Made by a program: the position numbers and the translations under genes. From assembly GCA_003209655.1 (NCBI GenBank), contig QCPW01000004.1:104029-168028 (forward strand): 64,000 bases of DNA, in the 5' to 3' direction. Numbering within the stretch: position 1 is the first letter of the stretch; each line of letters begins with the position of its first letter. The stretch comes from Prochlorococcus sp. AG-442-M23 (GTDB taxonomy: Bacteria > Cyanobacteriota > Cyanobacteriia > PCC-6307 > Cyanobiaceae). The notes below the pieces were generated by a model. It searched no databases and was not told where the DNA came from. It worked only from the letters and a program-made list of their open reading frames with translations. Of this stretch, positions 1-64,000 are shown piece by piece.

Positions 1-135
1 CATGCCCAATGAATCAAGTATACGGACTTGCTTGCCTAGAGTTGGGCTAATTATTTCCCTAATATATAATTTTTTATTTATCTTTTCATAATTAAAAAAT
101 TTTTAGATTTTTTATTTTATTAGGTTTCTTGAAGG
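1..135. other. window edge, no supported gene
   Basis: No convincing gene is visible here. On the minus strand an open frame without a start codon runs off the left edge (reading roughly ISPTLGKQVRILDSLGM). It could be the beginning of a gene cut by the window, but the upstream frame has a stop and no ATG, GTG or TTG in a good position, so it is left unassigned. Confidence 0.3.
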
Positions 136-390
136 TCAATTCTCAGCGGTTTTTAATATCCTTTCTACAGTATCTGCATTGATTATTATAATCTCTCCAT
201 TATCAATATTTGCTATTTGAAATAAGGTCCATGAATTTGGATTCCTCGCTCCTCCTATACAGTTAATCACTAGCCCAACCCAATAATCATGACGACCGTT
301 TTGAGTATTATCTGACGCCATTCCATCTCTAATTATTACATAATCACCAGGCTTGACGATAAGGAATTCATAAGCTTCTGGAAAGCCCAT
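136..390 (-). CDS. DUF3104 family small protein
   Basis: An 84 aa soluble protein with ATG start. The pattern PGDYVIIRDG near residue 15, DYWVGLVI near 35, GGARNP and LFQIANIDNG towards the C-terminus matches what I remember of DUF3104, a family largely restricted to marine picocyanobacteria. The fold looks like a small beta-barrel, with alternating hydrophobic residues and no membrane segment. Its function is unknown. Assignment to the family is from memory of the motif, not from a search. Confidence 0.75.
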   Translation of the reverse strand: MGFPEAYEFLIVKPGDYVIIRDGMASDNTQNGRHDYWVGLVINCIGGARNPNSWTLFQIANIDNGEIIIINADTVERILKTAEN

Positions 391-586
391 AATATAAGAA
401 TAAGAACTTTAGTAGTACAAATATACTATATAACCTAAATTGGCGGCCTTAGTGCCAAGACAATATTAATTATGTAAAAGTATAAATTTAAAAATAAAAA
501 GCAATCTATTAAGATTTGGTGTATTTGTAGCTATGATAATTATCTTTATCTATAAATTATGATTCCATTAAAATAAGGATGATTAA

Positions 587-610
587 AAATAAATAAATAA
601 ATAAATAAAT
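587..610. repeat. AAAT tandem repeat (6 units)
   Basis: Six perfect AAAT units lie just downstream of the stop of the hli-like gene. This is a simple AT-rich microsatellite; no function is evident. Confidence 0.9.
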
Positions 611-617
611 TTATCTT

Positions 618-752
618 TTAAATAAAAATAGATTTAAGTTGATCAAGAATACCAGTATGACTAGATACTAATTTCGTAAATAGTAGGTACATTAAGCCTA
701 CCATGGCAATTCTTCCGTTAAATTTTTCCAAAAGTTTTAATTTCTTAAACAA
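618..752 (-). CDS. hli: short high-light-inducible protein (Hli)
   Basis: A 44 aa protein missing from the ORF track because it has no early ATG; it begins with TTG (MFKKLKLLEKFNGRIAMVG). The segment EKFNGRIAMVGLM is the Hli/CAB signature (E-x-x-N-G-R-x-A-M-x-G), which binds chlorophyll and forms the single membrane helix. Hli proteins sit in thylakoid membranes near photosystem II and protect against excess light. This copy is shorter than most because the N-terminal extension is nearly absent. Immediately upstream of the TTG lies a run of 16 A on the coding strand, in frame and open. The real start could therefore lie further upstream, or the tract could vary in length and alter the frame. 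Confidence 0.72.
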   Translation of the reverse strand: MFKKLKLLEKFNGRIAMVGLMYLLFTKLVSSHTGILDQLKSIFI

Positions 753-899
753 TTTTTTTTTTTTTTTTCTAACTAAAACTTAGCGGCTTATCGCAATAAT
801 ATAGTATCAATTGTTTCTAAAAGAAAAATATATTTTAATCAAAAAGATTTAAGGACTCAGCGTTGACGCAGAGTACAAATGAATAAATATTGGAGAAGC

Positions 900-1037
900 C
901 TAAAGCCAACCCTCTTTCATTTTTAAATAAAGTTTTTCTGTCTCTGCAGAATAAATATTACTCTCTTGATATGATTGCTGCTGCTGCTGCTGCTGCTGCT
1001 GAGTGGAATCGCTCTTTTTAGTTTGAACTTCGCTCAT
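900..1037 (-). CDS. 45 aa polyglutamine-containing small protein
   Basis: ATG-started 45 aa ORF too short for the track: MSEVQTKKSDST, then nine consecutive Gln, then SYQESNIYSAETEKLYLKMKEGWL. Eight of the Gln codons are identical CAG, giving a (CTG)8 microsatellite on the plus strand. The flanks are hydrophilic and look like real coding sequence, with an aromatic C-terminal segment. There is no signal peptide or membrane helix. Function unknown. A near-perfect trinucleotide repeat in a small, AT-rich cyanobacterial gene suggests the tract length varies between strains. Confidence 0.6.
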   Translation of the reverse strand: MSEVQTKKSDSTQQQQQQQQQSYQESNIYSAETEKLYLKMKEGWL

Positions 1038-1157
1038 TAAAACAATTAAAAATTTATGTGTTTATTCTCTCATATTTAAAGCTTTTTTTGTTTAATCCAA
1101 TTATTAAATTTTATTTAAATTTTATTTTTTCTAATCCCCCCCCTATTTCAAAAAAAA

Positions 1158-1259
1158 TTATTTAGCAACATTAGTTTTGGCGTATAAAAATTTAACCTCC
1201 CAGTAAATTATTCCTAGAAAAATTGAACTTGCAAGGAGAATCTCAGAGATGGTTAGCAT
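1158..1259 (-). CDS. 33 aa single-helix membrane microprotein
   Basis: A 33 aa ORF (MLTISEILLASSIFLGIIYW...) with one predicted transmembrane helix at residues 4-20 and a short basic tail. It is not in the ORF track. The composition resembles the many tiny thylakoid or membrane proteins of picocyanobacteria, but I do not recognise it as a known Psb, Psa or Pet subunit. Whether it is expressed is inferred only from the clean ATG and hydrophobic pattern. Confidence 0.45.
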   Translation of the reverse strand: MLTISEILLASSIFLGIIYWEVKFLYAKTNVAK

Positions 1260-1400
1260 AGCTTTATCATTACTAATTTAATTTTCGTATCAATTTACAC
1301 AGAATGCAATAGGTACTATTTACATTTTTAATTTTAAAAATCTTGTTCAGTTAAATAAATCTTTAAATAATATAGACTTAAAAAAACTCTAAACTCTTTT

Positions 1401-1829
1401 GTGGGAAATTCTATAAACTTATCCATCTTGATACCCTTAATGCCAATGGTTATGGCTTTATTTATATTAATTTTATTAGTAAGTTTCAATAGAACCATAA
1501 ATAGACTAACTAAACCAGTAAGCTTTCTTATAGTTTTTTCATCATTGGGATCTGCTCTGATAGGTACATATCTTTATTTAAAAAAAATTGAAGGCGAATT
1601 GTTTTTATCTAATTATCTAAGAATACTTGAAAGTAGAAATTTAGTTCTTCATTTAAATTCGCTAACTGAAAAAATTTCAATATGTTTGAACGTAATAATG
1701 GCAATAATAATTGGAGTACTCTTTTACAAATTGCCTAGACAAAAAGGTTATGTCTCATTGTTGATCATCATTAGCTTGATTTCTTCTTCAATAATATTTG
1801 CAGTAATGTTTTTAGATTTTAAATCTTAA
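1401..1829 (+). CDS. polytopic membrane protein, weakly NDH-1 subunit-like
   Basis: A 142 aa protein with GTG start and four likely membrane helices (about residues 8-28, 40-60, 92-112, 120-138). The N-terminus (LSILIPLMPMVMALFILIL) and the alternation of helices resemble the first part of NuoL/NdhF-type antiporter-like subunits. It is far too short to be one and lacks the conserved proton-channel Lys/Glu region. It stands next to, and convergent with, the PTOX gene, so a role in plastoquinone electron flow is conceivable but is only a guess. Confidence 0.6.
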   Translation: MGNSINLSILIPLMPMVMALFILILLVSFNRTINRLTKPVSFLIVFSSLGSALIGTYLYLKKIEGELFLSNYLRILESRNLVLHLNSLTEKISICLNVIMAIIIGVLFYKLPRQKGYVSLLIIISLISSSIIFAVMFLDFKS

Positions 1830-1830
1830 T

Positions 1831-2340
1831 TTAGGATTGAGATATCATAGCTAAGGCTTCATTAAGTTCTTCAACATGACTAAGTTCGTCTTGTGCAATT
1901 TCCTTTATTTTTTGATCATGAGGATGCGTTTTTAAGTATTTTGTATAAGTATTAAATGCATGCTCTTCAATTTTTATATTTACATCATAAGCATTGGTTG
2001 GAGAACAAAAATAATAAATAACCATTATCCAATAATAGACAAGTACAAGGTGCCTTGCTAAAAATCTATCGATCCAAAACTTATCTCCACCTCTTCTTTC
2101 CATTTCTTTTAGATGCTCTGTTTCGTTTATTGCTTGATAAAAATGTTCTTTCATTAGAAACATTGTCGAGTCATTTTTTATTCCAAGTGATTCTTTAAAA
2201 TGAAGAACAGATAGAAAAGCAAAATAAGGTGATCTTGCTATAACTTCTAATACCCAGAATCTTTGTAAATGCCTATTTGAATAAATAAAGTCAAGAACTT
2301 TAACTGTGCTATTCAGAATAAATGAATTAATTGTTTTCAT
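1831..2340 (-). CDS. plastoquinol terminal oxidase (PTOX/alternative oxidase)
   Basis: A 169 aa di-iron oxidase that oxidises plastoquinol and reduces oxygen to water at the thylakoid membrane, acting as a safety valve for photosynthetic electrons. The family signature is clear: RFWVLEVIARSPYFAFLSVLHFKESLG, with the first iron-ligand Glu in LEVIARSPYF. It continues with NETEHL (Glu and His ligands), ERRGGDKFWIDRFLARH, IEEHAFNTY (Glu ligand) and DELSHVEE (Glu and His ligands). All six expected ligands are present, so the enzyme should be active. The length is about that of the compact cyanobacterial/phage forms. PTOX is known in high-light Prochlorococcus and some cyanophages, which supports the organism call. 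Confidence 0.93.
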   Translation of the reverse strand: MKTINSFILNSTVKVLDFIYSNRHLQRFWVLEVIARSPYFAFLSVLHFKESLGIKNDSTMFLMKEHFYQAINETEHLKEMERRGGDKFWIDRFLARHLVLVYYWIMVIYYFCSPTNAYDVNIKIEEHAFNTYTKYLKTHPHDQKIKEIAQDELSHVEELNEALAMISQS

Positions 2341-2506
2341 AAGAACCTCTTCATTATGTATTAAGTATAATTACTTAATTTGTGCAAGTTCATGCTTTTG
2401 CGTTTCAATTAATCAAAATTTAATATTTTAAAAATTTAAGCAATTCAGAATTAAGTCTTGAAAAAATTTTTTTTTAATGCATATTTTGAATAGTTAACTT
2501 TTTTAA

Positions 2507-2647
2507 ATGACTTCAACTGAAAAGATTGCTAATGCGAAAAAAAGAATTAATGAATTAGAGAGACTAATTAAATATTGGGATAATACAGAAGAAAAAAAAA
2601 TTAATAAAATAGATTTTGAATTAAATAATAATAAGGTTCCAGCATAG
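2507..2647 (+). CDS. 46 aa charged small protein
   Basis: ATG-started 46 aa ORF below the track cut-off (MTSTEKIANAKKRINELERL...). The first 30 residues form a strongly amphipathic, coiled-coil-like helix rich in Lys, Glu and Leu; the tail is Asn/Lys-rich. No membrane segment. Typical of small conserved hypothetical proteins in this genus; not recognised. Confidence 0.5.
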   Translation: MTSTEKIANAKKRINELERLIKYWDNTEEKKINKIDFELNNNKVPA

Positions 2648-2798
2648 TTATTTTGAGTTTGGGATCATATTTAATTAGTTTTTTTATATTTGGTACATTA
2701 TTTAATTGTTAAATATTAATATTATGCATGTTTTGCCTACTTAGAGCATTTAAACCTATTTTCAAATTTCTAAATTACAAATAATGTAATTAGATATT

Positions 2799-2921
2799 AT
2801 GTCTCATATGAATACATTTTCTAATAAATACTTTTTCCCAATTAAATTGTTGCCCTGGATATTTTGGACAATAATCTCAGTTTTTAGTGTTTATTTATTC
2901 ACTAATGCATGGATGAATTAG
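2799..2921 (+). CDS. 40 aa single-helix membrane microprotein
   Basis: A 40 aa ORF beginning MSHMNTFSNKYFF with one hydrophobic helix (about LLPWIFWTIISVFSVYLF) and a short polar C-terminus. Trp- and Phe-rich, as in small thylakoid proteins, but not a subunit I can name. Convergent with the next gene. Confidence 0.5.
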   Translation: MSHMNTFSNKYFFPIKLLPWIFWTIISVFSVYLFTNAWMN

Positions 2922-2936
2922 AAATTAAATGATTTA

Positions 2937-3245
2937 CTAGCTCCTTTTAATCCAATCTGGTGAACCTCCAAACCAGTCAGATATATCATCTTTTTTGGGA
3001 TCGAAATGGTTTTCTTTGTCTAAACCGTCAATTCCCATTGATTGCAATAGGCCATTAATATTACTTTCACTCTGTATTCCATGTCTTCTGATGCTATTTG
3101 CTTTTTTTAGCCAAAGAGATATTGTCGAGCTATGTTTTGCATATTTTTCAATATATATTCTTTCTTTTAGTGAAACTTCTTTATCTAAAGATATTCTTCT
3201 AATTATTTCTTGGATTTTCAATCTTTTTTGATTACTTAAAAGCAT
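2937..3245 (-). CDS. conserved hypothetical protein, 102 aa
   Basis: A soluble, mostly helical 102 aa protein. The N-terminal half is basic and rich in Ile/Leu/Lys (KRLKIQEIIRRISLDKEVSLKERIYIEKYAKH). The C-terminal half ends in a distinctive acidic-aromatic motif, DDISDWFGGSPDWIKRS. I do not recognise the family; similar small proteins appear across picocyanobacteria. The opposite-strand ORF at 2995-3231 is a shadow. Confidence 0.65.
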   Translation of the reverse strand: MLLSNQKRLKIQEIIRRISLDKEVSLKERIYIEKYAKHSSTISLWLKKANSIRRHGIQSESNINGLLQSMGIDGLDKENHFDPKKDDISDWFGGSPDWIKRS

Positions 3246-3535
3246 AAGAAAATTAATAACTAAATTTTTTATAGAACTCTTATTACTAAATATCTTGTCA
3301 ATATTAATTTCAAGAAATTTCTCTTATTTAAAGGCTTTTTGAGGAGATTAGTTTCGAACTGCTAATATAAGTGGTTTTTTAGTCTTTATTGATACCAAGA
3401 AATATATAAATATCTTATGATTTTTTTAAGATATATAAAAAATTTTAAACTTTTATACGGGATAAGGACTTATTGAAAGAAATAATTGCAAAATAGTATT
3501 CCTGTACTATTATTAGTACAGATGTATTATTAGTT

Positions 3536-3736
3536 ATGAAAATTTTTTCTTCTTCACCATACGCTACATTTAATTCCAAAGAATGGGACTCTCTATCGAG
3601 AATAAATCATAAGTTCTCTGATACTCCCATTAAAATTAGCAAAAGGTATTTCGGCACTTTAAAAAAAACTAAATCTACTAAAAAAGTACGAGAGAAGAAT
3701 GATTTACCTAAACAAATACAACTTGCTTTCACCTGA
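3536..3736 (+). CDS. 66 aa basic hypothetical protein
   Basis: ATG-started 66 aa ORF, Lys/Ser-rich and without a membrane segment. A possible -10-like TATTAT-type sequence and two copies of the word 'tgtact/gtacag' lie just upstream. Function unknown; it may be lineage-specific. Confidence 0.5.
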   Translation: MKIFSSSPYATFNSKEWDSLSRINHKFSDTPIKISKRYFGTLKKTKSTKKVREKNDLPKQIQLAFT

Positions 3737-3826
3737 TTAAAAATTGCAACTAATACTTTTTTTTCAAAAACTATTTTAAGGCAACCTATTGTTTGTTAGA
3801 TTAGGAGAAATACTAAAGGTTTTAAT

Positions 3827-4126
3827 TTGTCTGTAGATCGTGAACTTTTGAAAGAAGTTACTCAAGAACTTTGGAATACTGTTAAAAAACTAAGGCCAGA
3901 AATTGATAGGCAAACCCGCCTTCAGCTAGTTTTAAAGGCTTTATTAACTATTGGTGATCTACCAGATCAAATGCAAGCTGCAATGGTAGTAGGCGTTTGT
4001 GCCGAAATGGATAAAAGCGATATTGAAAATATTGACTCTGATTCTAAGAGTAAAGAAGAAAGTGGTTCTAGTTCAATTGATACTTCTACTGGAAGAAAAG
4101 TAGTAAGAAGGAGTTCAGCAAAATAG
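3827..4126 (+). CDS. conserved hypothetical protein, 99 aa
   Basis: TTG-started 99 aa protein preceded by an AGGAG-type ribosome site (ttaggagaaa). Residues 1-65 form a compact helical domain (DRELLKEVTQELWNTVKKLRPEIDRQTRLQLVLKALLTIGD). The last 35 residues are a Ser/Lys/Glu-rich disordered tail ending in a basic patch, VVRRSSAK. The domain looks conserved in cyanobacteria, but I cannot name a function. Confidence 0.65.
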   Translation: MSVDRELLKEVTQELWNTVKKLRPEIDRQTRLQLVLKALLTIGDLPDQMQAAMVVGVCAEMDKSDIENIDSDSKSKEESGSSSIDTSTGRKVVRRSSAK

Positions 4127-4142
4127 AAACTTTTAGAGAAAG

Positions 4143-4346
4143 TTACCCTTTAACTTTTTTAGAATCGCTTTTAGCGAGCCTAAGAAATAAAAAATATGAA
4201 ATTACTAATAAAAGTGGTATAAAAATAGAATGCAAAGTCATCATTAATTCTGTTTGACTCATTCCTATAAGACTTGATTCACTTGGTAGCTGCTCTGACC
4301 AGGTACCAGCTAAATGCCATGCTTGAGGAATAGATAAGAGAAACAT
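4143..4346 (-). CDS. 67 aa membrane protein
   Basis: A 67 aa protein with one clear transmembrane helix (about residues 38-57, LHSIFIPLLLVISYFLFLRL). Before it lies an aromatic N-terminal segment, IPQAWHLAGTWSEQLPSES, likely on the lumen or periplasmic side; the C-terminal tail is basic (SDSKKVKG) and cytoplasmic. It looks like a conserved cyanobacterial membrane protein without assigned function. Confidence 0.65.
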   Translation of the reverse strand: MFLLSIPQAWHLAGTWSEQLPSESSLIGMSQTELMMTLHSIFIPLLLVISYFLFLRLAKSDSKKVKG

Positions 4347-4463
4347 ATAAATCCTATAAGTAAAAATTATATTTAGATAAAGAATATCATTTTAAAAATA
4401 AATTGCTGTTTATCTACTTATTTCTTAACTTAATTATTATTTTATTAAAAAAGTCGAATATTT

Positions 4464-5993
4464 TTAAAGATCTATCATTTTAAGTAGATTTTTATACGCC
4501 TTATTCCCAATTATTTGTTCGGCAGCATATGCTCCGCTTGCTGAAACTGCAGGTATACCTATTCCTGGGAAAGTACTTGCGCCACAAGATAGTAAATTCT
4601 TAACAGGTGTTTTACACCCAGGAAATAGACCTTGGGCTGCCGATAAGGCTGGGCCATAGCTACCGCAAGAAGTATTTGTAAATTTTTTATGAGTTAAAGG
4701 AGTGCCAAATAACTTGATTTCAATTCTGTTATCTATATCAGGAATTATTTTTCTCAAAGATTTTAGAAATATTGAACACCTTTCTTCTTTAAGATTTTTG
4801 TAAGTCGACTCATGTGGTTTTAAATTCTCCCAAATTTCCCATGGCTCATTTGCAGGAGTATATCCATGTAGGACATGTTTTCCTTTTGGTGCCATACCAC
4901 TGTCTAATACAGAAGGGATAGAGAAAACTGCTACGTTTCTTTCTGCTGTAATTCCTCTATTCCAATCATCAACGTGTATTGCATGAATAGGTAAATTTTG
5001 AAGCCCAGACGCATCAAAACCTAAATGTATATGCAGAAAAGAACCACATTTTTTAATGTTTTCAGCCTTTGGAGTCCATTTTTTTGTAATTTCTCTTGGA
5101 ATTAATTTTCTTGAAGTCCAAGCATCAGTGTTCATTACAACAAAGTCTGAAATAAATTTGGATCCATTTTCTAGTGTTACTCCAGAGGCCATATTCTGAC
5201 TGAAATTTATCGAATCTACTTTAGAAGAAAGAATTAATTCACCGCCATTTTTTTTTAAAGCATTAACTAAAGCTTTTACTATGCTTTCACTTCCTCCCTT
5301 TGGATATTCTAAGTATGATTCAGGATCAAACCATTCATCGAATAAACTTGCCATAGCAGCAGAATTTGTATCATGCATTGGCATTCCACTTATTAAAAAA
5401 CTGAGTAAATCAACCCAATTTCTTAGAAAAGGATCTTTTAGGTGATTGTCGACAATATCCCCAAAACCCCCATTGATTTTTGGCAGTAAATTTATATTTG
5501 GTATGAATTTAGATGCTAATCTAATAATTTCCAAAAAGTTCATAGTTTCAGGTGAGTTCGAGAGGAGAGGGATTTCACTAACTATTTGACTAAGAGGTTT
5601 TATTGCTGACAAAAAAGAATTCCATTCTTTAACTGATTTATCCCCTCTTAATAAACTTATTCTCTTTTTAAATGGCTCTTGTCCTACTTCTAAATTAAAT
5701 TCCCCTTCAGGAACACTTACATGCCATCCTTGGTATTTTATAAGTTCAACCTTTTCGTCGAGTAATTTTAATATTTGGCCTAAAGGATTTGTTGTAGGCC
5801 ATTTGCTAATACCACTCCATAATGAAGGACCAGATTCAAACTTGTAACCCTTAATATTAAAACTATGAGCAACGCCTCCAGGTTGACTATGAGCTTCAAG
5901 TATTAGGACTTTTTTACCAGATAATGAAAGTATTGAACCACAACACAAACCCCCTATACCGCTACCAATAATTATTACATCATATTTACTCAT
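4464..5993 (-). CDS. crtH: carotenoid cis-trans isomerase, CrtH-like
   Basis: A 509 aa FAD-dependent enzyme of the phytoene desaturase/CRTISO family. It starts with a dinucleotide-binding fold (DVIIIGSGIGGLCCGSILSLSGKKVLILEAH, then QPGGVAHSF) and ends with the second FAD-binding stretch (CGASTFPGIGIPAVSASGAYAAEQI). CRTISO enzymes convert poly-cis lycopene intermediates to all-trans lycopene in carotenoid synthesis. Length and the cyanobacterial context favour CrtH over the bacterial CrtI desaturase; a related paralogue acting on another substrate cannot be excluded. Confidence 0.8.
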   Translation of the reverse strand: MSKYDVIIIGSGIGGLCCGSILSLSGKKVLILEAHSQPGGVAHSFNIKGYKFESGPSLWSGISKWPTTNPLGQILKLLDEKVELIKYQGWHVSVPEGEFNLEVGQEPFKKRISLLRGDKSVKEWNSFLSAIKPLSQIVSEIPLLSNSPETMNFLEIIRLASKFIPNINLLPKINGGFGDIVDNHLKDPFLRNWVDLLSFLISGMPMHDTNSAAMASLFDEWFDPESYLEYPKGGSESIVKALVNALKKNGGELILSSKVDSINFSQNMASGVTLENGSKFISDFVVMNTDAWTSRKLIPREITKKWTPKAENIKKCGSFLHIHLGFDASGLQNLPIHAIHVDDWNRGITAERNVAVFSIPSVLDSGMAPKGKHVLHGYTPANEPWEIWENLKPHESTYKNLKEERCSIFLKSLRKIIPDIDNRIEIKLFGTPLTHKKFTNTSCGSYGPALSAAQGLFPGCKTPVKNLLSCGASTFPGIGIPAVSASGAYAAEQIIGNKAYKNLLKMIDL

Positions 5994-6018
5994 AAAACCT
6001 AAAGAGAAATCTTAAGGC

Positions 6019-6126
6019 TTAAACGAAATTGTTTGTGGTTGTGATACTTAGAACAACTGCAAGGAAGAAAATGTAAGGAACAGCTTTTAGTGGAACATAA
6101 CCTTGCTTTTTAGAAATAAAATCCAT
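6019..6126 (-). CDS. 35 aa single-helix membrane microprotein
   Basis: ATG ORF (MDFISKKQGYVPLKAVPYIFF...) with a basic start, one hydrophobic helix ending in VVLSI, and a polar TTTNNFV tail. It sits upstream of crtH on the same strand, with about 25 bp between its stop and the crtH start. Co-transcription with crtH is therefore likely, and it may be a thylakoid microprotein. Not recognised as a named photosystem subunit. Confidence 0.55.
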   Translation of the reverse strand: MDFISKKQGYVPLKAVPYIFFLAVVLSITTTNNFV

Positions 6127-6278
6127 CTTTTAGTTAATTTATGTAAACATATTAACTTAAATTTGTTACGAATGTGTAAATGTATTTGGTATTTTTAGAA
6201 ATGTTTTGAAACAAAGAAGAAGTTTTATTCTTTGTTTTATGGATATCTATTTATGATGAATAAGAAATTATATTTAAA

Positions 6279-6779
6279 ATGATTCTCGAGGTAAAAAAAT
6301 TACCACAATATAAAGATATAAAAAATTTAGAAACTATTTCTAAAAAAGATGGAAGTGGTATAAGAAATGAAGATTTAATAGGAACTTGGAAATTTAATTC
6401 TGTATGGAAGAAAGGCTCCGAAAAAATAGACAATATATCTAGTTCAATTCTTCAAGTATTATCAGCAAAATTAGAGATTAAGAAAAATCATTCTCAAAAT
6501 AATAACATAGAGTTTAGAATAAAAAATTCAATTAGTTTTGGGATTTTATCTATTATTTTTTGTGGTCAAGCATCAATAAAAGGTAAGAGACCACTGTTGG
6601 TTTTTTTCTTTGAGGACTTAATAATAAATTTCGGAAATTTTACCTTAGTTAATAAACCTTTAAAAAAACCAGAACAAAAGCAAATGCCTTTTTTCTCCCT
6701 AATAGCTATAAGTAAAGAAAATAATTGGATGTGTGCTAGAGGAAGAGGAGGAGGACTTGCAATATGGATTAAGTCTTAA
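6279..6779 (+). CDS. conserved hypothetical protein, 166 aa
   Basis: A soluble beta-rich 166 aa protein. The start LIGTWKFNSVWKKG near residue 33 and the end NNWMCARGRGGGLAIWIKS are its best landmarks. The layout (GTW motif, several beta strands, closing strand with Arg/Gly) resembles a small lipocalin/PAP-fibrillin-like barrel, but this is a shape impression only. The overlapping ORF at 6733-6957 is a shadow. Confidence 0.65.
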   Translation: MILEVKKLPQYKDIKNLETISKKDGSGIRNEDLIGTWKFNSVWKKGSEKIDNISSSILQVLSAKLEIKKNHSQNNNIEFRIKNSISFGILSIIFCGQASIKGKRPLLVFFFEDLIINFGNFTLVNKPLKKPEQKQMPFFSLIAISKENNWMCARGRGGGLAIWIKS

Positions 6780-6783
6780 TCTT

Positions 6784-6999
6784 TTAGTGATATTCACCAG
6801 GATGATCATTTTTTCTGACGGTAACCCTATCCACTTTTTGGCCATTAAATCTCAAAAGATCATCACCAGAGAAAACATATCCAAGTCTTTGGGCAATAAG
6901 AGCTACATCATCGGCAGTTGCAGAAGAAGTTACCTCTTTTCTCAATTTATCTTCTGACTGCATTTGTTTTAAAAAATTTCTTATTTCGGAGAAACTCAT
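6784..6999 (-). CDS. Nif11-domain small protein
   Basis: A 71 aa protein that matches the Nif11 family: SFSEIRNFLKQMQSEDKLRKEV, then TADDVALIAQRLGYVFSGDDL. This family serves as leader regions of ribosomal peptides or as small stand-alone proteins, and is expanded in marine picocyanobacteria. Here the C-terminus (VRKNDHPGEYH) has no cysteine-rich core and no double-glycine leader cut site, and no modifying enzyme is nearby. A stand-alone role is more likely than a peptide precursor. Confidence 0.8.
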   Translation of the reverse strand: MSFSEIRNFLKQMQSEDKLRKEVTSSATADDVALIAQRLGYVFSGDDLLRFNGQKVDRVTVRKNDHPGEYH

Positions 7000-7093
7000 T
7001 TTAATTTTTACCCATAATTTTATATTAAAGCCTTAGAAAAAATTAAAATTTTATTAAAAGACACTAAAACTAAATAAATACTATATTTAACAC

Positions 7094-7414
7094 ATGACTT
7101 ACTTATTTTTATATCTAGTTGGGATTGTTTTGATATGGTGGACATATCGTGTTGGTTGGATTGAGGCTTTAAAAACAGTAATTAAAGTTTTAGTTCCTTC
7201 AATTTTGATAATTTTATTCAATATCAAAGCAGGAAGATTACTCTTCAAAAATCCTTTTGTTGGATTATTAAGTGCTTTACCAACTTCAATTTTTATTTAT
7301 AGAGGTTCTCTTCCATTTGTTGCATCCATTAATAACTGGATTGACACAAAAAACAGTAATCATGAAGAATCTAAGGACGTAATTGATACTGATTCAATTC
7401 CCTTAGATGATTAA
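7094..7414 (+). CDS. 106 aa membrane protein
   Basis: Three hydrophobic segments (about residues 3-17, 30-47 and 56-76) followed by an acidic soluble tail (NHEESKDVIDTDSIPLDD). No catalytic motif seen. Conserved hypothetical membrane protein; convergent with the tatA operon. Confidence 0.6.
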   Translation: MTYLFLYLVGIVLIWWTYRVGWIEALKTVIKVLVPSILIILFNIKAGRLLFKNPFVGLLSALPTSIFIYRGSLPFVASINNWIDTKNSNHEESKDVIDTDSIPLDD

Positions 7415-7423
7415 TATCTTTAG

Positions 7424-7831
7424 CTAATCAAAACCTAGAAATAATTCTTTGTGCACTACAAGAACATCAAATAAAGATGTTCCATGGGAAGGACTTATTG
7501 GGATATTATCAACATTTAGTGCCTCTGCACATATTAGATGTCCATCCCATCTAGTATCATTTTCACTTATTTGAATTGACCAATTAATTACTTTTTTAAA
7601 ATGCTCAGGCATTTCTGATCCTATTTTTCTGCATATTTGGCAAAGATTTGTAAGAAGAGGTGGTTTTGATGGCCTTTTTAAATCTTTTACAAGACTTGGT
7701 TGGGTAAAAACACTGGTATATCTAATGTAGTCGATCAATTCATAATCTTTATCAGACAGTTCTGCTTTATTTAATGCGATTTCAAATTCTTCTAAAGGCG
7801 TAATTGGCCGCTTAATTATCTCATTTATCAT
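7424..7831 (-). CDS. conserved hypothetical protein, 135 aa, downstream of tatA
   Basis: A soluble, helical 135 aa protein with one Cys pair (LCQICRK) near the middle. Its start overlaps the end of tatA by 11 bp, so the two are probably translated together. This placement may mean a link to protein export, but the sequence gives no further hint. Confidence 0.65.
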   Translation of the reverse strand: MINEIIKRPITPLEEFEIALNKAELSDKDYELIDYIRYTSVFTQPSLVKDLKRPSKPPLLTNLCQICRKIGSEMPEHFKKVINWSIQISENDTRWDGHLICAEALNVDNIPISPSHGTSLFDVLVVHKELFLGFD

Positions 7832-8114
7832 TATTTCTATCTGATTTTGACAAATCCTTTTCCTCCGGTTCTTTTGTTACTTGATCTGGACTGTTTGTAG
7901 AATTATTCTCAAGAGATTTTGGTAAATCTTTTTTTTCCGGCTCATTAATTACTTGCTCGATCTCATTTTGAAATTCATTCGATGCTTTTTTTAGGCTTTT
8001 TAATGTTTTACCAAGTTGTTTGCCTAGTTCTGGTAATTTTTTAGGACCAAAAATTAATAGAGCTAGAACTAAGATAACTGTTACTTCTGGTAAACCTACG
8101 CCAAAGATATTCAT
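7821..8114 (-). CDS. tatA: twin-arginine translocase subunit TatA/B
   Basis: A 97 aa protein with the TatA/TatB architecture: short N-terminus, one helix (PEVTVILVLALLIFGPKKLPELG, with the FGPKKLPELG hinge), an amphipathic helix and an acidic tail. It forms the pore for folded proteins carrying twin-arginine signals in the thylakoid or plasma membrane. The tail holds two imperfect copies of a 14-residue unit, EPEKKDLPKSLENN and EPEEKDLSKSDRNN, an internal duplication. TatA versus TatB cannot be separated with certainty. Confidence 0.9.
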   Translation of the reverse strand: MNIFGVGLPEVTVILVLALLIFGPKKLPELGKQLGKTLKSLKKASNEFQNEIEQVINEPEKKDLPKSLENNSTNSPDQVTKEPEEKDLSKSDRNNDK

Positions 8115-8564
8115 GATAGAAGTTTATTTGATTCAATATTAAAATCTACTCTTAAATATAATCTAATGATTTGAAAAAATCTTTTATAAAAAAAGCTTTG
8201 TTACTCTTCAAAGTAGTTTATGAAAAATAGTTGTAATTATTATTCCCTTAAAAAAAACTAACCATAGGAGCTCGTAATCACTTAATTTTAATATATCTTG
8301 GTAAGACTTAATAAGTTTCTTGTGTTTTTTTATAATTGTTTTGATTAGCCTCAAAATCTTTTTAAAAGTTAGAACCTATTTTATATCAAAACTTTATAAG
8401 ATTAAATTGACAAAATAATAAATTTTGTTTATCAGTAAGTGAAAATTTTTAAATAAGTAATCATTTTTTGCTTTTAATAATTATTTTCTTTCCTATTCTT
8501 ACAAAATTAGCTTCCCTTAAATTAATCCAAATTACAAAACTGTAATTAATTTTTTAAAAATATA
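8115..8564. other. 450 bp stretch without a clear gene
   Basis: Upstream region of tatA and of the following secreted protein. A TTG-started 32 aa frame at 8320-8418 on the plus strand (MCFFIIVLISLKIFLK...) has a hydrophobic start and a basic end, so it may be a microprotein, but nothing else supports it. No clear terminator or RNA fold seen. Confidence 0.3.
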
Positions 8565-8804
8565 ATGAAAATTTTATTAACTGCTTTTTTCTTGTTTGCC
8601 TTTTTACCTCCATCAAAGGCTGTTACCACAAAAATGTTTAGAGTATTGGATACATGTGCTAGATATAAGCTTAAAGAGATAGATGCAAAAAAAGCTATAG
8701 AAAAATTAAAATTAGAATCTAATAATTCTTCCGAAATTGGCTTAAAAAATATAGTTAGTAATTACTGTTCTGTATTTACCCCAAATGAAAAAATCCAATT
8801 TTAA
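8565..8804 (+). CDS. 79 aa secreted hypothetical protein
   Basis: Begins with a textbook signal peptide, MKILLTAFFLFAFLPPSKA, with cleavage expected after SKA. The roughly 60 residue mature part is Lys-rich with two cysteines (TCARYK and NYCSVF) that could form a disulfide in the periplasm. It resembles other small exported proteins of the genus; function unknown. Confidence 0.65.
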   Translation: MKILLTAFFLFAFLPPSKAVTTKMFRVLDTCARYKLKEIDAKKAIEKLKLESNNSSEIGLKNIVSNYCSVFTPNEKIQF

Positions 8805-8878
8805 ATATCACTTTTAAAAACCATTTTATTTTAGTTTAATTTAAATTTGTTTGTTTACTTCTTATTTCATTAACTCTC

Positions 8879-8971
8879 ATGGAATTCGCAATTTTTAAGT
8901 TAAAAATCTCCCCCAGAAAGAGAATAAGAAACAACAAAGTATATATGGCAAATTCCAAAGCATCACATTAG
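8879..8971 (+). CDS. 30 aa basic microprotein, tentative
   Basis: ATG ORF reading MEFAIFKLKISPRKRIRNNK... with a highly basic centre and no membrane helix. Supported only by a clean start and stop and by the lack of any other explanation for this 250 bp gap. Confidence 0.35.
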   Translation: MEFAIFKLKISPRKRIRNNKVYMANSKASH

Positions 8972-9061
8972 TTAATCTTAAGAATCTTTAGATATCTTTT
9001 AAGACATTGGTTGAAAAAATTTTCAACAACTTTGTTCTTTTTGGCCACAGAAAAATATTAA

Positions 9062-9544
9062 TTGCTTATAAAATGGAATTTTACAGAAACTATTTTGCAG
9101 ATTGGTGATAAAGTTCCACAATTTTCTTTACTAGATCAGAACGGAACAAAAAGAACAAATAATAACTTAAGAACACCTTTGGTTTTGTTTTTTTATCCAA
9201 AAGATGATACACCTGGGTGCACTATAGAAGTTTGCGGATTTAGAGATAAGTATGACCTTTTTAAAGTTCTTGGTGCACAAGTTTGGGGTGTAAGTAATGG
9301 TAGTTCTTCAAGCCACTTGGCATTTGCTAATAAAAATAAACTACAATATCCTTTGCTTTGCGATAAAAACGATTCACTTAGAAAAGCTTTTAAAGTTCCA
9401 AAGGTATTAGGTTTATTAGATGGAAGAGTTACCTATGTTATAGACAGAAACGGATTCGTTAAACATATTTTTAGAGATTTATTGAACGGTCCTGAACATA
9501 TAAAAGAGGCTATAAGAGTCTTAAAGGAAATTCAAAATCAGTAA
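9062..9544 (+). CDS. bcp: peroxiredoxin Q / Bcp
   Basis: Thiol peroxidase that reduces hydrogen peroxide and organic peroxides using thioredoxin. The active site is clear: FFYPKDDTPGCTIEVCGFRD, with the peroxidatic Cys in TPGCT and the resolving Cys five residues later, as in the PrxQ class. The track begins at TTG 9062. A second TTG at 9095 would give MQIGDKVPQFSLLDQNG, which matches the usual start of the family much better and is probably the true start (149 aa). Confidence 0.92.
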   Translation: MLIKWNFTETILQIGDKVPQFSLLDQNGTKRTNNNLRTPLVLFFYPKDDTPGCTIEVCGFRDKYDLFKVLGAQVWGVSNGSSSSHLAFANKNKLQYPLLCDKNDSLRKAFKVPKVLGLLDGRVTYVIDRNGFVKHIFRDLLNGPEHIKEAIRVLKEIQNQ

Positions 9545-9613
9545 ATTAATTATTCAAAATCTTATAAATTAATTTTCTTTATTATAGGATATTTTAGAAA
9601 TGAATTTAAATTT

Positions 9614-9886
9614 ATGAAAAAAATAGGAATGCAGGCAATTGATGCAGCAATTAATAATGGTGTTGACCTTGATGGTTCTCCCATACCTTCAAAGATGCTT
9701 GAGCTTTACAATAAGATTATGAATAAAGAGAACAAAAGAGAAAGAAGCGGAGTCAAAAAGTCAATGAGAAATAGATGTGTTAAAACAGGTTCAAAACATT
9801 TTGATAAAGAAACTTTAAATAAATTATTAATTGATTCCGGTTGGGAAGGCCTAAAAGAAAAAGAGATTTTATTTTTTTATAATTGA
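9614..9886 (+). CDS. 90 aa basic hypothetical protein
   Basis: ATG-started, Lys-rich and helical 90 aa protein (AIDAAINNGVDLDGSPIPSKMLELYNKIMNKE). It has the feel of a small nucleic-acid-binding protein because of the basic centre NKRERSGVKKSMRNR, but no known domain is visible. Confidence 0.55.
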   Translation: MKKIGMQAIDAAINNGVDLDGSPIPSKMLELYNKIMNKENKRERSGVKKSMRNRCVKTGSKHFDKETLNKLLIDSGWEGLKEKEILFFYN

Positions 9887-10205
9887 TATTTTTCAAGATA
9901 TTTAACTTAAAGTAATTAATTTTTGTGACCAAATGATATGTAAATTGATGATTGGGAATAAAGATTATAAAAAGGTCATTTTGAAAAAATATTTTCAAAA
10001 ATGAAATGATAGTCAATACCGAAATATATCTATTGTAGGTTTGATATTAATTTTAATGATTATTAATCTTAAGTCTTTTTAGAGCAACATTCATTATTGA
10101 AAAGGAACTTTATTTAGGTGAATTTTCATCATCGAGATTCTCCAATAAAGATAAAATAATTATTACCTATACTATTTTTAGAGAAATTTTTGAAAATTAT
10201 TTAAT
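9887..10205. other. 319 bp intergenic stretch
   Basis: AT-rich region between converging genes. A plus-strand open frame without a start codon runs from about 10060 into the antisense of the next gene; it is probably chance. No tRNA, promoter pair or terminator was recognised. Confidence 0.3.
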
Positions 10206-10550
10206 TTATTTAAACCAACCTTTTTTAGTCGGATTTTTTGATTCCTCTTTTTTAATAAAAGTTAGTTTTACAGCTTTGTTAAAAGCTAAATTAGCTTCTA
10301 CTATCGTTACTATTGATATAACAAATAAGCCTGCTATACCTATTAATTGTTCTGTTTGACCTAGTTCTTTATCTCCTTGGATAATTATTCCGATAATAAA
10401 CCATGTAGCTACTGCAGCAATAGTATAGAAATATGGCAACCATCTTCTCTGATAAAGATAACCAGCTCCAACTCCCGGCAAGAAATTTAATAAAGAAGCT
10501 ACCCATCCGCTTGAAGATGATAATATTTTTTCTTTTGATAATTTATCCAT
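10206..10550 (-). CDS. 114 aa membrane protein
   Basis: The track starts at 10607, but the first 19 residues (Cys-rich) look like untranslated sequence; the ATG at 10550, giving MDKLSKEKILSSSSGWVASLLNFLPGVGAGYLYQRRW, is the likely start. Three hydrophobic segments follow. The Gly-rich PGVGAGYLYQRRW hairpin is reminiscent of TM2-domain proteins. Function unknown. Confidence 0.65.
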   Translation of the reverse strand: MDKLSKEKILSSSSGWVASLLNFLPGVGAGYLYQRRWLPYFYTIAAVATWFIIGIIIQGDKELGQTEQLIGIAGLFVISIVTIVEANLAFNKAVKLTFIKKEESKNPTKKGWFK

Positions 10551-10595
10551 TAAAATTAAGCATTTATTAAATGAACATTTATGTAGGCAAAAGAT

Positions 10596-10727
10596 ATGGC
10601 AGCACAAATTATCCAGCTAAAAGGTAAAAACATTCTTATTTGTTCTTTCTTGTTATTCATATCTGTATTATGGATAAGTTTTTATGAATTCGTGGTTAAA
10701 AAATTTATTAAAAAAAAAGACGATTAA
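10596..10727 (+). CDS. 43 aa single-helix membrane microprotein
   Basis: ATG ORF (MAAQIIQLKGKNILICSFLL...) with one helix about residues 13-30 and a strongly charged end, KKFIKKKDD. Its last codons form the left arm of the terminator hairpin for the opposite-strand gene. Divergent from the 114 aa membrane protein. Confidence 0.5.
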   Translation: MAAQIIQLKGKNILICSFLLFISVLWISFYEFVVKKFIKKKDD

Positions 10728-10738
10728 AAATAATCGTC
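10711..10738 (-). terminator. intrinsic terminator (minus strand)
   Basis: Perfect 8 bp stem GACGATTA/TAATCGTC with an AAAA loop (10719-10738). On the minus strand a run of eight T follows (10711-10718). It lies 30 bp past the stop of the 78 aa coiled-coil gene and should end that transcript. Confidence 0.8.
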
Positions 10739-10767
10739 CTATAACTTATAGTTTTTTGAAAAAACTA

Positions 10768-11004
10768 TTATTTTACCTTAGAGGCAGAAAGTAATTTAAG
10801 TTCATTCTTGACTTCTTTTTCTCTTTCTTCAAGATGTTTTAATTGTGACTTAAAAGCATCTTCAAGTCTCTTTCTTTGGTTTGTAATTTCATCAAGTTCT
10901 TCTTGATGGTGATTCTTTTTTAGTTTTTTCATCTCGCTATCAGAAATAACATATACTGGACGATATGAAGGGTTTTCAAAAAGAAGATCAAACATTGAAT
11001 ACAT
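10768..11004 (-). CDS. 78 aa coiled-coil protein
   Basis: N-terminal 25 residues MYSMFDLLFENPSYRPVYVISDSE are ordered-looking and aromatic. Residues 26-70 are a long charged helix (EELDEITNQRKRLEDAFKSQLKHLEEREKEV), probably a coiled coil. No known family recognised. It has its own strong terminator, so it is probably monocistronic. Confidence 0.65.
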   Translation of the reverse strand: MYSMFDLLFENPSYRPVYVISDSEMKKLKKNHHQEELDEITNQRKRLEDAFKSQLKHLEEREKEVKNELKLLSASKVK

Positions 11005-11066
11005 AGTGACCTTTAAATTAAGTACAAATTAAATATCTTATAAATATTTGAATATTGTAAGGACAT

Positions 11067-11109
11067 AAACCGAAAAAATATATACGGCAAATACACCGAA
11101 TTTCGGTTT
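11067..11109. repeat. inverted repeat AAACCGAA / TTCGGTTT
   Basis: Two 8 bp arms separated by 27 bp, in the region upstream of the coiled-coil gene at 10768-11004. Further CCG words and a CCGGCC follow at once. The position suggests an operator or a hairpin in a leader, but nothing in the sequence names the regulator. Confidence 0.5.
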
Positions 11110-11157
11110 ACCTTACTAAACCGGCCAGTATTAACCGATCAATTTTAATTGATAAAT

Positions 11158-11358
11158 CTATAACTTTATAAAAGTTCCTCTTGGATATAAATTTGAAATT
11201 TTATTTCTTTGTCTAAGCTGTTTTTTTATTGAGTCATTTTCATATCTCCTTAACATCATCAAATAATTTGCAAATCCAAAAAATATCATAAAAATAATGA
11301 ATTTAAACCCTGCTAAAAAGTTCATATTGTAATATTTTATATTCATTAAAACTGACAA
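11158..11358 (-). CDS. small membrane protein (55-66 aa)
   Basis: One transmembrane helix (AGFKFIIFMIFFGFANYLMML) and a basic tail. The track start gives 66 aa; the later ATG at 11325 (MNFLAGFKF, 55 aa) looks more natural for a protein of this kind. Not recognised. Confidence 0.5.
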   Translation of the reverse strand: MSVLMNIKYYNMNFLAGFKFIIFMIFFGFANYLMMLRRYENDSIKKQLRQRNKISNLYPRGTFIKL

Positions 11359-11458
11359 ATTTTTAATTAAAAATCATCCGTATTTATATCTAATTAATTT
11401 AATTCTTAATATTTTTAAAAGTAGATATGTTTGCGCTTTTTTATTGTAATTATATTTT

Positions 11459-12340
11459 TCAAAAATTTTTCTTATTAAATTCAAAAAACTTATTCTTATA
11501 CCTAAGAAAATTGAAAAGTATCAAAATTATTAATAATGTTATTCCATAAATTCCACCTAAAGGATTTGTATTTATATTTCCTGGTCCTACTAGCCAAATA
11601 GGAGCATCTTGTGAGATTTCTACTAAACCATTATTCATAAGGAACCAAATTCCTACAAGACCTCCATGAAGACCAGCACAACCCCACAAGGAATTATTAT
11701 CTTTTATTCTTATTAGTGATAACAAAATACCAAGCAAAAATAGCCCAAAAAGTATACTTATCATTTGCCAAAAAGGTATATTAAATCCAACATGAGCAAT
11801 ACTAAAAATAAATGCTTGAAAAATTAAGGCCTTTTTAAATCCATATTGATTTCTTAATTCTTCTAAAAGCCAACCTCTAAAGATAAGCTCTTCAGCAAAA
11901 CCTATCCCAATTATTAACACCAGAGCATTCCATAATATTCCAGGTGATAATATACCTAACCAATTTCCCCATTTATTGCAAATAACTGGAATTAAAATCA
12001 GAGACAATAAAATGATTGAACATGATATACCTTTGAGAAAATAAAAGAATCTAATTTCTTTTTTTTCAATTTTGTTTATACCTAGAAGTATCCATGGATT
12101 ATTTATTCCCCAACGTATTTCAAACCATTTTGGCATTGAAATAACAAATAATAAAAATGTAAAAATAGTGCCAATTAAGGATAGATTTTCTTTCCCTACA
12201 CCAAAAATTAACAATGGGTTTGCAAGAATCCAACCCAATATATAAAGAAAGGGCATTAATAAAATCGTTGGTAATATTTTAGGTCTAACAGTTAATATTT
12301 TTTTACTTAAATTTTTTATTGGTTTAAAAAGAATATACAT
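11459..12340 (-). CDS. CPBP-family intramembrane protease
   Basis: A 293 aa membrane protein with about eight helices. The CPBP/ABI (CAAX protease-like) motifs are present: GFAEELIFRGWLLEEL (the EExxxR motif) near residue 152, FSIAHVGFN (FxxxH) near 185, and a later His in AGLHGGLVG. These residues form a metal-free glutamate protease site inside the membrane. In bacteria such enzymes process prenylated or membrane peptides, give bacteriocin immunity, or have unknown roles. No bacteriocin cluster is next to it. Confidence 0.85.
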   Translation of the reverse strand: MYILFKPIKNLSKKILTVRPKILPTILLMPFLYILGWILANPLLIFGVGKENLSLIGTIFTFLLFVISMPKWFEIRWGINNPWILLGINKIEKKEIRFFYFLKGISCSIILLSLILIPVICNKWGNWLGILSPGILWNALVLIIGIGFAEELIFRGWLLEELRNQYGFKKALIFQAFIFSIAHVGFNIPFWQMISILFGLFLLGILLSLIRIKDNNSLWGCAGLHGGLVGIWFLMNNGLVEISQDAPIWLVGPGNINTNPLGGIYGITLLIILILFNFLRYKNKFFEFNKKNF

Positions 12341-12434
12341 CTTAAGATTATACCTTTCACAAAGTTTTAAAAGGAAATAGTATATTTAAATTTATAAAAA
12401 TTTTTAATTTAAGTATTAGAAAATAATAAAAGAA

Positions 12435-13274
12435 TTAATTCACTATAGTTTCGTGTGGCAGCAATATACGTTTTTCTCTTAATGAGAAATTTTCTGGGAC
12501 TATAAACTCTTCTTTTGAAATTGATAGAAAAGACGCCCACCATGAAAAAGTACTATTACTTAATATTGCTAATTTTGCAGATCTTATGAGATTAAAATCA
12601 TTTTTAATTGTATCTGAATTTAACATTGATATTTTTAAATCAACAAAGCATTTTTTTATTTCTTCTAAAAATTCTATTCCATATTTTTGATCTTCAGAAA
12701 TTAATTTGAAGGATTTATATCCTTTTGAAATTGCATATCGAATTGATTTTTTATAGTATTCTATTTTACAGATATTTAAGTCTGTTATGTTGAGAAAATC
12801 ACTCCCTCTTAAGTGAATCACTACATCATTATTGCAAATTTCAATACATTCTTTATTTAATTCAATTGGTCTTAATTTTAATTGGCTAAAAGCATTTTTT
12901 AGACTTAAATAAGTCCATTGATGATTGAAATATCCATCGAAAAACAATATTTTTTTTTTGGAGTAAAGATAATCTTTTGAACTGAAATTTCTATCATTTA
13001 TACCTATAAAAGGTAAATAACTTCCAAATCTTAAAGAGGCAGAAGTAGAGGCTACAAATTTTTTTACTACATTTAAATCATTAGAATTATCGTAATATAG
13101 CCAAGCAGGTTTTTCAAAAATATAATTTAAACAATTTAATCTTTTGGGTATATGAATATCTCCTAGAAAGGAAATAATAACTTTTTCTCTTGATTTTCTA
13201 TATTTTAAACATGCAGCGGTTTGAAATAGTTGATTGCCTAATCCACCGACCATTCTTGAAAAAATCATTTTCAA
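12435..13274 (-). CDS. GT11-type glycosyltransferase (alpha-1,2-fucosyltransferase-like)
   Basis: A 279 aa enzyme. It opens with VGGLGNQLFQTAACL, the hallmark of GT11, has VVIHLRGSDF in the middle (the HxR-x-x-D GDP-sugar motif), and SNSTFSWWASFLS near the end. GT11 enzymes move fucose from GDP-fucose onto a galactose in surface glycans. The acceptor and even the sugar are inferred from family only. First gene of the surface-glycan region; it faces away from the GT2 gene at 13373. Confidence 0.88.
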   Translation of the reverse strand: MKMIFSRMVGGLGNQLFQTAACLKYRKSREKVIISFLGDIHIPKRLNCLNYIFEKPAWLYYDNSNDLNVVKKFVASTSASLRFGSYLPFIGINDRNFSSKDYLYSKKKILFFDGYFNHQWTYLSLKNAFSQLKLRPIELNKECIEICNNDVVIHLRGSDFLNITDLNICKIEYYKKSIRYAISKGYKSFKLISEDQKYGIEFLEEIKKCFVDLKISMLNSDTIKNDFNLIRSAKLAILSNSTFSWWASFLSISKEEFIVPENFSLREKRILLPHETIVN

Positions 13275-13372
13275 TAAACTGTTACTAATTTAATTTCTTG
13301 ATGTAAAAACTTAATTTTTTGCTTTTCCATATTCTAATTATTATAAAATAATTATATGTAATCTAAAAAAAA

Positions 13373-14140
13373 TTGAAAAAAGATCTTAAACCTGTTATAG
13401 AAAAAGAACTTTTATTTAATATAGTAGTACCAGTTTTTAATGCAGAAAAATATATAGAAAAATGTCTCAACTCTATAATTAATCAATCATATAAGAGATT
13501 TCAATTACAAGTAGTCGATGATTGTTCAGGTGATTCTTCTTATGAAATTGCATCCTCAATTTGTAAAGATTATAAAAATATAAAAGTTTATAAGAATTCT
13601 AGAAGGATCGGAGCATTGAATAATATTTATAATTTATTGAATACTAAGATAAAAGATCCTACAAATACGGTAGATCTTATTATAGATGGCGATGACTATT
13701 TATATAGTGGAGATGTCTTAAATATTCTTAAAGCAAAGTATGATCAAACAAATTGCTTAATTACTTATGGAAGTCACATATCTTCCAAAGGCGTTCAAGG
13801 GAAAAAATACCCTCGATTAATTAGAAAATTTAACTTATTTAGAAAATATTTCTGGTATGCATCGCATTTGAGAACATTTAGACATGATTTGTGGTTAGCT
13901 CTTGATTCTCAAGACTTACTTAATAAAAACAAAAAGTATTTCTCTGTAGCTTGGGATTTGGCAATTATGTTACCAATGCTTGAAATGGCAGGTGATCGGC
14001 AAGAATTTATTGATGAAATATTATACGCATATAATGACAGTAACCCAATAAGTGATCATATAATTAGAAGAAAAGAACAAATATCAGCAGGAAGAGAGAT
14101 AAGACAAAAAAAAATATACAAGAAAAGAACTTTTTATTAG
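13373..14140 (+). CDS. family 2 glycosyltransferase
   Basis: TTG-started 255 aa GT-A enzyme: FNIVVPVFNAEKYIEKCLNSIINQSYKRFQLQVVDDCS at the start, and the metal-binding motif in DLIIDGDDYLYSGD. Likely adds one sugar to a surface polysaccharide or lipid. No membrane helices. It is somewhat short, and ends with a Lys/Arg-rich tail. Confidence 0.85.
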   Translation: MKKDLKPVIEKELLFNIVVPVFNAEKYIEKCLNSIINQSYKRFQLQVVDDCSGDSSYEIASSICKDYKNIKVYKNSRRIGALNNIYNLLNTKIKDPTNTVDLIIDGDDYLYSGDVLNILKAKYDQTNCLITYGSHISSKGVQGKKYPRLIRKFNLFRKYFWYASHLRTFRHDLWLALDSQDLLNKNKKYFSVAWDLAIMLPMLEMAGDRQEFIDEILYAYNDSNPISDHIIRRKEQISAGREIRQKKIYKKRTFY

Positions 14141-14295
14141 ATATTTTATCTATCCATAACTTAAAATATAAGATAAATATTCATAAATTTTATCTTTACT
14201 ATCATTTTTATCTTTTATCTTTGTAAACAATAAAAATTTTACTTATTGCCAAGACTTAATATTACTGTTTACTTAATTTATATATTTATTTAAAA

Positions 14296-14388
14296 ATGAT
14301 GGAACTTAATTTTAAGACTTTAATGTTTACAGCATTATCCCCAATACTTATTATTGCAGCTATTATTGTGGTTTATTTATTTCATTGA
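14296..14388 (+). CDS. 30 aa single-helix membrane microprotein
   Basis: MMELNFKTLMFTALSPILIIAAIIVVYLFH: short polar start, then one long hydrophobic helix and nothing after it. The second ATG (14299) may be the real start. Composition and size resemble small thylakoid microproteins, though no named subunit fits. Confidence 0.55.
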   Translation: MMELNFKTLMFTALSPILIIAAIIVVYLFH

Positions 14389-14427
14389 TTTTCATTTTAT
14401 TATCCCGAATTTTTATTTTAAATATTT

Positions 14428-14523
14428 TTAAGGGTGAATAATTTCTGCTTTTTCTAACACAAATGATAATATTGCTATTATTGCCATTGCTGTGAGAATC
14501 TTATTCTTTTTGATGAAATCCAT
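14428..14523 (-). CDS. 31 aa single-helix microprotein
   Basis: MDFIKKNKILTAMAIIAILSF... with a basic start, one helix and a short polar end. It has the form of a tiny inner-membrane protein. It is convergent with the microprotein at 14296. Confidence 0.45.
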   Translation of the reverse strand: MDFIKKNKILTAMAIIAILSFVLEKAEIIHP

Positions 14524-14566
14524 ATTAGATATATAGTTAATAACTAGTGTTTTTTAGAAGTTAATA

Positions 14567-15430
14567 CTATTTAGGTTGATTATCAATAATTTTTTTACAC
14601 ATTACATTTTTTTTAATAAAAAATTTTTTCTTAAATATATATTTAAGAAAATAAAATGGCATGAGTGCTAGATCTATAAATAATATTAAAAATAAAAATC
14701 TAAACTTTTTCACTGAGATTTGTTTTAAATTTAAATTGTAGTGTAGTTGTCCCCAAAAAATATAAATCCCAGTAATTTTATTTTTTGATGAACAATTAGA
14801 TCTTTTCTTCTGATTAATTAAATAAAAATATTCATAATTGGGAGGTGAATAAGATTCTGGGAAAGTCCAGCAATTGCTTTTGATATACTTATTTTTTAAA
14901 AAATAAAAAAGTTTTTTAGATACTTTTTTTCTTTCTACGATTACATGATTTTTTCTTAAATAATAATTTCTTACCAAAAAAGTTCTTAAATTAAAATAAG
15001 AAAACATTTTAAATTTAATTGTTTTTTCTTTACAAACAGATCTTACAGCTAAGTGAATTAATATATGTTGGGGATGTCCATATTCACCCCAATAGTTGTG
15101 TGAATAAACATTTTGACAATCTATTAATCTTGCAAGATCCTTTTTGATTTTTTTGAAGCTAAGATCAGATATGCAATTGCGTATATGGGATTTTTTATTT
15201 ATTAAGTTAAAACCCTTTTGAGCTGGCTCTTTAATGTTTAGAAAATAGAAATTATCGGGTGCATTTTTTGAAAAAATTTTTCTTCCTTTAGAGGTTTTTT
15301 CAGAGTCTTCATCATCTGAAAAGCAAATTATTACTTTTGAAGCTTTTTCACAAATTGAAGAAGCCCAAAGGATTTCATCATCAGGATGAGCAACTACTAC
15401 GATATATTTATTATTCTGCATTTTTCCCAA
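14567..15430 (-). CDS. PIG-L family deacetylase
   Basis: A 287 aa protein with the zinc-binding start VVVAHPDDEILWASSI and the downstream zinc His region YWGEYGHPQHILIH. The family removes acetyl groups from N-acetyl sugars such as GlcNAc in glycolipids, mycothiol precursors or surface glycans. The C-terminal 60 residues are hydrophobic and basic (FRFLFLILFIDLALMPFYFL), so it is probably membrane-anchored. Surrounded by glycosyltransferases, it most likely edits a surface sugar. MQNNKYIV (fourth codon) is an equally good start. Confidence 0.82.
   Translation of the reverse strand: MGKMQNNKYIVVVAHPDDEILWASSICEKASKVIICFSDDEDSEKTSKGRKIFSKNAPDNFYFLNIKEPAQKGFNLINKKSHIRNCISDLSFKKIKKDLARLIDCQNVYSHNYWGEYGHPQHILIHLAVRSVCKEKTIKFKMFSYFNLRTFLVRNYYLRKNHVIVERKKVSKKLFYFLKNKYIKSNCWTFPESYSPPNYEYFYLINQKKRSNCSSKNKITGIYIFWGQLHYNLNLKQISVKKFRFLFLILFIDLALMPFYFLKYIFKKKFFIKKNVMCKKIIDNQPK
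14626..14651. repeat. 26 bp perfect palindrome inside the deacetylase gene
   Basis: The half-site TTTTCTTAAATAT is followed directly by its exact reverse complement, with no loop. It lies about 60 bp before the stop of the PIG-L gene, within codons for FLKYIFKK. Confidence 0.85.
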
Positions 15431-15494
15431 GTTTCCTTCACATACTATTTGAAATTAATTAATAACCAAATATTAGATTAAATTTTATAAATTT

Positions 15495-16130
15495 TTAGTT
15501 TAATTTAATTATTGGTTTAATTTCAAGATTATTTGAATTATGCGCTATACCTAAAGACCAGAAACTATGTTTTCTATAAAGAGTATTCAATAAAATATCC
15601 ATTTTCTCATGATAAATTTTGTTTTGTTTTTCTCTAATCAACCAATAAGGTAAATCTCTGGTAATAGTTCCTTCTTGCCACTTAATAGCTGCTTCTTTTA
15701 TTATCCAGTACTTAAGAGCTTTCTGCTGTTGATCACTTTTACTAAGTTTCTCTAGTACTTTTTTTTCTTCTTCGCAATAAAAGCGTTTAATAAGAGAAGC
15801 GTATTTTATATTTCTATCTTTTCTCTCAATATCAACTCCAACTTTTATATCTGACCACCCAATAAATAATGCATCTTTACAATGACTAAATGATATATTT
15901 CCTAAACTATTTTTTAATTTAGGTGGTTTGCCAGGGGGAGCCTCTAAAGGTACATTTAATGGTTTGATATTGAAGAAATCAGCCAGAACTTCTCTTACAC
16001 ATCCTCTTGAATAAATAAATTCTTTGGATCTTTTTGGAGATAACTGTTTAGACAAATCTTTCTCATAATCACTCACTAATTTTGGTTGATTTTTGATTGG
16101 TAATATCCATAATTGAAGAACATTTGTCAT
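15495..16130 (-). CDS. 4'-phosphopantetheinyl transferase
   Basis: A 211 aa Sfp/HetI-type enzyme that loads the phosphopantetheine arm from CoA onto carrier proteins. The motifs are KVGVDIERKDRN (magnesium-binding Asp-Glu) and YWIIKEAAIKWQEG (the WxxKEA motif), with SFSHCKDALFIGWS before them. It may be the cell's general enzyme, activating fatty-acid ACP. It lies opposite and 113 bp from a KAS III-ACP pair, so it could also serve that small cluster. Confidence 0.88.
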   Translation of the reverse strand: MTNVLQLWILPIKNQPKLVSDYEKDLSKQLSPKRSKEFIYSRGCVREVLADFFNIKPLNVPLEAPPGKPPKLKNSLGNISFSHCKDALFIGWSDIKVGVDIERKDRNIKYASLIKRFYCEEEKKVLEKLSKSDQQQKALKYWIIKEAAIKWQEGTITRDLPYWLIREKQNKIYHEKMDILLNTLYRKHSFWSLGIAHNSNNLEIKPIIKLN

Positions 16131-16243
16131 ATTTATATTAAAATTTCCTGAAAATAATAAAAATTATTTCTCTATATTGTTTTATTTAACTTATATCTAA
16201 TTTATCATTTAACTTAACACAATAAATTTATAGAATTTAATCA

Positions 16244-17200
16244 ATGGCGAAGATTATAAAAATAGCATCCCATCTTCCTGAGGAAAAAATAACTAATGAA
16301 AAATTATCTTTCAATTTAAAAAATTGGTCAGCTGATAAAATTTATGAAAAAACAGGTATAAAAAAAAGATCAAAATCAAAAGAAAATGAAACTGCCGCTG
16401 ATCTTGCAATCTTAGCAGCAGAAAAAGTTTTTAAAATTTCAGATATATCAAAAGAAGAAATAGATATGCTTATATTTGTCACACAAACTCAGAATCAATG
16501 TTTGCCTACAAGTGCTTGTGAGATACATAATTCTTTAGGATTAAAAACTGAATGTGGCGCATTTGATATCAACCAAGGTTGTACAGGATATATTTATGGT
16601 TTGTTTTTAGCAAATAGTCTAATAAATAATAAATCTATTAAAAAAGTTTTACTGTTAACAGGAGATACATATACAAAATTATTAGACCCAGATAATGCAA
16701 GTGTTTCTACATTATTTGGAGATGGTGCATCAGCTACAATAATTGTTCAAGAGGATACTAATTCATCAATAGGTAGTTTTGAATTTGGTACTGATGGGAG
16801 TAAATCTGGACTTATAAAATGCGATTTTGCAGGTTTTAGAAAGTCTATTGATAACTGGGGACATTTATATATGGATGGGGCAAATGTAATGACTTTTACT
16901 TTAAGTGCAATCCCAAAAGCCATTTATTCTTATTTAGAAAAAACAAATTCAGAGTTAAAAGATTATGAATATGTTATTTTCCATCAAGCTAATAAGTTTA
17001 TATTGGAGAGACTTTATAAAAAACTTGGCATACCAGAAAAGGGCATAATACACCTCGAGAACTGTGGGAATACAGTATCAAGTTCTATTCCTTTAGCTAT
17101 GGAAGAATTTACTAATAGAAATAATCAAAATGAAGTAAACATTCTTTTAGTAGGTTTCGGAGTTGGACTATCATGGGGTATAACTTCCGTGAGACTTTAA
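16244..17200 (+). CDS. 3-oxoacyl-ACP synthase III-like enzyme
   Basis: A 318 aa thiolase-fold condensing enzyme. The Cys-His-Asn catalytic triad is present: FDINQGCTGYIYGLFLA (Cys, about residue 110), VIFHQANKFILERL (His) and LENCGNTVSSSIPLAM (Asn). KAS III starts chains by joining acetyl-CoA to malonyl-ACP. Its direct partner is the ACP gene only 3 bp downstream, and a normal fatty-acid fabH would sit in another context. It is therefore more likely a dedicated copy for a special acyl group. Confidence 0.85.
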   Translation: MAKIIKIASHLPEEKITNEKLSFNLKNWSADKIYEKTGIKKRSKSKENETAADLAILAAEKVFKISDISKEEIDMLIFVTQTQNQCLPTSACEIHNSLGLKTECGAFDINQGCTGYIYGLFLANSLINNKSIKKVLLLTGDTYTKLLDPDNASVSTLFGDGASATIIVQEDTNSSIGSFEFGTDGSKSGLIKCDFAGFRKSIDNWGHLYMDGANVMTFTLSAIPKAIYSYLEKTNSELKDYEYVIFHQANKFILERLYKKLGIPEKGIIHLENCGNTVSSSIPLAMEEFTNRNNQNEVNILLVGFGVGLSWGITSVRL

Positions 17201-17203
17201 ACT

Positions 17204-17428
17204 ATGTCACAAGATGAAGAAAACCTTTTTTTAATAAAGTTTCTAGATGAATTAGGTCTTGAATCTTCAATTACATTAGATTCTAGTTTAGATGAATTGG
17301 GTTGGGATTCCTTATCAGTAATTACTGCTATAGCTATTTTTGATGAAGTTTATGGAAAAACTCTTGATGTAGAAAAACTTAATAAGTGTAAGACAATAAG
17401 AGATATCCTAAAACTCTCGGAAAATTAG
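17204..17428 (+). CDS. acyl carrier protein
   Basis: A 74 aa carrier with the phosphopantetheine attachment site LDELGWDSLSVITAI (Ser of DSL at about residue 36). Acidic and four-helical as expected. It begins 3 bp after the KAS III gene, so the two form an operon. It is distinct from the housekeeping ACP in its motif (GWDSLSVIT instead of GADSLDTVE), which supports a dedicated pathway. Confidence 0.88.
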   Translation: MSQDEENLFLIKFLDELGLESSITLDSSLDELGWDSLSVITAIAIFDEVYGKTLDVEKLNKCKTIRDILKLSEN

Positions 17429-17531
17429 TTTTAAAATAATTATCTCTATACCTTATTGAAAAATTGATTTTTTATGTTCAAATATGTAAAAACTTTAGGA
17501 ATTTTATTCTTCTTGAACTTAACTTAAAATA

Positions 17532-18413
17532 GTGATGAAAATAAATTTAATAAAAGAGGATAATTTAAGGGTTGTTATAAAATTCCTCGCTAAGGGATTT
17601 TCTTTATCAAATAATAGATCTAATCAGATTGAAAAGTTCTTAAAAGATGCAAATAAGAAAAATATAGATTTCTTTGGTTTTTATTTATCTAACTCTAATA
17701 ATCAAATCTTTGGTGCAATTTTGTCTCCACTGCAAGGTAAATATTATTCTGAGCAAAAAGAATTTAAAGTAATTAATCTTATGGCTTGGTATGTTCTCCC
17801 AAAATATAGAGGGATAGAATCTCTTAGATTGGTAAAATTTGCAATTAAATATTTAGATTCTAGAAATTTTTCAATTACTAACTATACTCCTAACAAAGTT
17901 GCAAAAAAAGTTTTTATTAATTTTGGTTTTCAGCATATGGAAACTTTAACCGCAAGATATTTTTGTTTTGAGGGTTATAAATATTTTTTATCTTTTTTAT
18001 TTAAAAAATATGATTTAAAAAAAATATCTTCCTCTTTAAGATATTCTGAATTTAAAGAAAATTGTAAGGGAGGTATCCTCACTCATAAAGTTAATTTGAG
18101 TAATAATGAGATTATTTTTAAATCTATAAGACTTTTTCGTAAAAAGAAAATATTTGGATTGGAAATAAGTTATCCAGTTTTATATATTGTACCTTCAACA
18201 CAATCAAAATACATAGTTGAAAATTTTGAATTTTTTTGTAGCTTTATTTCATCTTATTTTTTTGTTCTTTTTATAGAAATTGATTTAGAAAAAAAATATT
18301 TAGATTCTAATCTCAATATTTATAAAAGATTTAAATCACGGTATATATTTTTCTCCAGAGAAAAATTCATCAAATCTGTCCCTTTCTTTGGAAGTGAACT
18401 TATATTAAATTAA
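17532..18413 (+). CDS. acyltransferase-like (GNAT-fold) protein
   Basis: A 293 aa protein. Residues 1-140 resemble a GNAT acyltransferase: VINLMAWYVLPKYRG, followed by RLVKFAIKYLD and KVAKKVFINFGFQHMET, the usual acetyl-CoA/acyl-pantetheine binding order. The last 150 residues are unassigned. The GTG at 17532 is followed at once by ATG 17535, the likely start. Located after KAS III and ACP, it may move the acyl chain made by them onto a sugar or lipid; that is inference. Confidence 0.55.
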   Translation: MMKINLIKEDNLRVVIKFLAKGFSLSNNRSNQIEKFLKDANKKNIDFFGFYLSNSNNQIFGAILSPLQGKYYSEQKEFKVINLMAWYVLPKYRGIESLRLVKFAIKYLDSRNFSITNYTPNKVAKKVFINFGFQHMETLTARYFCFEGYKYFLSFLFKKYDLKKISSSLRYSEFKENCKGGILTHKVNLSNNEIIFKSIRLFRKKKIFGLEISYPVLYIVPSTQSKYIVENFEFFCSFISSYFFVLFIEIDLEKKYLDSNLNIYKRFKSRYIFFSREKFIKSVPFFGSELILN

Positions 18414-18417
18414 TTTT

Positions 18418-18522
18418 TTATTGAATTTTAAAATGATTCCTTTCCAAATGAGGAAGAATCTTAATAGCTGTTATGAATAAAATTAGATCAAAAATAATAA
18501 ATAATCCTTTTTTAAATTTCAA
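18418..18522 (-). CDS. 34 aa TTG-started microprotein, tentative
   Basis: Reads MKFKKGLFIIFDLILFITAI... with a basic start, one helix and a charged tail. Start codon TTG. The rest of the gap up to 18860 holds another weak TTG frame (18621-18725, 34 aa, MVGKTYTELYLNQNN...) and otherwise nothing I recognise. Confidence 0.35.
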   Translation of the reverse strand: MKFKKGLFIIFDLILFITAIKILPHLERNHFKIQ

Positions 18523-18860
18523 TAATTGAATTAATGTTTCTTAGCAATTAAAGTAAATATTAAATAATTTTCGTTTTCTATATTTTAAATTTTTAATTAT
18601 TAATTAAAATACAAAAAAAATTGGTAGGAAAAACTTATACTGAATTATACTTAAATCAAAATAATGGGAAAGGTCTTGAAGTAAGAAAAAGGGATATTGT
18701 AGATTTATTATCTTTTCTGTATTAGGCTTTAATATAGAATAAATATTTATTTAATTCATATCAAAAACTATCAAATTTAAGTAATTTTTATAGAACTTTT
18801 GGATTTATTTCATTTAAGATAGATGATCAGCTTGTTTAAAACTTTATTTCATTAGCTTTT

Positions 18861-19589
18861 ATGAATAAAACAGCGATTTTTATACCAGCTAGGATGGGTA
18901 GCACAAGATTCCCTGGTAAACCATTAGCCCCAATTGATGGAATACCCATGATTGTATATTGTGCTAGAAATGCTATAAAGACTGGATTAGAAGTTTATGT
19001 ATGTACTGATTCAGAAGAAATAAAGGCTGTTTGCTCTCTTTATAAAATAAAAGCTATAATGACACCTGATTGTGAAACAGGTACTGACAGAATTGCAATA
19101 GCAGCAAAAAACATGAGTTTGAGTCATGTAATAAACCTGCAAGGAGATGAACCATTAATAGATTCTGACTCAATTAATTTAGTTATTTCAATGCTTCCAA
19201 TTTTAGATAAAAAAGAAAATGCAATTATTAATGCAATTAAAGATATCAACTCTGAGGAAGCATTTGACCCTAATAATGTTAAATGTGCAGTTTTAGAAAA
19301 TTTCTCTATTATCCAGTACTTATCAAGAAAACCACTTCTAAATTCTGAAGAAGGAAGTGAAAAACCAAATTATTTTAAACAATTAGGTTTATATGCAATG
19401 TCTGTAAATAATCTTCAAAAATTTGCAAATATGCCTAAAGGGGAATTAGAGAAAGCTGAAAGAATAGAGCTTTTAAGATGGTTAGAGAATGGAAAGGAAT
19501 TAATTCCTTGTAGAGTGTATAAAGAAACAATTTCAGTAGATACGCCTAATGATCTTGTTAAGGTATTAAGTAAAATTAATCAAAAATAA
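18861..19589 (+). CDS. kdsB: 3-deoxy-manno-octulosonate cytidylyltransferase
   Basis: A 242 aa CMP-sugar synthetase: AIFIPARMGSTRFPGKPLAPIDGIPMI at the start (nucleotide loop), HVINLQGDEPLID in the middle, and KQLGLYAM plus ELLRWLENG near the end. It couples CTP and Kdo to form CMP-Kdo for lipopolysaccharide. Several marine picocyanobacteria are reported to make LPS without Kdo, so the gene may act on a related 3-deoxy sugar or be part of a strain-specific surface structure. Followed 12 bp later by a HAD phosphatase. Confidence 0.88.
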   Translation: MNKTAIFIPARMGSTRFPGKPLAPIDGIPMIVYCARNAIKTGLEVYVCTDSEEIKAVCSLYKIKAIMTPDCETGTDRIAIAAKNMSLSHVINLQGDEPLIDSDSINLVISMLPILDKKENAIINAIKDINSEEAFDPNNVKCAVLENFSIIQYLSRKPLLNSEEGSEKPNYFKQLGLYAMSVNNLQKFANMPKGELEKAERIELLRWLENGKELIPCRVYKETISVDTPNDLVKVLSKINQK

Positions 19590-19600
19590 TTAATTAATAC

Positions 19601-20236
19601 GTGGAAAATCGAGTTATAAATTGCATTTTGTTTGATTTTGATGGAGTCTTAATAGATTCACTGCCTGCTATGGAAATCGCATGGAAATCAGTCCAAAATA
19701 AATATGGAATTTTAAATACCTTTTTAGATTACAAAAAATATATTGGATTACCTTTTAAAGAAATTTTAAAGCAATTAAATATCGATAAAAAATATCACGA
19801 AGAAATTAATGATCATTACAGTAAAATAACTAGAATAAATAAAAAATTAATTAAACTAAATCCATATGTAAATTCCACTTTGGATTGGTTAAAAGGTAAC
19901 TTTATTAAAACTGGTATTGTTACATCAAAAGATAAAATAAGAACTTTGGAGTTAGTTCAATATTTTCAATTAAATTTCGAAATAATAGTAACCCCTGAGT
20001 TGACTAAATTTGGCAAACCATCATCTGAGCCAATTTTATTTGCCGCGAAAAATTTAAAATTAAAAACTAATGAAATTGTTTTTGTTGGAGATATGGAATC
20101 AGATATGTGTTGTGCTTTCAACTCTAATTGTCATTATTTACACTATAAAAATGGATATCAATATCTTTTTCATCAAATGTATGGGGGGGAAATTTATTCT
20201 TTAATTGAATTAATTGAATATATAAATAATATCTAA
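19601..20236 (+). CDS. HAD-family phosphatase
   Basis: GTG-started 211 aa protein with all HAD motifs: CILFDFDGVLIDS (nucleophile Asp), KTGIVTSKDK (Thr/Ser), KFGKPSSEP (Lys) and IVFVGDMESDM (acidic pair), plus the helical cap of phosphoglycolate phosphatase-like enzymes. Its place behind kdsB suggests it makes the free sugar acid by removing a phosphate, as KdsC does. It does not look like KdsC itself, which has no such cap. Confidence 0.8.
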   Translation: MENRVINCILFDFDGVLIDSLPAMEIAWKSVQNKYGILNTFLDYKKYIGLPFKEILKQLNIDKKYHEEINDHYSKITRINKKLIKLNPYVNSTLDWLKGNFIKTGIVTSKDKIRTLELVQYFQLNFEIIVTPELTKFGKPSSEPILFAAKNLKLKTNEIVFVGDMESDMCCAFNSNCHYLHYKNGYQYLFHQMYGGEIYSLIELIEYINNI

Positions 20237-20538
20237 TTTAAATTTCAATTTTGAAACTGTTGATATTTTTCAGTTTTTATCTTAAAAGCGATATTGAATC
20301 TTTTTTAACTATTTAACCCATTTTGAATTAAATAGAATTTTTTATATACTCTTTATTTATGAAACTGAAGTAAGCTAAAACTTTTATCAATCTAATTTTT
20401 CAAATAATTTTTAAAAATCCAAATTACATTTAAAACTATATATATCTAAGGGAGACAAATCATTAAGATCCTCTTATGAATAGATAAAAAAGTAAATCAG
20501 CATATTTACCGATTTACTAAAAAACTAAATAGTAGTAA

Positions 20539-20745
20539 TTTAAAAATGTTGAGTTGGAGGCAATCTAAATGATTGATAGTCCGCCTGAAATTTAGCAAAT
20601 TTACAAATATAGGAAGCGTATTCCTGACAAAGGGATTATTCGAAAAGTAAAGTTCAATCAATAAGTCTGATAAGACTTCGCTCTATAATTACCAGCGACA
20701 AAAGGGACTAAACTTTGCGAAAACGATCCCCTTTCCTACATATAT
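20539..20745 (+). ncRNA. candidate structured RNA, unassigned
   Basis: No coding frame is visible but several compact hairpins follow each other. These are AGGC-AATC/GATT...GCCT (20558-20586), AGGAA/TTCCT (20611-20625), AAGTCT-GATA-AGACTT (20663-20678) and AAAGGG/CCCTTT (20701-20734). This is the most GC-rich part of the intergenic region. The strand is inferred from the terminator further down. It lacks the conserved cores of RNase P RNA, SRP RNA and tmRNA. A Yfr-type or 6S-like RNA remains possible. Confidence 0.5.
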
Positions 20746-20813
20746 TAAGCTTATGAGTAAATAAACTTTATATATGTATTTTAAAAATGTTGAAAGTATA
20801 AATAAGAATCTTT

Positions 20814-20846
20814 AAAGAGGACTGTTATTGCAGACCTCTTTTTTTT
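20814..20846 (+). terminator. intrinsic terminator
   Basis: Near-symmetric hairpin AAAGAGG-A-CTG, loop TTATTG, CAG-A-CCTCTTT followed by a run of T. It stands 66 bp before the peptidase gene and about 580 bp after the HAD gene, so it most likely ends a transcript that begins in the intergenic region. Confidence 0.88.
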
Positions 20847-20911
20847 ATATTTAATAATGTCTTTTGTTAGACAATTTTAATTTTCTAAGGGGAATAAATT
20901 ATATTTAAAAT

Positions 20912-21847
20912 ATGAAAGAAAAAAATTTATTTCCCTCAATAGAACCAAGAGAAAAAGGTTTTTTACAAGTAAGTAAAATCCATTCTATCTATTGGGAAAG
21001 ATCTGGTAATCCTAATGGTAAGAAGATATTAGTAATACATGGTGGTCCTGGAGGTGGGAGTCAACCACGATATAGAAGATATTTCAATCCAGAAAAATTT
21101 GATATTGTTCAATTTGATCAAAGAGGTTGTGGTAACTCAAGACCATTTTCAGAATTAAGAGAAAATACAACATTAGATTTAGTAAATGATATTGAGAAAT
21201 TAAGATTAAATTTGAATATAGATTCTTGGCACTTATTTGGGGGTTCATGGGGTTCTACTTTAGCTTTGATTTATGCAATAAAAAATCCATCAAAAGTTAA
21301 AAGTATGACCTTAAGAGGAATATTTTTATGCAGAAAATTCGAACTATTATGGTTTTATCAATATGGTGCAAGTGAGATATTCCCCGATGAATTTGAAAAA
21401 TATATCTCTGTAATACCTCTCAATGAAAGGCAGAATTTAATAGCTTCTTTTTATAAATATCTAACATCTTCAGATATTGAACTTAGATCAAGAGCTGCTG
21501 CTGCTTGGACAAATTGGGAACTCTCTACAAGTCATCTGGTTAAAAGAGATATCAATCTTGGTAAAAATAATTCTTTTTCTGATGCTTTTGCAAGAATAGA
21601 GTGTCATTATTTTATAAATAATATCTTCTTAGAAGATGATTTCATTTTGAAAAATATAAAGATTATAGAATCTATACCAACTAAGATAATCCAAGGAAGA
21701 TACGATATAGTTTGTCCTGTAAGAAGTGCTTGGGATCTTAATAGACATTTAATAAATTCAGAGTTAATAATTGTAAATGATGCTGGTCATTCTATGAGCG
21801 AAAAAGGGATAACTTTAAAATTATTAGAGTCCGTAAAAAAGCTTTAA
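20912..21847 (+). CDS. pip: proline iminopeptidase
   Basis: A 311 aa alpha/beta hydrolase that releases N-terminal proline from peptides in the cytoplasm. It shows the oxyanion/HGGPG loop (VIHGGPGGGSQPRYRRYF), FDQRGCGNSRP, the nucleophile elbow FGGSWGSTLAL, the acid in GRYDIVCP and the base in NDAGHSMSEKG. The length is normal. It lies behind its own terminator and likely has its own promoter. Confidence 0.92.
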   Translation: MKEKNLFPSIEPREKGFLQVSKIHSIYWERSGNPNGKKILVIHGGPGGGSQPRYRRYFNPEKFDIVQFDQRGCGNSRPFSELRENTTLDLVNDIEKLRLNLNIDSWHLFGGSWGSTLALIYAIKNPSKVKSMTLRGIFLCRKFELLWFYQYGASEIFPDEFEKYISVIPLNERQNLIASFYKYLTSSDIELRSRAAAAWTNWELSTSHLVKRDINLGKNNSFSDAFARIECHYFINNIFLEDDFILKNIKIIESIPTKIIQGRYDIVCPVRSAWDLNRHLINSELIIVNDAGHSMSEKGITLKLLESVKKL

Positions 21848-21886
21848 AAAATTAGTATAAAGATCAAAGGAAATATAATTTACAAA

Positions 21887-22060
21887 TCAGAGTCCATTAT
21901 CTTCAATATTTTTAGCAATACTTCTAAGTAATTCAACTATATCTGCGTCATCACATTTAGTATCTTTTTTAAGCAAAATACACTCATCTCTTATACTCAC
22001 ATTAGTACTCCACCAAATACCAGAACTATTGGTATCGTCCCATTCGAATCTATCAGACAT
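21887..22060 (-). CDS. 57 aa acidic small protein
   Basis: ATG ORF reading MSDRFEWDDTNSSGIWWSTN... ending in an acidic helix, DADIVELLRSIAKNIEDNGL. Three cysteines or fewer, no membrane segment. It stands just before the photolyase end on the opposite side of pip; not recognised. Confidence 0.55.
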   Translation of the reverse strand: MSDRFEWDDTNSSGIWWSTNVSIRDECILLKKDTKCDDADIVELLRSIAKNIEDNGL

Positions 22061-22079
22061 GATCTAAATCAATAAAATA

Positions 22080-23582
22080 CTATAAATCTAATGTTAATTC
22101 ATATTGGAGTTCTTTCTCTTTCAAATTTATTTTTTTTTGATTATGTGGTCTATTTTTGGGCGATTTTTTTCTAGAGCCATGTCTTAAATAAACTTCTTTT
22201 GAAATATCCCAATAACCCTCTTTTTGAGTTATTTCTTGTATCTTTTTTCTAGCAATTTTAGTAGTTTGTATGATGTCAATTATTGGTTTTGTATATTTAG
22301 AATTTGAATACTTGCTTAAATTAAATCTTTCCATCAACCAAGGTTCATGTATGAAATTTTCAGGATAATCTTTGATTTCTGGAACCCATTTTCTAATAAA
22401 AGTTCCTTTAGGATCATGATCCTTCCCTTGCTTAATAGGATTATAAATTCTATTTATATTGATAGATGTTGTACCAGATTGCATTTGGCATTGGTTCCAG
22501 TGAATTCCAGGCTCATAGTCAATAAATTTGCTTGCTAATTCTTTACCTGATTCTTGCCATGGTATCCATAAATTATAGCTTGCAAAAGACATCAACATTG
22601 CACGCATTCTAAAATTAAGCCATCCATTAAAATTTAAAGATCTCATACAAGCATCTAAGAAGGGAAAACCAGTTTTACCCTCACTCCATAATTGAAGTAA
22701 ATTGTTATCTTTTTTTCTAATTTTGTGGAAATAGGGATGAAATTCTTTAAATTCTAATTCAGGTTCACTTTCAAGTTTTTGGATAAAATGACAATGCCAA
22801 GTTAATCTACTTTTTAACATTTTAGAATTATTATTCTGATATAAATTTGCTTTATAAAAAATCTCTTTTAAGGAAATACATCCCCAACTTATAAAGGGCG
22901 ATAGTCTTGAACAGCTATCGAATGATTTCTCTGGGCTTGAAATATCTTTCGAGTAAGAATTTAATTTGCTACTAAAAAAATATTCCATTCTTTTGAGACC
23001 ATTTTCTCTACCACCCTTTAATCGGCCATTACATAAGTCTTTTTTAAAAAAAAAGTAATCATCTGGAGGTATTTCACCTTTTTCTATCTCTACAGGATTA
23101 ATTTTTGTTGGTTTTATAAATAATTTTTTCTCCATATTTTTCTGCCACTTTTTTGACCAATAATTTCTATCTAAATTTCCTCTGAATACAGAAAATTGCA
23201 AATATTCTTTCCAAATTATTTCTTTACTTGAAGCCCATTTCCTAACTTCTTGATCTCTTTTGTAAGAAAAATAGTCTCCAGTTTCTTGATGACTGTAAAT
23301 AGCTTTTATATAAAATTTTTTAGAAATTTCTTCAAAAATTTCAATGACTTCTCCTGTTCTTATTATTAAAGGCTGACCAATATTTTTTAGTGAATTTCGT
23401 AAATCTAATAAGCTTTCCTTACAAAATTGCCATTGCCTATCTGAATGGGTTTTTTGCATCCAAAGTTCTTTCTCAATAATATAAATAGGAATTATATCTC
23501 TATCTTTTAAAGATTCCAAAAGAGCTTCATTATCGTCTATTCTTAAATCTTTTTTAAACCATAAAATATTTATTTCTTGCAT
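22080..23582 (-). CDS. DNA photolyase / cryptochrome family
   Basis: A 500 aa flavoprotein. The N-terminal photolyase domain begins INILWFKKDLRIDDNEALLESL. The C-terminal FAD-binding domain contains SRLSPFISWGCISLKE, TGFPFLDACMRSLNFNGWLNFRMRAML and the GIHWNQCQMQSGTTSININRIYNP region with the FAD and lesion contacts. It probably repairs UV-made pyrimidine dimers in light, as expected for surface-ocean cells. A basic C-terminal tail of about 50 residues (HGSRKKSPKNRPHNQKK) is unusual. A signalling cryptochrome cannot be excluded. Confidence 0.88.
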   Translation of the reverse strand: MQEINILWFKKDLRIDDNEALLESLKDRDIIPIYIIEKELWMQKTHSDRQWQFCKESLLDLRNSLKNIGQPLIIRTGEVIEIFEEISKKFYIKAIYSHQETGDYFSYKRDQEVRKWASSKEIIWKEYLQFSVFRGNLDRNYWSKKWQKNMEKKLFIKPTKINPVEIEKGEIPPDDYFFFKKDLCNGRLKGGRENGLKRMEYFFSSKLNSYSKDISSPEKSFDSCSRLSPFISWGCISLKEIFYKANLYQNNNSKMLKSRLTWHCHFIQKLESEPELEFKEFHPYFHKIRKKDNNLLQLWSEGKTGFPFLDACMRSLNFNGWLNFRMRAMLMSFASYNLWIPWQESGKELASKFIDYEPGIHWNQCQMQSGTTSININRIYNPIKQGKDHDPKGTFIRKWVPEIKDYPENFIHEPWLMERFNLSKYSNSKYTKPIIDIIQTTKIARKKIQEITQKEGYWDISKEVYLRHGSRKKSPKNRPHNQKKINLKEKELQYELTLDL

Positions 23583-23700
23583 CTAATTGAATTTTCTTTA
23601 ATTATAAAAAAACTTTTTATTACCTATGACTTTTGATTTAATCTTTTCCTAATTAATATAATAATCAAACAAATTATTGATATATTTAATTATAAAACTA

Positions 23701-24324
23701 ATGCCTATATCTAATACTTTATGGGAAAGTCATTTTGATCTTGCGTTATTAAGCCTTGAAACAAATTTTGTTCAAGGTATAAAAACTGGAAGCTTGCCAA
23801 AAAATATATTTCAAGAATATGTAGCCCAAGATTATTTCTTCTTAGAAAGTTTTGCTCGAGCATATGGCTTAGCAGTTTCTAAATCTAAAAATAAAAATTC
23901 AATAAAGGTTTTAAGTCAACTTTTAGTTGGGGTATCAGAGGAGTTAATACTTCATGAGACATATGCAAAAGAATGGGATATTGATCTAACAAATAATCAT
24001 ATAAAACCAGCGACTGAAAATTATACTAAATTCTTAGATGAAGTTTCTAAAAAACAAACTGCCGTTGAGATAATGTTTGCAATGACGCCCTGTATGCGTT
24101 TATATTCTTGGTTAGGTAAGTCATTATCAAACAATGTTTTAAATAATCCATATAAAGAATGGATTATTACATATTCAGATGAAACCTTTAATAATCTAGC
24201 AAAATCACTTGAAAACCTTATTAATTCCTCTAAAGAGCCATATGATATCAATTTAGCAAATTATCTATATAAGAGGGCTATGGAATTGGAATTAGAGTTT
24301 TTTAATGCTTACTCTAATTACTAA
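23701..24324 (+). CDS. TenA-type thiaminase II family protein
   Basis: A helical 207 aa protein (start chosen at the ATG giving MPISNTLWESHFDLALLS; the track's TTG adds eight residues). Family marks are EYVAQDYFFLESFARAY (substrate Asp), then EEL-x-LHETYAKEW, and MFAMTPCMRLYSWLG with the catalytic Cys. TenA hydrolyses amino-HMP to HMP, recycling broken thiamin. It is followed 33 bp later by ThiD, so the two genes form a pyrimidine salvage unit. Confidence 0.85.
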   Translation: MPISNTLWESHFDLALLSLETNFVQGIKTGSLPKNIFQEYVAQDYFFLESFARAYGLAVSKSKNKNSIKVLSQLLVGVSEELILHETYAKEWDIDLTNNHIKPATENYTKFLDEVSKKQTAVEIMFAMTPCMRLYSWLGKSLSNNVLNNPYKEWIITYSDETFNNLAKSLENLINSSKEPYDINLANYLYKRAMELELEFFNAYSNY

Positions 24325-24357
24325 AAAAAAAGTAAATTCAAAACTTTAAAAATAATT

Positions 24358-25158
24358 ATGTACTCAAAAATCGCCCTTTCTATTGGTGGGAGTGACTCTG
24401 GCGGAGGTGCAGGTATTCAAGCAGATTTAAGAACTTTTATGGCACTAAATGTTCATGGATGCATTGCAATTACATGTATAACAGCTCAAAATAGTTTTGA
24501 GGTAAAAAGGGTTGAAGCGGTAGAAAGTGATACTTTAATAAGTCAGATTGATACTTTATTTGCAGATTTCGAAATTAATGCTTTAAAAACTGGAATGCTG
24601 CTAAACGAGCGTATTATTATTGATACGGCTTCAAAATTAAAATCATATTCTATACCTAAGGTTATTGATCCAGTAATGGTAACTAGAACAGGTTCAAAAT
24701 TACTTGAGGATTCTGCAATTTCTGCTTATAAAAAATTACTTTTACCAATTGCTGATATAGTAACTCCTAATATTTTTGAAGCAAATCTTTTATCAAGCTT
24801 GGAGATCAAAAATAAGGAAGATATAGAGCTCTCTGCAAAACATATTATTGAACTTGGAGCTAAAGCAGTTTTAATAAAAGGAGGTGGACTTAAAGAAATG
24901 CGAGGTAAAGATTTTTATTTAGATAGGACTGGAAAAAGAAAATGGTTTGCTAATAAATTTGTGAATACTCACAATACGCATGGAAGTGGCTGTACCTTTA
25001 GTGCTGGAATTTGTGGTTATCAAGCCCTAGGATTTGATTTGATAGAGTCAATTAAAAGGTCAAAAGTATTTATTGAAAGATCTTTAGAGAAATCATATAA
25101 AATTGGATCTGGTCCTGGACCTCTTGGGCATTACCAAAAACCTGAAAAGATTATTTAA
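24358..25158 (+). CDS. thiD: hydroxymethylpyrimidine (phosphate) kinase
   Basis: A 266 aa ribokinase-fold enzyme that phosphorylates HMP twice for thiamin synthesis. It shows SIGGSDSGGGAGIQADLRTF (substrate loop), VIDPVMVTRTGSKLL, LIKGG and HGSGCTFSAGI, the phosphate-binding anion hole. Length normal. Operon with the TenA-like gene. Confidence 0.93.
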   Translation: MYSKIALSIGGSDSGGGAGIQADLRTFMALNVHGCIAITCITAQNSFEVKRVEAVESDTLISQIDTLFADFEINALKTGMLLNERIIIDTASKLKSYSIPKVIDPVMVTRTGSKLLEDSAISAYKKLLLPIADIVTPNIFEANLLSSLEIKNKEDIELSAKHIIELGAKAVLIKGGGLKEMRGKDFYLDRTGKRKWFANKFVNTHNTHGSGCTFSAGICGYQALGFDLIESIKRSKVFIERSLEKSYKIGSGPGPLGHYQKPEKII

Positions 25159-25170
25159 GATAAAATATTT

Positions 25171-25356
25171 TTAAAACCACCATTTTCTAGTTGGTTTTTT
25201 TAAAAATAAAATTTCTTCTGTTTCCCATCCACCCTCTAGCCACTCAAGATGTTCTAATAATAAAGACTCACTTTCTCTTTTTGTTAAATGACCTAATCTG
25301 TTTGCAATCCCATCAAATCTTACTTTCATTAATTCTTCAATTTTGATGTTATTCAT
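25171..25356 (-). CDS. 61 aa hypothetical protein
   Basis: ATG ORF, helical and acidic, ending in a Trp-rich tail (KKPTRKWWF). Sequence MKVRFDGIANRLGHLTKRESESLLLEHLEWLEGGWETEE looks like a folded helical bundle. Convergent with thiD, 12 bp apart; family unknown. Confidence 0.55.
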   Translation of the reverse strand: MNNIKIEELMKVRFDGIANRLGHLTKRESESLLLEHLEWLEGGWETEEILFLKKPTRKWWF

Positions 25357-25544
25357 AATTTAAGTAAATAATTTTTATCTAGAAAAACTTGAAAGTTTTT
25401 TAATGTCAATGAAATTATTTAGTTTTAATAATTAAGAAACTTAAATCAGTATTAAATGCGACTATTTAGAGTTGATAGTAATTAAGACTTATTCCCATAA
25501 AATATATTTCGAGTTAATTTAAAAAATAATGTACCTAAATTTCT

Positions 25545-25688
25545 ATGAGAAATGAAAACAAAACTACAACTAAAACTGTTGTTAATGTAGGTTATTGCGA
25601 AAGTACTTCTGAATGGCTTAATAGAATAATGAAGGAATTGGCGGACGAAAGTAAGAATTTTGTTGATTTATCTGTTTTGTGTGCTTAA
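25545..25688 (+). CDS. 47 aa hypothetical protein
   Basis: ATG ORF below the cut-off: MRNENKTTTKTVVNVGYCES... then an amphipathic helix STSEWLNRIMKELADE and a short end with Cys. No membrane helix. Not recognised. Confidence 0.45.
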   Translation: MRNENKTTTKTVVNVGYCESTSEWLNRIMKELADESKNFVDLSVLCA

Positions 25689-25853
25689 TTTAATTTTAAA
25701 TATTTCAATTTTTGGTTTTTTTTTAGTTTTTCCTTTTTTATTAGAAAAACTTATGAAAGTCATTTGAATTTACTATTTTTTAAGTATTTATTCGTATAGT
25801 TCATAACAAAAAATATGGATAAAAATAACTAACTTGATAAAAATTCTTTAATT

Positions 25854-25910
25854 ATGAAACCAATTTCAGAAGAACTTTACAAGAAATTAGTTAAAGCTTC
25901 TAAAAAATGA
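25854..25910 (+). CDS. 18 aa micro-ORF, possible leader
   Basis: MKPISEELYKKLVKASKK, a short amphipathic basic peptide. Its TGA overlaps the ATG of the next ORF (ATGA), the usual arrangement for translational coupling. It may be a leader peptide; coding is not certain. Confidence 0.35.
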   Translation: MKPISEELYKKLVKASKK

Positions 25911-26017
25911 AAAATATTTTCTTTAATTTTTTGGCTCTTGATATCGGGTTGATAATCGGAAAATTTAATTCTATTGACAGCTTTAAATATCATTTAGAAC
26001 TATTTAAAAATTTTTAA
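25907..26017 (+). CDS. 36 aa microprotein coupled to the 18 aa ORF
   Basis: MKNIFFNFLALDIGLIIGKFNS... has a hydrophobic first half and a basic second half. It ends 12 bp before the DUF985 gene, so it could belong to the same transcript. Support is limited to the ATGA overlap and the spacing. Confidence 0.38.
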   Translation: MKNIFFNFLALDIGLIIGKFNSIDSFKYHLELFKNF

Positions 26018-26028
26018 AAAAATTAAAT

Positions 26029-26490
26029 TTGGATAAGAAAAGTTTTGAAGTTATTAAGAAATTCAAATTAATACCTCATCCTGAAGGAGGATGGTTTAGA
26101 GAAATATTGAGAAGTGAAAGTTATATTACAAGGAAAGATGGTAAAAAAAGAAATAATATAACAGGTATATACTATATGCTCCGAAAGAATGAAATAAGTA
26201 CTTGGCACAGAGTTAATTTTGCTGATGAAATATGGATTTATCTTAAAGGCGCACCTCTTAATTTATGGTGTCTTGATGATGGTAATAAAGAGTTAAGAAA
26301 AATAAGGATAGATTCCAATAATCCTATTCAATTAATTCCATCTGGATATTGGCAGGCCGCTAAGAGTTGTGGAGCATTTACTCTGGCTAGTTGTTGCGTA
26401 GGCCCTGGATTTGATTTCTCGGATTTCGAAATGCTAAGAAATTTAAATCCTTCTTTAAGACCAAATAAAGCTTTGGAGGAACTTATTTAA
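26029..26490 (+). CDS. DUF985 cupin-fold protein
   Basis: TTG-started 153 aa protein of the DUF985 cupin family: KLIPHPEGGWFREILRS at the start, TGIYYMLRKNEISTWHRVNFADEIWIYLKG in the middle, and SGYWQAAKSCGAFTLASCCVGPGFDF near the end. The family is known by structure as a small beta-barrel that may bind a sugar nucleotide or metal, but its reaction is not settled. Its stop overlaps the start of the following gene. Confidence 0.85.
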   Translation: MDKKSFEVIKKFKLIPHPEGGWFREILRSESYITRKDGKKRNNITGIYYMLRKNEISTWHRVNFADEIWIYLKGAPLNLWCLDDGNKELRKIRIDSNNPIQLIPSGYWQAAKSCGAFTLASCCVGPGFDFSDFEMLRNLNPSLRPNKALEELI

Positions 26491-26867
26491 TGAATAAGAT
26501 TGATATTAAGGCCATCGGTAAAAAGCAGACTTCAAGAGAAGGTGCTCTTTTATTTGTAGTAAATGAAGTTGAAGGATTAATTGAAACTCTTGATAAGGAT
26601 TTTTCAGAATGGTCTGATTTTGATTGCTGGGAGAATATAACAGCCCAACAGTGGATTTTTTCAAGAGCTATGGATGTTTATCGTGGGACGAAAATAGATA
26701 TTAAATGTGAATGTTGTGAAGCTATTGATTTTAATCAAATTGAAAGAAAAGATATCTCTAATCAACAATGCTATGGGGTAAAAAGTACATATATGATAGA
26801 AAATGTTTTAGATGAAATTATTTCAGCTAAAAAAAGAAGAGAAAGTGATGGCACATATTCAGCATGA
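26490..26867 (+). CDS. conserved hypothetical protein, 125 aa
   Basis: Soluble 125 aa protein overlapping the cupin gene by one base, so co-translated with it. A cysteine cluster, KCECCEA, lies near residue 73 and could bind metal. Trp-rich middle (WSDFDCWENITAQQWIF). Not recognised. Confidence 0.6.
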   Translation: MNKIDIKAIGKKQTSREGALLFVVNEVEGLIETLDKDFSEWSDFDCWENITAQQWIFSRAMDVYRGTKIDIKCECCEAIDFNQIERKDISNQQCYGVKSTYMIENVLDEIISAKKRRESDGTYSA

Positions 26868-26973
26868 ATGAGATCTTCAAGATAAAATTTCGATTTTTTT
26901 GTATTTGGATGTATATTTTTTGCTAATTAATAAATATTCGTTGATAAAAAGATAGGAGCAATTAGCTATTTTT

Positions 26974-27351
26974 TTAATAGCAAAGTACGCTATCTGCTTT
27001 AATTGATTCTTCAACTAGAACATCTGGCATCACAAACTCTGCTTTATATCCATCTAAAAGCTTCTCATCGTATCCCCTAGATTTAGCAGACTTTCCCGAG
27101 ACATATATGGTGACTTTTGAATGTTTTAAATTTTGAAGATGTTCGTATAAATCTCCAGTCCCTTGACCAACTATTTCACCAGGTTTTTTGCAGTTTAATA
27201 TGTGTACTCCGTCTCCTGCGAGAAAAAGAGTCACTTTATGATCGTTTTTTTCTGCAGTGAGGGCAACTAATAAACCTAAAGTTACTTTATTTTGGGATTC
27301 TAAACCGCTATAAATGTGAACGAGTACTGTGTTATCGGTAATGATAGACAT
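26974..27351 (-). CDS. DsrE-family protein
   Basis: A 125 aa protein with the DsrE/YchN fold: strand-helix repeats with VLVHIYSGLESQNKVTLGLLVALTA, then HKVTLFLAGDGVHIL and SKVTIYVSGKSAKSRGYDE. Family members transfer sulfur or serve unknown roles. The Cys expected in active DsrE near the C-terminus may be the one in the last residues (DSVLCY). It marks the left border of the decayed region. Confidence 0.75.
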   Translation of the reverse strand: MSIITDNTVLVHIYSGLESQNKVTLGLLVALTAEKNDHKVTLFLAGDGVHILNCKKPGEIVGQGTGDLYEHLQNLKHSKVTIYVSGKSAKSRGYDEKLLDGYKAEFVMPDVLVEESIKADSVLCY

Positions 27352-27415
27352 TTAATTCTCCCTAAAATTTTATTATAATTTTAAAAAAAATTATTTTGTT
27401 TTCTGTATTTTTTTT

Positions 27416-27732
27416 AAACGCCTGCTTTTTGTCATAGTATTATTTTTTTTTCTATTCCAGCAAATGCCGTTTCCCAATAAGGTGAGGATGGTTATGATCT
27501 CAAAAAAATTGAAGAGTCTTTTAAATTACCCTGTTATGAAATTGGAAATGATGATTGTATTACAAGAGCACTAGAAGTAGGTGCTTGTACTTGTATATTT
27601 GGAATAAATAAAGATAAAGAACCTGGCGAAGCTTTAAAAATTGCAGATGTTGTTTTAATTGCGCTTCTGAAAGGAAATAATCTTGATTTAAAATCAATGC
27701 TTGAAAAAGATGAATTAATTAAAAAAATATAA
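27416..27732 (+). pseudogene. broken gene for an exported protein
   Basis: Reading 27416 on in one frame gives KRLLFVIVLFFF, a signal-peptide core without ATG. Moving one base within the run of nine T (27443-27451) continues as SIPANAVSQ, with an A-N-A cleavage site. A TAA follows at 27478, and the same frame then stays open for 83 codons (GEDGYDLKKIEESFKLP...DCITRALEVGACTC) to 27732. This fits one exported protein with a lost start, a homopolymer frameshift and a nonsense codon. The parent family is not recognised. Confidence 0.6.
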
Positions 27733-27842
27733 AAAAAGAAGCCGCTTTTAGAATTAACTTCTGCAGAGAAGAAAAAAAAGCTATTCCAAAGTTATTAAAG
27801 AAACTACCAGAGGATGTTGTATTGGATGTAGAGAGAATATAA
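27723..27842 (+). pseudogene. start-less coding remnant
   Basis: An open frame in another phase, reading KEAAFRINFCREEKKAIPKLL... to a TAA at 27840. It has natural-looking protein composition but no start codon, and overlaps the tail of the previous remnant. Probably another piece of decayed gene, perhaps a shifted continuation of the same one. Confidence 0.4.
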
Positions 27843-27907
27843 AATTTAACATGCGTTTTTCCTCTGCAATATTTAAGTATGTTTGAGCAATTAAGCAAGT
27901 CTAAAAA

Positions 27908-28057
27908 GTGAAACTTTTACTACTGACGCCTATATTCAAACGTTTTAAAAAGAGTACTTTTTTCTCATCGCTTAATCATAATACTTGTCCTGTTTATGAT
28001 ACTGAAGAAATAAAAAAACAAGAACAACAAGAAGCTATTAAAAAGTTATATCCATAA
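27908..28057 (+). CDS. 49 aa GTG-started hypothetical protein
   Basis: MKLLLLTPIFKRFKKSTFFSSLNHNTCPVYDTEEIKKQ... A short hydrophobic start, a basic centre and a Gln/Lys/Glu helix at the end. The stop abuts the A-run of a hairpin. Coding nature is plausible but not sure, as it lies in a decayed area. Confidence 0.45.
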   Translation: MKLLLLTPIFKRFKKSTFFSSLNHNTCPVYDTEEIKKQEQQEAIKKLYP

Positions 28058-28079
28058 AAAAAGGGCGTTAGCTTCGCCC
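28056..28079 (-). terminator. intrinsic terminator pointing left
   Basis: Stem GGGCG/CGCCC with a 7 base loop (28063-28079). On the minus strand it is followed by seven T. No minus-strand gene lies just upstream, so it may end a small RNA made from the 28.1-28.2 kb interval. Confidence 0.65.
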
Positions 28080-28096
28080 CAGTCAAAAAGCGGGAT

Positions 28097-28222
28097 AATC
28101 CCCATCACCCAGCCTTTTATAAAATACTAGCACTACATATGGTGTTTGTAAGCTACAAAAATTAACTATTGATGGAGTTGTTCGTTTCTAATTAATTTGT
28201 CATGATGGAAATCCCCATCACC
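28097..28222. repeat. two copies of AATCCCCATCACC
   Basis: The identical 13-mer occurs at 28097-28109 and 28210-28222, 113 bp apart, and both copies are followed by a similar CAGCC/TAGGC word. In the second copy TGATGG/CCATCA forms a hairpin around the element. Between them no ORF is seen. They may be parts of two related small RNAs. Confidence 0.6.
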
Positions 28223-28224
28223 TA

Positions 28225-28245
28225 GGCTCGTAAGAGTCTTTTTTT
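28225..28245 (+). terminator. intrinsic terminator just before the ABM-like ORF
   Basis: Stem GGCTC/GAGTC with GTAA loop and seven T, ending at the base before the ATG at 28246. A terminator directly against a start codon implies either a leader attenuator or that the real start is the later ATG at 28276 (MLLAKLKVKKDKV). Confidence 0.65.
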
Positions 28246-28635
28246 ATGTTTAGTTTTGGATCAGATACTCCATTTATGCTTCTTGCAAAACTTAAAGTTA
28301 AGAAAGATAAGGTTCCAGAATACTTAGAAATTGCAGATAAGAAATATAAAGCTGTTGAAGCTGACGAACCAGGAATGCTCCATCATACTTTTGATCAAGA
28401 TCCTGATGAAGCTCTTCGTTTTGTATGTTCAGAAGTTTATAAAAATGATGATGCTTTACTAGCTCCTTTAGCTAATCCAGCATTAGGCGTTTATCTTTAG
28501 GTTCATCCTGAACTGGGGACTGATTTTTCTGTTGAATTTTACAGAACCGTGTGAGATAAAGTTTCTGAAGCCATGAACGGAAGAGGAGTTCCATATAAGA
28601 TCTTTAAAACAAAATTAGGATATAGCAGAGTTTAA
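28246..28635 (+). pseudogene. ABM-domain monooxygenase-like gene with two nonsense codons
   Basis: The ORF track stops at 28500 (84 aa, MLLAKLKVKKDKVPEYLEIADKKYKAVE...GMLHHTFDQDPDE), an ABM-type ferredoxin-like fold found in small quinone-forming monooxygenases. The same frame goes on past the TAG at 28498 with VHPELGTDFSVEFYRTV. It meets a TGA at 28552, and continues with DKVSEAMNGRGVPYKIFKTKLGYSRV to a TAA at 28633. The intact form would be near 130 aa. Two stops with good coding on both sides indicate decay; sequencing error at both places is less likely. Confidence 0.7.
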
Positions 28636-28665
28636 GGATAAGAGTTATTAACTAAATTAGTTCGA

Positions 28666-28785
28666 CTAAATAATTAATAAGAATCTGAGCGCAAGCGGTA
28701 ACCACAGACATAGAAGAAGCATTAGTAAAAGAGTAATAGCATGGATATTTGGAATGTAATGCTCTTTTAAAATTTGTGTTTTCAT
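28666..28785 (-). CDS. 39 aa membrane microprotein
   Basis: MKTQILKEHYIPNIHAITLL... with a long Leu-rich helix (ITLLLMLLLCLWLPLALRFLL). It starts 3 bp after the stop of the 29 aa ORF upstream, so the two are an operon of microproteins. Not recognised. Confidence 0.5.
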   Translation of the reverse strand: MKTQILKEHYIPNIHAITLLLMLLLCLWLPLALRFLLII

Positions 28786-28788
28786 AAG

Positions 28789-28878
28789 TTATCTCGCTTT
28801 CTTAAGTTTGATTTCTCTTCTGATAAGCAACGCTATAACTACAACACACATATTCATTAAAAATACGTCTAATTGCAT
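28789..28878 (-). CDS. 29 aa membrane microprotein
   Basis: MQLDVFLMNMCVVVIALLIRREIKLKKAR: one short helix followed by a strongly basic tail, an inside-positive topology. First gene of a two-gene unit with the 39 aa protein. Confidence 0.48.
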   Translation of the reverse strand: MQLDVFLMNMCVVVIALLIRREIKLKKAR

Positions 28879-28942
28879 TTAATAAAAAAGTCTCTATTTA
28901 ATTTGTAGCAAAATTATTGATCTACGAATCAGGAAATGTAAA

Positions 28943-29131
28943 TTATATTGAGATTTTATCAAGCATCAATACATCTTGAGCTTGGATTGTATCTCTTTTA
29001 TCTTCATCTTCGGGATCTTTATAAGATTCAATTTCAGCTTGAATTTTTCTCTTATAAACTCCCTTAATATAATCAATTTCTCTTTTCTCTTTATTCAAGA
29101 TTGAGAATAGTGGGTGATTTTTTAAGTTCAT
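28943..29131 (-). CDS. 62 aa charged hypothetical protein
   Basis: Soluble 62 aa protein, helical and highly charged (KRKIQAEIESYKDPEDEDKRDT), ending in hydrophobic LMLDKISI. Third member of the minus-strand microprotein series. Unknown family. Confidence 0.5.
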   Translation of the reverse strand: MNLKNHPLFSILNKEKREIDYIKGVYKRKIQAEIESYKDPEDEDKRDTIQAQDVLMLDKISI

Positions 29132-29157
29132 AACAATATCCTAAAGATAAGTTTTGA

Positions 29158-29295
29158 TTAACTCCAATTTTTATCAGATTCAACAAAGCTATCCAATGTT
29201 TGCTGATTCCTAATTTCTTCCTCAAGAAGCTCTTCTTCTGATCTTTCTTCAATCTCAGATTTATGATCTTCTTTTAATATGGGTTTGGTAGACAT
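29158..29295 (-). CDS. 45 aa acidic hypothetical protein
   Basis: MSTKPILKEDHKSEIEERSEEELLEEEIRN... is almost entirely a charged, Glu-rich helix. Located 26 bp upstream of the 62 aa gene on the same strand. No homologue recognised. Confidence 0.48.
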   Translation of the reverse strand: MSTKPILKEDHKSEIEERSEEELLEEEIRNQQTLDSFVESDKNWS

Positions 29296-29636
29296 TTACT
29301 CATGACGACTACTCTTATGTTCTAACTAGTTAGATAAGCTGCCCGACTAATAAATATGTACGGTTTAAGGTACTTCTATATACGGATCAAGGATCAACAA
29401 TTGAATTTTAATATGGTTATGGTTGCGTAGATTTGAGTAAGTGCAAGATACAAAGATACTTCTTGCTGATTGTTATTTTATTTGGCAATATAAGTAACCG
29501 ACTCCAAAATTGGCACATCTAATTAAGGTGTTTCCATTAATGGCCAGAAAGAACTGAAGAAAAAAAGTCAGGGATTTTCTAATATTTTACTTCAGTTCAG
29601 CTGTTAAAAAGCTCCTACACACATACTTACTAAACA
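29296..29636. other. 341 bp between divergent genes
   Basis: Contains a perfect 12 bp palindrome CTAACTAGTTAG (29322-29333) about 27 bp upstream of the 45 aa gene start, a candidate operator. A weak hairpin GCAAGA/TCTTGC lies near 29440-29465. The base mix becomes richer in GC towards the SIMPL gene. No ORF of note. Confidence 0.4.
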
Positions 29637-30419
29637 ATGAAAATTATCAAGAAACTCAGGTCGCTACCAGGCGATTCTCTGAGCGTTATACGTCGCACCC
29701 CGCCACTTGTCTTCGCAATGGCTGTATTATCTCTCGGCGGATTTATAGGTGCCTCCACGGTCCTTGTGAGAGGGTTCAGGATGGTTGAGAATTCCATTAC
29801 TGTTACAGGTGCAAGTACTGAAAGTTTTGAGAGTGATATTGCTAAATGGTCCGTTCAGGTGAGGGCAAGGGGAAAGACTCAGATCGACTCATTCAACAAG
29901 CATAAGGAGTCAATGAAAAAGACTATGAATTTCCTCAAAGCTAATGGAATCAAGGATGGCATTAAACAGGAAGTCTATCTTGGTCCCGCCAGCATCAAAG
30001 AATATGAAACCAAGCATCCCAAGACCAATGAAATAATAAGAACTGAATGGATTACATATCAGAGTATTGAAATCCAGAGTAATGATGTTCATCGTATTCA
30101 GAAGACCCACAGCAAGATAACTGAACTTCTTGGTGATGGTGTTTTAGTAAGACCAAGCTCTCCTGAATTCACTTATTCAAAGCTTGCTGATAAAAGAGTT
30201 GATATGCTCGCAAAGGCTGCAAAAGATGCACGAATCAGAGCTGAGGCTATCGCCCTTCAGGCAGGATCTGAAGTTGGTGGTCTTAAGAAAGTAAACACAG
30301 GTGTTTTCCAGATCACAGTTCCTAATTCAACGAGAGTAAGTAGCTGGGGTTCTTATGACACGACTACAATTAAGAAAGATATCACCGCTGTTATGGGAGT
30401 AACTTTTGCAGTTAAGTGA
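29637..30419 (+). CDS. SIMPL-domain (DUF541) exported protein
   Basis: A 260 aa protein: basic cytoplasmic start, one anchor helix (PPLVFAMAVLSLGGFIGASTVLV), then the SIMPL domain beginning NSITVTGASTESFESDIAKWSVQV and ending TAVMGVTFAVK. The domain forms ring-like periplasmic assemblies and is linked to envelope stress in other bacteria; no exact role is known. Codon use differs from every neighbour: many CTC, CGC, GTC and GGC codons and clearly higher GC, strongest in the first half. That points to recent transfer, perhaps from a marine Synechococcus. Confidence 0.85.
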   Translation: MKIIKKLRSLPGDSLSVIRRTPPLVFAMAVLSLGGFIGASTVLVRGFRMVENSITVTGASTESFESDIAKWSVQVRARGKTQIDSFNKHKESMKKTMNFLKANGIKDGIKQEVYLGPASIKEYETKHPKTNEIIRTEWITYQSIEIQSNDVHRIQKTHSKITELLGDGVLVRPSSPEFTYSKLADKRVDMLAKAAKDARIRAEAIALQAGSEVGGLKKVNTGVFQITVPNSTRVSSWGSYDTTTIKKDITAVMGVTFAVK

Positions 30420-30423
30420 TGAC

Positions 30424-30519
30424 TTAAGGAGTGTTCTTTTTGCCTTTAAGGATCATCAGCAAAGGTAATCCAATAAGCATCAGAATCCCATCAATTAATA
30501 AGAAAGTATTTAGGTTCAT
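30424..30519 (-). CDS. 31 aa MNLNTFLLI-type microprotein
   Basis: Reads MNLNTFLLIDGILMLIGLPLLMILKGKKNTP, a single helix with a Lys-rich end. Its ATG overlaps the TGA of the gene upstream (ATGA), so they are coupled. Its first nine residues nearly match those of another microprotein in this window at 55228-55317 (MELNTFLLI). Confidence 0.6.
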   Translation of the reverse strand: MNLNTFLLIDGILMLIGLPLLMILKGKKNTP

Positions 30520-30707
30520 TTATCTGTTTTTTCTGGGGTATTCCAATTTAGGGGTATCCCTTTTTTAACAAGACCTTTTTTTATATCAGCCATCTCTTTT
30601 TTGATTTTGTGGTAGTAGGCCAACTCTTCTGGATCATCAGAACCCAGACCATAATTCATGGTCGCTGCAAGATAAATTCTGTGCATCCGGTATGACGATA
30701 GTGGCAT
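30516..30707 (-). CDS. 63 aa hypothetical protein
   Basis: Soluble 63 aa protein (SSYRMHRIYLAATMNYGLGSDDPEELAYYHKIKKEMADIKK). Acidic-aromatic centre and basic end. Coupled to the downstream 31 aa microprotein. Family not recognised. Confidence 0.55.
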   Translation of the reverse strand: MPLSSYRMHRIYLAATMNYGLGSDDPEELAYYHKIKKEMADIKKGLVKKGIPLNWNTPEKTDK

Positions 30708-31197
30708 TATAAAGGGATAATCTTTCTTAATATATCTGAAGCTAATTGATAATTGTTTAAAATTTTTTTAGTGAAACCCAAAAAACTGTGTTCTATTAAT
30801 ACTTAAAGCTTAGAAAAAGAATATAAAAAGTGAAACTGTTGATCAATAATTAATAATTTAGATTAAATAATTCTTTAGATACATAAAGGTGTTGTTCAAT
30901 CTTACCTTTGCTCATATAAATCTTTTAGCAGCAGTGTTTTTGGTCATGCCCTCGTCGGTATAAAGGATGAAAGGTTATGACACCCCTAAGACTTCTATTA
31001 GTGGTTATTTCTGACTTTAAATAATATTTATCGGGAACTTTTCGGGAATTTTTATGTTTTTGAAATTGGCTTATACTGAAGCCTTCTGAAAGATGTTTTT
31101 TGGCATTAAATCAGTATTCAAGCTACTTAAGCATAAAAAAGAGACCCCTATGAGTCCTTATGAATGCTAGTGATGGTTTATGATTTGCTTTTTCAAG
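30708..31197. other. 490 bp island edge next to tRNA-Thr
   Basis: No gene could be supported. The stretch holds the 12 bp copy of the tRNA-Thr 3' end (30947-30958), two TCGGGAA words near 31030-31046 separated by CTTT, and a T-rich tail. An integrase remnant might be expected here but no conserved catalytic motif was found. Confidence 0.4.
30947..30958 (-). repeat. att-like copy of the tRNA-Thr 3' end
   Basis: TGCCCTCGTCGG is identical to 31198-31209, the discriminator base, acceptor strand and first T-stem bases of tRNA-Thr. A repeat of a tRNA 3' end in direct orientation is the usual footprint of site-specific integration. Confidence 0.6.
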
Positions 31198-31269
<72 letters not shown>

Positions 31270-31279
31270 AATTTAAAAG

Positions 31280-31361
31280 TGGGCCGGGTTGGATTTGAAC
31301 CAACGTAGGCAGAGCCAGCGGATTTACAGTCCGCCCCCTTTAACCACTCGGGCACCGACCC
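31280..31361 (-). tRNA. tRNA-Tyr (GUA anticodon)
   Basis: 82 nt with the long variable arm typical of bacterial tRNA-Tyr. The acceptor stem is GGGTCGG/CCGGCCC, the anticodon loop is CTGTAAA (GTA), and the T arm is GTTGG-TTCAAAT-CCAAC. No encoded CCA. Upstream partner of tRNA-Thr. Confidence 0.97.
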
Positions 31362-31470
31362 CCACTATTTGAACTTATCAGTTAATGGACACTTTTTGTG
31401 AAAATGTTTTGGTTTTTTTGTTTCTTTATAGATAGCATTTGTAAAGAAAAGACTTTTTGAGGATGGACAG

Positions 31471-31911
31471 ATGGATATTTTATTGATAAACGGACCAAAT
31501 CTAAATCTTTTAGGTACAAGAGAACCTGAAATATATGGTAATAAAACATTGAGTGATATAGAAAAAGATTTAACTAAAGTTGCTCAAGAAAAAAGTGTTA
31601 ATCTTGGATGTTTTCAAAGTAATCATGAGGGAGAAATAGTAGATAAAATTCAGGAATCTGTAAAAAGTATCCAAGGTATTCTTATTAATGCTGGCGCTTT
31701 TACTCATACCTCCATTTCTATTCGAGATGCTTTAATTGGATCAAAAATTCCATTTGTAGAATTACATATTTCAAATATTTTTAGTAGGGAAGATTTTCGT
31801 AAAGAATCTTTTCTAACTGATAAAGCTATAGGTATAGTTAGTGGATTCGGGATATCCAGTTATTCTTTGGCTCTTGATGGAATAATTGGATATTTAAGAA
31901 GTAAAGGTTAA
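31471..31911 (+). CDS. aroQ: 3-dehydroquinate dehydratase, type II
   Basis: A 146 aa enzyme of the shikimate pathway. [20 protein letters not shown] contains the catalytic Arg and Tyr, [17 protein letters not shown] the substrate loop, and [16 protein letters not shown] the His and Arg contacts. Forms a dodecamer in the cytosol. The stop touches the start of the next gene, so the two are co-transcribed. Confidence 0.96.
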
Positions 31912-32520
31912 ATGCTAGTTGATTTTAAAAGGCCTTCTTCTCAAATAAAATACTTATCCTCGTCGACCTCAGATGAGTGGATCAAACTCGCGTTATCTAA
32001 TCCAATAGAGATTCTTATTGACCATGCTCACTGCGAGCGAAAAGCTGCAGGTGTAGCCGTTCAATTAATGTTTAGATATCCTTCTGAACCAAATTTAGCA
32101 GAAGTTTTAAGTCCAATCGCGCGAGAGGAATTAGAACATTTTGAAAAAATACTTTATTTTTTGAAGGATCTTGGCCATTCTCTCAAGGCTTTAAAACCTC
32201 CTCCATATGGTGCTGAATTGGCTAAGAAAATAAGAAAGGAAGAGCCTAATAGAATGCTTGATAGTTTCTTGATTTCAGGGCTGATTGAAGCAAGAAGTCA
32301 TGAAAGATTAGGATTGCTTGCTCTGAATTCTGAAGACAAATCTTTTAAAGTGCTTTATAGTTCTTTGCTTGAGAGTGAGGCAAGACATTTTGGAATTTAT
32401 TGGAAACTTGCGCAAACTAAATTTTCTAAAGATCAAACTTTCAAAAGGTTAGAGGAATTGTCTGAATTTGAGTCAGAAATACTCGCTGAGACTTTTTTTA
32501 TGCCAAGGGTCCATAGTTAG
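31912..32520 (+). CDS. tRNA hydroxylase, MiaE-like
   Basis: A 202 aa di-iron protein: DHAHCERKAAGVAVQLM, REELEHFEKIL, LIEARSHERLGLL and ESEARHFGIYW supply the Glu and His iron ligands in two helix pairs. MiaE hydroxylates the isopentenyl chain of ms2i6A at position 37 of tRNA. Directly behind aroQ. Confidence 0.88.
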   Translation: MLVDFKRPSSQIKYLSSSTSDEWIKLALSNPIEILIDHAHCERKAAGVAVQLMFRYPSEPNLAEVLSPIAREELEHFEKILYFLKDLGHSLKALKPPPYGAELAKKIRKEEPNRMLDSFLISGLIEARSHERLGLLALNSEDKSFKVLYSSLLESEARHFGIYWKLAQTKFSKDQTFKRLEELSEFESEILAETFFMPRVHS

Positions 32521-32537
32521 AAATAATCAAATTAATA

Positions 32538-33293
32538 ATGTTAATAAAAAAAAATTTCAAAGTATTCAGAGATTATAAAAGTGATTCTCCATCATTTACC
32601 ATCGTTGGGGTTGGCCCAGGAGATCCATCTCTCTTAACAATTGCGGCTGTAGATGCAATCAAAAAAGCAAAAGTTATAGTTTCCCCAGTTTCAGATGATA
32701 ATAAAAAGAGTTTTGCTGCAGAAATAGTCAAAAAATACACCAAATTTAAAAAAAATATATCTATTATTTTCCCAATGGCTAGGAGGGATTATGATCCTGA
32801 TGAAATATGGTCTAATGCTGTAGAGAAAATTGTGAAATTTATAAAAAATGGTGAATCAGTCGTTTTACTTTGTCTTGGAGATACTTCGCTATTTGCAAGC
32901 TCTTCAAATATTTTGAGAAAAATAAAAAATACTTATCCTGAAATCATTACCAAAACTATACCCGGCATTTCTTCTCTCTCAGCAGCAGCAGCCTTGAATG
33001 ATTTTGATTTAGTAAAAAAAGGAGAGACCTTGATAATCAAAGAATGCCCCTCTTCAAATTCAGAATTAACATCCCTTATCAGGGAAAGTGGAGGAAAAAA
33101 AACTGTTTTGGCAATTATGAAAGTTGGTAAAAGATGGAATTTAGTAAGAGAAATCTTAAAAAAAGAAGACATTATCAATAAATCACTTATAGCTTTAAGT
33201 GTTGGTATGCCTAATCAAATTATTCAATATGCATCTCAATATAAAAAGGACTTCATGCCTTATTTCTCTTTGATTTTGATAAGGTTTGACTAA
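32538..33293 (+). CDS. cobI: precorrin-2 C20-methyltransferase
   Basis: A 251 aa SAM-dependent enzyme of the cobalamin corrin pathway: FTIVGVGPGDPSLLTIAAVDAIKKAKVIVSPVS at the start, VVLLCLGDTSLFASS (the LGDP-like loop) and IPGISSLSAAAALNDFDL in the middle. It adds the C20 methyl group to precorrin-2 in B12 (pseudocobalamin) synthesis. Its last base is shared with the next start codon. Confidence 0.9.
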   Translation: MLIKKNFKVFRDYKSDSPSFTIVGVGPGDPSLLTIAAVDAIKKAKVIVSPVSDDNKKSFAAEIVKKYTKFKKNISIIFPMARRDYDPDEIWSNAVEKIVKFIKNGESVVLLCLGDTSLFASSSNILRKIKNTYPEIITKTIPGISSLSAAAALNDFDLVKKGETLIIKECPSSNSELTSLIRESGGKKTVLAIMKVGKRWNLVREILKKEDIINKSLIALSVGMPNQIIQYASQYKKDFMPYFSLILIRFD

Positions 33294-33778
33294 TGAATAA
33301 AAAGGAAAATTTCGAAGGAAAACAACTTACATGGCCAATATCTCGGAAACTATTATATCTCATCCTCGAAGATAAGGTTAGTGATGTTTTTGTTTGCGAA
33401 TTGGTTTGGGAAAGACTTTTTTATACTAGAGGAAGAACTATAAATGATTGGGTTGCCAGTTTAATAACTCCTTCTTATTGGTCAAAAAAATTTGTAAAGG
33501 CTCCTCAAATCATTTCAGATCGAAAAGCATCAGTACATTTAACCCGATCAATACCAAAAGAACATAAGCAGGGATTGAAAAATTTTCTTAATTTTAAAGG
33601 TTATAAGATTAATGAATTGTACCCAAGAAGAACTAGAAGAGCGACCTCAGTAAATTGGTTGATTTATTGGGCTATAGAAAATAATTGTTTCTCAAATGAT
33701 AATGAGATAATCCCAATTCCAAGTTCACCGCCTGTTAATCCAGCAAAAGGACATTTTGGTGATCCAGAAATTAAATAA
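33293..33778 (+). CDS. DUF1823-like conserved cyanobacterial protein
   Basis: A 161 aa soluble protein overlapping cobI by one base. LTWPISRKLLYLILEDKVSDVFVCELVWERLFY and the Arg-rich YPRRTRRATSVNWLIYW segment are its landmarks and agree with my memory of DUF1823. Function unknown. Confidence 0.65.
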   Translation: MNKKENFEGKQLTWPISRKLLYLILEDKVSDVFVCELVWERLFYTRGRTINDWVASLITPSYWSKKFVKAPQIISDRKASVHLTRSIPKEHKQGLKNFLNFKGYKINELYPRRTRRATSVNWLIYWAIENNCFSNDNEIIPIPSSPPVNPAKGHFGDPEIK

Positions 33779-33851
33779 TTTTTTTGAATAAGGTAAATGA
33801 TTCTATTAAAGGTATAGTTGTAATGGATACTACTTTCATTGGAGAGAAGAA

Positions 33852-35228
33852 TTGATTCTTCCTACAATAGCAATTATCGGAAGACCAAATGTTGGGAAAT
33901 CTACCTTGGTGAATCGTCTTTGCCAAAGTAATGATGCAATAGTTTTTGATAGACCTGGTGTTACAAGAGATAGAACTTATCAAAATGCGTCATGGGGAGG
34001 TAAGGAATTTCAAATAGTTGATACTGGAGGTTTAGTTTTTGATGATGATAGTGAATTTCTCCCAGAGATAAGAACACAAGTTTTCTTAGCTTTAGAAGAA
34101 GCTTCACTCGCTTTACTTGTAGTAGATGGCAACCAAGGTGTTACAGATGGTGATTTATCAATAGCAAAATGGCTAAGAAATTCAAGCTGTAAAACAATTG
34201 TTGCTGTTAATAAATGTGAATCTACTACTCTTGGAATCGCTTTAGCTTCTGAGTTCTGGAAACTAGGATTGGGCGAACCTTATCCTGTTTCTGCTATTCA
34301 TGGTTCAGGCACTGGAGATCTTTTAGACCTTGTTATTGATGGCCTTCCTGATGATTTTAATATTGAGGATAATGAAGATAAAATAATGATGTCGATTATT
34401 GGGAGACCAAATGTCGGTAAATCTAGTTTGCTAAATGCTATTTGCGGTGAAAAAAGAGCAATAGTTAGTGATATAAGTGGAACTACAACTGATTCAATCG
34501 ATACTCTTATTAAAAAAGATCATCATCTTTGGAAAATAGTTGATACTGCTGGAATAAGAAGAAAAAAAAATGTAAAGTATGGAACTGAATTTTTTGGGAT
34601 TAATAGAGCCTTTAAATCTATTGATAGAAGTGATGTTTGTGTCTTAGTTATAGATGCTATAGATGGTGTGACTGATCAAGATCAGAAATTGGCAGGGCGC
34701 ATAGAAGAGCAAGGAAGAGCATGTGTTATTGTTGTGAATAAATGGGACCTTGTAGAGAAAAATAGTTCTACAATTTACCAAGTAGAGAAGGAACTTAGAT
34801 CAAAATTATATTTTTTGAATTGGTCAAAAATGATTTTTATATCAGCTTTGACTGGTCAAAGAGTTGAAAATATATTTGAGCATGCTCTTAGTGCTGTAAC
34901 TCAACACAGAATGAGAGTCGCGACATCAGTTTTTAATGAGGTCCTCAAGGAGGCGATTGGATGGAAAAGTCCACCAACTAAGAGGAGTGGGAAACAAGGA
35001 AGACTTTACTATGGTACTCAAGTAAAAAATCAGCCTCCAACCTTTACTCTTTTTGTAAATGACCCCAAATTATTTGGAATCACATATAGAAGATATATTG
35101 AAAAACAGATTAGGGTGAATCTTGGGTTTGAAGGCTCTCCAATATCTTTAATTTGGAGAGGAAAGCAGCAAAGAGACTTAGAAAAGGAGACATCAAAAAA
35201 GAATATTAATATTATTCAAAAGGATTAA
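33852..35228 (+). CDS. der: ribosome biogenesis GTPase Der (EngA)
   Basis: A 458 aa protein with TTG start and two GTPase domains in tandem: [18 protein letters not shown] with NKCE-type site, and [18 protein letters not shown] with NKWD. A KH-like C-terminal domain follows. It is needed for large-subunit ribosome assembly. Overlaps the next start codon (TAATG). Confidence 0.96.
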
Positions 35229-36142
35229 TGAATATTCTTACTAAATTTTCCATTGGACAATATGTTGATGGGAATAGAAGTTGGTTAAGAATTATCGACA
35301 GTAGATTAAAGATAATTGTAGTATTAATTTTTCTGATTACTCCAATCTGGGCAGGGCCATTGTGGAGATTAAGTTTAGTTATTTTTTTGATATTCCTTAC
35401 TTTTATAAGTTTGTTACCCTCAAGGGTTTGGTGGCGATCGCTAGTTTTTCTATTAGGTTTATCATTAATAATTGGATTTTTATCATTAATAGCCTTTTCT
35501 GATATGCAATCTCTTGATGGTCCTATAAGAGATCCGAATGAATTGAATTTAATTTTACAAAGTCAGGAAAAATGGAATATTTTAGAAATTTCATCTAAAA
35601 AAATAGGATTTTTAACGCTTGGTCCTTTTAACATTTCAAGAAAAGCTTTTGAACTAGGTATAAAAACATCTACCTTAATTTTTACTGTGATTCATAGTGT
35701 GAATTTGATGCTCCTAACAACACTACAAGAAGATATAGTTTGGGCATTAAGTTGGTTTATGAATCCTTTGCGAAAAGTTGGATTACCTGTTGATAAATGG
35801 CTTTTTCAATTATTATTAGCTTTGCGATTTATTCCTCTAGTTCAAGAAGAATTCCAGAATTTACTGAAATCAGTATCAGTAAGGTCAATAAATCTTAGAA
35901 GTTTAGGATTTAAAAAATCTATTAATGTTTTTTTAACGATTATTGAAAGATTATTTTTAAATATTTTCTTAAGAATCGATCAAGGGGCTGATTCATTACT
36001 TTCTAAAAAAAATATCCCTATAAGAACTGATAGATTTAAAACTTTTGAGAAGAAAAATTATCTAACTTTTATTTGCAATTCATTATCGATATGTTTTATT
36101 TTCATAGCAATTTTTCTCAGAAAACAGTATGGTGCATTGTAA
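35228..36142 (+). CDS. EcfT/CbiQ-type transporter membrane protein
   Basis: A 304 aa membrane protein with about five helices: SIGQYVDGNRSWLRIIDSRLKIIVVLIFL at the start (the typical 'D-x-R-x-K' region) and an ALRFIPLVQEEFQNLLKSVSVRS coupling motif towards the end. ECF transporters import vitamins or metals with two ABC ATPases, which are not in the window. Co-transcribed with der. Confidence 0.83.
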   Translation: MNILTKFSIGQYVDGNRSWLRIIDSRLKIIVVLIFLITPIWAGPLWRLSLVIFLIFLTFISLLPSRVWWRSLVFLLGLSLIIGFLSLIAFSDMQSLDGPIRDPNELNLILQSQEKWNILEISSKKIGFLTLGPFNISRKAFELGIKTSTLIFTVIHSVNLMLLTTLQEDIVWALSWFMNPLRKVGLPVDKWLFQLLLALRFIPLVQEEFQNLLKSVSVRSINLRSLGFKKSINVFLTIIERLFLNIFLRIDQGADSLLSKKNIPIRTDRFKTFEKKNYLTFICNSLSICFIFIAIFLRKQYGAL

Positions 36143-36160
36143 ATAACATAGTATTTAAGT

Positions 36161-36427
36161 TTGAGTTCAGAGCGTTATTTAAACCATCCAACATTTGGGA
36201 TGCTATATCAAGTTTCTCTAGGGGTTGAGGGAAAGGATATTTATGCTACTTTGTATGCACAAAAAATGTTTTTTTTAGTCGAAATTAAACAACGAGAAGT
36301 TTTTTTTGAAGTTATACCCTATTTAGATGCTCGAAATCAGTCTGAATTAAACTTACAAAGAGCTAAAAGACAAGGATCAGAGGATTTTCCAAAATGGGAG
36401 AATTTATTTAGACAAACTTTTTTATAA
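36161..36427 (+). CDS. pipX: NtcA coactivator PipX
   Basis: TTG-started 88 aa protein: YLNHPTFGMLYQVSLGVEGKDIYATLYAQKMFFLVE is the Tudor-like domain that binds PII (GlnB) or NtcA, and YLDARNQSELNLQRAKRQGS the C-terminal helices. PipX helps NtcA when 2-oxoglutarate is high (nitrogen lack). Next to a YggS-like gene, a pairing conserved in cyanobacteria. Confidence 0.95.
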   Translation: MSSERYLNHPTFGMLYQVSLGVEGKDIYATLYAQKMFFLVEIKQREVFFEVIPYLDARNQSELNLQRAKRQGSEDFPKWENLFRQTFL

Positions 36428-36430
36428 AAT

Positions 36431-37069
36431 TTGGAAATTTCTAATTACTTGCAAATAAAAAAGAAATTACCAATTAACGTAAATTTACTTGCCGTGAGTA
36501 AGGGTTTCGGTAGTCAAGAAATCAAAATTATTAATAATGAAGGTCAAAACGATTTTGGCGAAAGTAGATTTCAAGAAGCTATTGAAAAGAAATTCTTACT
36601 AAAAGATTTTAAAAATATAAAATGGCACTTTATTGGCAGAATTCAGAGTAATAAAATACGCAAAATAGTGCAAAATTTTGAATATATACATTCTGTAGAT
36701 TCATATGAAAAGTTATTAAAAATTTCTAATGTTTCCTTTCAAGAGAGGAAACATCCATTAATAATGTTGCAAGTCAAATTTAGTGATGATCCCAGTAAAG
36801 GAGGTTTTGATCCTAAAATATTGATAGAACAATGGGATCAAATCAAGGAATTTAAAAGTATCAAAATAAAAGGTCTAATGACTATTAACCCAAAAGGTTT
36901 GAGTTCATCCCAAAATATCAAACTATTTCAAAAATGCCGAAACCTTGCAGATTCATTAAAACTTCCTGATTGTTCAATGGGAATGTCGGGAGATTGGAAG
37001 GAAGCTGTAGAGGCAGGTTCTACTTGGTTAAGATTAGGATCAATAATCTTTGGAAAAAGATCATATTAG
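36431..37069 (+). CDS. pipY: PLP homeostasis protein, YggS/PipY
   Basis: A 212 aa alanine racemase-fold protein binding pyridoxal phosphate: VNLLAVSKGF holds the PLP Lys, WHFIGRIQSNKIRKI the next motif, and MGMSGDWKEAVEAGSTWLRLGSIIFG the phosphate cup. It balances B6 and amino acid pools. TTG start 3 bp after pipX, thus the name PipY in cyanobacteria. Confidence 0.93.
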   Translation: MEISNYLQIKKKLPINVNLLAVSKGFGSQEIKIINNEGQNDFGESRFQEAIEKKFLLKDFKNIKWHFIGRIQSNKIRKIVQNFEYIHSVDSYEKLLKISNVSFQERKHPLIMLQVKFSDDPSKGGFDPKILIEQWDQIKEFKSIKIKGLMTINPKGLSSSQNIKLFQKCRNLADSLKLPDCSMGMSGDWKEAVEAGSTWLRLGSIIFGKRSY

Positions 37070-37227
37070 TAAGTAATTAATTATTTTTTATAAAAAACTT
37101 GTTTTTAAACTTGCGGTAAACTATAACTAACGTTATTTAAGTATAGGTAGTTTATTCATTCATAAAGATGGGTTTATTACTTAAGGTTTCTTTGGCCTTA
37201 GTTATCAATTTCAAGAGGATTTAAAAG

Positions 37228-37803
37228 GTGTCACTTATTTCTAGATTAAAGGCAGTTGTTGCTGGTGATGATTATTTGGATGATGACTTCGATGAGTTAG
37301 ATTATGCATCAGAGGATGAATTAAATGGTCTAAATGATTTAAAACAAAATCAAAAAAATTCTAATGCCCTTTCAAACTCAAATCCATTTGAATTTATGAA
37401 TAAAAATAGATCATCAAATGTGGTCGGAATGCCTGGCATCTCTAATTTATCTTCTGAGGTAAATTTGATGGAACCCAGAAGCTTTGATGAAATGCCTCAG
37501 GCCATACAGGCATTAAGAGAAAGAAAGACTGTAATTCTTAATTTAACAATGATGGATCCTGATCAAGCACAAAGAGCTGTTGATTTTGTTGCAGGAGGTA
37601 CATATGCAATAGATGGTCATCAAGAGAGAGTTGGAGAAAGCATTTTTCTTTTTGCTCCTAGTTGCGTAAACGTAACTAGTTCTTTGCCAGAAGAAGCTTC
37701 TCCTTCTAATGTTTCTAGCAAAAAGAAATATCCATATAATCTAGAAACTAATACAACTCCAGAACCAGCTTGGGGCGAATCTAAATTATCCGCTTATTCT
37801 TAA
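37228..37803 (+). CDS. sepF: cell division protein SepF
   Basis: GTG-started 191 aa protein with a disordered acidic middle and the SepF domain at about residues 80-155 ([47 protein letters not shown]). SepF bundles FtsZ filaments and ties the ring to the membrane. Ahead of proC, as commonly seen in cyanobacteria. Confidence 0.93.
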
Positions 37804-37810
37804 TTAATCT

Positions 37811-38626
37811 GTGCCTAGAAAAATCGCAGTCATTGGTTTTGGAAATATTGCAAAAGCTATTATCACACCCTTATTTGATAAAAAGTTATTAGATCCCAGG
37901 GATGTTTATTGCTTAGTAAATACAAAAAAAAGTTTGGAGAGCATTAGAAAAAACTATAAATATGATATTAATATTTTTCAGTCAAACTGCAAAGATTCAG
38001 GGATTATCTGGGATTGCGAAGTTAAGCTTCTATCTGTTAAACCTCAGCAACTAAAAAATATAACTGTAATAGAAAAAAATTCTAATAATAATAGAAATTT
38101 ATTGGTTTCTATTTTGGCTGGTGTTTCTTTAGAGAAACTTATCAGAACATTCCCAAATCATAAATGCGTAAGGGTCGTTACTAATATTCCCATAACAATT
38201 GGAAAAGGTTTAACTGGAATTGCCTGGGGAGATGAAACAACAGCAGATCAGAAACAATTTACAAAAAGATTTTTTGAAAGTTCTAGTAAAATTTATGAAT
38301 TTTCTGAGGATTTGCTTGATATTTTTTTAGCATTAACGTCTTCAGGCCCAGCGATAATTGCATTGATTATTGAAGCTTTAAGTGACGGTGGTTTGACTGG
38401 TGGATTGCAAAAAAAACTTTCGGAAGAACTCGTAATGGAGATGATTTCAGGTACTATTAGTTTAATAAAAGATACTAATATAACAACTGCTGAGCTTAAG
38501 AATATGGTAACTTCCCCTGGGGGTACAACAATATCCGCGCTAAGGGTTTTAGAAAACAAGAGTTTAAGATCTGCTTTAATTGAAGCAGTAGTTTCTGCAA
38601 GTATTCGTAGTAAAGAATTTCATTAA
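37811..38626 (+). CDS. proC: pyrroline-5-carboxylate reductase
   Basis: GTG-started 271 aa enzyme for the last step of proline synthesis with NADPH. IAVIGFGNIAKAII is the dinucleotide site; TSSGPAIIALIIEALSDGG and VTSPGGTTISALRVLE form the substrate pocket. The reverse-strand ORF 38293-38559 is a shadow. Confidence 0.95.
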   Translation: MPRKIAVIGFGNIAKAIITPLFDKKLLDPRDVYCLVNTKKSLESIRKNYKYDINIFQSNCKDSGIIWDCEVKLLSVKPQQLKNITVIEKNSNNNRNLLVSILAGVSLEKLIRTFPNHKCVRVVTNIPITIGKGLTGIAWGDETTADQKQFTKRFFESSSKIYEFSEDLLDIFLALTSSGPAIIALIIEALSDGGLTGGLQKKLSEELVMEMISGTISLIKDTNITTAELKNMVTSPGGTTISALRVLENKSLRSALIEAVVSASIRSKEFH

Positions 38627-38629
38627 ATA

Positions 38630-39790
38630 TTAAATACTCTTTAAAACATCTAAATAAAGTTCTTCCAAAGCTTCAATGTTTTTTTTGATTGTATATCTTT
38701 TTAATACTCTTGCACGTCCTTTTGCTCCTAGAGCCTTTGTAAATGAGGGATGATCTATCAAAATTGGAATTATAGTTTTTAATTGAGTTACAACATTATC
38801 AGTAGATATTACAATTCCAGCTCCATTTTCTATAACTTCACGATCAGCTCCAGCATCAGTTGCAACACATGCCGTTCCCGTAGACATCGCCTCTAAAAGA
38901 GATAAAGAAAGTCCCTCTACTAAACTTGGTAGAAAAAATACCTCTGCGATTTGCATAATTGCTACTCTAGTTTCTAAATCTATTTCTGATCCCCACCAAA
39001 TTAATTTATCTTTGCCTAGGTTAGAAAAACTATTTTCAAGAGTTGGCTTCATTGGACCGTCTCCAACAATTACAAGTTTGCAGTTATTAGTTTTTGTTTG
39101 ACGCCAAGATTTTAAAAGTGCTTCAATATTTTTTTCATTTGCAATCCTTCCCATATATAAAAAGATTCTTTCATTTCCAAGTTTGTTTTTTACCTGATCA
39201 TATTTTTTACTTTTTTCGCAAAAAGGTTTCCAAATATTTTCATCAACGCCGTTTGGAATAATTATTTGTTTTTCTTTAGGTACTCCTAATTTCTCAAGAA
39301 CATTTTTTTGAGGTTCAGAAAAAATAATTATTTTATCGAACTTTGCTAAAGAGGGAGCATAAAGTTGATAGGTTAATTGTTGAGTGCTCGCAGTTAGATT
39401 TCTATTTTTTGCATCAAATGGTGGATGAAATGTTCCTATAAGAGGAACATTAATTTCATTACAAAGCTCTGGAAGTCTAAAGTCTAAAGGAGATAGAGTT
39501 AGGCTTGCATGTACTATGTCAGGTTTTAGTCTTTCCAATGATAGCCTTAGCTCTTTTTCTGCCCTTGGCGAGGGTATTGTATAAACTTGAGATTTAATTA
39601 AATATGGGAGACTTACATCAGGATCATTTGCAAGAAATAATGGGTTTGATGAATTTGAACTAGAGGGATTGTCGAAATGAATAAAACTAATTTTATGCCC
39701 TCTGGCCTTTAATTCCTTAGTAGTTGAATTACCGTAAGTTACATTTCCACAAAAAGGGGATTTTTTTCCCAACCAGGCAACATGAACCAC
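38630..39790 (-). CDS. family 4 glycosyltransferase
   Basis: GTG-started 386 aa GT-B enzyme: SPFCGNVTYGNSTTKELKARGH (start), PNGVDENIWKPF, LYMGRIANEKNIEALLKSW and VFFLPSLVEGLSLSLLEAMSTGTACVATDAGA, with the EGLSLSLLEAM donor-binding motif. It may add sugars to a lipid or glycan. Its position ahead of recO on the same strand is typical for cyanobacteria, but the substrate is not known to me. Confidence 0.88.
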   Translation of the reverse strand: MVHVAWLGKKSPFCGNVTYGNSTTKELKARGHKISFIHFDNPSSSNSSNPLFLANDPDVSLPYLIKSQVYTIPSPRAEKELRLSLERLKPDIVHASLTLSPLDFRLPELCNEINVPLIGTFHPPFDAKNRNLTASTQQLTYQLYAPSLAKFDKIIIFSEPQKNVLEKLGVPKEKQIIIPNGVDENIWKPFCEKSKKYDQVKNKLGNERIFLYMGRIANEKNIEALLKSWRQTKTNNCKLVIVGDGPMKPTLENSFSNLGKDKLIWWGSEIDLETRVAIMQIAEVFFLPSLVEGLSLSLLEAMSTGTACVATDAGADREVIENGAGIVISTDNVVTQLKTIIPILIDHPSFTKALGAKGRARVLKRYTIKKNIEALEELYLDVLKSI

Positions 39791-39874
39791 AATAATTGAA
39801 TTAACTATTTATTAAGTTAACAGGCAAAGGTGTCATGATCATATTTTTAAGATTTTAAATGCTTCATGAAAATG

Positions 39875-40660
39875 CTAATTATATATTTCTCTCAACATTT
39901 TTAGTGAAGATAGATCCTTCTCTAATTGAGTAGAGATCCATGTCTCAATAATGAATAATATTTTAAGCCAGACTTTTTTTGGACCCAACAACTCTCCATT
40001 AGATTTTATTGGTAATTCTGGGAAAAGAAGTCTCTGTAATAGAGCAACTTCAGATGCATTTATTTTTAGATTACTTTGAGGATCTTCTATGGGTGAAAAC
40101 CCTTCACTTGGCAAATAATGACAACTCCATTCCCAATTTCCTAAAGGTGGAATAATAGGTTCTCCAGTTTTACAGCAATGATGAATTGGTAAATTAATAC
40201 CCCCGATGGCTAAAAGATGGATTAAAGATTGAATACTCATTGAGAGCATTTTAATATCTTCTTCTTGAGTCTCTTTATATAGATAAATCCTATCAAGATG
40301 TGCAAGAACACAAGATAAATAGTCTTGTTGCTTGTCATTATTACCTACTAATAAAAATGTTAATTCAGTTATAGCTTGTGCGGCTGCAAGACATTCAATA
40401 TTTTTCCCTAGACCAGAATAGCTTTTTAAAATTTTAATTTGACGTACAGATTTAAGATTTCTTTTCCCAAAAATCTGTAGACTTAAATATGTTAAAGGAG
40501 TAGCTGCGGCAAGACTACTTTTGGGACGCCTAGCACCAGGTACCGCTAATCTAACAATCCCTTGCTCATCGGTAAGGACAGTTATTAATCTATCATTCTC
40601 GCCTAATGGGGAAGCTTTAATACAGAGACCTTTTAGTCTGCACTCACCAGAACCAGACAT
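39875..40660 (-). CDS. recO: DNA repair protein RecO
   Basis: A 261 aa protein: OB-fold start (LKGLCIKASPLGENDRLITVLTDEQGIVRLAVPGARRPKSSL), helical middle, and HHCCKTGEP with the zinc-like cysteines. RecO loads RecA on SSB-covered DNA with RecR. Starts one base after the DeoC-like gene ends, so co-transcribed. Confidence 0.9.
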   Translation of the reverse strand: MSGSGECRLKGLCIKASPLGENDRLITVLTDEQGIVRLAVPGARRPKSSLAAATPLTYLSLQIFGKRNLKSVRQIKILKSYSGLGKNIECLAAAQAITELTFLLVGNNDKQQDYLSCVLAHLDRIYLYKETQEEDIKMLSMSIQSLIHLLAIGGINLPIHHCCKTGEPIIPPLGNWEWSCHYLPSEGFSPIEDPQSNLKINASEVALLQRLLFPELPIKSNGELLGPKKVWLKILFIIETWISTQLEKDLSSLKMLREIYN

Positions 40661-41320
40661 TTAAATAACGTTTACTTCTTCAAAAATTTCACAAAAATTG
40701 GAAGTCCCCACGCAACTAATTCCATTATCAAACAAATCAATTACTTGAGTCAGTTTTTTTATGCCACCTACAATTTTGATTTGATTTTGTGAGCCTATTA
40801 TTTTTAGTATTTTGGGAATATCATTGGATGTAAGAGGAGACCCAAACCCGTCCCCGAATTGAAAATTTTTTATTCCTAATTCCAAACATATTTCTATCGC
40901 ATTAATAAAAACTTCTTCTTGTAGTTTTGATTTATTTATGATTATTGAAACTGGTAATCCAGATGATTTAACTTGCTCAATTTCAGCAGCGAAAGTTTCT
41001 AAATTTCTTTTGGATAAATTGATAAAGTTTGGGATATATTCAATTCCTTTAGCACCCTTATCTTTTGCAAAACAAACTAATTCCTCAATAAATGAAACTG
41101 GTAAATCTGCTAAAGGGTAAGAAATAAGTGCGTTTATATCCGCACTGTAATTACCCAAACAGTTTTTAAGATCAGTTAAATAATTTAGTGAAGTAGAAAT
41201 ATTTTTGATATTGTATTTTCTTATTAAATCGCAATTCACACAGAAATCTTCCCAGGATAGATAAGGGTTAATAATAATCGCATGAATTTTCTCGTTTAAT
41301 TCATATTCAATATTAGGCAT
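40661..41320 (-). CDS. DeoC-like aldolase-family protein, catalytic Lys unclear
   Basis: A 219 aa TIM-barrel protein resembling deoxyribose-phosphate aldolase by length, position before recO and the KIVGGIKK segment (family KxxGGI). The Schiff-base segment, normally VKTSTGFG, reads NFQFGDGFG here: the catalytic Lys aligns with Gln. The D-x-V-x-N-type motif is also altered (IEYIPNFI). It may be inactive as an aldolase or have another role. Overlaps no gene; close to hpf on the same strand. Confidence 0.7.
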   Translation of the reverse strand: MPNIEYELNEKIHAIIINPYLSWEDFCVNCDLIRKYNIKNISTSLNYLTDLKNCLGNYSADINALISYPLADLPVSFIEELVCFAKDKGAKGIEYIPNFINLSKRNLETFAAEIEQVKSSGLPVSIIINKSKLQEEVFINAIEICLELGIKNFQFGDGFGSPLTSNDIPKILKIIGSQNQIKIVGGIKKLTQVIDLFDNGISCVGTSNFCEIFEEVNVI

Positions 41321-41327
41321 TTAAAAC

Positions 41328-41912
41328 TTATTTAGATTGAATCAGTCCATAACCTCCATGATTCCTTTTATATATAACTTGAAGCTCATTATTTTTCTTG
41401 TTTCGAAAAACATAAAAATCATGATCAATTAGATCTAATTGTTTTCTTGCTTCGTCTGATGAAATTGGAGTCATTTCAAAGTATTTATTTTTAATAGATG
41501 GCTCAGGCAGACTTGCTTCAGTTCCTTCTTTAAATAAAGCTTTTTCTAAAAAACTTGATTCCATACTTTCATTTGGTAAAGAATCTTTATTTTTAAAATA
41601 TTTATTATGAATTGTTTTATTGTTTCTTTCTTTGTATTTACGTAATTTTCTACAAAGTTTATTTGAAACTAAATCTATGCTTGAGTATAGATTTTCAGTT
41701 TTTTCTTCAGCTCTAATTATGGTACCATTTGCAAAAATAGTAACTTCTGCAGTTTGGAAAGAGACTCTTGGGTTCTTTTCAATTGAAAGGTGTATGTCAG
41801 CTTCTTTAACGATATCCTTATAGTGATGCGTTGCTTTTTCTATCTTTGCCTCAGTATATTCTTTTAATGCTCCAGTGAGCTCAAGATTCTTTCCATGGAT
41901 TAAAATTTTCAT
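41328..41912 (-). CDS. hpf: long ribosome hibernation promoting factor (LrtA-type)
   Basis: A 194 aa protein with an N-terminal S30AE domain (KILIHGKNLELTGALKEYTEAKIEKATHHYKDIVKEADIHLSIEKN) and a C-terminal dimerisation domain (MTPISSDEARKQLDLIDHDFYVFRNKKNNELQVIYKRNHGGYGLI). It pairs 70S ribosomes at rest or in darkness. In cyanobacteria the gene is known as light-repressed transcript A. Well supported by length and both domains. Confidence 0.93.
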   Translation of the reverse strand: MKILIHGKNLELTGALKEYTEAKIEKATHHYKDIVKEADIHLSIEKNPRVSFQTAEVTIFANGTIIRAEEKTENLYSSIDLVSNKLCRKLRKYKERNNKTIHNKYFKNKDSLPNESMESSFLEKALFKEGTEASLPEPSIKNKYFEMTPISSDEARKQLDLIDHDFYVFRNKKNNELQVIYKRNHGGYGLIQSK

Positions 41913-41956
41913 AACAAATCTAAAAATATTTACTTACTTTCTAAATCTACTTAAAT

Positions 41957-42607
41957 ATGGATAATAGAACAGCAATAATTAAACAACCTGATAATATTTC
42001 TTCTTTTAATGATGTTTACAAATTACAAAAAGAATATCAGGAAGCATTGATTTTAGATAATTCTAACCCTGATTTTATTTGGATAGGGGAGCATCAACTC
42101 TGTTATACGTTAGGTAGAGGATCTAATTACGATAATTTACTATTTTCTTTGGATGATGATAAATATGATGTTTTTAAGATTAATAGAGGTGGTGAGGTTA
42201 CTTGTCATATGCCTGGACAATTAGTAACTTACTTGGTGTTAGATTTGAAAAATTTTAATAAAGATTTAAATTGGTATTTAAGAAAAATTGAAGAAATCAT
42301 TATAAAAATTATTGGAACTTTTAATATAGATTGTAAATCTAGAAAAGGTTTTACTGGTGTTTGGATAGGAAATAAGAAAATTGCTTCAATTGGAATTGGT
42401 TGTAAAAGATGGATAACGATAAACGGATTTTCAATCAATGTTGACTGCGAACTAGAAAACTTTAATAGAATTAATCCTTGCGGAATAAAGGATTGTTTTA
42501 TGGCAAATATGATTGATTACAACAAAAATTTAAATATTCAAGAAGTCAAGAGAATTGTTAAAAAAATCATTCAGGAAGAATTTAATTTTGATTTTGTATC
42601 AAAATAG
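41957..42607 (+). CDS. lipB: octanoyl transferase LipB
   Basis: A 216 aa enzyme that moves octanoyl groups from ACP to lipoyl domains. [22 protein letters not shown] is the signature; the Lys of [11 protein letters not shown] and the Cys of RINPCGI are the catalytic pair. One target, the PDH E2 lipoyl domain, is coded 2.7 kb downstream. Confidence 0.94.
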
Positions 42608-42634
42608 AAATTAAAATTTCAAAATTGATTTAAT

Positions 42635-44578
42635 ATGGGTGATATAGCTTATTGGCCTTCAGCTAAAACTCTTTCTAAAAAAGATAAATTTGCTAAAAAT
42701 AGAGATTTTATTGAGAAGCTTCATCATATAGATCAAATTTGGGAAAAATTAAAATTTAAATGTGGTGATACTTTAGCTGTTTGCGATTTAAGAGGAAAAT
42801 ACCAAGAAAGATTTTCTTATTCTGAGCTGGCTGATTTAATAACAAAAGTCTCTTTTTCATTTAAAAATTATGGCTTAGTAAAGGGAGATGTAGTTACTGT
42901 AATATCTGAAAATTCTCCAAGATGGCTAGTAGTAGATCAAGGCTTAATGCGTTTAGGAGCTATAAATGCAGTGAGAGGTATTAATTCTCCTTCAGTAGAA
43001 TTAGAGTATATTATTGAGCACTCTAATTCAGTAGGTCTAGTAGTTCAATCTAAGCAGATTTGGCTAAAGTTAAACAACAAAGAGGAATTAAAAAAAAGAC
43101 TGAAATTTATAATCAATTTGGAAGATGAACAATTTGAGAATTTAATAAGTTGGAGTAAATTTATAAGTTCAGTAGAAAAAGAAAATTCACAAAATAATAA
43201 TTTTGAAAAAAATAATCCAGAAATTGATGACGTAGCTACTATTCTTTACACTTCCGGGACAACAGGAAAACCTAAAGGTGTCCCCTTGACTCATGCAAAT
43301 TTTTTACATCAAATAATCAATTTGGCCTATATCGCTGATCCAGAACCAGGGACCTCTGTATTAAGCGTATTGCCTATCTGGCATTCTTATGAGAGGAGTG
43401 CTGAATACTTCTTTTTTTCATGTGGTTGTTCTCAATATTATACAATTCCAAAATTTCTAAAAGATGATATTACACAAATTAAACCTGTTGTCATGGCTAC
43501 GGTACCAAGACTATGGGAGGCAATACATGATGGTTTTTTTCAGGCGTTAAAAAAAATGCCTTCCAAAAAGGAAAAACTTATTAAGTTTTTGATAAGTAAT
43601 AGTTCAGCTTTCAAAAGAAGTCTAAGAAAGATAAGAAATTTAGATATCAATCAAATAACTTTTAAATCAAAAATCCCCTTACTGGGTTCTCTTATTGGTC
43701 GATATCCTTTACATAAATTGTCTACTATTTTTTTATGGCCGAATATTCTTAGACAACTATGCGGAGAAAAACTGAAATTTCCTATTAACGGCGGAGGGGC
43801 ATTGCCAGAACATGTGGATCTTTTTTTTGAATCTTTAGGTGTAGATGTTTTGGTGGGATATGGCCTCACAGAAACTAGTCCAGTATTAACTTGTAGGAGA
43901 AGAGAATTAAATGTTAGAGGATCATCCGGTCAGCCTCTAGCATTTACTGAAATCAAAATAGTCAATGATGATAAAAAAAAGATTCTGAAGTTCAGAGAAG
44001 TCGGGAAAATTCTTGTTAAGGGACCACAAGTAATGAAAGGTTATCTTAATAATGAATTAGCTACAAAAGATGTTTTATCCAAGGATGGTTGGTTTGATAC
44101 TGGTGATTTAGGTTTCCTAATACCTAATGGTTCTCTTTTTATAACAGGAAGAGCCAAGGATACAATAGTGCTATCAAGTGGTGAAAATATAGAACCGAAT
44201 CCGCTTGAGACCGAAATCCTTAGTTCTGAATTTATTAATCAGATTCAACTAGTAGGACAAGATAAGAAATGTTTAACAGCCCTTGTAGTGCCTAATGTCG
44301 AATTGGTTAAAAACAAGTTTTTGGAAGAAGACGTTTCGCAATTAAACCTGAATAAAAATATTGGTACATTTTTTAAATCACAAATTAATAATTTGCTTAA
44401 AAGTAGATTAGGAGCGAGATCAGAAGAACAAATATTAGATTGTTATTTTGTTGATGCCTTTACTTTAGAAAATGGTTTGTTAACACAAACTCTTAAACAA
44501 AAAAGAAAAGAAATAGAAAAAAAGTATTCATTACAAATAAAAAATATGTATGAAAACAAATTTAGTAAGAAAATTTGA
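42635..44578 (+). CDS. long-chain acyl-CoA/acyl-ACP synthetase
   Basis: A 647 aa ANL-family enzyme: TILYTSGTTGKPKGVPLTHANF (P-loop), YGLTETSPVLT, DGWFDTGDLGFLIPNG and LSSGENIEPNPLETEI. In cyanobacteria the single such gene (aas) recycles free fatty acids onto ACP. Length and lone-copy context fit, but CoA versus ACP is not read from sequence. Confidence 0.9.
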   Translation: MGDIAYWPSAKTLSKKDKFAKNRDFIEKLHHIDQIWEKLKFKCGDTLAVCDLRGKYQERFSYSELADLITKVSFSFKNYGLVKGDVVTVISENSPRWLVVDQGLMRLGAINAVRGINSPSVELEYIIEHSNSVGLVVQSKQIWLKLNNKEELKKRLKFIINLEDEQFENLISWSKFISSVEKENSQNNNFEKNNPEIDDVATILYTSGTTGKPKGVPLTHANFLHQIINLAYIADPEPGTSVLSVLPIWHSYERSAEYFFFSCGCSQYYTIPKFLKDDITQIKPVVMATVPRLWEAIHDGFFQALKKMPSKKEKLIKFLISNSSAFKRSLRKIRNLDINQITFKSKIPLLGSLIGRYPLHKLSTIFLWPNILRQLCGEKLKFPINGGGALPEHVDLFFESLGVDVLVGYGLTETSPVLTCRRRELNVRGSSGQPLAFTEIKIVNDDKKKILKFREVGKILVKGPQVMKGYLNNELATKDVLSKDGWFDTGDLGFLIPNGSLFITGRAKDTIVLSSGENIEPNPLETEILSSEFINQIQLVGQDKKCLTALVVPNVELVKNKFLEEDVSQLNLNKNIGTFFKSQINNLLKSRLGARSEEQILDCYFVDAFTLENGLLTQTLKQKRKEIEKKYSLQIKNMYENKFSKKI

Positions 44579-44616
44579 TTTGTTCTACCTATATTAAAAA
44601 GGTAATTTAATTTTTT

Positions 44617-45060
44617 ATGGAAACAAAAAACTCAATATCTATAAAGCGCTCAATAGCTATTAAAGCTGTAGTTACACCAACTTGGAAGGAAGATGCTGAA
44701 AAAGAATTAAGTAAAGGAATTTCAAACATTGATCAGCAATTATCTCAACTTGAGCAGGAGGGGCAGCAAATAGTAAATAATATTAGATCCCAATCAGTTA
44801 ATCCTCTAGATCCAAGAGTTCAAGAACAGGTTAGTCAGGTGCAACAACAAGTTGCAGCAAAACGAAATGAAATTGAAGAACAAAAAAGAAATCTACTTCA
44901 ACAACAGAGTCAAGTTCGCGAATTAAAAATGGACGAAATTGTTGATCAAGGACAATTAGATAGTTTCTGTGAAGTCACTGTGGGCGACAATCTTATTGAA
45001 AAAATGCAAGTCTCAATTACTGTTAAAGATGGAGTTATTCAATCTATAGATAATAATTAA
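44617..45060 (+). CDS. YlqD-family coiled-coil protein
   Basis: A 147 aa protein: beta start (ISIKRSIAIKAVVTPTWKEDAEKEL), long Gln/Glu-rich coiled coil (residues 40-105), and a beta end (SFCEVTVGDNLIEKMQVSITVKDGVIQSID). Matches the YlqD pattern known from Firmicutes and cyanobacteria; function unknown. Confidence 0.78.
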   Translation: METKNSISIKRSIAIKAVVTPTWKEDAEKELSKGISNIDQQLSQLEQEGQQIVNNIRSQSVNPLDPRVQEQVSQVQQQVAAKRNEIEEQKRNLLQQQSQVRELKMDEIVDQGQLDSFCEVTVGDNLIEKMQVSITVKDGVIQSIDNN

Positions 45061-45279
45061 ATAAAAAGATTTAGTATTTTTGATAAAAATAAGTAAATCT
45101 TAATTGCGAAAAGTTTTAAATTCTAATCGATCTAAATTATTACTTTCTTAAGTTTTAAGAGTTCCCACTGTGAACATGATTTCGTATAATTAGATTAATA
45201 GTTAAAAGGGTTTTAATCATAAAAAACTTTTGAAAGTTTGGTAAAAATCCCTCAAAACTTATGCAATAACAATTTTCTT

Positions 45280-46647
45280 ATGTCTCACGAAATATTCATG
45301 CCTGCCTTGAGTTCTACTATGACGGAGGGCAAGATTGTGGAATGGTTGAAAAATCCGGGAGATAAGGTTGAAAGAGGCGAATCTGTCTTGGTTGTTGAAT
45401 CTGACAAGGCAGATATGGATGTTGAATCTTTTCAAGATGGATATCTTGCAGCAGTTTTAATGCCTGCCGGTAGCACTGCACCTGTTGGAGAAACTATTGG
45501 TCTCATTGTAGAAAATGAGGATGAGATAGCTTCAGTTCAACAACAAAATAAAGGAAATCAACCCGAAGTCTCTGCTTCAGACCAACTTGAATTGGTAAGC
45601 AATAAAGCTGAAGAAAAACCATTAGTCCAGAATGAAAATACCAATAAAGAGGCTGAAGAATTCGTTTTAAAGAGTGAAAAGCCTGCACCATCTTTTAATA
45701 CCGATCAAATTAATGCCGCTACAAGTAATTTTTCTTCGAGAATAATTGCATCTCCAAGAGCTAAAAAACTAGCCTCTCAAATGGGTGTTGATTTAGCAAA
45801 GGTTCATGGATCTGGGCCTCACGGAAGAATTCAAGCCGATGATATTTTAAAAGCTAATGGCCAACCTGTCTCTGTACCATGGATAGGAGAAGGTGATTCT
45901 CCTGCAAGTATTCCTGGTGCAAATTTGGGAGTTGAAAGTAAACCAGAAACTTCAGGAAATAGTTTTGGTAATCCTGGAGAAACAGTTCAATTTAATACTC
46001 TTCAAAAAGCAGTAAATAAAAATATGGAATCTAGTTTAGATGTTCCATGTTTTAGGGTGGGTTACTCAATCAATACAGATAAATTAGATGATTTCTACAA
46101 GAAGGTAAAACAGAACGGAGTGACTATGACTGCTTTACTTGTAAAGGCAGTTGCAAAGGCATTAAAGAAACATCCTCAAGTTAACTCAAGCTTTTCAGAA
46201 AATGGAATTTCTTATCCAGAAAATATAAATATTGCTGTTGCTGTTGCGATGGAAGATGGGGGACTAATAACTCCAGTATTAAAAGAACCATGCAATACTG
46301 ATTTATTTGAATTATCTAGGGAATGGAAAGATCTCGTAAAAAGATCGAGATCAAAACAATTAGAACCAGATGAATACTCAACGGGAACTTTTACCTTATC
46401 TAACCTTGGTATGTTTGGTGTAGATAGATTTGACGCGATACTACCCCCAGGTACCGGTGCGATCTTAGCGATAGCATCATCGAAACCAACTGTTGTAGCT
46501 AATAGTGATGGCTCAATATCTGTTAAAAAAATAATGCAAGTAAATCTTACAGCTGATCATAGAGTGATCTATGGAGCTGATGGTGCTTTATTCTTGAAAG
46601 ACTTGGCTTACCTGATTGAAAATGAGCCAGAGACACTTGTATCTTAA
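45280..46647 (+). CDS. pdhC: pyruvate dehydrogenase E2 (dihydrolipoamide acetyltransferase)
   Basis: Start taken at ATG 45280 (MSHEIFMPALSSTMTEGKI); the track's TTG adds 14 doubtful residues. Lipoyl domain with lipoate Lys in VESDKADMDVESF (about residue 43), Pro/Glu-rich linker, E1/E3-binding domain ASPRAKKLASQMGVDLAKVHGSGPHGRIQADDI, and catalytic domain ending TADHRVIYGADGA (HxxxD). It makes acetyl-CoA from pyruvate. A TATAAT-like -10 is visible near 45186. Confidence 0.94.
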   Translation: MSHEIFMPALSSTMTEGKIVEWLKNPGDKVERGESVLVVESDKADMDVESFQDGYLAAVLMPAGSTAPVGETIGLIVENEDEIASVQQQNKGNQPEVSASDQLELVSNKAEEKPLVQNENTNKEAEEFVLKSEKPAPSFNTDQINAATSNFSSRIIASPRAKKLASQMGVDLAKVHGSGPHGRIQADDILKANGQPVSVPWIGEGDSPASIPGANLGVESKPETSGNSFGNPGETVQFNTLQKAVNKNMESSLDVPCFRVGYSINTDKLDDFYKKVKQNGVTMTALLVKAVAKALKKHPQVNSSFSENGISYPENINIAVAVAMEDGGLITPVLKEPCNTDLFELSREWKDLVKRSRSKQLEPDEYSTGTFTLSNLGMFGVDRFDAILPPGTGAILAIASSKPTVVANSDGSISVKKIMQVNLTADHRVIYGADGALFLKDLAYLIENEPETLVS

Positions 46648-46653
46648 ATTTAA

Positions 46654-47778
46654 TTGATTTCTAAAATTAATAATGAAGGAAGAGATTATAAGCTTGAAGC
46701 TTATGATTACTTTCTAGATCCTTCATTAATTGCTAATAAACCTTCTGCAATAAGGCATGAATCAAGATTGATGATAGTTAGAAATAGTCTTTTAGAAGAG
46801 AATTGCTTAACTAATAAATTTACCAAGAATCTTTTAGATGAATTTAGAAAAGGCGATCTTGTGGTTGTAAATAATACTAAAGTAATGAAGGCAAGGTTAA
46901 AGGTTGAATTAGAAAATAGGACGTTAGTCGAATTATTAGTCTTAGAAAGATCCTATGAATGTGTTTGGTTATGTTTGGCAAAGCCAGCGAAAAAGTTAAA
47001 AATAAATAGAAAAATAATATTAAAATCTCCTTCTGCACAAGATATTAATTTGATGGTTGATGGGGTTGATGAAGAAACTGGAGGGAGATTTATTAAATTT
47101 CCTAAAAATATAACTGATCTCAATTCAATGAATGACCTTCTTGATAAATACGGGGAAATCCCTCTCCCGCCTTATATAAAAAATTCCGAAGAAGAATCTT
47201 TTCATGAGAATAGTTATCAAACTGAGTATGCAACAATTCCAGGGGCCGTTGCAGCACCAACTGCTGGTTTACACTTAAGCAAAAGTCTTATTTCTAATCT
47301 AAATAAAAAAGGAGTAATAATTTTACCAATAACTTTGCACGTGGGCTATGGAACATTCAAACCAATTGATCAAGAAGATCTAAGTGACTTAAAACTTCAT
47401 AAAGAATGGGTAAGTGTAAATAAGGAAGTAGTGGAGGAAATAAAAAAAATAAAGAAAACAGATAGAAGAATAATTGCTATTGGGACAACTAGCGTAAGAG
47501 CACTTGAAAGTTGTTATTCTCAGGAAATTAATGACTTTATTCCCATAGCGAAATACGTGGATTTAGTAATTAAGCCAGGTTATAAATTTAAGGTAGTTGA
47601 TGGATTATTAACTAATTTTCATCTTCCTAAAAGTTCATTATTACTATTAGTAAGTGCAATGATTGGTAGAGAAAGATTATTAGATTTGTATAAAAAAGCC
47701 ATAAGAGAAAAATATAGATTTTTCTCTTATGGCGATGCTATGTATATTTCACCAGATTCAATACTGGAGAAAAAATAG
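46654..47778 (+). CDS. queA: S-adenosylmethionine:tRNA ribosyltransferase-isomerase
   Basis: TTG-started 374 aa enzyme that builds epoxyqueuosine in tRNA. YDYFLDPSLIANKP at the start, VVVNNTKVMKARL, then GAVAAPTAGLHLSKSL and ITLHVGYGTFKPI, and HLPKSSLLLLVSAMIG near the end. Length normal. Co-directional with the E2 gene, 6 bp apart. Confidence 0.94.
   Translation: MISKINNEGRDYKLEAYDYFLDPSLIANKPSAIRHESRLMIVRNSLLEENCLTNKFTKNLLDEFRKGDLVVVNNTKVMKARLKVELENRTLVELLVLERSYECVWLCLAKPAKKLKINRKIILKSPSAQDINLMVDGVDEETGGRFIKFPKNITDLNSMNDLLDKYGEIPLPPYIKNSEEESFHENSYQTEYATIPGAVAAPTAGLHLSKSLISNLNKKGVIILPITLHVGYGTFKPIDQEDLSDLKLHKEWVSVNKEVVEEIKKIKKTDRRIIAIGTTSVRALESCYSQEINDFIPIAKYVDLVIKPGYKFKVVDGLLTNFHLPKSSLLLLVSAMIGRERLLDLYKKAIREKYRFFSYGDAMYISPDSILEKK
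47701..47730. repeat. 13 bp perfect inverted repeat inside queA
   Basis: ATAAGAGAAAAAT, four-base loop ATAG, ATTTTTCTCTTAT, within codons for IREKYRFFSYGD about 50 bp before the queA stop. No T-run follows on the plus strand, so it is not a standard terminator. Confidence 0.8.
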
Positions 47779-47780
47779 AT

Positions 47781-48767
47781 TTAGGCTTTGACCGGTTCTT
47801 GAATGATCCCGCTTGGAACTTCAGTAAACATAATTGATGATAAATATCTCTCTGCTAAATCAGGTAGAACAACTACGATAGTTTTCCCCGCATATTCATC
47901 TTGTTCAGCTAATCTAACAGCAGCAGCAGCAGCAGCTCCACAAGATATTCCAACTAATAGACCTTCTTCTTTTGCTAATCTAAGAGCCATCTCGATCGAC
48001 TCGTCATTTGTTACCTGTTCAACCTTATCAACAATTGACAAGTCAAGGTTCTTAGGAATAAATCCTGCTCCAATTCCTTGAATTTTATGTGGTCCAGATT
48101 TAACCTCTTCTCCATTCATTGTCTGTGTAATAACAGGACTATGTGAGGGTTCTACAGCTACAGAAGTAATATTCTTACCCTTTTCTTGCTTAATGTATCT
48201 TGAAACTCCTGTGATTGTGCCGCCAGTACCAACCCCTGCAACTAAAACATCAATTTCACCATCACAATCATCCCAGATTTCTGGTCCAGTAGTTTTGAAA
48301 TGAATTTCAGGGTTTGCTGGATTATCAAATTGACCTGGCATGAAATATTGAGAAGGATTACTTTCTGCAATTTCTTTAGCCTTAGCTATTGCTCCAGGCA
48401 TACCTTTAGATGCCTCTGTTAAAACAATTTCAGCACCTAACACTGCCATAACCCTTCTTCTTTCAATTGACATGGATTCTGGCATTGTAAGGATCAGTTT
48501 ATAACCTCTTGCTGAAGCAGTAAAAGCTAGAGCAATTCCTGTATTTCCAGAAGTTGGCTCAACAATAGTTTTGTCTTTTGTAAGCTTCCCACTTTTCTCT
48601 GCATCCCAGATCATGTTTGCGCCAATCCTACATTTGACACTATAAGCGGGGTTTCTACCTTCAATTTTTGCAAGTACTGTAGCTTTCGCGTTTTTAGTAA
48701 CTGATTTTAATTTTACTAATGGAGTGTTTCCAATAGCAAAACTGTTGTCCTCATAAATTTTTGCCAT
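47781..48767 (-). CDS. cysK: cysteine synthase A
   Basis: A 328 aa PLP enzyme that forms cysteine from O-acetylserine and sulfide: [41 protein letters not shown] (PLP Lys in SVKCRIG), [21 protein letters not shown], and [16 protein letters not shown] (phosphate loop). The Cys in SVKCRIG, where the usual residue is Asp, appears in many cyanobacterial copies. Part of a sulfur amino acid group with the two genes to its right. Confidence 0.95.
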
Positions 48768-48850
48768 TTATATATTGAGAAATATATATTAATACTAACT
48801 ATTATTCAGAAAAAGAGTATATAAGTTTCTATACGGTAAATACTAGGAAT

Positions 48851-50320
48851 TTAGAAATTATTTAGTGCTTCAGAAAAGCTTTCCCATAATTGATCTTGGT
48901 CTTCTAATCCAACTGATACTCTAATAAGGTGCGAGGGTATACCAAAACTTTCAGCCCAATCCAATTCGTCATAATGAGCTAGTAAAACATAAGGACAAAC
49001 TAGAGTAAATTTTGTACCTAAACTAGGTCCTTTAGATACTTGTAGAGAATCGTAAAATTTTTTAGCTTTGTTCAGTCCTCCATTTAATTCAAACGATAAT
49101 AAGCAGCCGTATCCTCCATCAGAAGTAAGTAAAGAATTAAAATTTGGACAATTTTCAGGATGGAAAATATTTTTAATCTCACTATGGGTCTCTAATCTTT
49201 TTTTTAATTCTAAACATGCTTTATTTTGTTCAAAAACTCTTTGATTTACATCTCTACTAACTTTCTCTAGATAAACTGTATCTCCATCGGAAAGTGTTGG
49301 AAGATTAATATCATTTAATGCATTTCTAAATTGATTAATCCATTTGCTTTTTGGATTTAGTAATAATGATCCGGCGAGAATATCTCCACTACCTGAAAAA
49401 ATTTTTGTAAGTGAAGTAAAAACTATATCTGCATGTTCTAAGGAATTTATATTTAAATTTGAACCAATTGTATCGTCAACAATTAAGGGAATATTTAACT
49501 TTTTTGCTATTTTTGAAATTTTTTTAATATTTACACATTTGAGCATAGGATTACTCGGTAGTTCAATAATTAATGTTGATGGATTTATTCTTTTAATTTC
49601 TAATTCAATATCCTCGCAATTTTCTTCTGTAATTAATTTGGCTCCATGAAAGATCTTCATTGGTAATTTAAGTACATCTACATATGGAAAACCAATTTGG
49701 AGTGTTGGTTTAGCTGGAAATAATTTATATATGATTTCTAATGATGTATGCAATGCAGACATTCCAGATGAAGTTAAGTGAATATCATTAGAGTTAATTT
49801 TTGTAGATTTAGAAATTCTATTTTTTATTCTTTGAGAACATTCATTTACGTAGGATTTTGGAGGGCAATCTTCAAGACCTAGTTCTATAGCAGCAGCCCT
49901 TGAAGATATACCAAGACCAGTATGTTGCCAAAAAGATTTTGCATAAATACTTTCTTCTTGTTCAGTTATTAAGAAAGCTAAATTATCTCTTTTTTCTATT
50001 AATGAGAATTGTTCAGAAGTATTTCTATCAACATATTTTTTGGCTTTAAAAGCTATGCTTTCATTCGGATATGGCCAGATACTTTTATTGTTGTAGTAAT
50101 TTTCCTTTTTTACTTTTTCGCATAATCTTTTCACTATGGGGTTTAGCCCGAATCTTGGGTAAATGGACTTCAATAAATTCATACATTCTTGATTTTTTTC
50201 CTCGTAATTTATTACATCATTCCAAGTTGGCAATGCTACAGAAACAGCATGAATACTATCAGGAATAGAATATCCCAACTCTAAATTTTTCCATATAGGG
50301 TTTTTAAGTAAATCTCTCAA
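48851..50320 (-). CDS. cystathionine gamma-synthase-like enzyme with N-terminal extension
   Basis: A 489 aa Cys/Met-metabolism PLP enzyme. The fold-type I domain begins near residue 120. PLP site: HADIVFTSLTKIFSGSGDILAGSLLLN (Lys in SLTKIFSG), with VDDTIGSN before it. The first 110 residues (IPDSIHAVSVALPTWNDVINYEE) are an extension not found in the short enzymes. Likely makes cystathionine in methionine synthesis. Nearly adjoins the next, shorter paralogue. Confidence 0.8.
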   Translation of the reverse strand: MRDLLKNPIWKNLELGYSIPDSIHAVSVALPTWNDVINYEEKNQECMNLLKSIYPRFGLNPIVKRLCEKVKKENYYNNKSIWPYPNESIAFKAKKYVDRNTSEQFSLIEKRDNLAFLITEQEESIYAKSFWQHTGLGISSRAAAIELGLEDCPPKSYVNECSQRIKNRISKSTKINSNDIHLTSSGMSALHTSLEIIYKLFPAKPTLQIGFPYVDVLKLPMKIFHGAKLITEENCEDIELEIKRINPSTLIIELPSNPMLKCVNIKKISKIAKKLNIPLIVDDTIGSNLNINSLEHADIVFTSLTKIFSGSGDILAGSLLLNPKSKWINQFRNALNDINLPTLSDGDTVYLEKVSRDVNQRVFEQNKACLELKKRLETHSEIKNIFHPENCPNFNSLLTSDGGYGCLLSFELNGGLNKAKKFYDSLQVSKGPSLGTKFTLVCPYVLLAHYDELDWAESFGIPSHLIRVSVGLEDQDQLWESFSEALNNF

Positions 50321-50323
50321 TTT

Positions 50324-51505
50324 TCAGAATTTATTTAAAGCAAATAATATGTCTGAGATTAAATCGTTTGTTTCTTCACATCCAATCGATAATCTGACAA
50401 GAGAATCATCTATCCCTAAAAGATTTTTTGTTTCATCATCAACAGAAGCATGAGTCATTGTTGCGGGGTGACAAATTAAACTTTCAACTCCTCCAAGGCT
50501 TTCTGCTAGCGAGAAATATTTGAGAGATTTGCAAAATTTAAAAGTATCCTCTTTTTTAAGATTTAATTTTATGGTGATCATCGAACCTCCAGATCTCATT
50601 TGCGATTTTGCTAAATTAAATTGCGGATGTTTTTGATTAAAAGGATAAATTACTTTACTAATTATTTTATGATTCTCTAATTCTTCAGAAATTAATTTTG
50701 CACTTTGCGTTTGTTGTTCGATTCTTAAAGGAAGAGTTTTTACTCCTCTCGTAATGAGCCAACTATCAAAAGGAGATGGTTGAAGCCCTAGAGCTTTTTG
50801 AGAGAAAAGCATCTTACTATTCCATACCTCATTATTTGTCAGTACTGCTCCACCAAGTGCATCACTATGTCCATTAATGAATTTCGTTGTGCTTACGAGT
50901 GATAGTGTTGCACCAAGGTCCAATGGTTTCTGAATAAGTGCCGTAGAAAAGGTGTTGTCCACAACTACTGGGATTTGTAGTTTATTCGCCTCATTACAAA
51001 TCGCCTTAATATCAAGTACCTTCAAAAGTGGATTAGTTGGACTTTCTAGCCATATCAAGGTTGGCTCGAAGTTTGAAATCTTTTTTATATTATTTTCGTT
51101 TGTAAAATCTGTGTATAAAACTTCTAGTCCAAATTTCTTGAAAACTTTTTCGAACATCCTCACTGTACAACCATAGAGATTTGACTCGCAGAGTATCTTG
51201 TCACCTGATTTTAATGTTGATGAAATTGCAGTTACCGCGCTAATTCCAGATCCAAAAACTGTACAGTATTTTGAATCTTCTATTGATTTAAGGATGTTTT
51301 CTAGAATTCTAAAGTTTGGATTACCTGATCTGGTGTAGTCGAAATTATCTTTATTTCCATGTTTGAAAGTAGATGTAGAAAAAATAGGAGGCATAACGCA
51401 TCCAGTTTCTTCTGCAAATGTTTCCCCATGGTGAATAGATAAGGTCTTGAAACCTGGCTTTTTAATATTATTTTCCTTATTTCCCATTATTTTTAAAAAT
51501 AACAA
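50324..51505 (-). CDS. trans-sulfuration enzyme (MetB/MetC-like)
   Basis: A 393 aa PLP enzyme: GFKTLSIHHGETFAEETGCVMPPIFSTSTF at the start, CTVFGSGISAVTAIS, PVVVDNTFSTALIQKPLDLGATLSLVSTTKFINGHSDALGGAV with the PLP Lys in TTKFINGH. Could be the gamma-synthase or the gamma/beta-lyase partner of the neighbouring enzyme; the motifs do not separate them. Confidence 0.85.
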   Translation of the reverse strand: MLFLKIMGNKENNIKKPGFKTLSIHHGETFAEETGCVMPPIFSTSTFKHGNKDNFDYTRSGNPNFRILENILKSIEDSKYCTVFGSGISAVTAISSTLKSGDKILCESNLYGCTVRMFEKVFKKFGLEVLYTDFTNENNIKKISNFEPTLIWLESPTNPLLKVLDIKAICNEANKLQIPVVVDNTFSTALIQKPLDLGATLSLVSTTKFINGHSDALGGAVLTNNEVWNSKMLFSQKALGLQPSPFDSWLITRGVKTLPLRIEQQTQSAKLISEELENHKIISKVIYPFNQKHPQFNLAKSQMRSGGSMITIKLNLKKEDTFKFCKSLKYFSLAESLGGVESLICHPATMTHASVDDETKNLLGIDDSLVRLSIGCEETNDLISDILFALNKF

Positions 51506-51512
51506 TTAAATT

Positions 51513-51541
51513 AAATCTCTCATTTTTTAAAAGAGAGATTT
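51513..51541 (-). terminator. hairpin after rpsD
   Basis: Perfect 9 bp arms AAATCTCTC/GAGAGATTT around an AT loop, 23 bp past the rpsD stop. A good stem but without a long T-run, so a weak terminator or a processing site. Confidence 0.5.
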
Positions 51542-51563
51542 AATAATCCAAAGAAAAGTAGTA

Positions 51564-52172
51564 TTAAACTTTTCTTGAATAATATTCAACAACTAGTAGT
51601 TCGTTTATTTCAAGAGCCACCCACTCTCTATCGCATTTCCCATTTATTTTTCCTGTTAATTTAGGTTTATCTAAATCAAGATGTGGTGGAACATTCGCTA
51701 AACCAGGAAATTCTATATTACTTTCAACAAGTTTTTTGCTTGCTTTGCTTTCTTTAATTCCGATTATATCTCCTGATTTGCATTGATAACCAGCAATATC
51801 AAGAACCTTTCCATTAACAGTTACATGGCCATGATTTACTAATTGTCTTGAGCCTGGAATTGTACCTCCAAAACCTAATCTAAAACAAATATTATCTAGC
51901 CTGTTTTCTAAAAGTCTTAGTAGGTTTGTTCCTGTAGATCCTTCTTGAGCTCTGGCTTTTTTTACATAACGTACTAGTTGTCTTTCAGAAACTCCATAAT
52001 TAAACCTAAGCTTCTGCTTTTCTTCTAGACGAATTGCATATTCTGATCGCTTGCGACGGGCTTGGCCGTGCTGACCTGGAGGATTAGACTTCTTTGAAGC
52101 TTTCCTAGTGAGACCTGGTAGTTCTCCCAAGCGACGCGTAACCCTTAATCTGGGGCCGCGGTATCTTGACAT
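51564..52172 (-). CDS. rpsD: 30S ribosomal protein S4
   Basis: A 202 aa protein: [23 protein letters not shown] at the start, the S4 RNA-binding domain [34 protein letters not shown] in the middle, [18 protein letters not shown] at the end. It nucleates small-subunit assembly. Full length. Confidence 0.98.
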
Positions 52173-52266
52173 AATTTTAAGTTAAATAGAAATTTGCAAT
52201 AAATTGGATAATTGATTAAATTCAATTAAACTAAGTACTACTAAAAGATTATTTTACATCATTAAA

Positions 52267-52503
52267 GTGTTCAAAACTATTAATAAATTAATTACTTCTA
52301 TACTTCTTTTTTTGATTTCGTTTTATCAAAAGTGGTTTTCACCTTTTTTCGGACCAAGATGTAGATTTATTCCAAGTTGCAGCTCTTATGGATTCGAGGC
52401 AATTACTAGACATGGTCCTTGGAAGGGAGGGTGGTTAACTTTAAGAAGATTAAGCAGATGTCATCCTTTAACTCCCTGTGGATGCGACCCTGTGCCTGAT
52501 TAA
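52267..52503 (+). CDS. yidD: membrane insertion efficiency factor YidD
   Basis: GTG-started 78 aa protein: LISFYQKWFSPFFGPRCRFIPSCSSYGFEAITRHGPWKGGWLTLRRLSRCHPLTPCGCDPVP is the entire YidD pattern with its Cys residues. Membrane-associated helper of YidC insertion. Divergent from rpsD. Confidence 0.96.
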   Translation: MFKTINKLITSILLFLISFYQKWFSPFFGPRCRFIPSCSSYGFEAITRHGPWKGGWLTLRRLSRCHPLTPCGCDPVPD

Positions 52504-52507
52504 ATGA

Positions 52508-52810
52508 ATGAAAATATTTATTTTTGTTAGGCAGGGATGTTGCCTTTGTGATTCATTAAAAAACAAACTGGCAAAAATAAATCTTAAGGAGTTATTCCCT
52601 AATCTAGAGGAGCTTAAAGAAATTGATATTGATAGGGTCGATTTATACAAACATAAATATAAAAAATATGATTATGAAGTACCTGTTATTGCTGTTGAAG
52701 GAATTAGGTCCAAGGAAATAATAGAATTGCCTCGTATTTCTCCAAGATTAAAAGATGATCAATTAAAGAATTGGTTTCAAAAACATATTAATAACATTCT
52801 TAAGAAATAA
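52508..52810 (+). CDS. glutaredoxin-like protein
   Basis: A 100 aa thioredoxin-fold protein: KIFIFVRQGCCLCDSLKNKLAKI with the redox pair CCLC, and the cis-Pro region VPVIAVEG. DUF836-like (glutaredoxin 2-related). Starts 4 bp after yidD; co-transcribed. Confidence 0.82.
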   Translation: MKIFIFVRQGCCLCDSLKNKLAKINLKELFPNLEELKEIDIDRVDLYKHKYKKYDYEVPVIAVEGIRSKEIIELPRISPRLKDDQLKNWFQKHINNILKK

Positions 52811-52820
52811 TTTTTTTTAT

Positions 52821-54356
52821 ATGAGATCTGTAAAATTACATAAACTTTTAGATTTAGTAGGAATTATCCCTTCATTAGATCTAATCGATCAAGAAATCAA
52901 TAATATTTCTTTTAACTCTAAAGAAGTACAGCAAGGCACTTTGTTTTTAGGTATGCCTGGTTTAAATGTTGATGGAGGAAAATATTGTATTGAGGCAATT
53001 GAAAATGGCGCAGTGGCTGCCATTATTGGATCTGCTGCAAAACAGAAAATTGGATCTATTGATCAAGAAAGGATTTTGGTTATAGAGGATAATTTAGATT
53101 ATATTTTTGGTCAAATAGTCGCTGAGTTTTGGAATAGGCCTTCAAGAAAACTAAAACTTATTGGTGTTACGGGAACAAATGGAAAAACTACAATTACTTT
53201 TTTATTAGAATATCTTTTAAAAAAATTAGGAAAAAAGACTGCATTATTCGGAACTTTGTTCAATAGATGGCCAGGCTTCTCGGAGGTTTCATCACATACA
53301 ACTGATTTCGCTGATAAACTTCAAAAAAAATTAAATGCTGCCGTTGAGGCAGAATCTGAATTCGCGATAATAGAAGTAAGTTCTCATTCTATTGCTCAAA
53401 GCAGGATATCAGGCTGCGAATTTGAAGCGGCTATTTTTACTAATTTAACTCAAGATCATCTTGATTATCACTCAGATATGGAATCTTATTTTCAAACAAA
53501 AAGAAAATTATTTTTCCCACCTTACTTAATAGAAAAAGATGGAATTTCTGTATTAAATCATGATGACCCTTGGATATCTAAATTATCATCTGAACTTGAA
53601 AAAAGATCTTCAATAGTCTCAACAAAAATTACTGACAGTGAATTTGAAAATGATGATTTTTTTTTCGTAACAGATAAAAAATTTACTGAAATTGGTTCCA
53701 CCTGTATTTTTCATACACCTAGGGAAAAAATTCAACTTTTTGTTCCACTTGTTGGTGAATTTAATTTAATGAATGCGATTCAAGCAATAACAATTTTGTA
53801 TAAATTTAATTTTTCTTTAAAAGATTTATCAAAGTTAATACAATCTTTCCCTGGAGCTCCTGGGAGAATGGAGAAAATACAAATTGATAATGATGACGTC
53901 TTAAGAACACTTCCAACAGTAATTATTGATTATGCCCACACACCTGATGGATTAAAAAAGGTTTTGCAATCAATTAAAAAACTTTGTAAAGGGAAACTAA
54001 TTACTGTTTTTGGCTGTGGAGGAGATCGAGATCGTAGTAAAAGGCCTTTAATGGGATCAATAGCTGAAGAGTTTTCTGATCACGTTTTTATAACATCAGA
54101 TAATCCAAGATCAGAAGAACCGCAAAAGATAGTAAATGATATTTTGATGGGTATAGAAAAAAGAGAAAAAATAATAATTGATATTGATAGATTTAAAGCA
54201 ATAAATAAATCCATCAAATTTGCTAATAAAGAAGATATTGTTTTAATTGCAGGAAAAGGACATGAAGACTATCAAATTCTCAATGATAAAGTAATTGATT
54301 TTGATGATAGAAAAATAGCTCAAAAATTATTACAAGAAAAAAGCAAATCTAAATAA
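52821..54356 (+). CDS. murE: UDP-MurNAc-tripeptide synthetase MurE
   Basis: A 511 aa ligase of cell-wall synthesis: VTGTNGKTTITFLLEYLLKK (P-loop), IEVSSHSIAQSRI, NLTQDHLDYH, and TSDNPRSEEP, the DNPR motif that selects meso-diaminopimelate. Length normal; follows the glutaredoxin-like gene by 10 bp. Confidence 0.96.
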   Translation: MRSVKLHKLLDLVGIIPSLDLIDQEINNISFNSKEVQQGTLFLGMPGLNVDGGKYCIEAIENGAVAAIIGSAAKQKIGSIDQERILVIEDNLDYIFGQIVAEFWNRPSRKLKLIGVTGTNGKTTITFLLEYLLKKLGKKTALFGTLFNRWPGFSEVSSHTTDFADKLQKKLNAAVEAESEFAIIEVSSHSIAQSRISGCEFEAAIFTNLTQDHLDYHSDMESYFQTKRKLFFPPYLIEKDGISVLNHDDPWISKLSSELEKRSSIVSTKITDSEFENDDFFFVTDKKFTEIGSTCIFHTPREKIQLFVPLVGEFNLMNAIQAITILYKFNFSLKDLSKLIQSFPGAPGRMEKIQIDNDDVLRTLPTVIIDYAHTPDGLKKVLQSIKKLCKGKLITVFGCGGDRDRSKRPLMGSIAEEFSDHVFITSDNPRSEEPQKIVNDILMGIEKREKIIIDIDRFKAINKSIKFANKEDIVLIAGKGHEDYQILNDKVIDFDDRKIAQKLLQEKSKSK

Positions 54357-54436
54357 AATTTATTACTCAAATTAGAAAGATCTCTTCGCAAATTATAAGA
54401 AAAGTTTCTTAAAATAAATGAAATTATTTTTATGAT

Positions 54437-55141
54437 ATGAAAGGGTTAGCTTTAGTTGTGGGTTCAGGTGGAATTGGAACCCAACTAGCTAAAGATCTGA
54501 GTGAAAGTGAAAGAGATTTAGATGTTGTTTTGTGTGGAAGGAAAAATTTATTTAATTCTTTTTGGGAATTGGATATAGAGGATTCTCAATCACTTTTGCA
54601 TTTGAAAAATAAAGTAGCAAATCATCCTTCAAAATTAAGGTTAGTTGTTAATGCTACAGGGAGACTTCATAGTGATTCTCTTCAACCAGAAAAAAGATTA
54701 CAACATCTTGATAAAAAAAATATGATGGAAAGTTTTTCAATAAATGCTTTTTCTCCTATTTTGTTAGCTAAAACAATTGAAGAATTTATCCCAAAGGATC
54801 TTGATTTTAATTTTGCAAGTATAAGTGCAAGAGTGGGCAGCATTGGAGATAATAAAACTGGAGGTTGGTATTCATATAGAGCTGCAAAATCTGCGCAAAA
54901 TCAGTTTTTAAAATCTTTAAGTATTGAATGGGCTAGACGTTTCCCAAAGGCTACTATTACATTGCTTCATCCAGGAACAGTGGATACTGATTTATCTAGA
55001 CCTTTTCATAAATTTGTCCCAGAACATAAATTATTTAGTAAAGAAAAATCATCTAAATTTTTGGTCAATATTATTAAAAACCAATCTCCAGAATCTACTG
55101 GAAAATTTATTGCATGGGATAGCTCAGAAATACCCTGGTAA
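54437..55141 (+). CDS. short-chain dehydrogenase
   Basis: A 234 aa SDR: GLALVVGSGGIGTQLAKDLSES (nucleotide site GxGGIG), VVNATGRLHS, and YSYRAAKSAQNQF with the catalytic Tyr-x-x-x-Lys. Ends TGKFIAWDSSEIPW, as in the CsgA/C-factor-like subgroup. Substrate unknown. Confidence 0.88.
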   Translation: MKGLALVVGSGGIGTQLAKDLSESERDLDVVLCGRKNLFNSFWELDIEDSQSLLHLKNKVANHPSKLRLVVNATGRLHSDSLQPEKRLQHLDKKNMMESFSINAFSPILLAKTIEEFIPKDLDFNFASISARVGSIGDNKTGGWYSYRAAKSAQNQFLKSLSIEWARRFPKATITLLHPGTVDTDLSRPFHKFVPEHKLFSKEKSSKFLVNIIKNQSPESTGKFIAWDSSEIPW

Positions 55142-55227
55142 AATGAATTTTTTCTCCATACTATATAGATCTGTTAATTAATAAAAGGTTAAGCGAATTA
55201 AAAAATTTATTTAAATTTTAATAAGAG

Positions 55228-55317
55228 CTACTTTTTCTTTTTTCTAAAATGAGTCAGATATAAATTTGTAAAATTTGCCATAACTAAAAGGATAAGCAAG
55301 AAAGTATTTAGCTCCAT
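55228..55317 (-). CDS. 29 aa MELNTFLLI-type microprotein
   Basis: MELNTFLLILLVMANFTNLYL... ending HFRKKKK. One helix with a basic tail, ATG start. Its first nine residues match those of the microprotein at 30424-30519 except for one Asn/Glu change, so the two are probably related. Role unknown; perhaps a thylakoid or plasma membrane microprotein. Confidence 0.62.
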   Translation of the reverse strand: MELNTFLLILLVMANFTNLYLTHFRKKKK

Positions 55318-55432
55318 ATTTTGAAAAAGTTTTAAACATTATTACCCATAAGAATAACTCTTTTCAATAGGAATGTTTATTTAAATATTTAAAAAAAAAT
55401 AGAAACAAGGTTGGCTTAAATTTGAACAAAAA

Positions 55433-55525
55433 ATGTATTTTAATTTCGTTGTTGAAACTGATAGGAAAGGGCGCAAATATAGAGTTTTTAATTGTTACCC
55501 AAATAAAGATCCTAAAAAACGATAA
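55433..55525 (+). CDS. 30 aa basic microprotein
   Basis: MYFNFVVETDRKGRKYRVFN... ending PNKDPKKR. Beta-hairpin-like and basic. Short but well composed; an alternative TTG frame over the same bases is hydrophobic and less likely. Confidence 0.42.
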   Translation: MYFNFVVETDRKGRKYRVFNCYPNKDPKKR

Positions 55526-55553
55526 TTAAAAAAATCAATACTAACTATAAGCT

Positions 55554-56729
55554 TTAAGTCAGTATTTTTTTTATTTCTTTAGAAAGTAAATCAATCTCAG
55601 CTTCTGTAGTTATTTGGTGTACACAAGCTCTAAACCATTTTGGATCTTCTAAAACTCTAATCCAAATTTTCTTTTCTCCAAGTTTCTTCACAAAATTATC
55701 TTTATCTTCAATATTTTCGATATTAAAACTAACTATCCCATTTAAGTATTTTTTATCTAAAACTAATTCAACTCCTCTTAATTGATTTAATTTATCCCAA
55801 AGTTTTCCACTTAATTTTTTTATATTTTTGGTTTTATCTTTTTCAGGGCAGTCCTTATCCAAAAGATCTAAAGAATTCCGGAGCCCAGCAAGCAAAGGAA
55901 TACAAGAGGTTGCTACTTCAAATTTCCTTGCATCATCATGAAAAAGATTATCTGAAGGCTCATAAATTCCTTGTTCTTTTTTTAATGACTTCCACCCGAT
56001 TATTGTTGGATCTGTTTCATGAATAAATCTATCTGAGACATAAATAGCTCCAAGACCTTCTGGACCACATGCCCATTTATGAGAAGTTATGGAATATAAA
56101 TCAGAATAAAAAACTTCTTCTTCGATTTTTATGTGCCCAAAAGTTTGAGCACCATCAACAAGAAGATAAGAATTCTCTCGATTATTTTTTAATTCGATAG
56201 AAATTTGTTTTAAAGGCATTTTATATCCAAAGTTCCATAAAATATGTGAAATAATTAGGATCTTAGTCTTACTATTTAGATTTTTTAAAATCTCTAAAAT
56301 TATATTTTCGTCATTTAGATTTTTAATTTTCTGAATTGGCAAAATTTTGAATATTAAATTATTTCTTCTGCAAAATTCTCGACTTGCAGCCACTACTCCA
56401 GGATGTTCACAGTCACTTATTAATAACTCTTCTCCCTCTTCTACTTTTATTCCCCAAAAAGGCAAAATCATACCAGAAGAGATATTTTCAGTTAAAGCTA
56501 CATTCTTTGAATTAACACCTAATTTTTGCGCAATAATTCTCTTTGTGGTCAATATTTCTTTGTAAATAAAAGGCCACATATCATTGGTAAATGGCCCTAA
56601 ATCTTGGATAATTTCCCAAGTTTTAACTATTGCTTCTAGAGAAGATTTTGGTAAAGGTCCTTGACCCCCATAGTTGAAGTAATACTTATTTTTTAATGCG
56701 GGTATTTGATCTCTTAGATTATTTCTCAT
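55554..56729 (-). CDS. class V aminotransferase
   Basis: A 391 aa fold-type I PLP enzyme: KYYFNYGGQGPLPKSSL at the start, VDGAQTFGHIKI (PLP ring Asp), and YSITSHKWACGPEGLGAIYVSDR with the PLP Lys. Belongs with cysteine desulfurase/isopenicillin epimerase-like enzymes. No mobile Cys loop obvious, so not a clear desulfurase. The next gene upstream is an ArsM-like methyltransferase on the same strand. Confidence 0.82.
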   Translation of the reverse strand: MRNNLRDQIPALKNKYYFNYGGQGPLPKSSLEAIVKTWEIIQDLGPFTNDMWPFIYKEILTTKRIIAQKLGVNSKNVALTENISSGMILPFWGIKVEEGEELLISDCEHPGVVAASREFCRRNNLIFKILPIQKIKNLNDENIILEILKNLNSKTKILIISHILWNFGYKMPLKQISIELKNNRENSYLLVDGAQTFGHIKIEEEVFYSDLYSITSHKWACGPEGLGAIYVSDRFIHETDPTIIGWKSLKKEQGIYEPSDNLFHDDARKFEVATSCIPLLAGLRNSLDLLDKDCPEKDKTKNIKKLSGKLWDKLNQLRGVELVLDKKYLNGIVSFNIENIEDKDNFVKKLGEKKIWIRVLEDPKWFRACVHQITTEAEIDLLSKEIKKILT

Positions 56730-56766
56730 GGAAAATTTAAACTAGATTATTTAACTATTGAATTTT

Positions 56767-57561
56767 TTAAATATTACCTACTAAAGTTATTGTTCTAAAT
56801 TCAATACCTTCAATAACTTTCCAAGGTTCAGCACTCCTTTCTGCAAATTCTAAATTTTTAAAACCTAGTTCTTTAAAATCACTAATAAATTCTGGCTCAT
56901 ACCATGCTCCGCTAATACATCCTGTCCATAGATCATGATCATTTTGCAATCTTAATGGAACTTTTTTGTTAGAGACAATATCGCTAATTGCAATTCTTCC
57001 ATTGTCGTTTAAAACTCTTTTTATATTTCTTAAAAGGTTATTTCTAGATTCTGGACTTACCAAGTTTAGTACACAATTACTTAAAATAATATCGACTGAT
57101 TTGTCGGCGATTAATGGATTTAAATCTTTATCTAATTCATTGAGCTTTTCAATTGATCCCTCTAGAAATTCTGTATTTTTGAAACCTATTTTCTTTGCAA
57201 CTTCTTTTGAGGCTGATCTAGATAACGAAAGCATGTCAGGATTCTGATCAACTCCAATAACTTTTCCTTCTTTCCCTACAATTTGGGCACATATAAAAGC
57301 ATTTTTGCCGCTACCACTTCCAAGATCTAAGACTATATCATTTTTTTGAACATATTTTGTTGGATCACCACATCCATAATCTCTTTCTATTACCTCTTGA
57401 GGAATTGCTTCAAGTAAGACGGGATTAAACCTAACTGGTGTACAAAGACAACTCTCTTTTTCTAATGCAGCTGACCCATATCTTTCTTGAATCGCATCTT
57501 TATGATCGAAATTATTAGATGCTTCATTAGATGGATTTGTATTACAGCAATTTTCTGACAT
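56767..57561 (-). CDS. ArsM-like methyltransferase
   Basis: A 264 aa SAM enzyme: IVLDLGSGSGKNAFICAQIVGKEGKVIGVDQNPDML (SAM site) and DIILSNCVLNLVSPESRNNLLRNIKRVL. Cys-rich start (CCNTN, KESCLCTPVRF), and TGCISGAWYEPEFI with a further Cys, the arrangement of arsenite methyltransferases. It may methylate arsenite, or act in another role; in marine picocyanobacteria this is plausible since they take up arsenate. Confidence 0.75.
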   Translation of the reverse strand: MSENCCNTNPSNEASNNFDHKDAIQERYGSAALEKESCLCTPVRFNPVLLEAIPQEVIERDYGCGDPTKYVQKNDIVLDLGSGSGKNAFICAQIVGKEGKVIGVDQNPDMLSLSRSASKEVAKKIGFKNTEFLEGSIEKLNELDKDLNPLIADKSVDIILSNCVLNLVSPESRNNLLRNIKRVLNDNGRIAISDIVSNKKVPLRLQNDHDLWTGCISGAWYEPEFISDFKELGFKNLEFAERSAEPWKVIEGIEFRTITLVGNI

Positions 57562-57591
57562 GTGATTAAATGTTTCTCGATAAATATAGCC

Positions 57592-57620
57592 AAAAAAAAA
57601 GCCCCTGATTGAGGGGCTTT
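57592..57620 (-). terminator. intrinsic terminator after the PirA-like gene
   Basis: Perfect stem AAGCCCC/GGGGCTT with loop, nine T on the minus strand. 18 bp after the stop of the PirA-like gene. It may also work in the other direction, at the end of a plus-strand transcript. Confidence 0.9.
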
Positions 57621-57637
57621 TATTTTGTTAAATTAAA

Positions 57638-57811
57638 TTATTTAGTGTAATTTACACCTCTGTAATTTAATTCTGCTTTTTCATTACTTGAAGAAGCGTC
57701 ATCCATTCTGTTGGTGTATACGTTTCTTCTATAGGTAAGTTCAATAAGTTGCTTTTTAGCAACTTCTTTGTTTTGAACGTAGTTTTTACCTCTGTAAGTT
57801 AAAGTAGTCAT
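57638..57811 (-). CDS. DUF4278 protein, PirA-like nitrogen regulator
   Basis: Start placed at ATG 57811 (MTTLTYRGKNYVQNKEV), 57 aa; the track's start at 57847 lies inside the riboswitch. Three short LTYRG-like units (LTYRGKNY, LTYRRNVY, LNYRGVNY) identify DUF4278. PirA in Synechocystis is a DUF4278 protein that binds PII and controls entry into arginine synthesis; this homologue may do the same. Own promoter, NtcA site, riboswitch and terminator enclose it, so it is a separate unit. Confidence 0.8.
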   Translation of the reverse strand: MTTLTYRGKNYVQNKEVAKKQLIELTYRRNVYTNRMDDASSSNEKAELNYRGVNYTK

Positions 57812-57837
57812 GTTTCGATGTGACAACACGGCCATCC

Positions 57838-57887
57838 CCCGTTCCATGGTATGACTCGAACTGCGCCCTCCGAGAAGGGTGAACGAA
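57838..57887 (-). promoter_or_regulatory. glutamine-II ('Downstream-peptide') riboswitch
   Basis: On the minus strand: CGTTC, then hairpin CCC-TTCTCGG-AGGG-like, then GCGCAGTTCGAGTCATACC, then GAACG closing the outer stem (57881-57885 with 57840-57844). The layout and words match the Downstream-peptide motif known from marine picocyanobacteria upstream of short genes. Binding of glutamine stabilises the fold and changes expression; it is thought to turn the gene on. Matched from memory of the consensus. Confidence 0.78.
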
Positions 57888-57889
57888 AA

Positions 57890-57903
57890 GTAGCAATTGC
57901 TAC
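57890..57903. promoter_or_regulatory. NtcA binding site at transcription start
   Basis: Perfect palindrome GTAGCAATTGCTAC, i.e. GTA-N8-TAC, the exact NtcA consensus. It lies just downstream of the -10, over the expected transcription start, so NtcA would block this promoter when nitrogen is short. Confidence 0.75.
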
Positions 57904-57909
57904 AAAATT

Positions 57910-57939
57910 ATTATAAGCGAATTTCTCTGGGGATGTCTA
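57910..57939 (-). promoter_or_regulatory. sigma70-type promoter
   Basis: On the minus strand TAGACA (57934-57939), 18 bp, TATAAT (57910-57915). Near-consensus boxes with good spacing. Predicted start is 6-8 bases on, inside or at the edge of the NtcA palindrome. Confidence 0.75.
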
Positions 57940-58065
57940 GCTTTTACAAATAGAAACGAAGACTTAATGTTTTTTTAATTATTATCTAAGGTAAATTTTT
58001 TTATTAATATTCTAAAAAAAGGATTATGTTTATATTTGGTTTAATCTTCATTTAGCAAATTTTTT

Positions 58066-58323
58066 ATGACCGGTTTTTTATATTTCTTGGGCAATACCTT
58101 AAGATGGCCAGTTTTAAAACCAAAAGAGTTTTTTTCCTTACATTTGTATTTTTCAATAATTTATTTGATATCTTTTATTCTGAACAAATATGGTGTAAGC
58201 CAATCTAATTTGGTTTTTACTATTGGGATTCTTGCTCCACTTTTAATAGCTATTGGACAAGGTCTCCCAATAGATTGCCTTGATATGGAATCATCTTTGC
58301 TAAAGGAATTAAAGAGTAAGTAA
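58066..58323 (+). CDS. 85 aa membrane protein
   Basis: Two to three hydrophobic segments (FSLHLYFSIIYLISFILN and LVFTIGILAPLLIAIGQGLP), then an acidic end with DCLDMESSLLKEL. ATG start. Conserved-looking hypothetical protein; convergent with nfu. Confidence 0.6.
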   Translation: MTGFLYFLGNTLRWPVLKPKEFFSLHLYFSIIYLISFILNKYGVSQSNLVFTIGILAPLLIAIGQGLPIDCLDMESSLLKELKSK

Positions 58324-58344
58324 TATAATTTTTAGATTAAATTT

Positions 58345-58590
58345 TTATAAAACCTGAACAACTTCGCTTATTTCAGGAATCATTTCTTTTAACTTTCTCT
58401 CAATCCCCATTTTTAGGGTCATCGTACTACTTGGGCAACTACCACATGCCCCTTGAAGTCTAACTTTGACAATTGGACCATCTATTTCTGCGATTTCTAC
58501 ATTACCTCCATCAGATATTAAAAAAGGTCTTAGCTCGTCAAGGACTTTCTCTACATTTTCATTTGTAAGTGAGAGTGTTTCAGTACTCAT
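58345..58590 (-). CDS. nfu: NifU-like iron-sulfur scaffold
   Basis: An 81 aa protein that is just the NifU C-terminal domain: [56 protein letters not shown]. The CxxC pair binds a 4Fe-4S cluster for delivery, in cyanobacteria chiefly to photosystem I. Divergent from mqo. Confidence 0.96.
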
Positions 58591-58660
58591 AATTTTAAAT
58601 TATCTTTATAATAAGCCTAGAAAGAAATTTGAATTATTGCAAAAAAGATAATTTTCTGTT

Positions 58661-60157
58661 GTGACTTCATTTAAAAATTCCAAGAATTTAAATAGCAACT
58701 TTGATGCAGTCTTAGTGGGTGCAGGAATAATGAGCAGTACTTTAGCTCTCCTGATTTCAGAAGTTTTACCAGACTTAAAGATTCTAATTATTGAGAAATT
58801 AAATACTCCTGGAAGTGAAAGTACTGGCGCTTTCAATAATGCAGGGACAGGACATGCTGCTAATTGCGAATTAAACTATACCACTTTAGATAAAAAAGGA
58901 AATTTAAAAATAGATAAAGCGCTTTCTATAAACCGTTCTTTTGAAAGATCCATGTCTCTATGGGCCTCATTGTATGAAGCGGGAAAAATTGATATTAAAA
59001 ATTTTTTAAAATTTATTCCTCATATTAGCTTTGTGTCTGGTCAGGATAATATTTCTTTTTTAAAAAAAAGATTTCATAAAATGACCGAAAATCCTGAGTT
59101 TAGCGATATGGAATTTTCTACATCTTTTGATGAAATTTCATCATGGGCGCCTCTAATAACAAAAGATAGGAATCCATTTACTAAAATTGCTGCTACCAGA
59201 ATAGGTAGAGGAACAGATATTAATTTTGAGGCTTTGACTAAGGAGTATTTGTCATTAGTTTCTTTAAACAAAAATAGTGAAATTAGATACAAGACAGAAT
59301 TAGTAGATTTAAAGAAAATTGATAAAAAAACATGGGAACTAGAAATTAGTTCAGAAGGTAGAAAAATATCAATTAGAACTGGCTATGTTTTTCTTGGTGC
59401 TGGTGGAAAAACAATTAATTATTTGCAAAAATCGAAAATTCCAGAAGCAAAGAGTTATGGTGGATTTCCTGTTAGTGGGAAATGGCTTATTTGCGAGAAA
59501 AAAGATCTAACAGAAAAACATAACTCGAAAGTTTATGGCAAGGCTGATATTGGATCGCCACCAATGTCTGTGCCTCATTTAGATACTAGATGGATTGACA
59601 ATAAAAAACTTCTTTTATATGGACCTTTTGCTGGATTTACAACTAAATTTCTAAAGCAAAGTTCATACTTTGACTTATTTAGTTCAATTAAAAAGAATAA
59701 TATTTTTTCGATGTTAGACGTTGGTTTCAAGAACAACGATTTAATTAATTACCTAATATCACAGTCATTAAAGAACCATAGCTCAAGGGTTGAGAATTTA
59801 AAAAATATGATGCCATCAGCTAATCCCTCTGATTGGTATTTAAAAAATGCTGGTCAAAGAGTCCAAATAATTAAGAAAACTGAAGGTGGTGGTTCTTTGA
59901 AATTTGGAACGGAGATTGTGAATTCATCTGATGGATCATTATCTGCTTTGCTAGGAGCTTCTCCTGGAGCAAGTACTGCGGTTTCAATTATGGTTGAGGT
60001 TCTAGAAAAATCAGTTTTATTTTTAAACGATAAGCATAATCTTCAGAAAAAAATAAATGACTTAATTTATCCAGAACTATCGGCCTATGAAAATGAAAGT
60101 ATTATCATAAAAGACATCAAAAAAAGAAATAATTCGATTTTTGGTTTCCATCCATAA
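58661..60157 (+). CDS. mqo: malate:quinone oxidoreductase
   Basis: GTG-started 498 aa membrane-bound FAD enzyme: [34 protein letters not shown], then [24 protein letters not shown], and [29 protein letters not shown] near the end. It oxidises malate to oxaloacetate and gives electrons to the quinone pool. Length usual. Confidence 0.95.
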
Positions 60158-60211
60158 TTCTAATTAGCTAATATTATTCAAGATGTAATAAGAGGAGATT
60201 TTTTTTTCTAA

Positions 60212-62020
60212 ATGACTGATATATCTGTTTCAAAAATAAGAAATTTCTGCATAATCGCTCATATTGACCATGGTAAATCTACCCTTGCAGATAGGTTGCT
60301 CCAAGATACTGGGACTGTGCAGCAAAGGGATATGCAAGAACAATTTTTAGATAGTATGGATCTTGAAAGAGAGAGAGGAATTACTATCAAGTTACAGGCC
60401 GCTAGGATGAAATATAAAGCTGATGATTCTCAAGAATACGTTTTGAACTTAATAGATACCCCAGGACATGTTGATTTTTCTTATGAGGTTAGTAGATCTC
60501 TTCAGGCTTGCGAAGGTGCTTTACTAGTTGTTGATGCAAGTCAAGGAGTTGAAGCTCAAACCTTAGCTAATGTTTATCTTGCCTTAGAAAATAATCTTGA
60601 AATAATTCCTGTTTTAAATAAAGTTGATTTGCCAGGAGCTGATGCTGAAAAAATAAAACAAGAAATAGAGGAAATTATTGGACTGGATACATCTAATGCA
60701 ATAAATTGTTCAGCAAAAACTGGAGTTGGTATTAAAGATATTTTGGAAGCAATTGTAAGAAGAGTACCTCCTCCTCAAGATGAAACAAAATTACCTACGA
60801 AGGCACTCATTTTTGACTCTTATTATGATCCCTACAGAGGAGTTATTGTTTATTTCAGAGTGATATCTGGTTCTCTTAATAAAAGAGAAAAGATATTATT
60901 AATGGCAAGTAAAAAAAATTATGAACTGGATGAAATAGGAATAATGGCACCTGATCAACAGCAAGTTGATGAATTACATGCAGGAGAAGTTGGTTATTTA
61001 GCTGCTTCTATAAAATCAGTTGCAGATGCAAGAGTGGGAGATACGATTACTCTTTTAAATTATCCTGCAAATGATCCTTTGCCTGGTTATAAGACAGCAA
61101 ATCCTATGGTTTTTTGTGGTTTATTCCCGACTGATGCTGATCAATTCCCTGATTTAAGAGTATCTCTTGAAAAATTACAATTATCTGATGCAGCTTTAAA
61201 ATATGAGCCCGAAACCAGCAGTGCAATGGGCTTTGGATTTAGGTGTGGGTTCCTAGGACTTCTTCATATGGAGATTGTTCAAGAAAGATTAGAAAGAGAA
61301 TATGATTTAGATCTAATAGTAACGGCACCATCAGTTATCTATAAGGTTAATTTGAATCAGAATGAACATATATTTATTGATAATCCTTCTACAATTCCTG
61401 ATCCACAACTTAGAGAATCAATAGAAGAGCCTTATGTGAAAATGGAAATTTATGCCCCTAATGAATTTAATGGAACATTAATGGGCTTATGTCAGGAAAG
61501 AAGAGGAGTATTTATAGATATGAAATATATAACAACAGATCGAGTTACTTTGATTTATGAAATTCCATTAGCAGAAGTAGTTACAGATTTCTTTGATCAA
61601 ATGAAAAGTAGGACTCAAGGTTATGCATCAATGGAATATCATTTAATTGGCTATAGAAAGAATGACCTTGTTAGATTAGATGTTTTAATAAATTCAGAAA
61701 GAGCAGATCCATTAACTTCTATTGTTCATAAAGAAAAGGCTTATGGAATTGGCAGAAGTTTAGTTGAGAAATTAAAAGAACTTATTCCAAAACAACAATT
61801 TAAAATACCTATTCAAGCATCAATTGGTAGCCGGATTATTGCAAGCGAAAGTATAAGTGCATTAAGAAAAGATGTACTCTCTAAATGCTATGGAGGAGAT
61901 ATTTCTAGAAAAAAGAAACTATTAAAGAAGCAAGCTAAAGGGAAAAAGAGGATGAAGGCAATGGGTAAAGTTGATGTCCCTCAAGAAGCTTTTATGGCAG
62001 TTCTCAAATTAAATCAGTAA
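60212..62020 (+). CDS. lepA: elongation factor 4 (LepA)
   Basis: A 602 aa GTPase: [39 protein letters not shown] and [11 protein letters not shown] make the G domain, and the C-terminal end [22 protein letters not shown] is the LepA tail. It back-translocates or rescues stalled ribosomes. A GAGG ribosome site lies before the ATG. Confidence 0.97.
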
Positions 62021-62079
62021 TTAATTTCAAATTAAAAACCAAAAGCTATTTTATTTCTCAAATAATAGTTATATTTTAA

Positions 62080-62931
62080 TTGATTCGAATAATAATAAAT
62101 TTTGTGAATACAGGTTCATCAAGTCAAGTTGCTCAGAATATTAGAAGGACTGGTTATGTAATCCTACTTTCATATCTTTTAATAGTGTTGATCATGAAAG
62201 TATTAGAGGCTAATAACTTTTTTGGTTATTCTTTTTCAACTTTTAGTAGTGAAATTTTCGCACCACCTTCACTAAAACATTTATGCGGCACGGATAGGTT
62301 AGGAAGAGATGTTTGTTTAAGAACTTTACAAGGTTCATCTATAGCTATTGAAGTTGTATTTCTTGCTATTCTATTTGCTTTAATTTTAGGCTTACCGTTA
62401 GGTTTATTGAGTGGATATTTTGGAGGTTTCTTTGATAAATGCTTAACTCTTATAATGGATACTATTTTTTCGATACCTGTTATTTTACTTTCAGTAGTGA
62501 TCGCTTTTGTTATTGGTAAAGGTATTATTAATGCTTCTTTAGCCTTGTGCATAGTTTACTCTCCTCAATATTATAGGTTAATTAGAAATCAAACACTATT
62601 AATAAAATCAGAGGCATATGTTGAAGCTGCAAGAGTTTCGGGAGCTGATGTTAAAACTATTATTTTAAAATATATATTCCCAAATGTTATTACCCCTTTG
62701 CCTATTCTTCTTACTTTAAATGCTGCTGATGCTGTATTGGTATTGGGAAGTTTAGGTTTCTTAGGTTTAGGAGTTCCTGCAGATGTACCAGAATGGGGCG
62801 GTGATCTTAATCTTGCGCTTGCGGCTCTACCTACTGGTATTTGGTGGACCGCTTTATTCCCTGGATTAGCAATGTTTTTTTTTAGTTTTAGGTCTTTCTT
62901 TTATAGGAGAAGAGATAGAAGATATATTTGA
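62080..62931 (+). CDS. ABC transporter permease, DppC/OppC-like
   Basis: TTG-started 283 aa permease with about six helices: LKHLCGTDRLGRDVCLRTLQGSSIAIEVVFLA (start of the BPD domain), then EAARVSGADVKTIILKYIFPNVITPLPILL (EAA loop). Typical of di/oligopeptide importers. The other permease, ATPases and binding protein are not in the window. Confidence 0.88.
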   Translation: MIRIIINFVNTGSSSQVAQNIRRTGYVILLSYLLIVLIMKVLEANNFFGYSFSTFSSEIFAPPSLKHLCGTDRLGRDVCLRTLQGSSIAIEVVFLAILFALILGLPLGLLSGYFGGFFDKCLTLIMDTIFSIPVILLSVVIAFVIGKGIINASLALCIVYSPQYYRLIRNQTLLIKSEAYVEAARVSGADVKTIILKYIFPNVITPLPILLTLNAADAVLVLGSLGFLGLGVPADVPEWGGDLNLALAALPTGIWWTALFPGLAMFFFSFRSFFYRRRDRRYI

Positions 62932-62955
62932 GAAGTCATAGCAAACTTTACTTTT

Positions 62956-63628
62956 TTAAGTATTAACAACCTCATTAATTTCACCATACTGATTAAGGGT
63001 TGGATATTTAATCCCAGACTTTCTGTAAGAAGAAGCTAACTCGGGATAACTCCATTCAAATAAAGTTTTTTGGTATTCATTAAGAGTTAAACCTTCTCCA
63101 TTAAAAGGAAGTTGACGCTTAATTTTTCTTTGGCGAACAGCTTCAAAAAGTAAAATAGAGGCTGCCACAGAAACATTTAAAGATTGAACCATTCCTGTCA
63201 TAGGGATAAAGATTGATTCATCAACCTTTGAGATTAGTTCATCACTTAATCCCCATTTTTCTGCTCCTAAAACAAAACATGTATTTTCTGAATAGTCAAA
63301 ATTTCTATAATCGATAGATTTCTCACTGAGCGTAGTTCCATATAATTTAAATCCCTTCTTCTTCAGCTCAGATACAGCTAAAATTGTTGTTTCGTGATTA
63401 TTTAACTTGACCCATTTTTGACTACCTTGAGCTGTACTGTTAAAAGTTTTTAACTTTATCTTTTTCACAAATGAAATTTGCTTCAAAAACTCCTGCTGCA
63501 TCGCATGTTCTCAATATTGCAGATAAGTTGTGAGGTTTATTTACTGCTTCAACTAAAACTGTTAAGTTCTTCATTCGACAATTTAAAACATTCTTAATTC
63601 TCTCAAACCTTCTTGGCAAAATTGACAT
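62956..63628 (-). pseudogene. trmH: TrmH tRNA 2'-O-methyltransferase with frameshift
   Basis: Two track ORFs are parts of one SPOUT methyltransferase. The first (63440-63628) reads ERIKNVLNCRMKNLTVLVEAVNKPHNLSAILRTCDAAGVFEANFIC and stops. The second frame supplies KTFNSTAQGSQKWVKL through NTCFVLGAEKWGLSDEL and IPMTGMVQSLNVSVAASILLFEA (the SAM knot). Removing one base from the T5 run at 63447-63451 joins them to a normal 220 aa protein that methylates G18 of tRNA. Either a real mutation or a sequencing slip. Confidence 0.85.
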
Positions 63629-63789
63629 TTGAAATGCTGAAATAATTTATTTAATTATATGCATTTCATAAAATATTATTCAAAATATAAATCTTTTAGA
63701 TTCTATTAATTAATTTTCTATTAATTCAATCTGGGTACTATTTCATTGAATATGTAGTTTATAATTAATTAGTAATTTATAGTGATTAA

Positions 63790-63993
63790 ATGGCTTACAT
63801 TGAATGGGATTATACTGTTATTACAAGCATGGTTGAGTCACAAGGGTGGACATTACCTGAAAAAGATTCAAAAAAATGGAATGATTTTAACGATGAGCTA
63901 GGAGAGAAGATGAGAGGAGTTGGAATTGTATTTGAGAAATATTGTAATTTTGCTGCAGATATTGGAGAAGGTGTCCATCTAATGGATGATTGA
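63790..63993 (+). CDS. 67 aa conserved hypothetical protein
   Basis: ATG-started soluble, acidic 67 aa protein (YIEWDYTVITSMVESQGWTLPEKDSKKWNDFNDELGEKM). Complete within the window, stopping 7 bases before its end. Not recognised. Confidence 0.55.
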   Translation: MAYIEWDYTVITSMVESQGWTLPEKDSKKWNDFNDELGEKMRGVGIVFEKYCNFAADIGEGVHLMDD

Positions 63994-64000
63994 GATTTTA

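What the first reader, a model, noticed from the sequence alone, without database searches (positions are those of the whole stretch)
57592..57939. PirA-like gene under triple nitrogen control: sigma70 promoter, NtcA palindrome at +1, glutamine riboswitch
Seen directly: TAGACA-N18-TATAAT, then a perfect GTA-N8-TAC palindrome where transcription should begin. An RNA follows whose outer stem CGTTC/GAACG and inner CCC/GGG hairpin match the Downstream-peptide (glutamine-II) motif, then a 57 aa YRG-repeat DUF4278 gene and a strong terminator. Known: NtcA acts as a repressor when its site overlaps the start; PirA (DUF4278) binds PII in Synechocystis; glutamine riboswitches occur in marine picocyanobacteria. 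Inferred: NtcA keeps the gene off when nitrogen is short, and glutamine opens it when nitrogen is rich, a double check on a PII-interacting brake. The gene start in the ORF track is wrong because it lies inside the RNA.
Basis: partly seen in the sequence, partly recalled or inferred. Interest (0 to 1): 0.82.

Follow-up and report, generated by a model that had tools for sequence, protein, structure and literature searches.

The report
Nitrogen-controlled small gene with glutamine riboswitch
In a marine Prochlorococcus genome a tiny gene carries a glutamine-sensing RNA switch and, exactly where its transcript should begin, a DNA site for the nitrogen regulator NtcA; the arrangement is real and already described for a sister strain, but comparison shows that the DNA site accompanies nearly every copy of this RNA switch in the group.

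Summary
On the minus strand lie TAGACA-N18-TATAAT, a perfect GTA-N8-TAC palindrome at the predicted +1 (57903-57890), a full-length Glutamine-II riboswitch (57888-57831, 62.7 bits), a 57-aa DUF4278 gene starting at 57811 (not 57847, which lies inside the RNA) and a strong terminator. The triad (NtcA motif, type-2 glutamine riboswitch, DUF4278) is already published for MED4 PMM1846 (PMC6316151), so this is a further member of a known kind. The 'PirA-like' label fails: the closest named relative is the N-terminal domain of IF17, and PirA is reported absent from marine picocyanobacteria (PMC8092223). New here is conservation: 243 of 254 distinct Glutamine-II copies keep GTA-N8-TAC next to the aptamer. 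Eighteen keep GTA/TAC though the RNA stem is broken; one does the reverse. In freshwater-type copies the palindrome lies upstream of the -10, hence untranscribed. Two copies are identical to predicted amt1 or glnA NtcA sites. So it is a DNA operator, most likely an NtcA repressor site, and not an RNA hairpin. Repression itself, the transcription start and the protein's function are inferred. Most non-high-light copies carry a second NtcA-like site at -42.5, and phages carry the module too.

The parts
57934..57939 (-). -35 hexamer TAGACA
   Evidence: 98-99% conserved per column in 87 orthologous upstream regions
57934..57960 (-). conserved upstream block TTCGTTTCTATTTGTAAAAGCTAGACA (-57 to -31) in high-light Prochlorococcus, of unknown role; it lies where most other lineages have an NtcA-like site
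57910..57915 (-). -10 hexamer TATAAT, beginning 12 nt before the palindrome
57890..57903 (-). operator GTAGCAATTGCTAC (GTA-N8-TAC, NtcA type), predicted to cover +1 to +14
   Evidence: exact match; GTA-N8-TAC kept in 243 of 254 Glutamine-II copies
57831..57888 (-). Glutamine-II (type-2 glutamine riboswitch, Downstream-peptide) aptamer; pseudoknot strands CGTTC 57885-57881 and GGAACG 57845-57840
   Evidence: RF01704, 62.7 bits, E 8.9e-13, full length
57638..57811 (-). 57-aa DUF4278 protein with three YR(G/R) repeats; true start ATG 57811-57809
   Evidence: PF14105, E 3e-10; start
57845..57847 (-). ATG inside the aptamer (CCATGG) that gives the spurious 69-aa ORF
57597..57621 (-). intrinsic terminator, 10-pair stem and T tract
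   Evidence: fold z -4.8

Best explanation
This is a picocyanobacterial DUF4278 mini-gene controlled at two steps. Step 1, transcription: a sigma-70 promoter starts at an NtcA operator. When nitrogen is short, 2-oxoglutarate-loaded NtcA binds GTAGCAATTGCTAC over +1 to +14 and blocks RNA polymerase (inferred from motif and geometry). Step 2, probably translation: the leader carries a type-2 glutamine riboswitch that binds glutamine and turns expression on (shown by others for the family, inferred here from the full-length match). The product, 6.8 kDa and basic, is a stand-alone copy of the YRG-repeat N-terminal domain of IF17 and not PirA; it is most likely a small protein-binding regulator made under nitrogen excess, with unknown target. 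The operator is a fixed part of the module across the family.
For: Aptamer. Copies: 3 in this genome; at least one in 118 of 121 genus genomes and 92 of 151 family genomes. Operator: GTA-N8-TAC in 230 of 240 distinct copies, 229 of them beginning 17-24 nt before CGTTC, and 243 of 254 with the divergent copies added. DNA rather than RNA: 18 copies keep GTA/TAC with a broken stem, 1 keeps the stem without GTA/TAC; at pair 5/10 there are 8 C-A mismatches against 6 U-G wobbles among 47 distinct 14-mers; in 11 divergent copies the palindrome begins 31-35 nt before the aptamer match, and in 7 of these an exact TAN3T follows 8-11 nt after it, so the palindrome is untranscribed there. NtcA: two operator sequences are identical to predicted NtcA sites upstream of amt1 (GTAGCAACGACTAC) and glnA (GTATCAGCTGATAC). 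Published: the ~20-nt distance from the mapped yfr6 start to the motif (PMC2864571) fits +1 at the palindrome; PMM1846 has DUF4278, glutamine riboswitch and NtcA motif (PMC6316151). IF17 relation.
Against: No NtcA binding, transcription start or expression data exist for this locus. The inner G4 and C11, nearly invariant here (229 and 230 of 232), are not required by the general NtcA consensus, and the exact GTAGC-N4-GCTAC form is almost confined to riboswitch copies in high-light genomes, so another factor is possible. No expression platform was found: start-site pairing with the aptamer was no better than shuffles, and the leader fold has z 0.01.
Confidence: 0.74

Rival explanations
1. The palindrome works as a 5'-terminal RNA hairpin that shields the leader from decay or stacks on the aptamer, rather than as an NtcA operator.
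For: As RNA it folds at -6.1 kcal/mol. Covariation exceeds shuffles: 3 pairs change on both sides against 1.0 expected. One copy, L195, changes T-A to C-G in GCAGC/GCTGC.
Against: A symmetric DNA site gives the same covariation. Eighteen copies keep GTA/TAC with a broken stem against 1 the other way. In divergent copies the element lies upstream of the -10 and cannot be in the transcript.
Confidence: 0.12
2. The operator is read by a regulator other than NtcA, dedicated to these riboswitch genes.
For: GTAGC-N4-GCTAC is nearly confined to riboswitch copies in 15 high-light genomes, and G4 and C11 are nearly invariant.
Against: GTA-N8-TAC is the NtcA consensus; some copies are identical to amt1 or glnA upstream sites; the published annotation of PMM1846 names NtcA (PMC6316151).
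Confidence: 0.14
3. The protein is a true PirA: it binds PII and restrains arginine synthesis.
For: Small, basic, nitrogen-controlled protein (one search gives pI 9.7), resembling Synechocystis PirA in size and control.
Against: PirA is reported completely absent from marine picocyanobacteria by the authors who named it (PMC8092223). The window protein aligns with IF17 N-termini. A PirA sequence could not be obtained here for a direct test.
Confidence: 0.05

Closest known systems
PMM1846 of Prochlorococcus MED4 (DUF4278 gene with type-2 glutamine riboswitch and NtcA motif; PMC6316151)
   Same: Same three parts, and about 7 kDa against 6.8 kDa for the window protein; very probably the orthologue (inferred).
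   Different: Window copy comes from another Prochlorococcus genome; operator geometry and conservation were measured here; the upstream half of the promoter was not described in the text read.
Glutamine-II riboswitch (RF01704, Downstream-peptide motif, yfr6 leader)
   Same: Full-length match, short YRG ORF downstream, start codon close by.
   Different: The Rfam model does not include the adjoining operator.
gifB/IF17 of Synechocystis (NtcA-repressed, type-1 glutamine riboswitch, DUF4278 N-terminus)
   Same: Same control logic and same N-terminal domain.
   Different: Type-1 instead of type-2 aptamer; the window protein lacks the IF7-like C-terminus that inactivates glutamine synthetase.
pirA/Ssr0692 of Synechocystis
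   Same: Small basic protein, NtcA-repressed.
   Different: NtcA sites at -33.5 and -48.5, no riboswitch in the text read; PirA reported absent from marine picocyanobacteria.

Membership tests
Glutamine-II riboswitch RF01704 | Covariance-model score above the gathering cut-off over the full model | tested here: met
   62.7 bits against 33, positions 1-60 of 60
Glutamine-II riboswitch RF01704 | Leader position before a short YRG ORF | tested here: met
Glutamine-II riboswitch RF01704 | Binds L-glutamine and switches expression on | not testable with these tools
   shown for the family by others (PMC6698751, PMC6316151)
DUF4278 (PF14105) | Score above the curated cut-off | tested here: met
   40.8 bits against 25.3
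IF17 (GifB) glutamine synthetase inactivating factor | DUF4278 N-terminal domain | tested here: met
   profile match probability 95%, E 1.9e-8
IF17 (GifB) glutamine synthetase inactivating factor | IF7-like C-terminal glutamine-synthetase-binding domain | tested here: not met
   IF7A model hits the 147-149 aa relatives, not the 57-aa protein
PirA (Ssr0692) | Sequence similarity to PirA | tested here: inconclusive
   no PirA sequence could be obtained; absence from this clade is reported in PMC8092223
PirA (Ssr0692) | ADP-dependent binding to PII | not testable with these tools
   needs a binding assay
NtcA-repressed promoter | GTA-N8-TAC in a position that blocks RNA polymerase | tested here: met
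   by sequence and inferred +1
NtcA-repressed promoter | NtcA binds in vitro and represses in vivo | not testable with these tools
   no binding or expression data

The most novel reading that the evidence does not exclude
The type-2 glutamine riboswitch is one half of a hard-wired two-sensor cassette: a 2-oxoglutarate sensor (NtcA operator) and a glutamine sensor fixed next to each other. In most lineages outside the high-light clade a second NtcA-like site (GTATC-N4-TGAAC-NAC) sits at -42.5, the position from which NtcA activates, with the -10 most often 22 nt beyond it; NtcA could then first switch the gene on and later block it, giving a peak at intermediate nitrogen status. High-light Prochlorococcus kept only the blocking site, and phages took up the cassette.
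Probability: 0.3. Interest if true: 0.62.

Novelty: new member of a known kind. Interest (0 to 1): 0.42.

Why it matters
Prochlorococcus has shed most regulators, yet nearly every genome searched keeps several copies of this cassette, each joining a carbon-to-nitrogen sensor to a glutamine sensor in front of a protein of 33 to 58 residues. That makes the small YRG proteins prime candidates for the missing post-translational nitrogen control in the most abundant photosynthetic cells of the ocean, and the fixed operator gives a precise site to mutate and test. The correction from PirA to an IF17-type domain redirects the search for the target.

Tried and rejected
PirA route: a search for the double NtcA promoter of pirA in three genomes taken for Synechocystis-like (inferred from an IF17-like protein of 149 aa) gave many chance hits and no convincing PirA, so no direct sequence test was possible. 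Expression platform: duplexes between aptamer and start region were no better than shuffled controls (135 leaders, mean z +0.3). Structure: the AlphaFold2 model of the 57-aa protein is poor (pLDDT 67, pTM 0.23), so no fold search was run; no relevant solved relative by sequence. Viral pattern scan with palindrome plus CGTTCA: 119 hits, close to the roughly 100 I estimate by chance; only a few are real. The NCBIfam hit of the window protein to an acetyltransferase (E 0.11) is noise.

Full report
WHAT IS THERE. The window belongs to a high-light Prochlorococcus-type genome: 1.63 Mb in 27 contigs, with closest named relatives Prochlorococcus single cells and MIT 9302. Reading the minus strand from 57939 down, the sequence shows TAGACA, 18 bases, TATAAT, six bases, GTAGCAATTGCTAC, four bases, then the glutamine aptamer, a 57-codon gene and a terminator. 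Rfam calls the RNA Glutamine-II at 62.7 bits over its full length. The gene product matches DUF4278.

IS IT MORE THAN CHANCE. Neither the promoter nor the palindrome is unusual on its own count in this AT-rich DNA. Conservation makes them real. In 87 distinct orthologous upstream regions both hexamers and all ten arm bases of the palindrome are nearly or fully invariant, while spacer columns -29 to -24 drift. Across the family, 240 distinct Glutamine-II copies were placed with a profile of the aptamer; 230 have GTA-N8-TAC, 229 of them beginning 17 to 24 bases before CGTTC. At the density seen in this window (10 in 64 kb) a site would fall in that interval about once in 800 copies by chance. 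Sixteen further copies were too divergent for the profile; 14 of these have GTA-N8-TAC too, giving 243 of 254 copies in the joint count (two divergent copies without a site were left out of that joint count).

OPERATOR OR RNA HAIRPIN. A perfect palindrome at +1 could be either a protein site or the stem of a 5' hairpin, and simple covariation cannot tell them apart, because a symmetric protein site changes in matching pairs as well. Three observations separate them. First, 18 copies keep GTA and TAC while the stem is broken, and one keeps the stem while losing GTA and TAC. Second, at the innermost pair C-A mismatches (8 distinct sequences) are as frequent as U-G wobbles (6); an RNA stem should prefer the wobble, while the two are mirror images for a dimeric protein. 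Third, in 11 divergent copies the palindrome begins 31 to 35 bases before the aptamer match, and in 7 of them an exact TAN3T box lies between palindrome and aptamer, so it is not transcribed. The element is therefore a DNA site in the large majority of copies. That it also folds in the transcript is not excluded.

WHY NtcA. GTA-N8-TAC is the published NtcA recognition sequence (PMC6316151). I took GTA-N8-TAC sites upstream of amt1 and glnA, established NtcA targets (background knowledge), from 28 to 29 genomes of the family. Two riboswitch operators are identical over all 14 bases to such sites and several differ by one base. Against this, the exact form GTAGC-N4-GCTAC is almost confined to riboswitch copies in 15 high-light genomes, so a separate factor is not ruled out. 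The -10 box begins 12 bases before the palindrome in 146 of 232 copies, which places the start at its first G; the published distance of about 20 bases between the yfr6 start and the motif fits (PMC2864571). A site covering +1 to +14 can hardly activate and would block the polymerase; that NtcA represses here is inference from geometry and from the behaviour of NtcA-repressed genes such as gifA, gifB and pirA (PMC8092223).

THE GENE. Of 240 copies, 239 are followed by a small ORF with YRG motifs, most starting 27 to 33 bases after GGAACG. There are three main size classes: 55 to 58 residues with three YR(G/R) repeats (the window's class), 33 to 34 with two, and 46. The ATG at 57847 lies inside the aptamer (CCATGG) and is in frame and open in only about half of the testable copies (96 of 183), so the start is 57811. 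DUF4278 proteins of 143 to 155 residues in other cyanobacteria carry three such repeats and a C-terminal part; the two of them scanned match the IF7A glutamine-synthetase inactivating factor model there (one above and one below that model's cut-off); these are IF17. Profile comparison joins the window family to their N-terminus. The window protein lacks the inactivating C-terminus. This agrees with the review that discusses these genes (PMC6316151) and disagrees with the PirA label; PirA is reported completely absent from marine picocyanobacteria (PMC8092223). No PirA sequence could be fetched, so the last point rests on the paper.

HOW IT PROBABLY WORKS. Nitrogen shortage raises 2-oxoglutarate, NtcA occupies the operator and transcription stops. 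With nitrogen in excess NtcA leaves, the leader is made, and glutamine binding to the aptamer allows expression. Type-2 riboswitches are ON switches and probably act on translation (PMC6698751; PMC6316151). The gene thus needs low 2-oxoglutarate and high glutamine together. Shown here: the parts, their conservation, the operator nature of the palindrome.

COMPARISON WITH WHAT IS KNOWN. The triad has been described for PMM1846 of MED4 (PMC6316151); the window copy is very probably its orthologue in another strain. It works like gifB of Synechocystis (NtcA plus a type-1 glutamine riboswitch) but is not IF17, since one defining domain is missing. What I did not find in the papers read is that the operator accompanies almost every type-2 copy, and the following second element.

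A SECOND ELEMENT IN OTHER LINEAGES. In 78 of 112 copies outside the high-light type, GTA(T/A)C-N4-(T/C)GAAC-N-(A)C lies 47 to 50 bases before the palindrome, with the -10 most often 22 bases further on. This is the spacing of NtcA-activated promoters, although the right half reads AAC instead of TAC. Its full form is found mostly at riboswitch copies (20 exact matches in 22 genomes, most of them next to listed Glutamine-II positions). A phage copy has the perfect GTA-N8-TAC form at this place. High-light genomes have a different conserved block there. Whether NtcA both activates and represses such genes is open.

PHAGES. Two viral contigs with clear phage genes carry the whole Glutamine-II cassette: L309 (Hsp20, 2OG-Fe(II) oxygenase) and L282 (terminase, portal, major head protein), each with operator, aptamer and a 52-residue YRG ORF. 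No match to the window protein or to the L309 cassette was found among 50,697 phage records. Type-1-like glutamine leaders are common in cyanophages (385 records similar to one query).

VERDICT. Observation confirmed, interpretation partly supported, a new member of a known kind. Interest lies in the fixed pairing of the two sensors and in the second NtcA-like site, not in the locus by itself.

Noticed in passing
L309:2248-2500 (IMGVR_UViG_3300006754_000011, 74 kb) and L282:1476-1225 (IMGVR_UViG_3300022074_000968): Phage contigs (Hsp20 and 2OG-Fe(II) oxygenase; terminase, portal and head protein) carry the complete cassette: GTAGC-N4-GCTAC at +1, Glutamine-II aptamer, 52-aa YRG ORF. L309 also has a perfect GTA-N8-TAC at the -49 position. 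Not found in the annotated phage collection.
   Followed up: partly
Upstream of Glutamine-II copies outside high-light Prochlorococcus, e.g. L135, L168, L201: Second conserved element GTATC-N4-TGAAC-NAC, 47-50 bases before the palindrome, in 78 of 112 copies, most often 22 nt from the -10; found mostly at riboswitch copies.
   Followed up: partly
Viral contigs L591-L675 (e.g. L594, L603, L645): Cyanophage type-1-like glutamine leaders: many have an inverted repeat of variable sequence but kept complementarity around the -10 box (GGTCTATAATAGACC, TGTGTTAGTATTAACACA, GGTATGCTAACATACC) and often a GTA-N8-TAC site further upstream. Looks like fast-changing operators; unexplained.
   Followed up: no
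L480:4510-4700 and L502:2331-2530: Phage contigs with the GTAGC-N4-GCTAC palindrome, what look like two tandem type-1-like glutamine aptamers (read by eye; Rfam did not call them) and a 58-67 aa protein with three YRG repeats.
   Followed up: no
L502:2075-2263, L524:560-759, L566:8037-8236: manA RNA (RF01745) sits close to a glutamine leader in three viral contigs.
   Followed up: no
window 20548-20772 (-): Yfr8/9 cyanobacterial RNA (RF02360), 224 bits.
   Followed up: no
L003 (own genome C7:51063-51125): Third Glutamine-II copy of this genome: operator GTAGTTAATACTAC and a diverged 33-aa ORF (MVNMYFNGKSFVYCKRQEEKLIKLTYRGSSYLR) that DUF4278 does not detect.
   Followed up: partly
L192, L217, L227, L228, L230: A class of 46-51 aa products ending in HEAM(K/R)AEMG has lost the palindrome before its Glutamine-II aptamer, a natural operator-less control group.
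   Followed up: no
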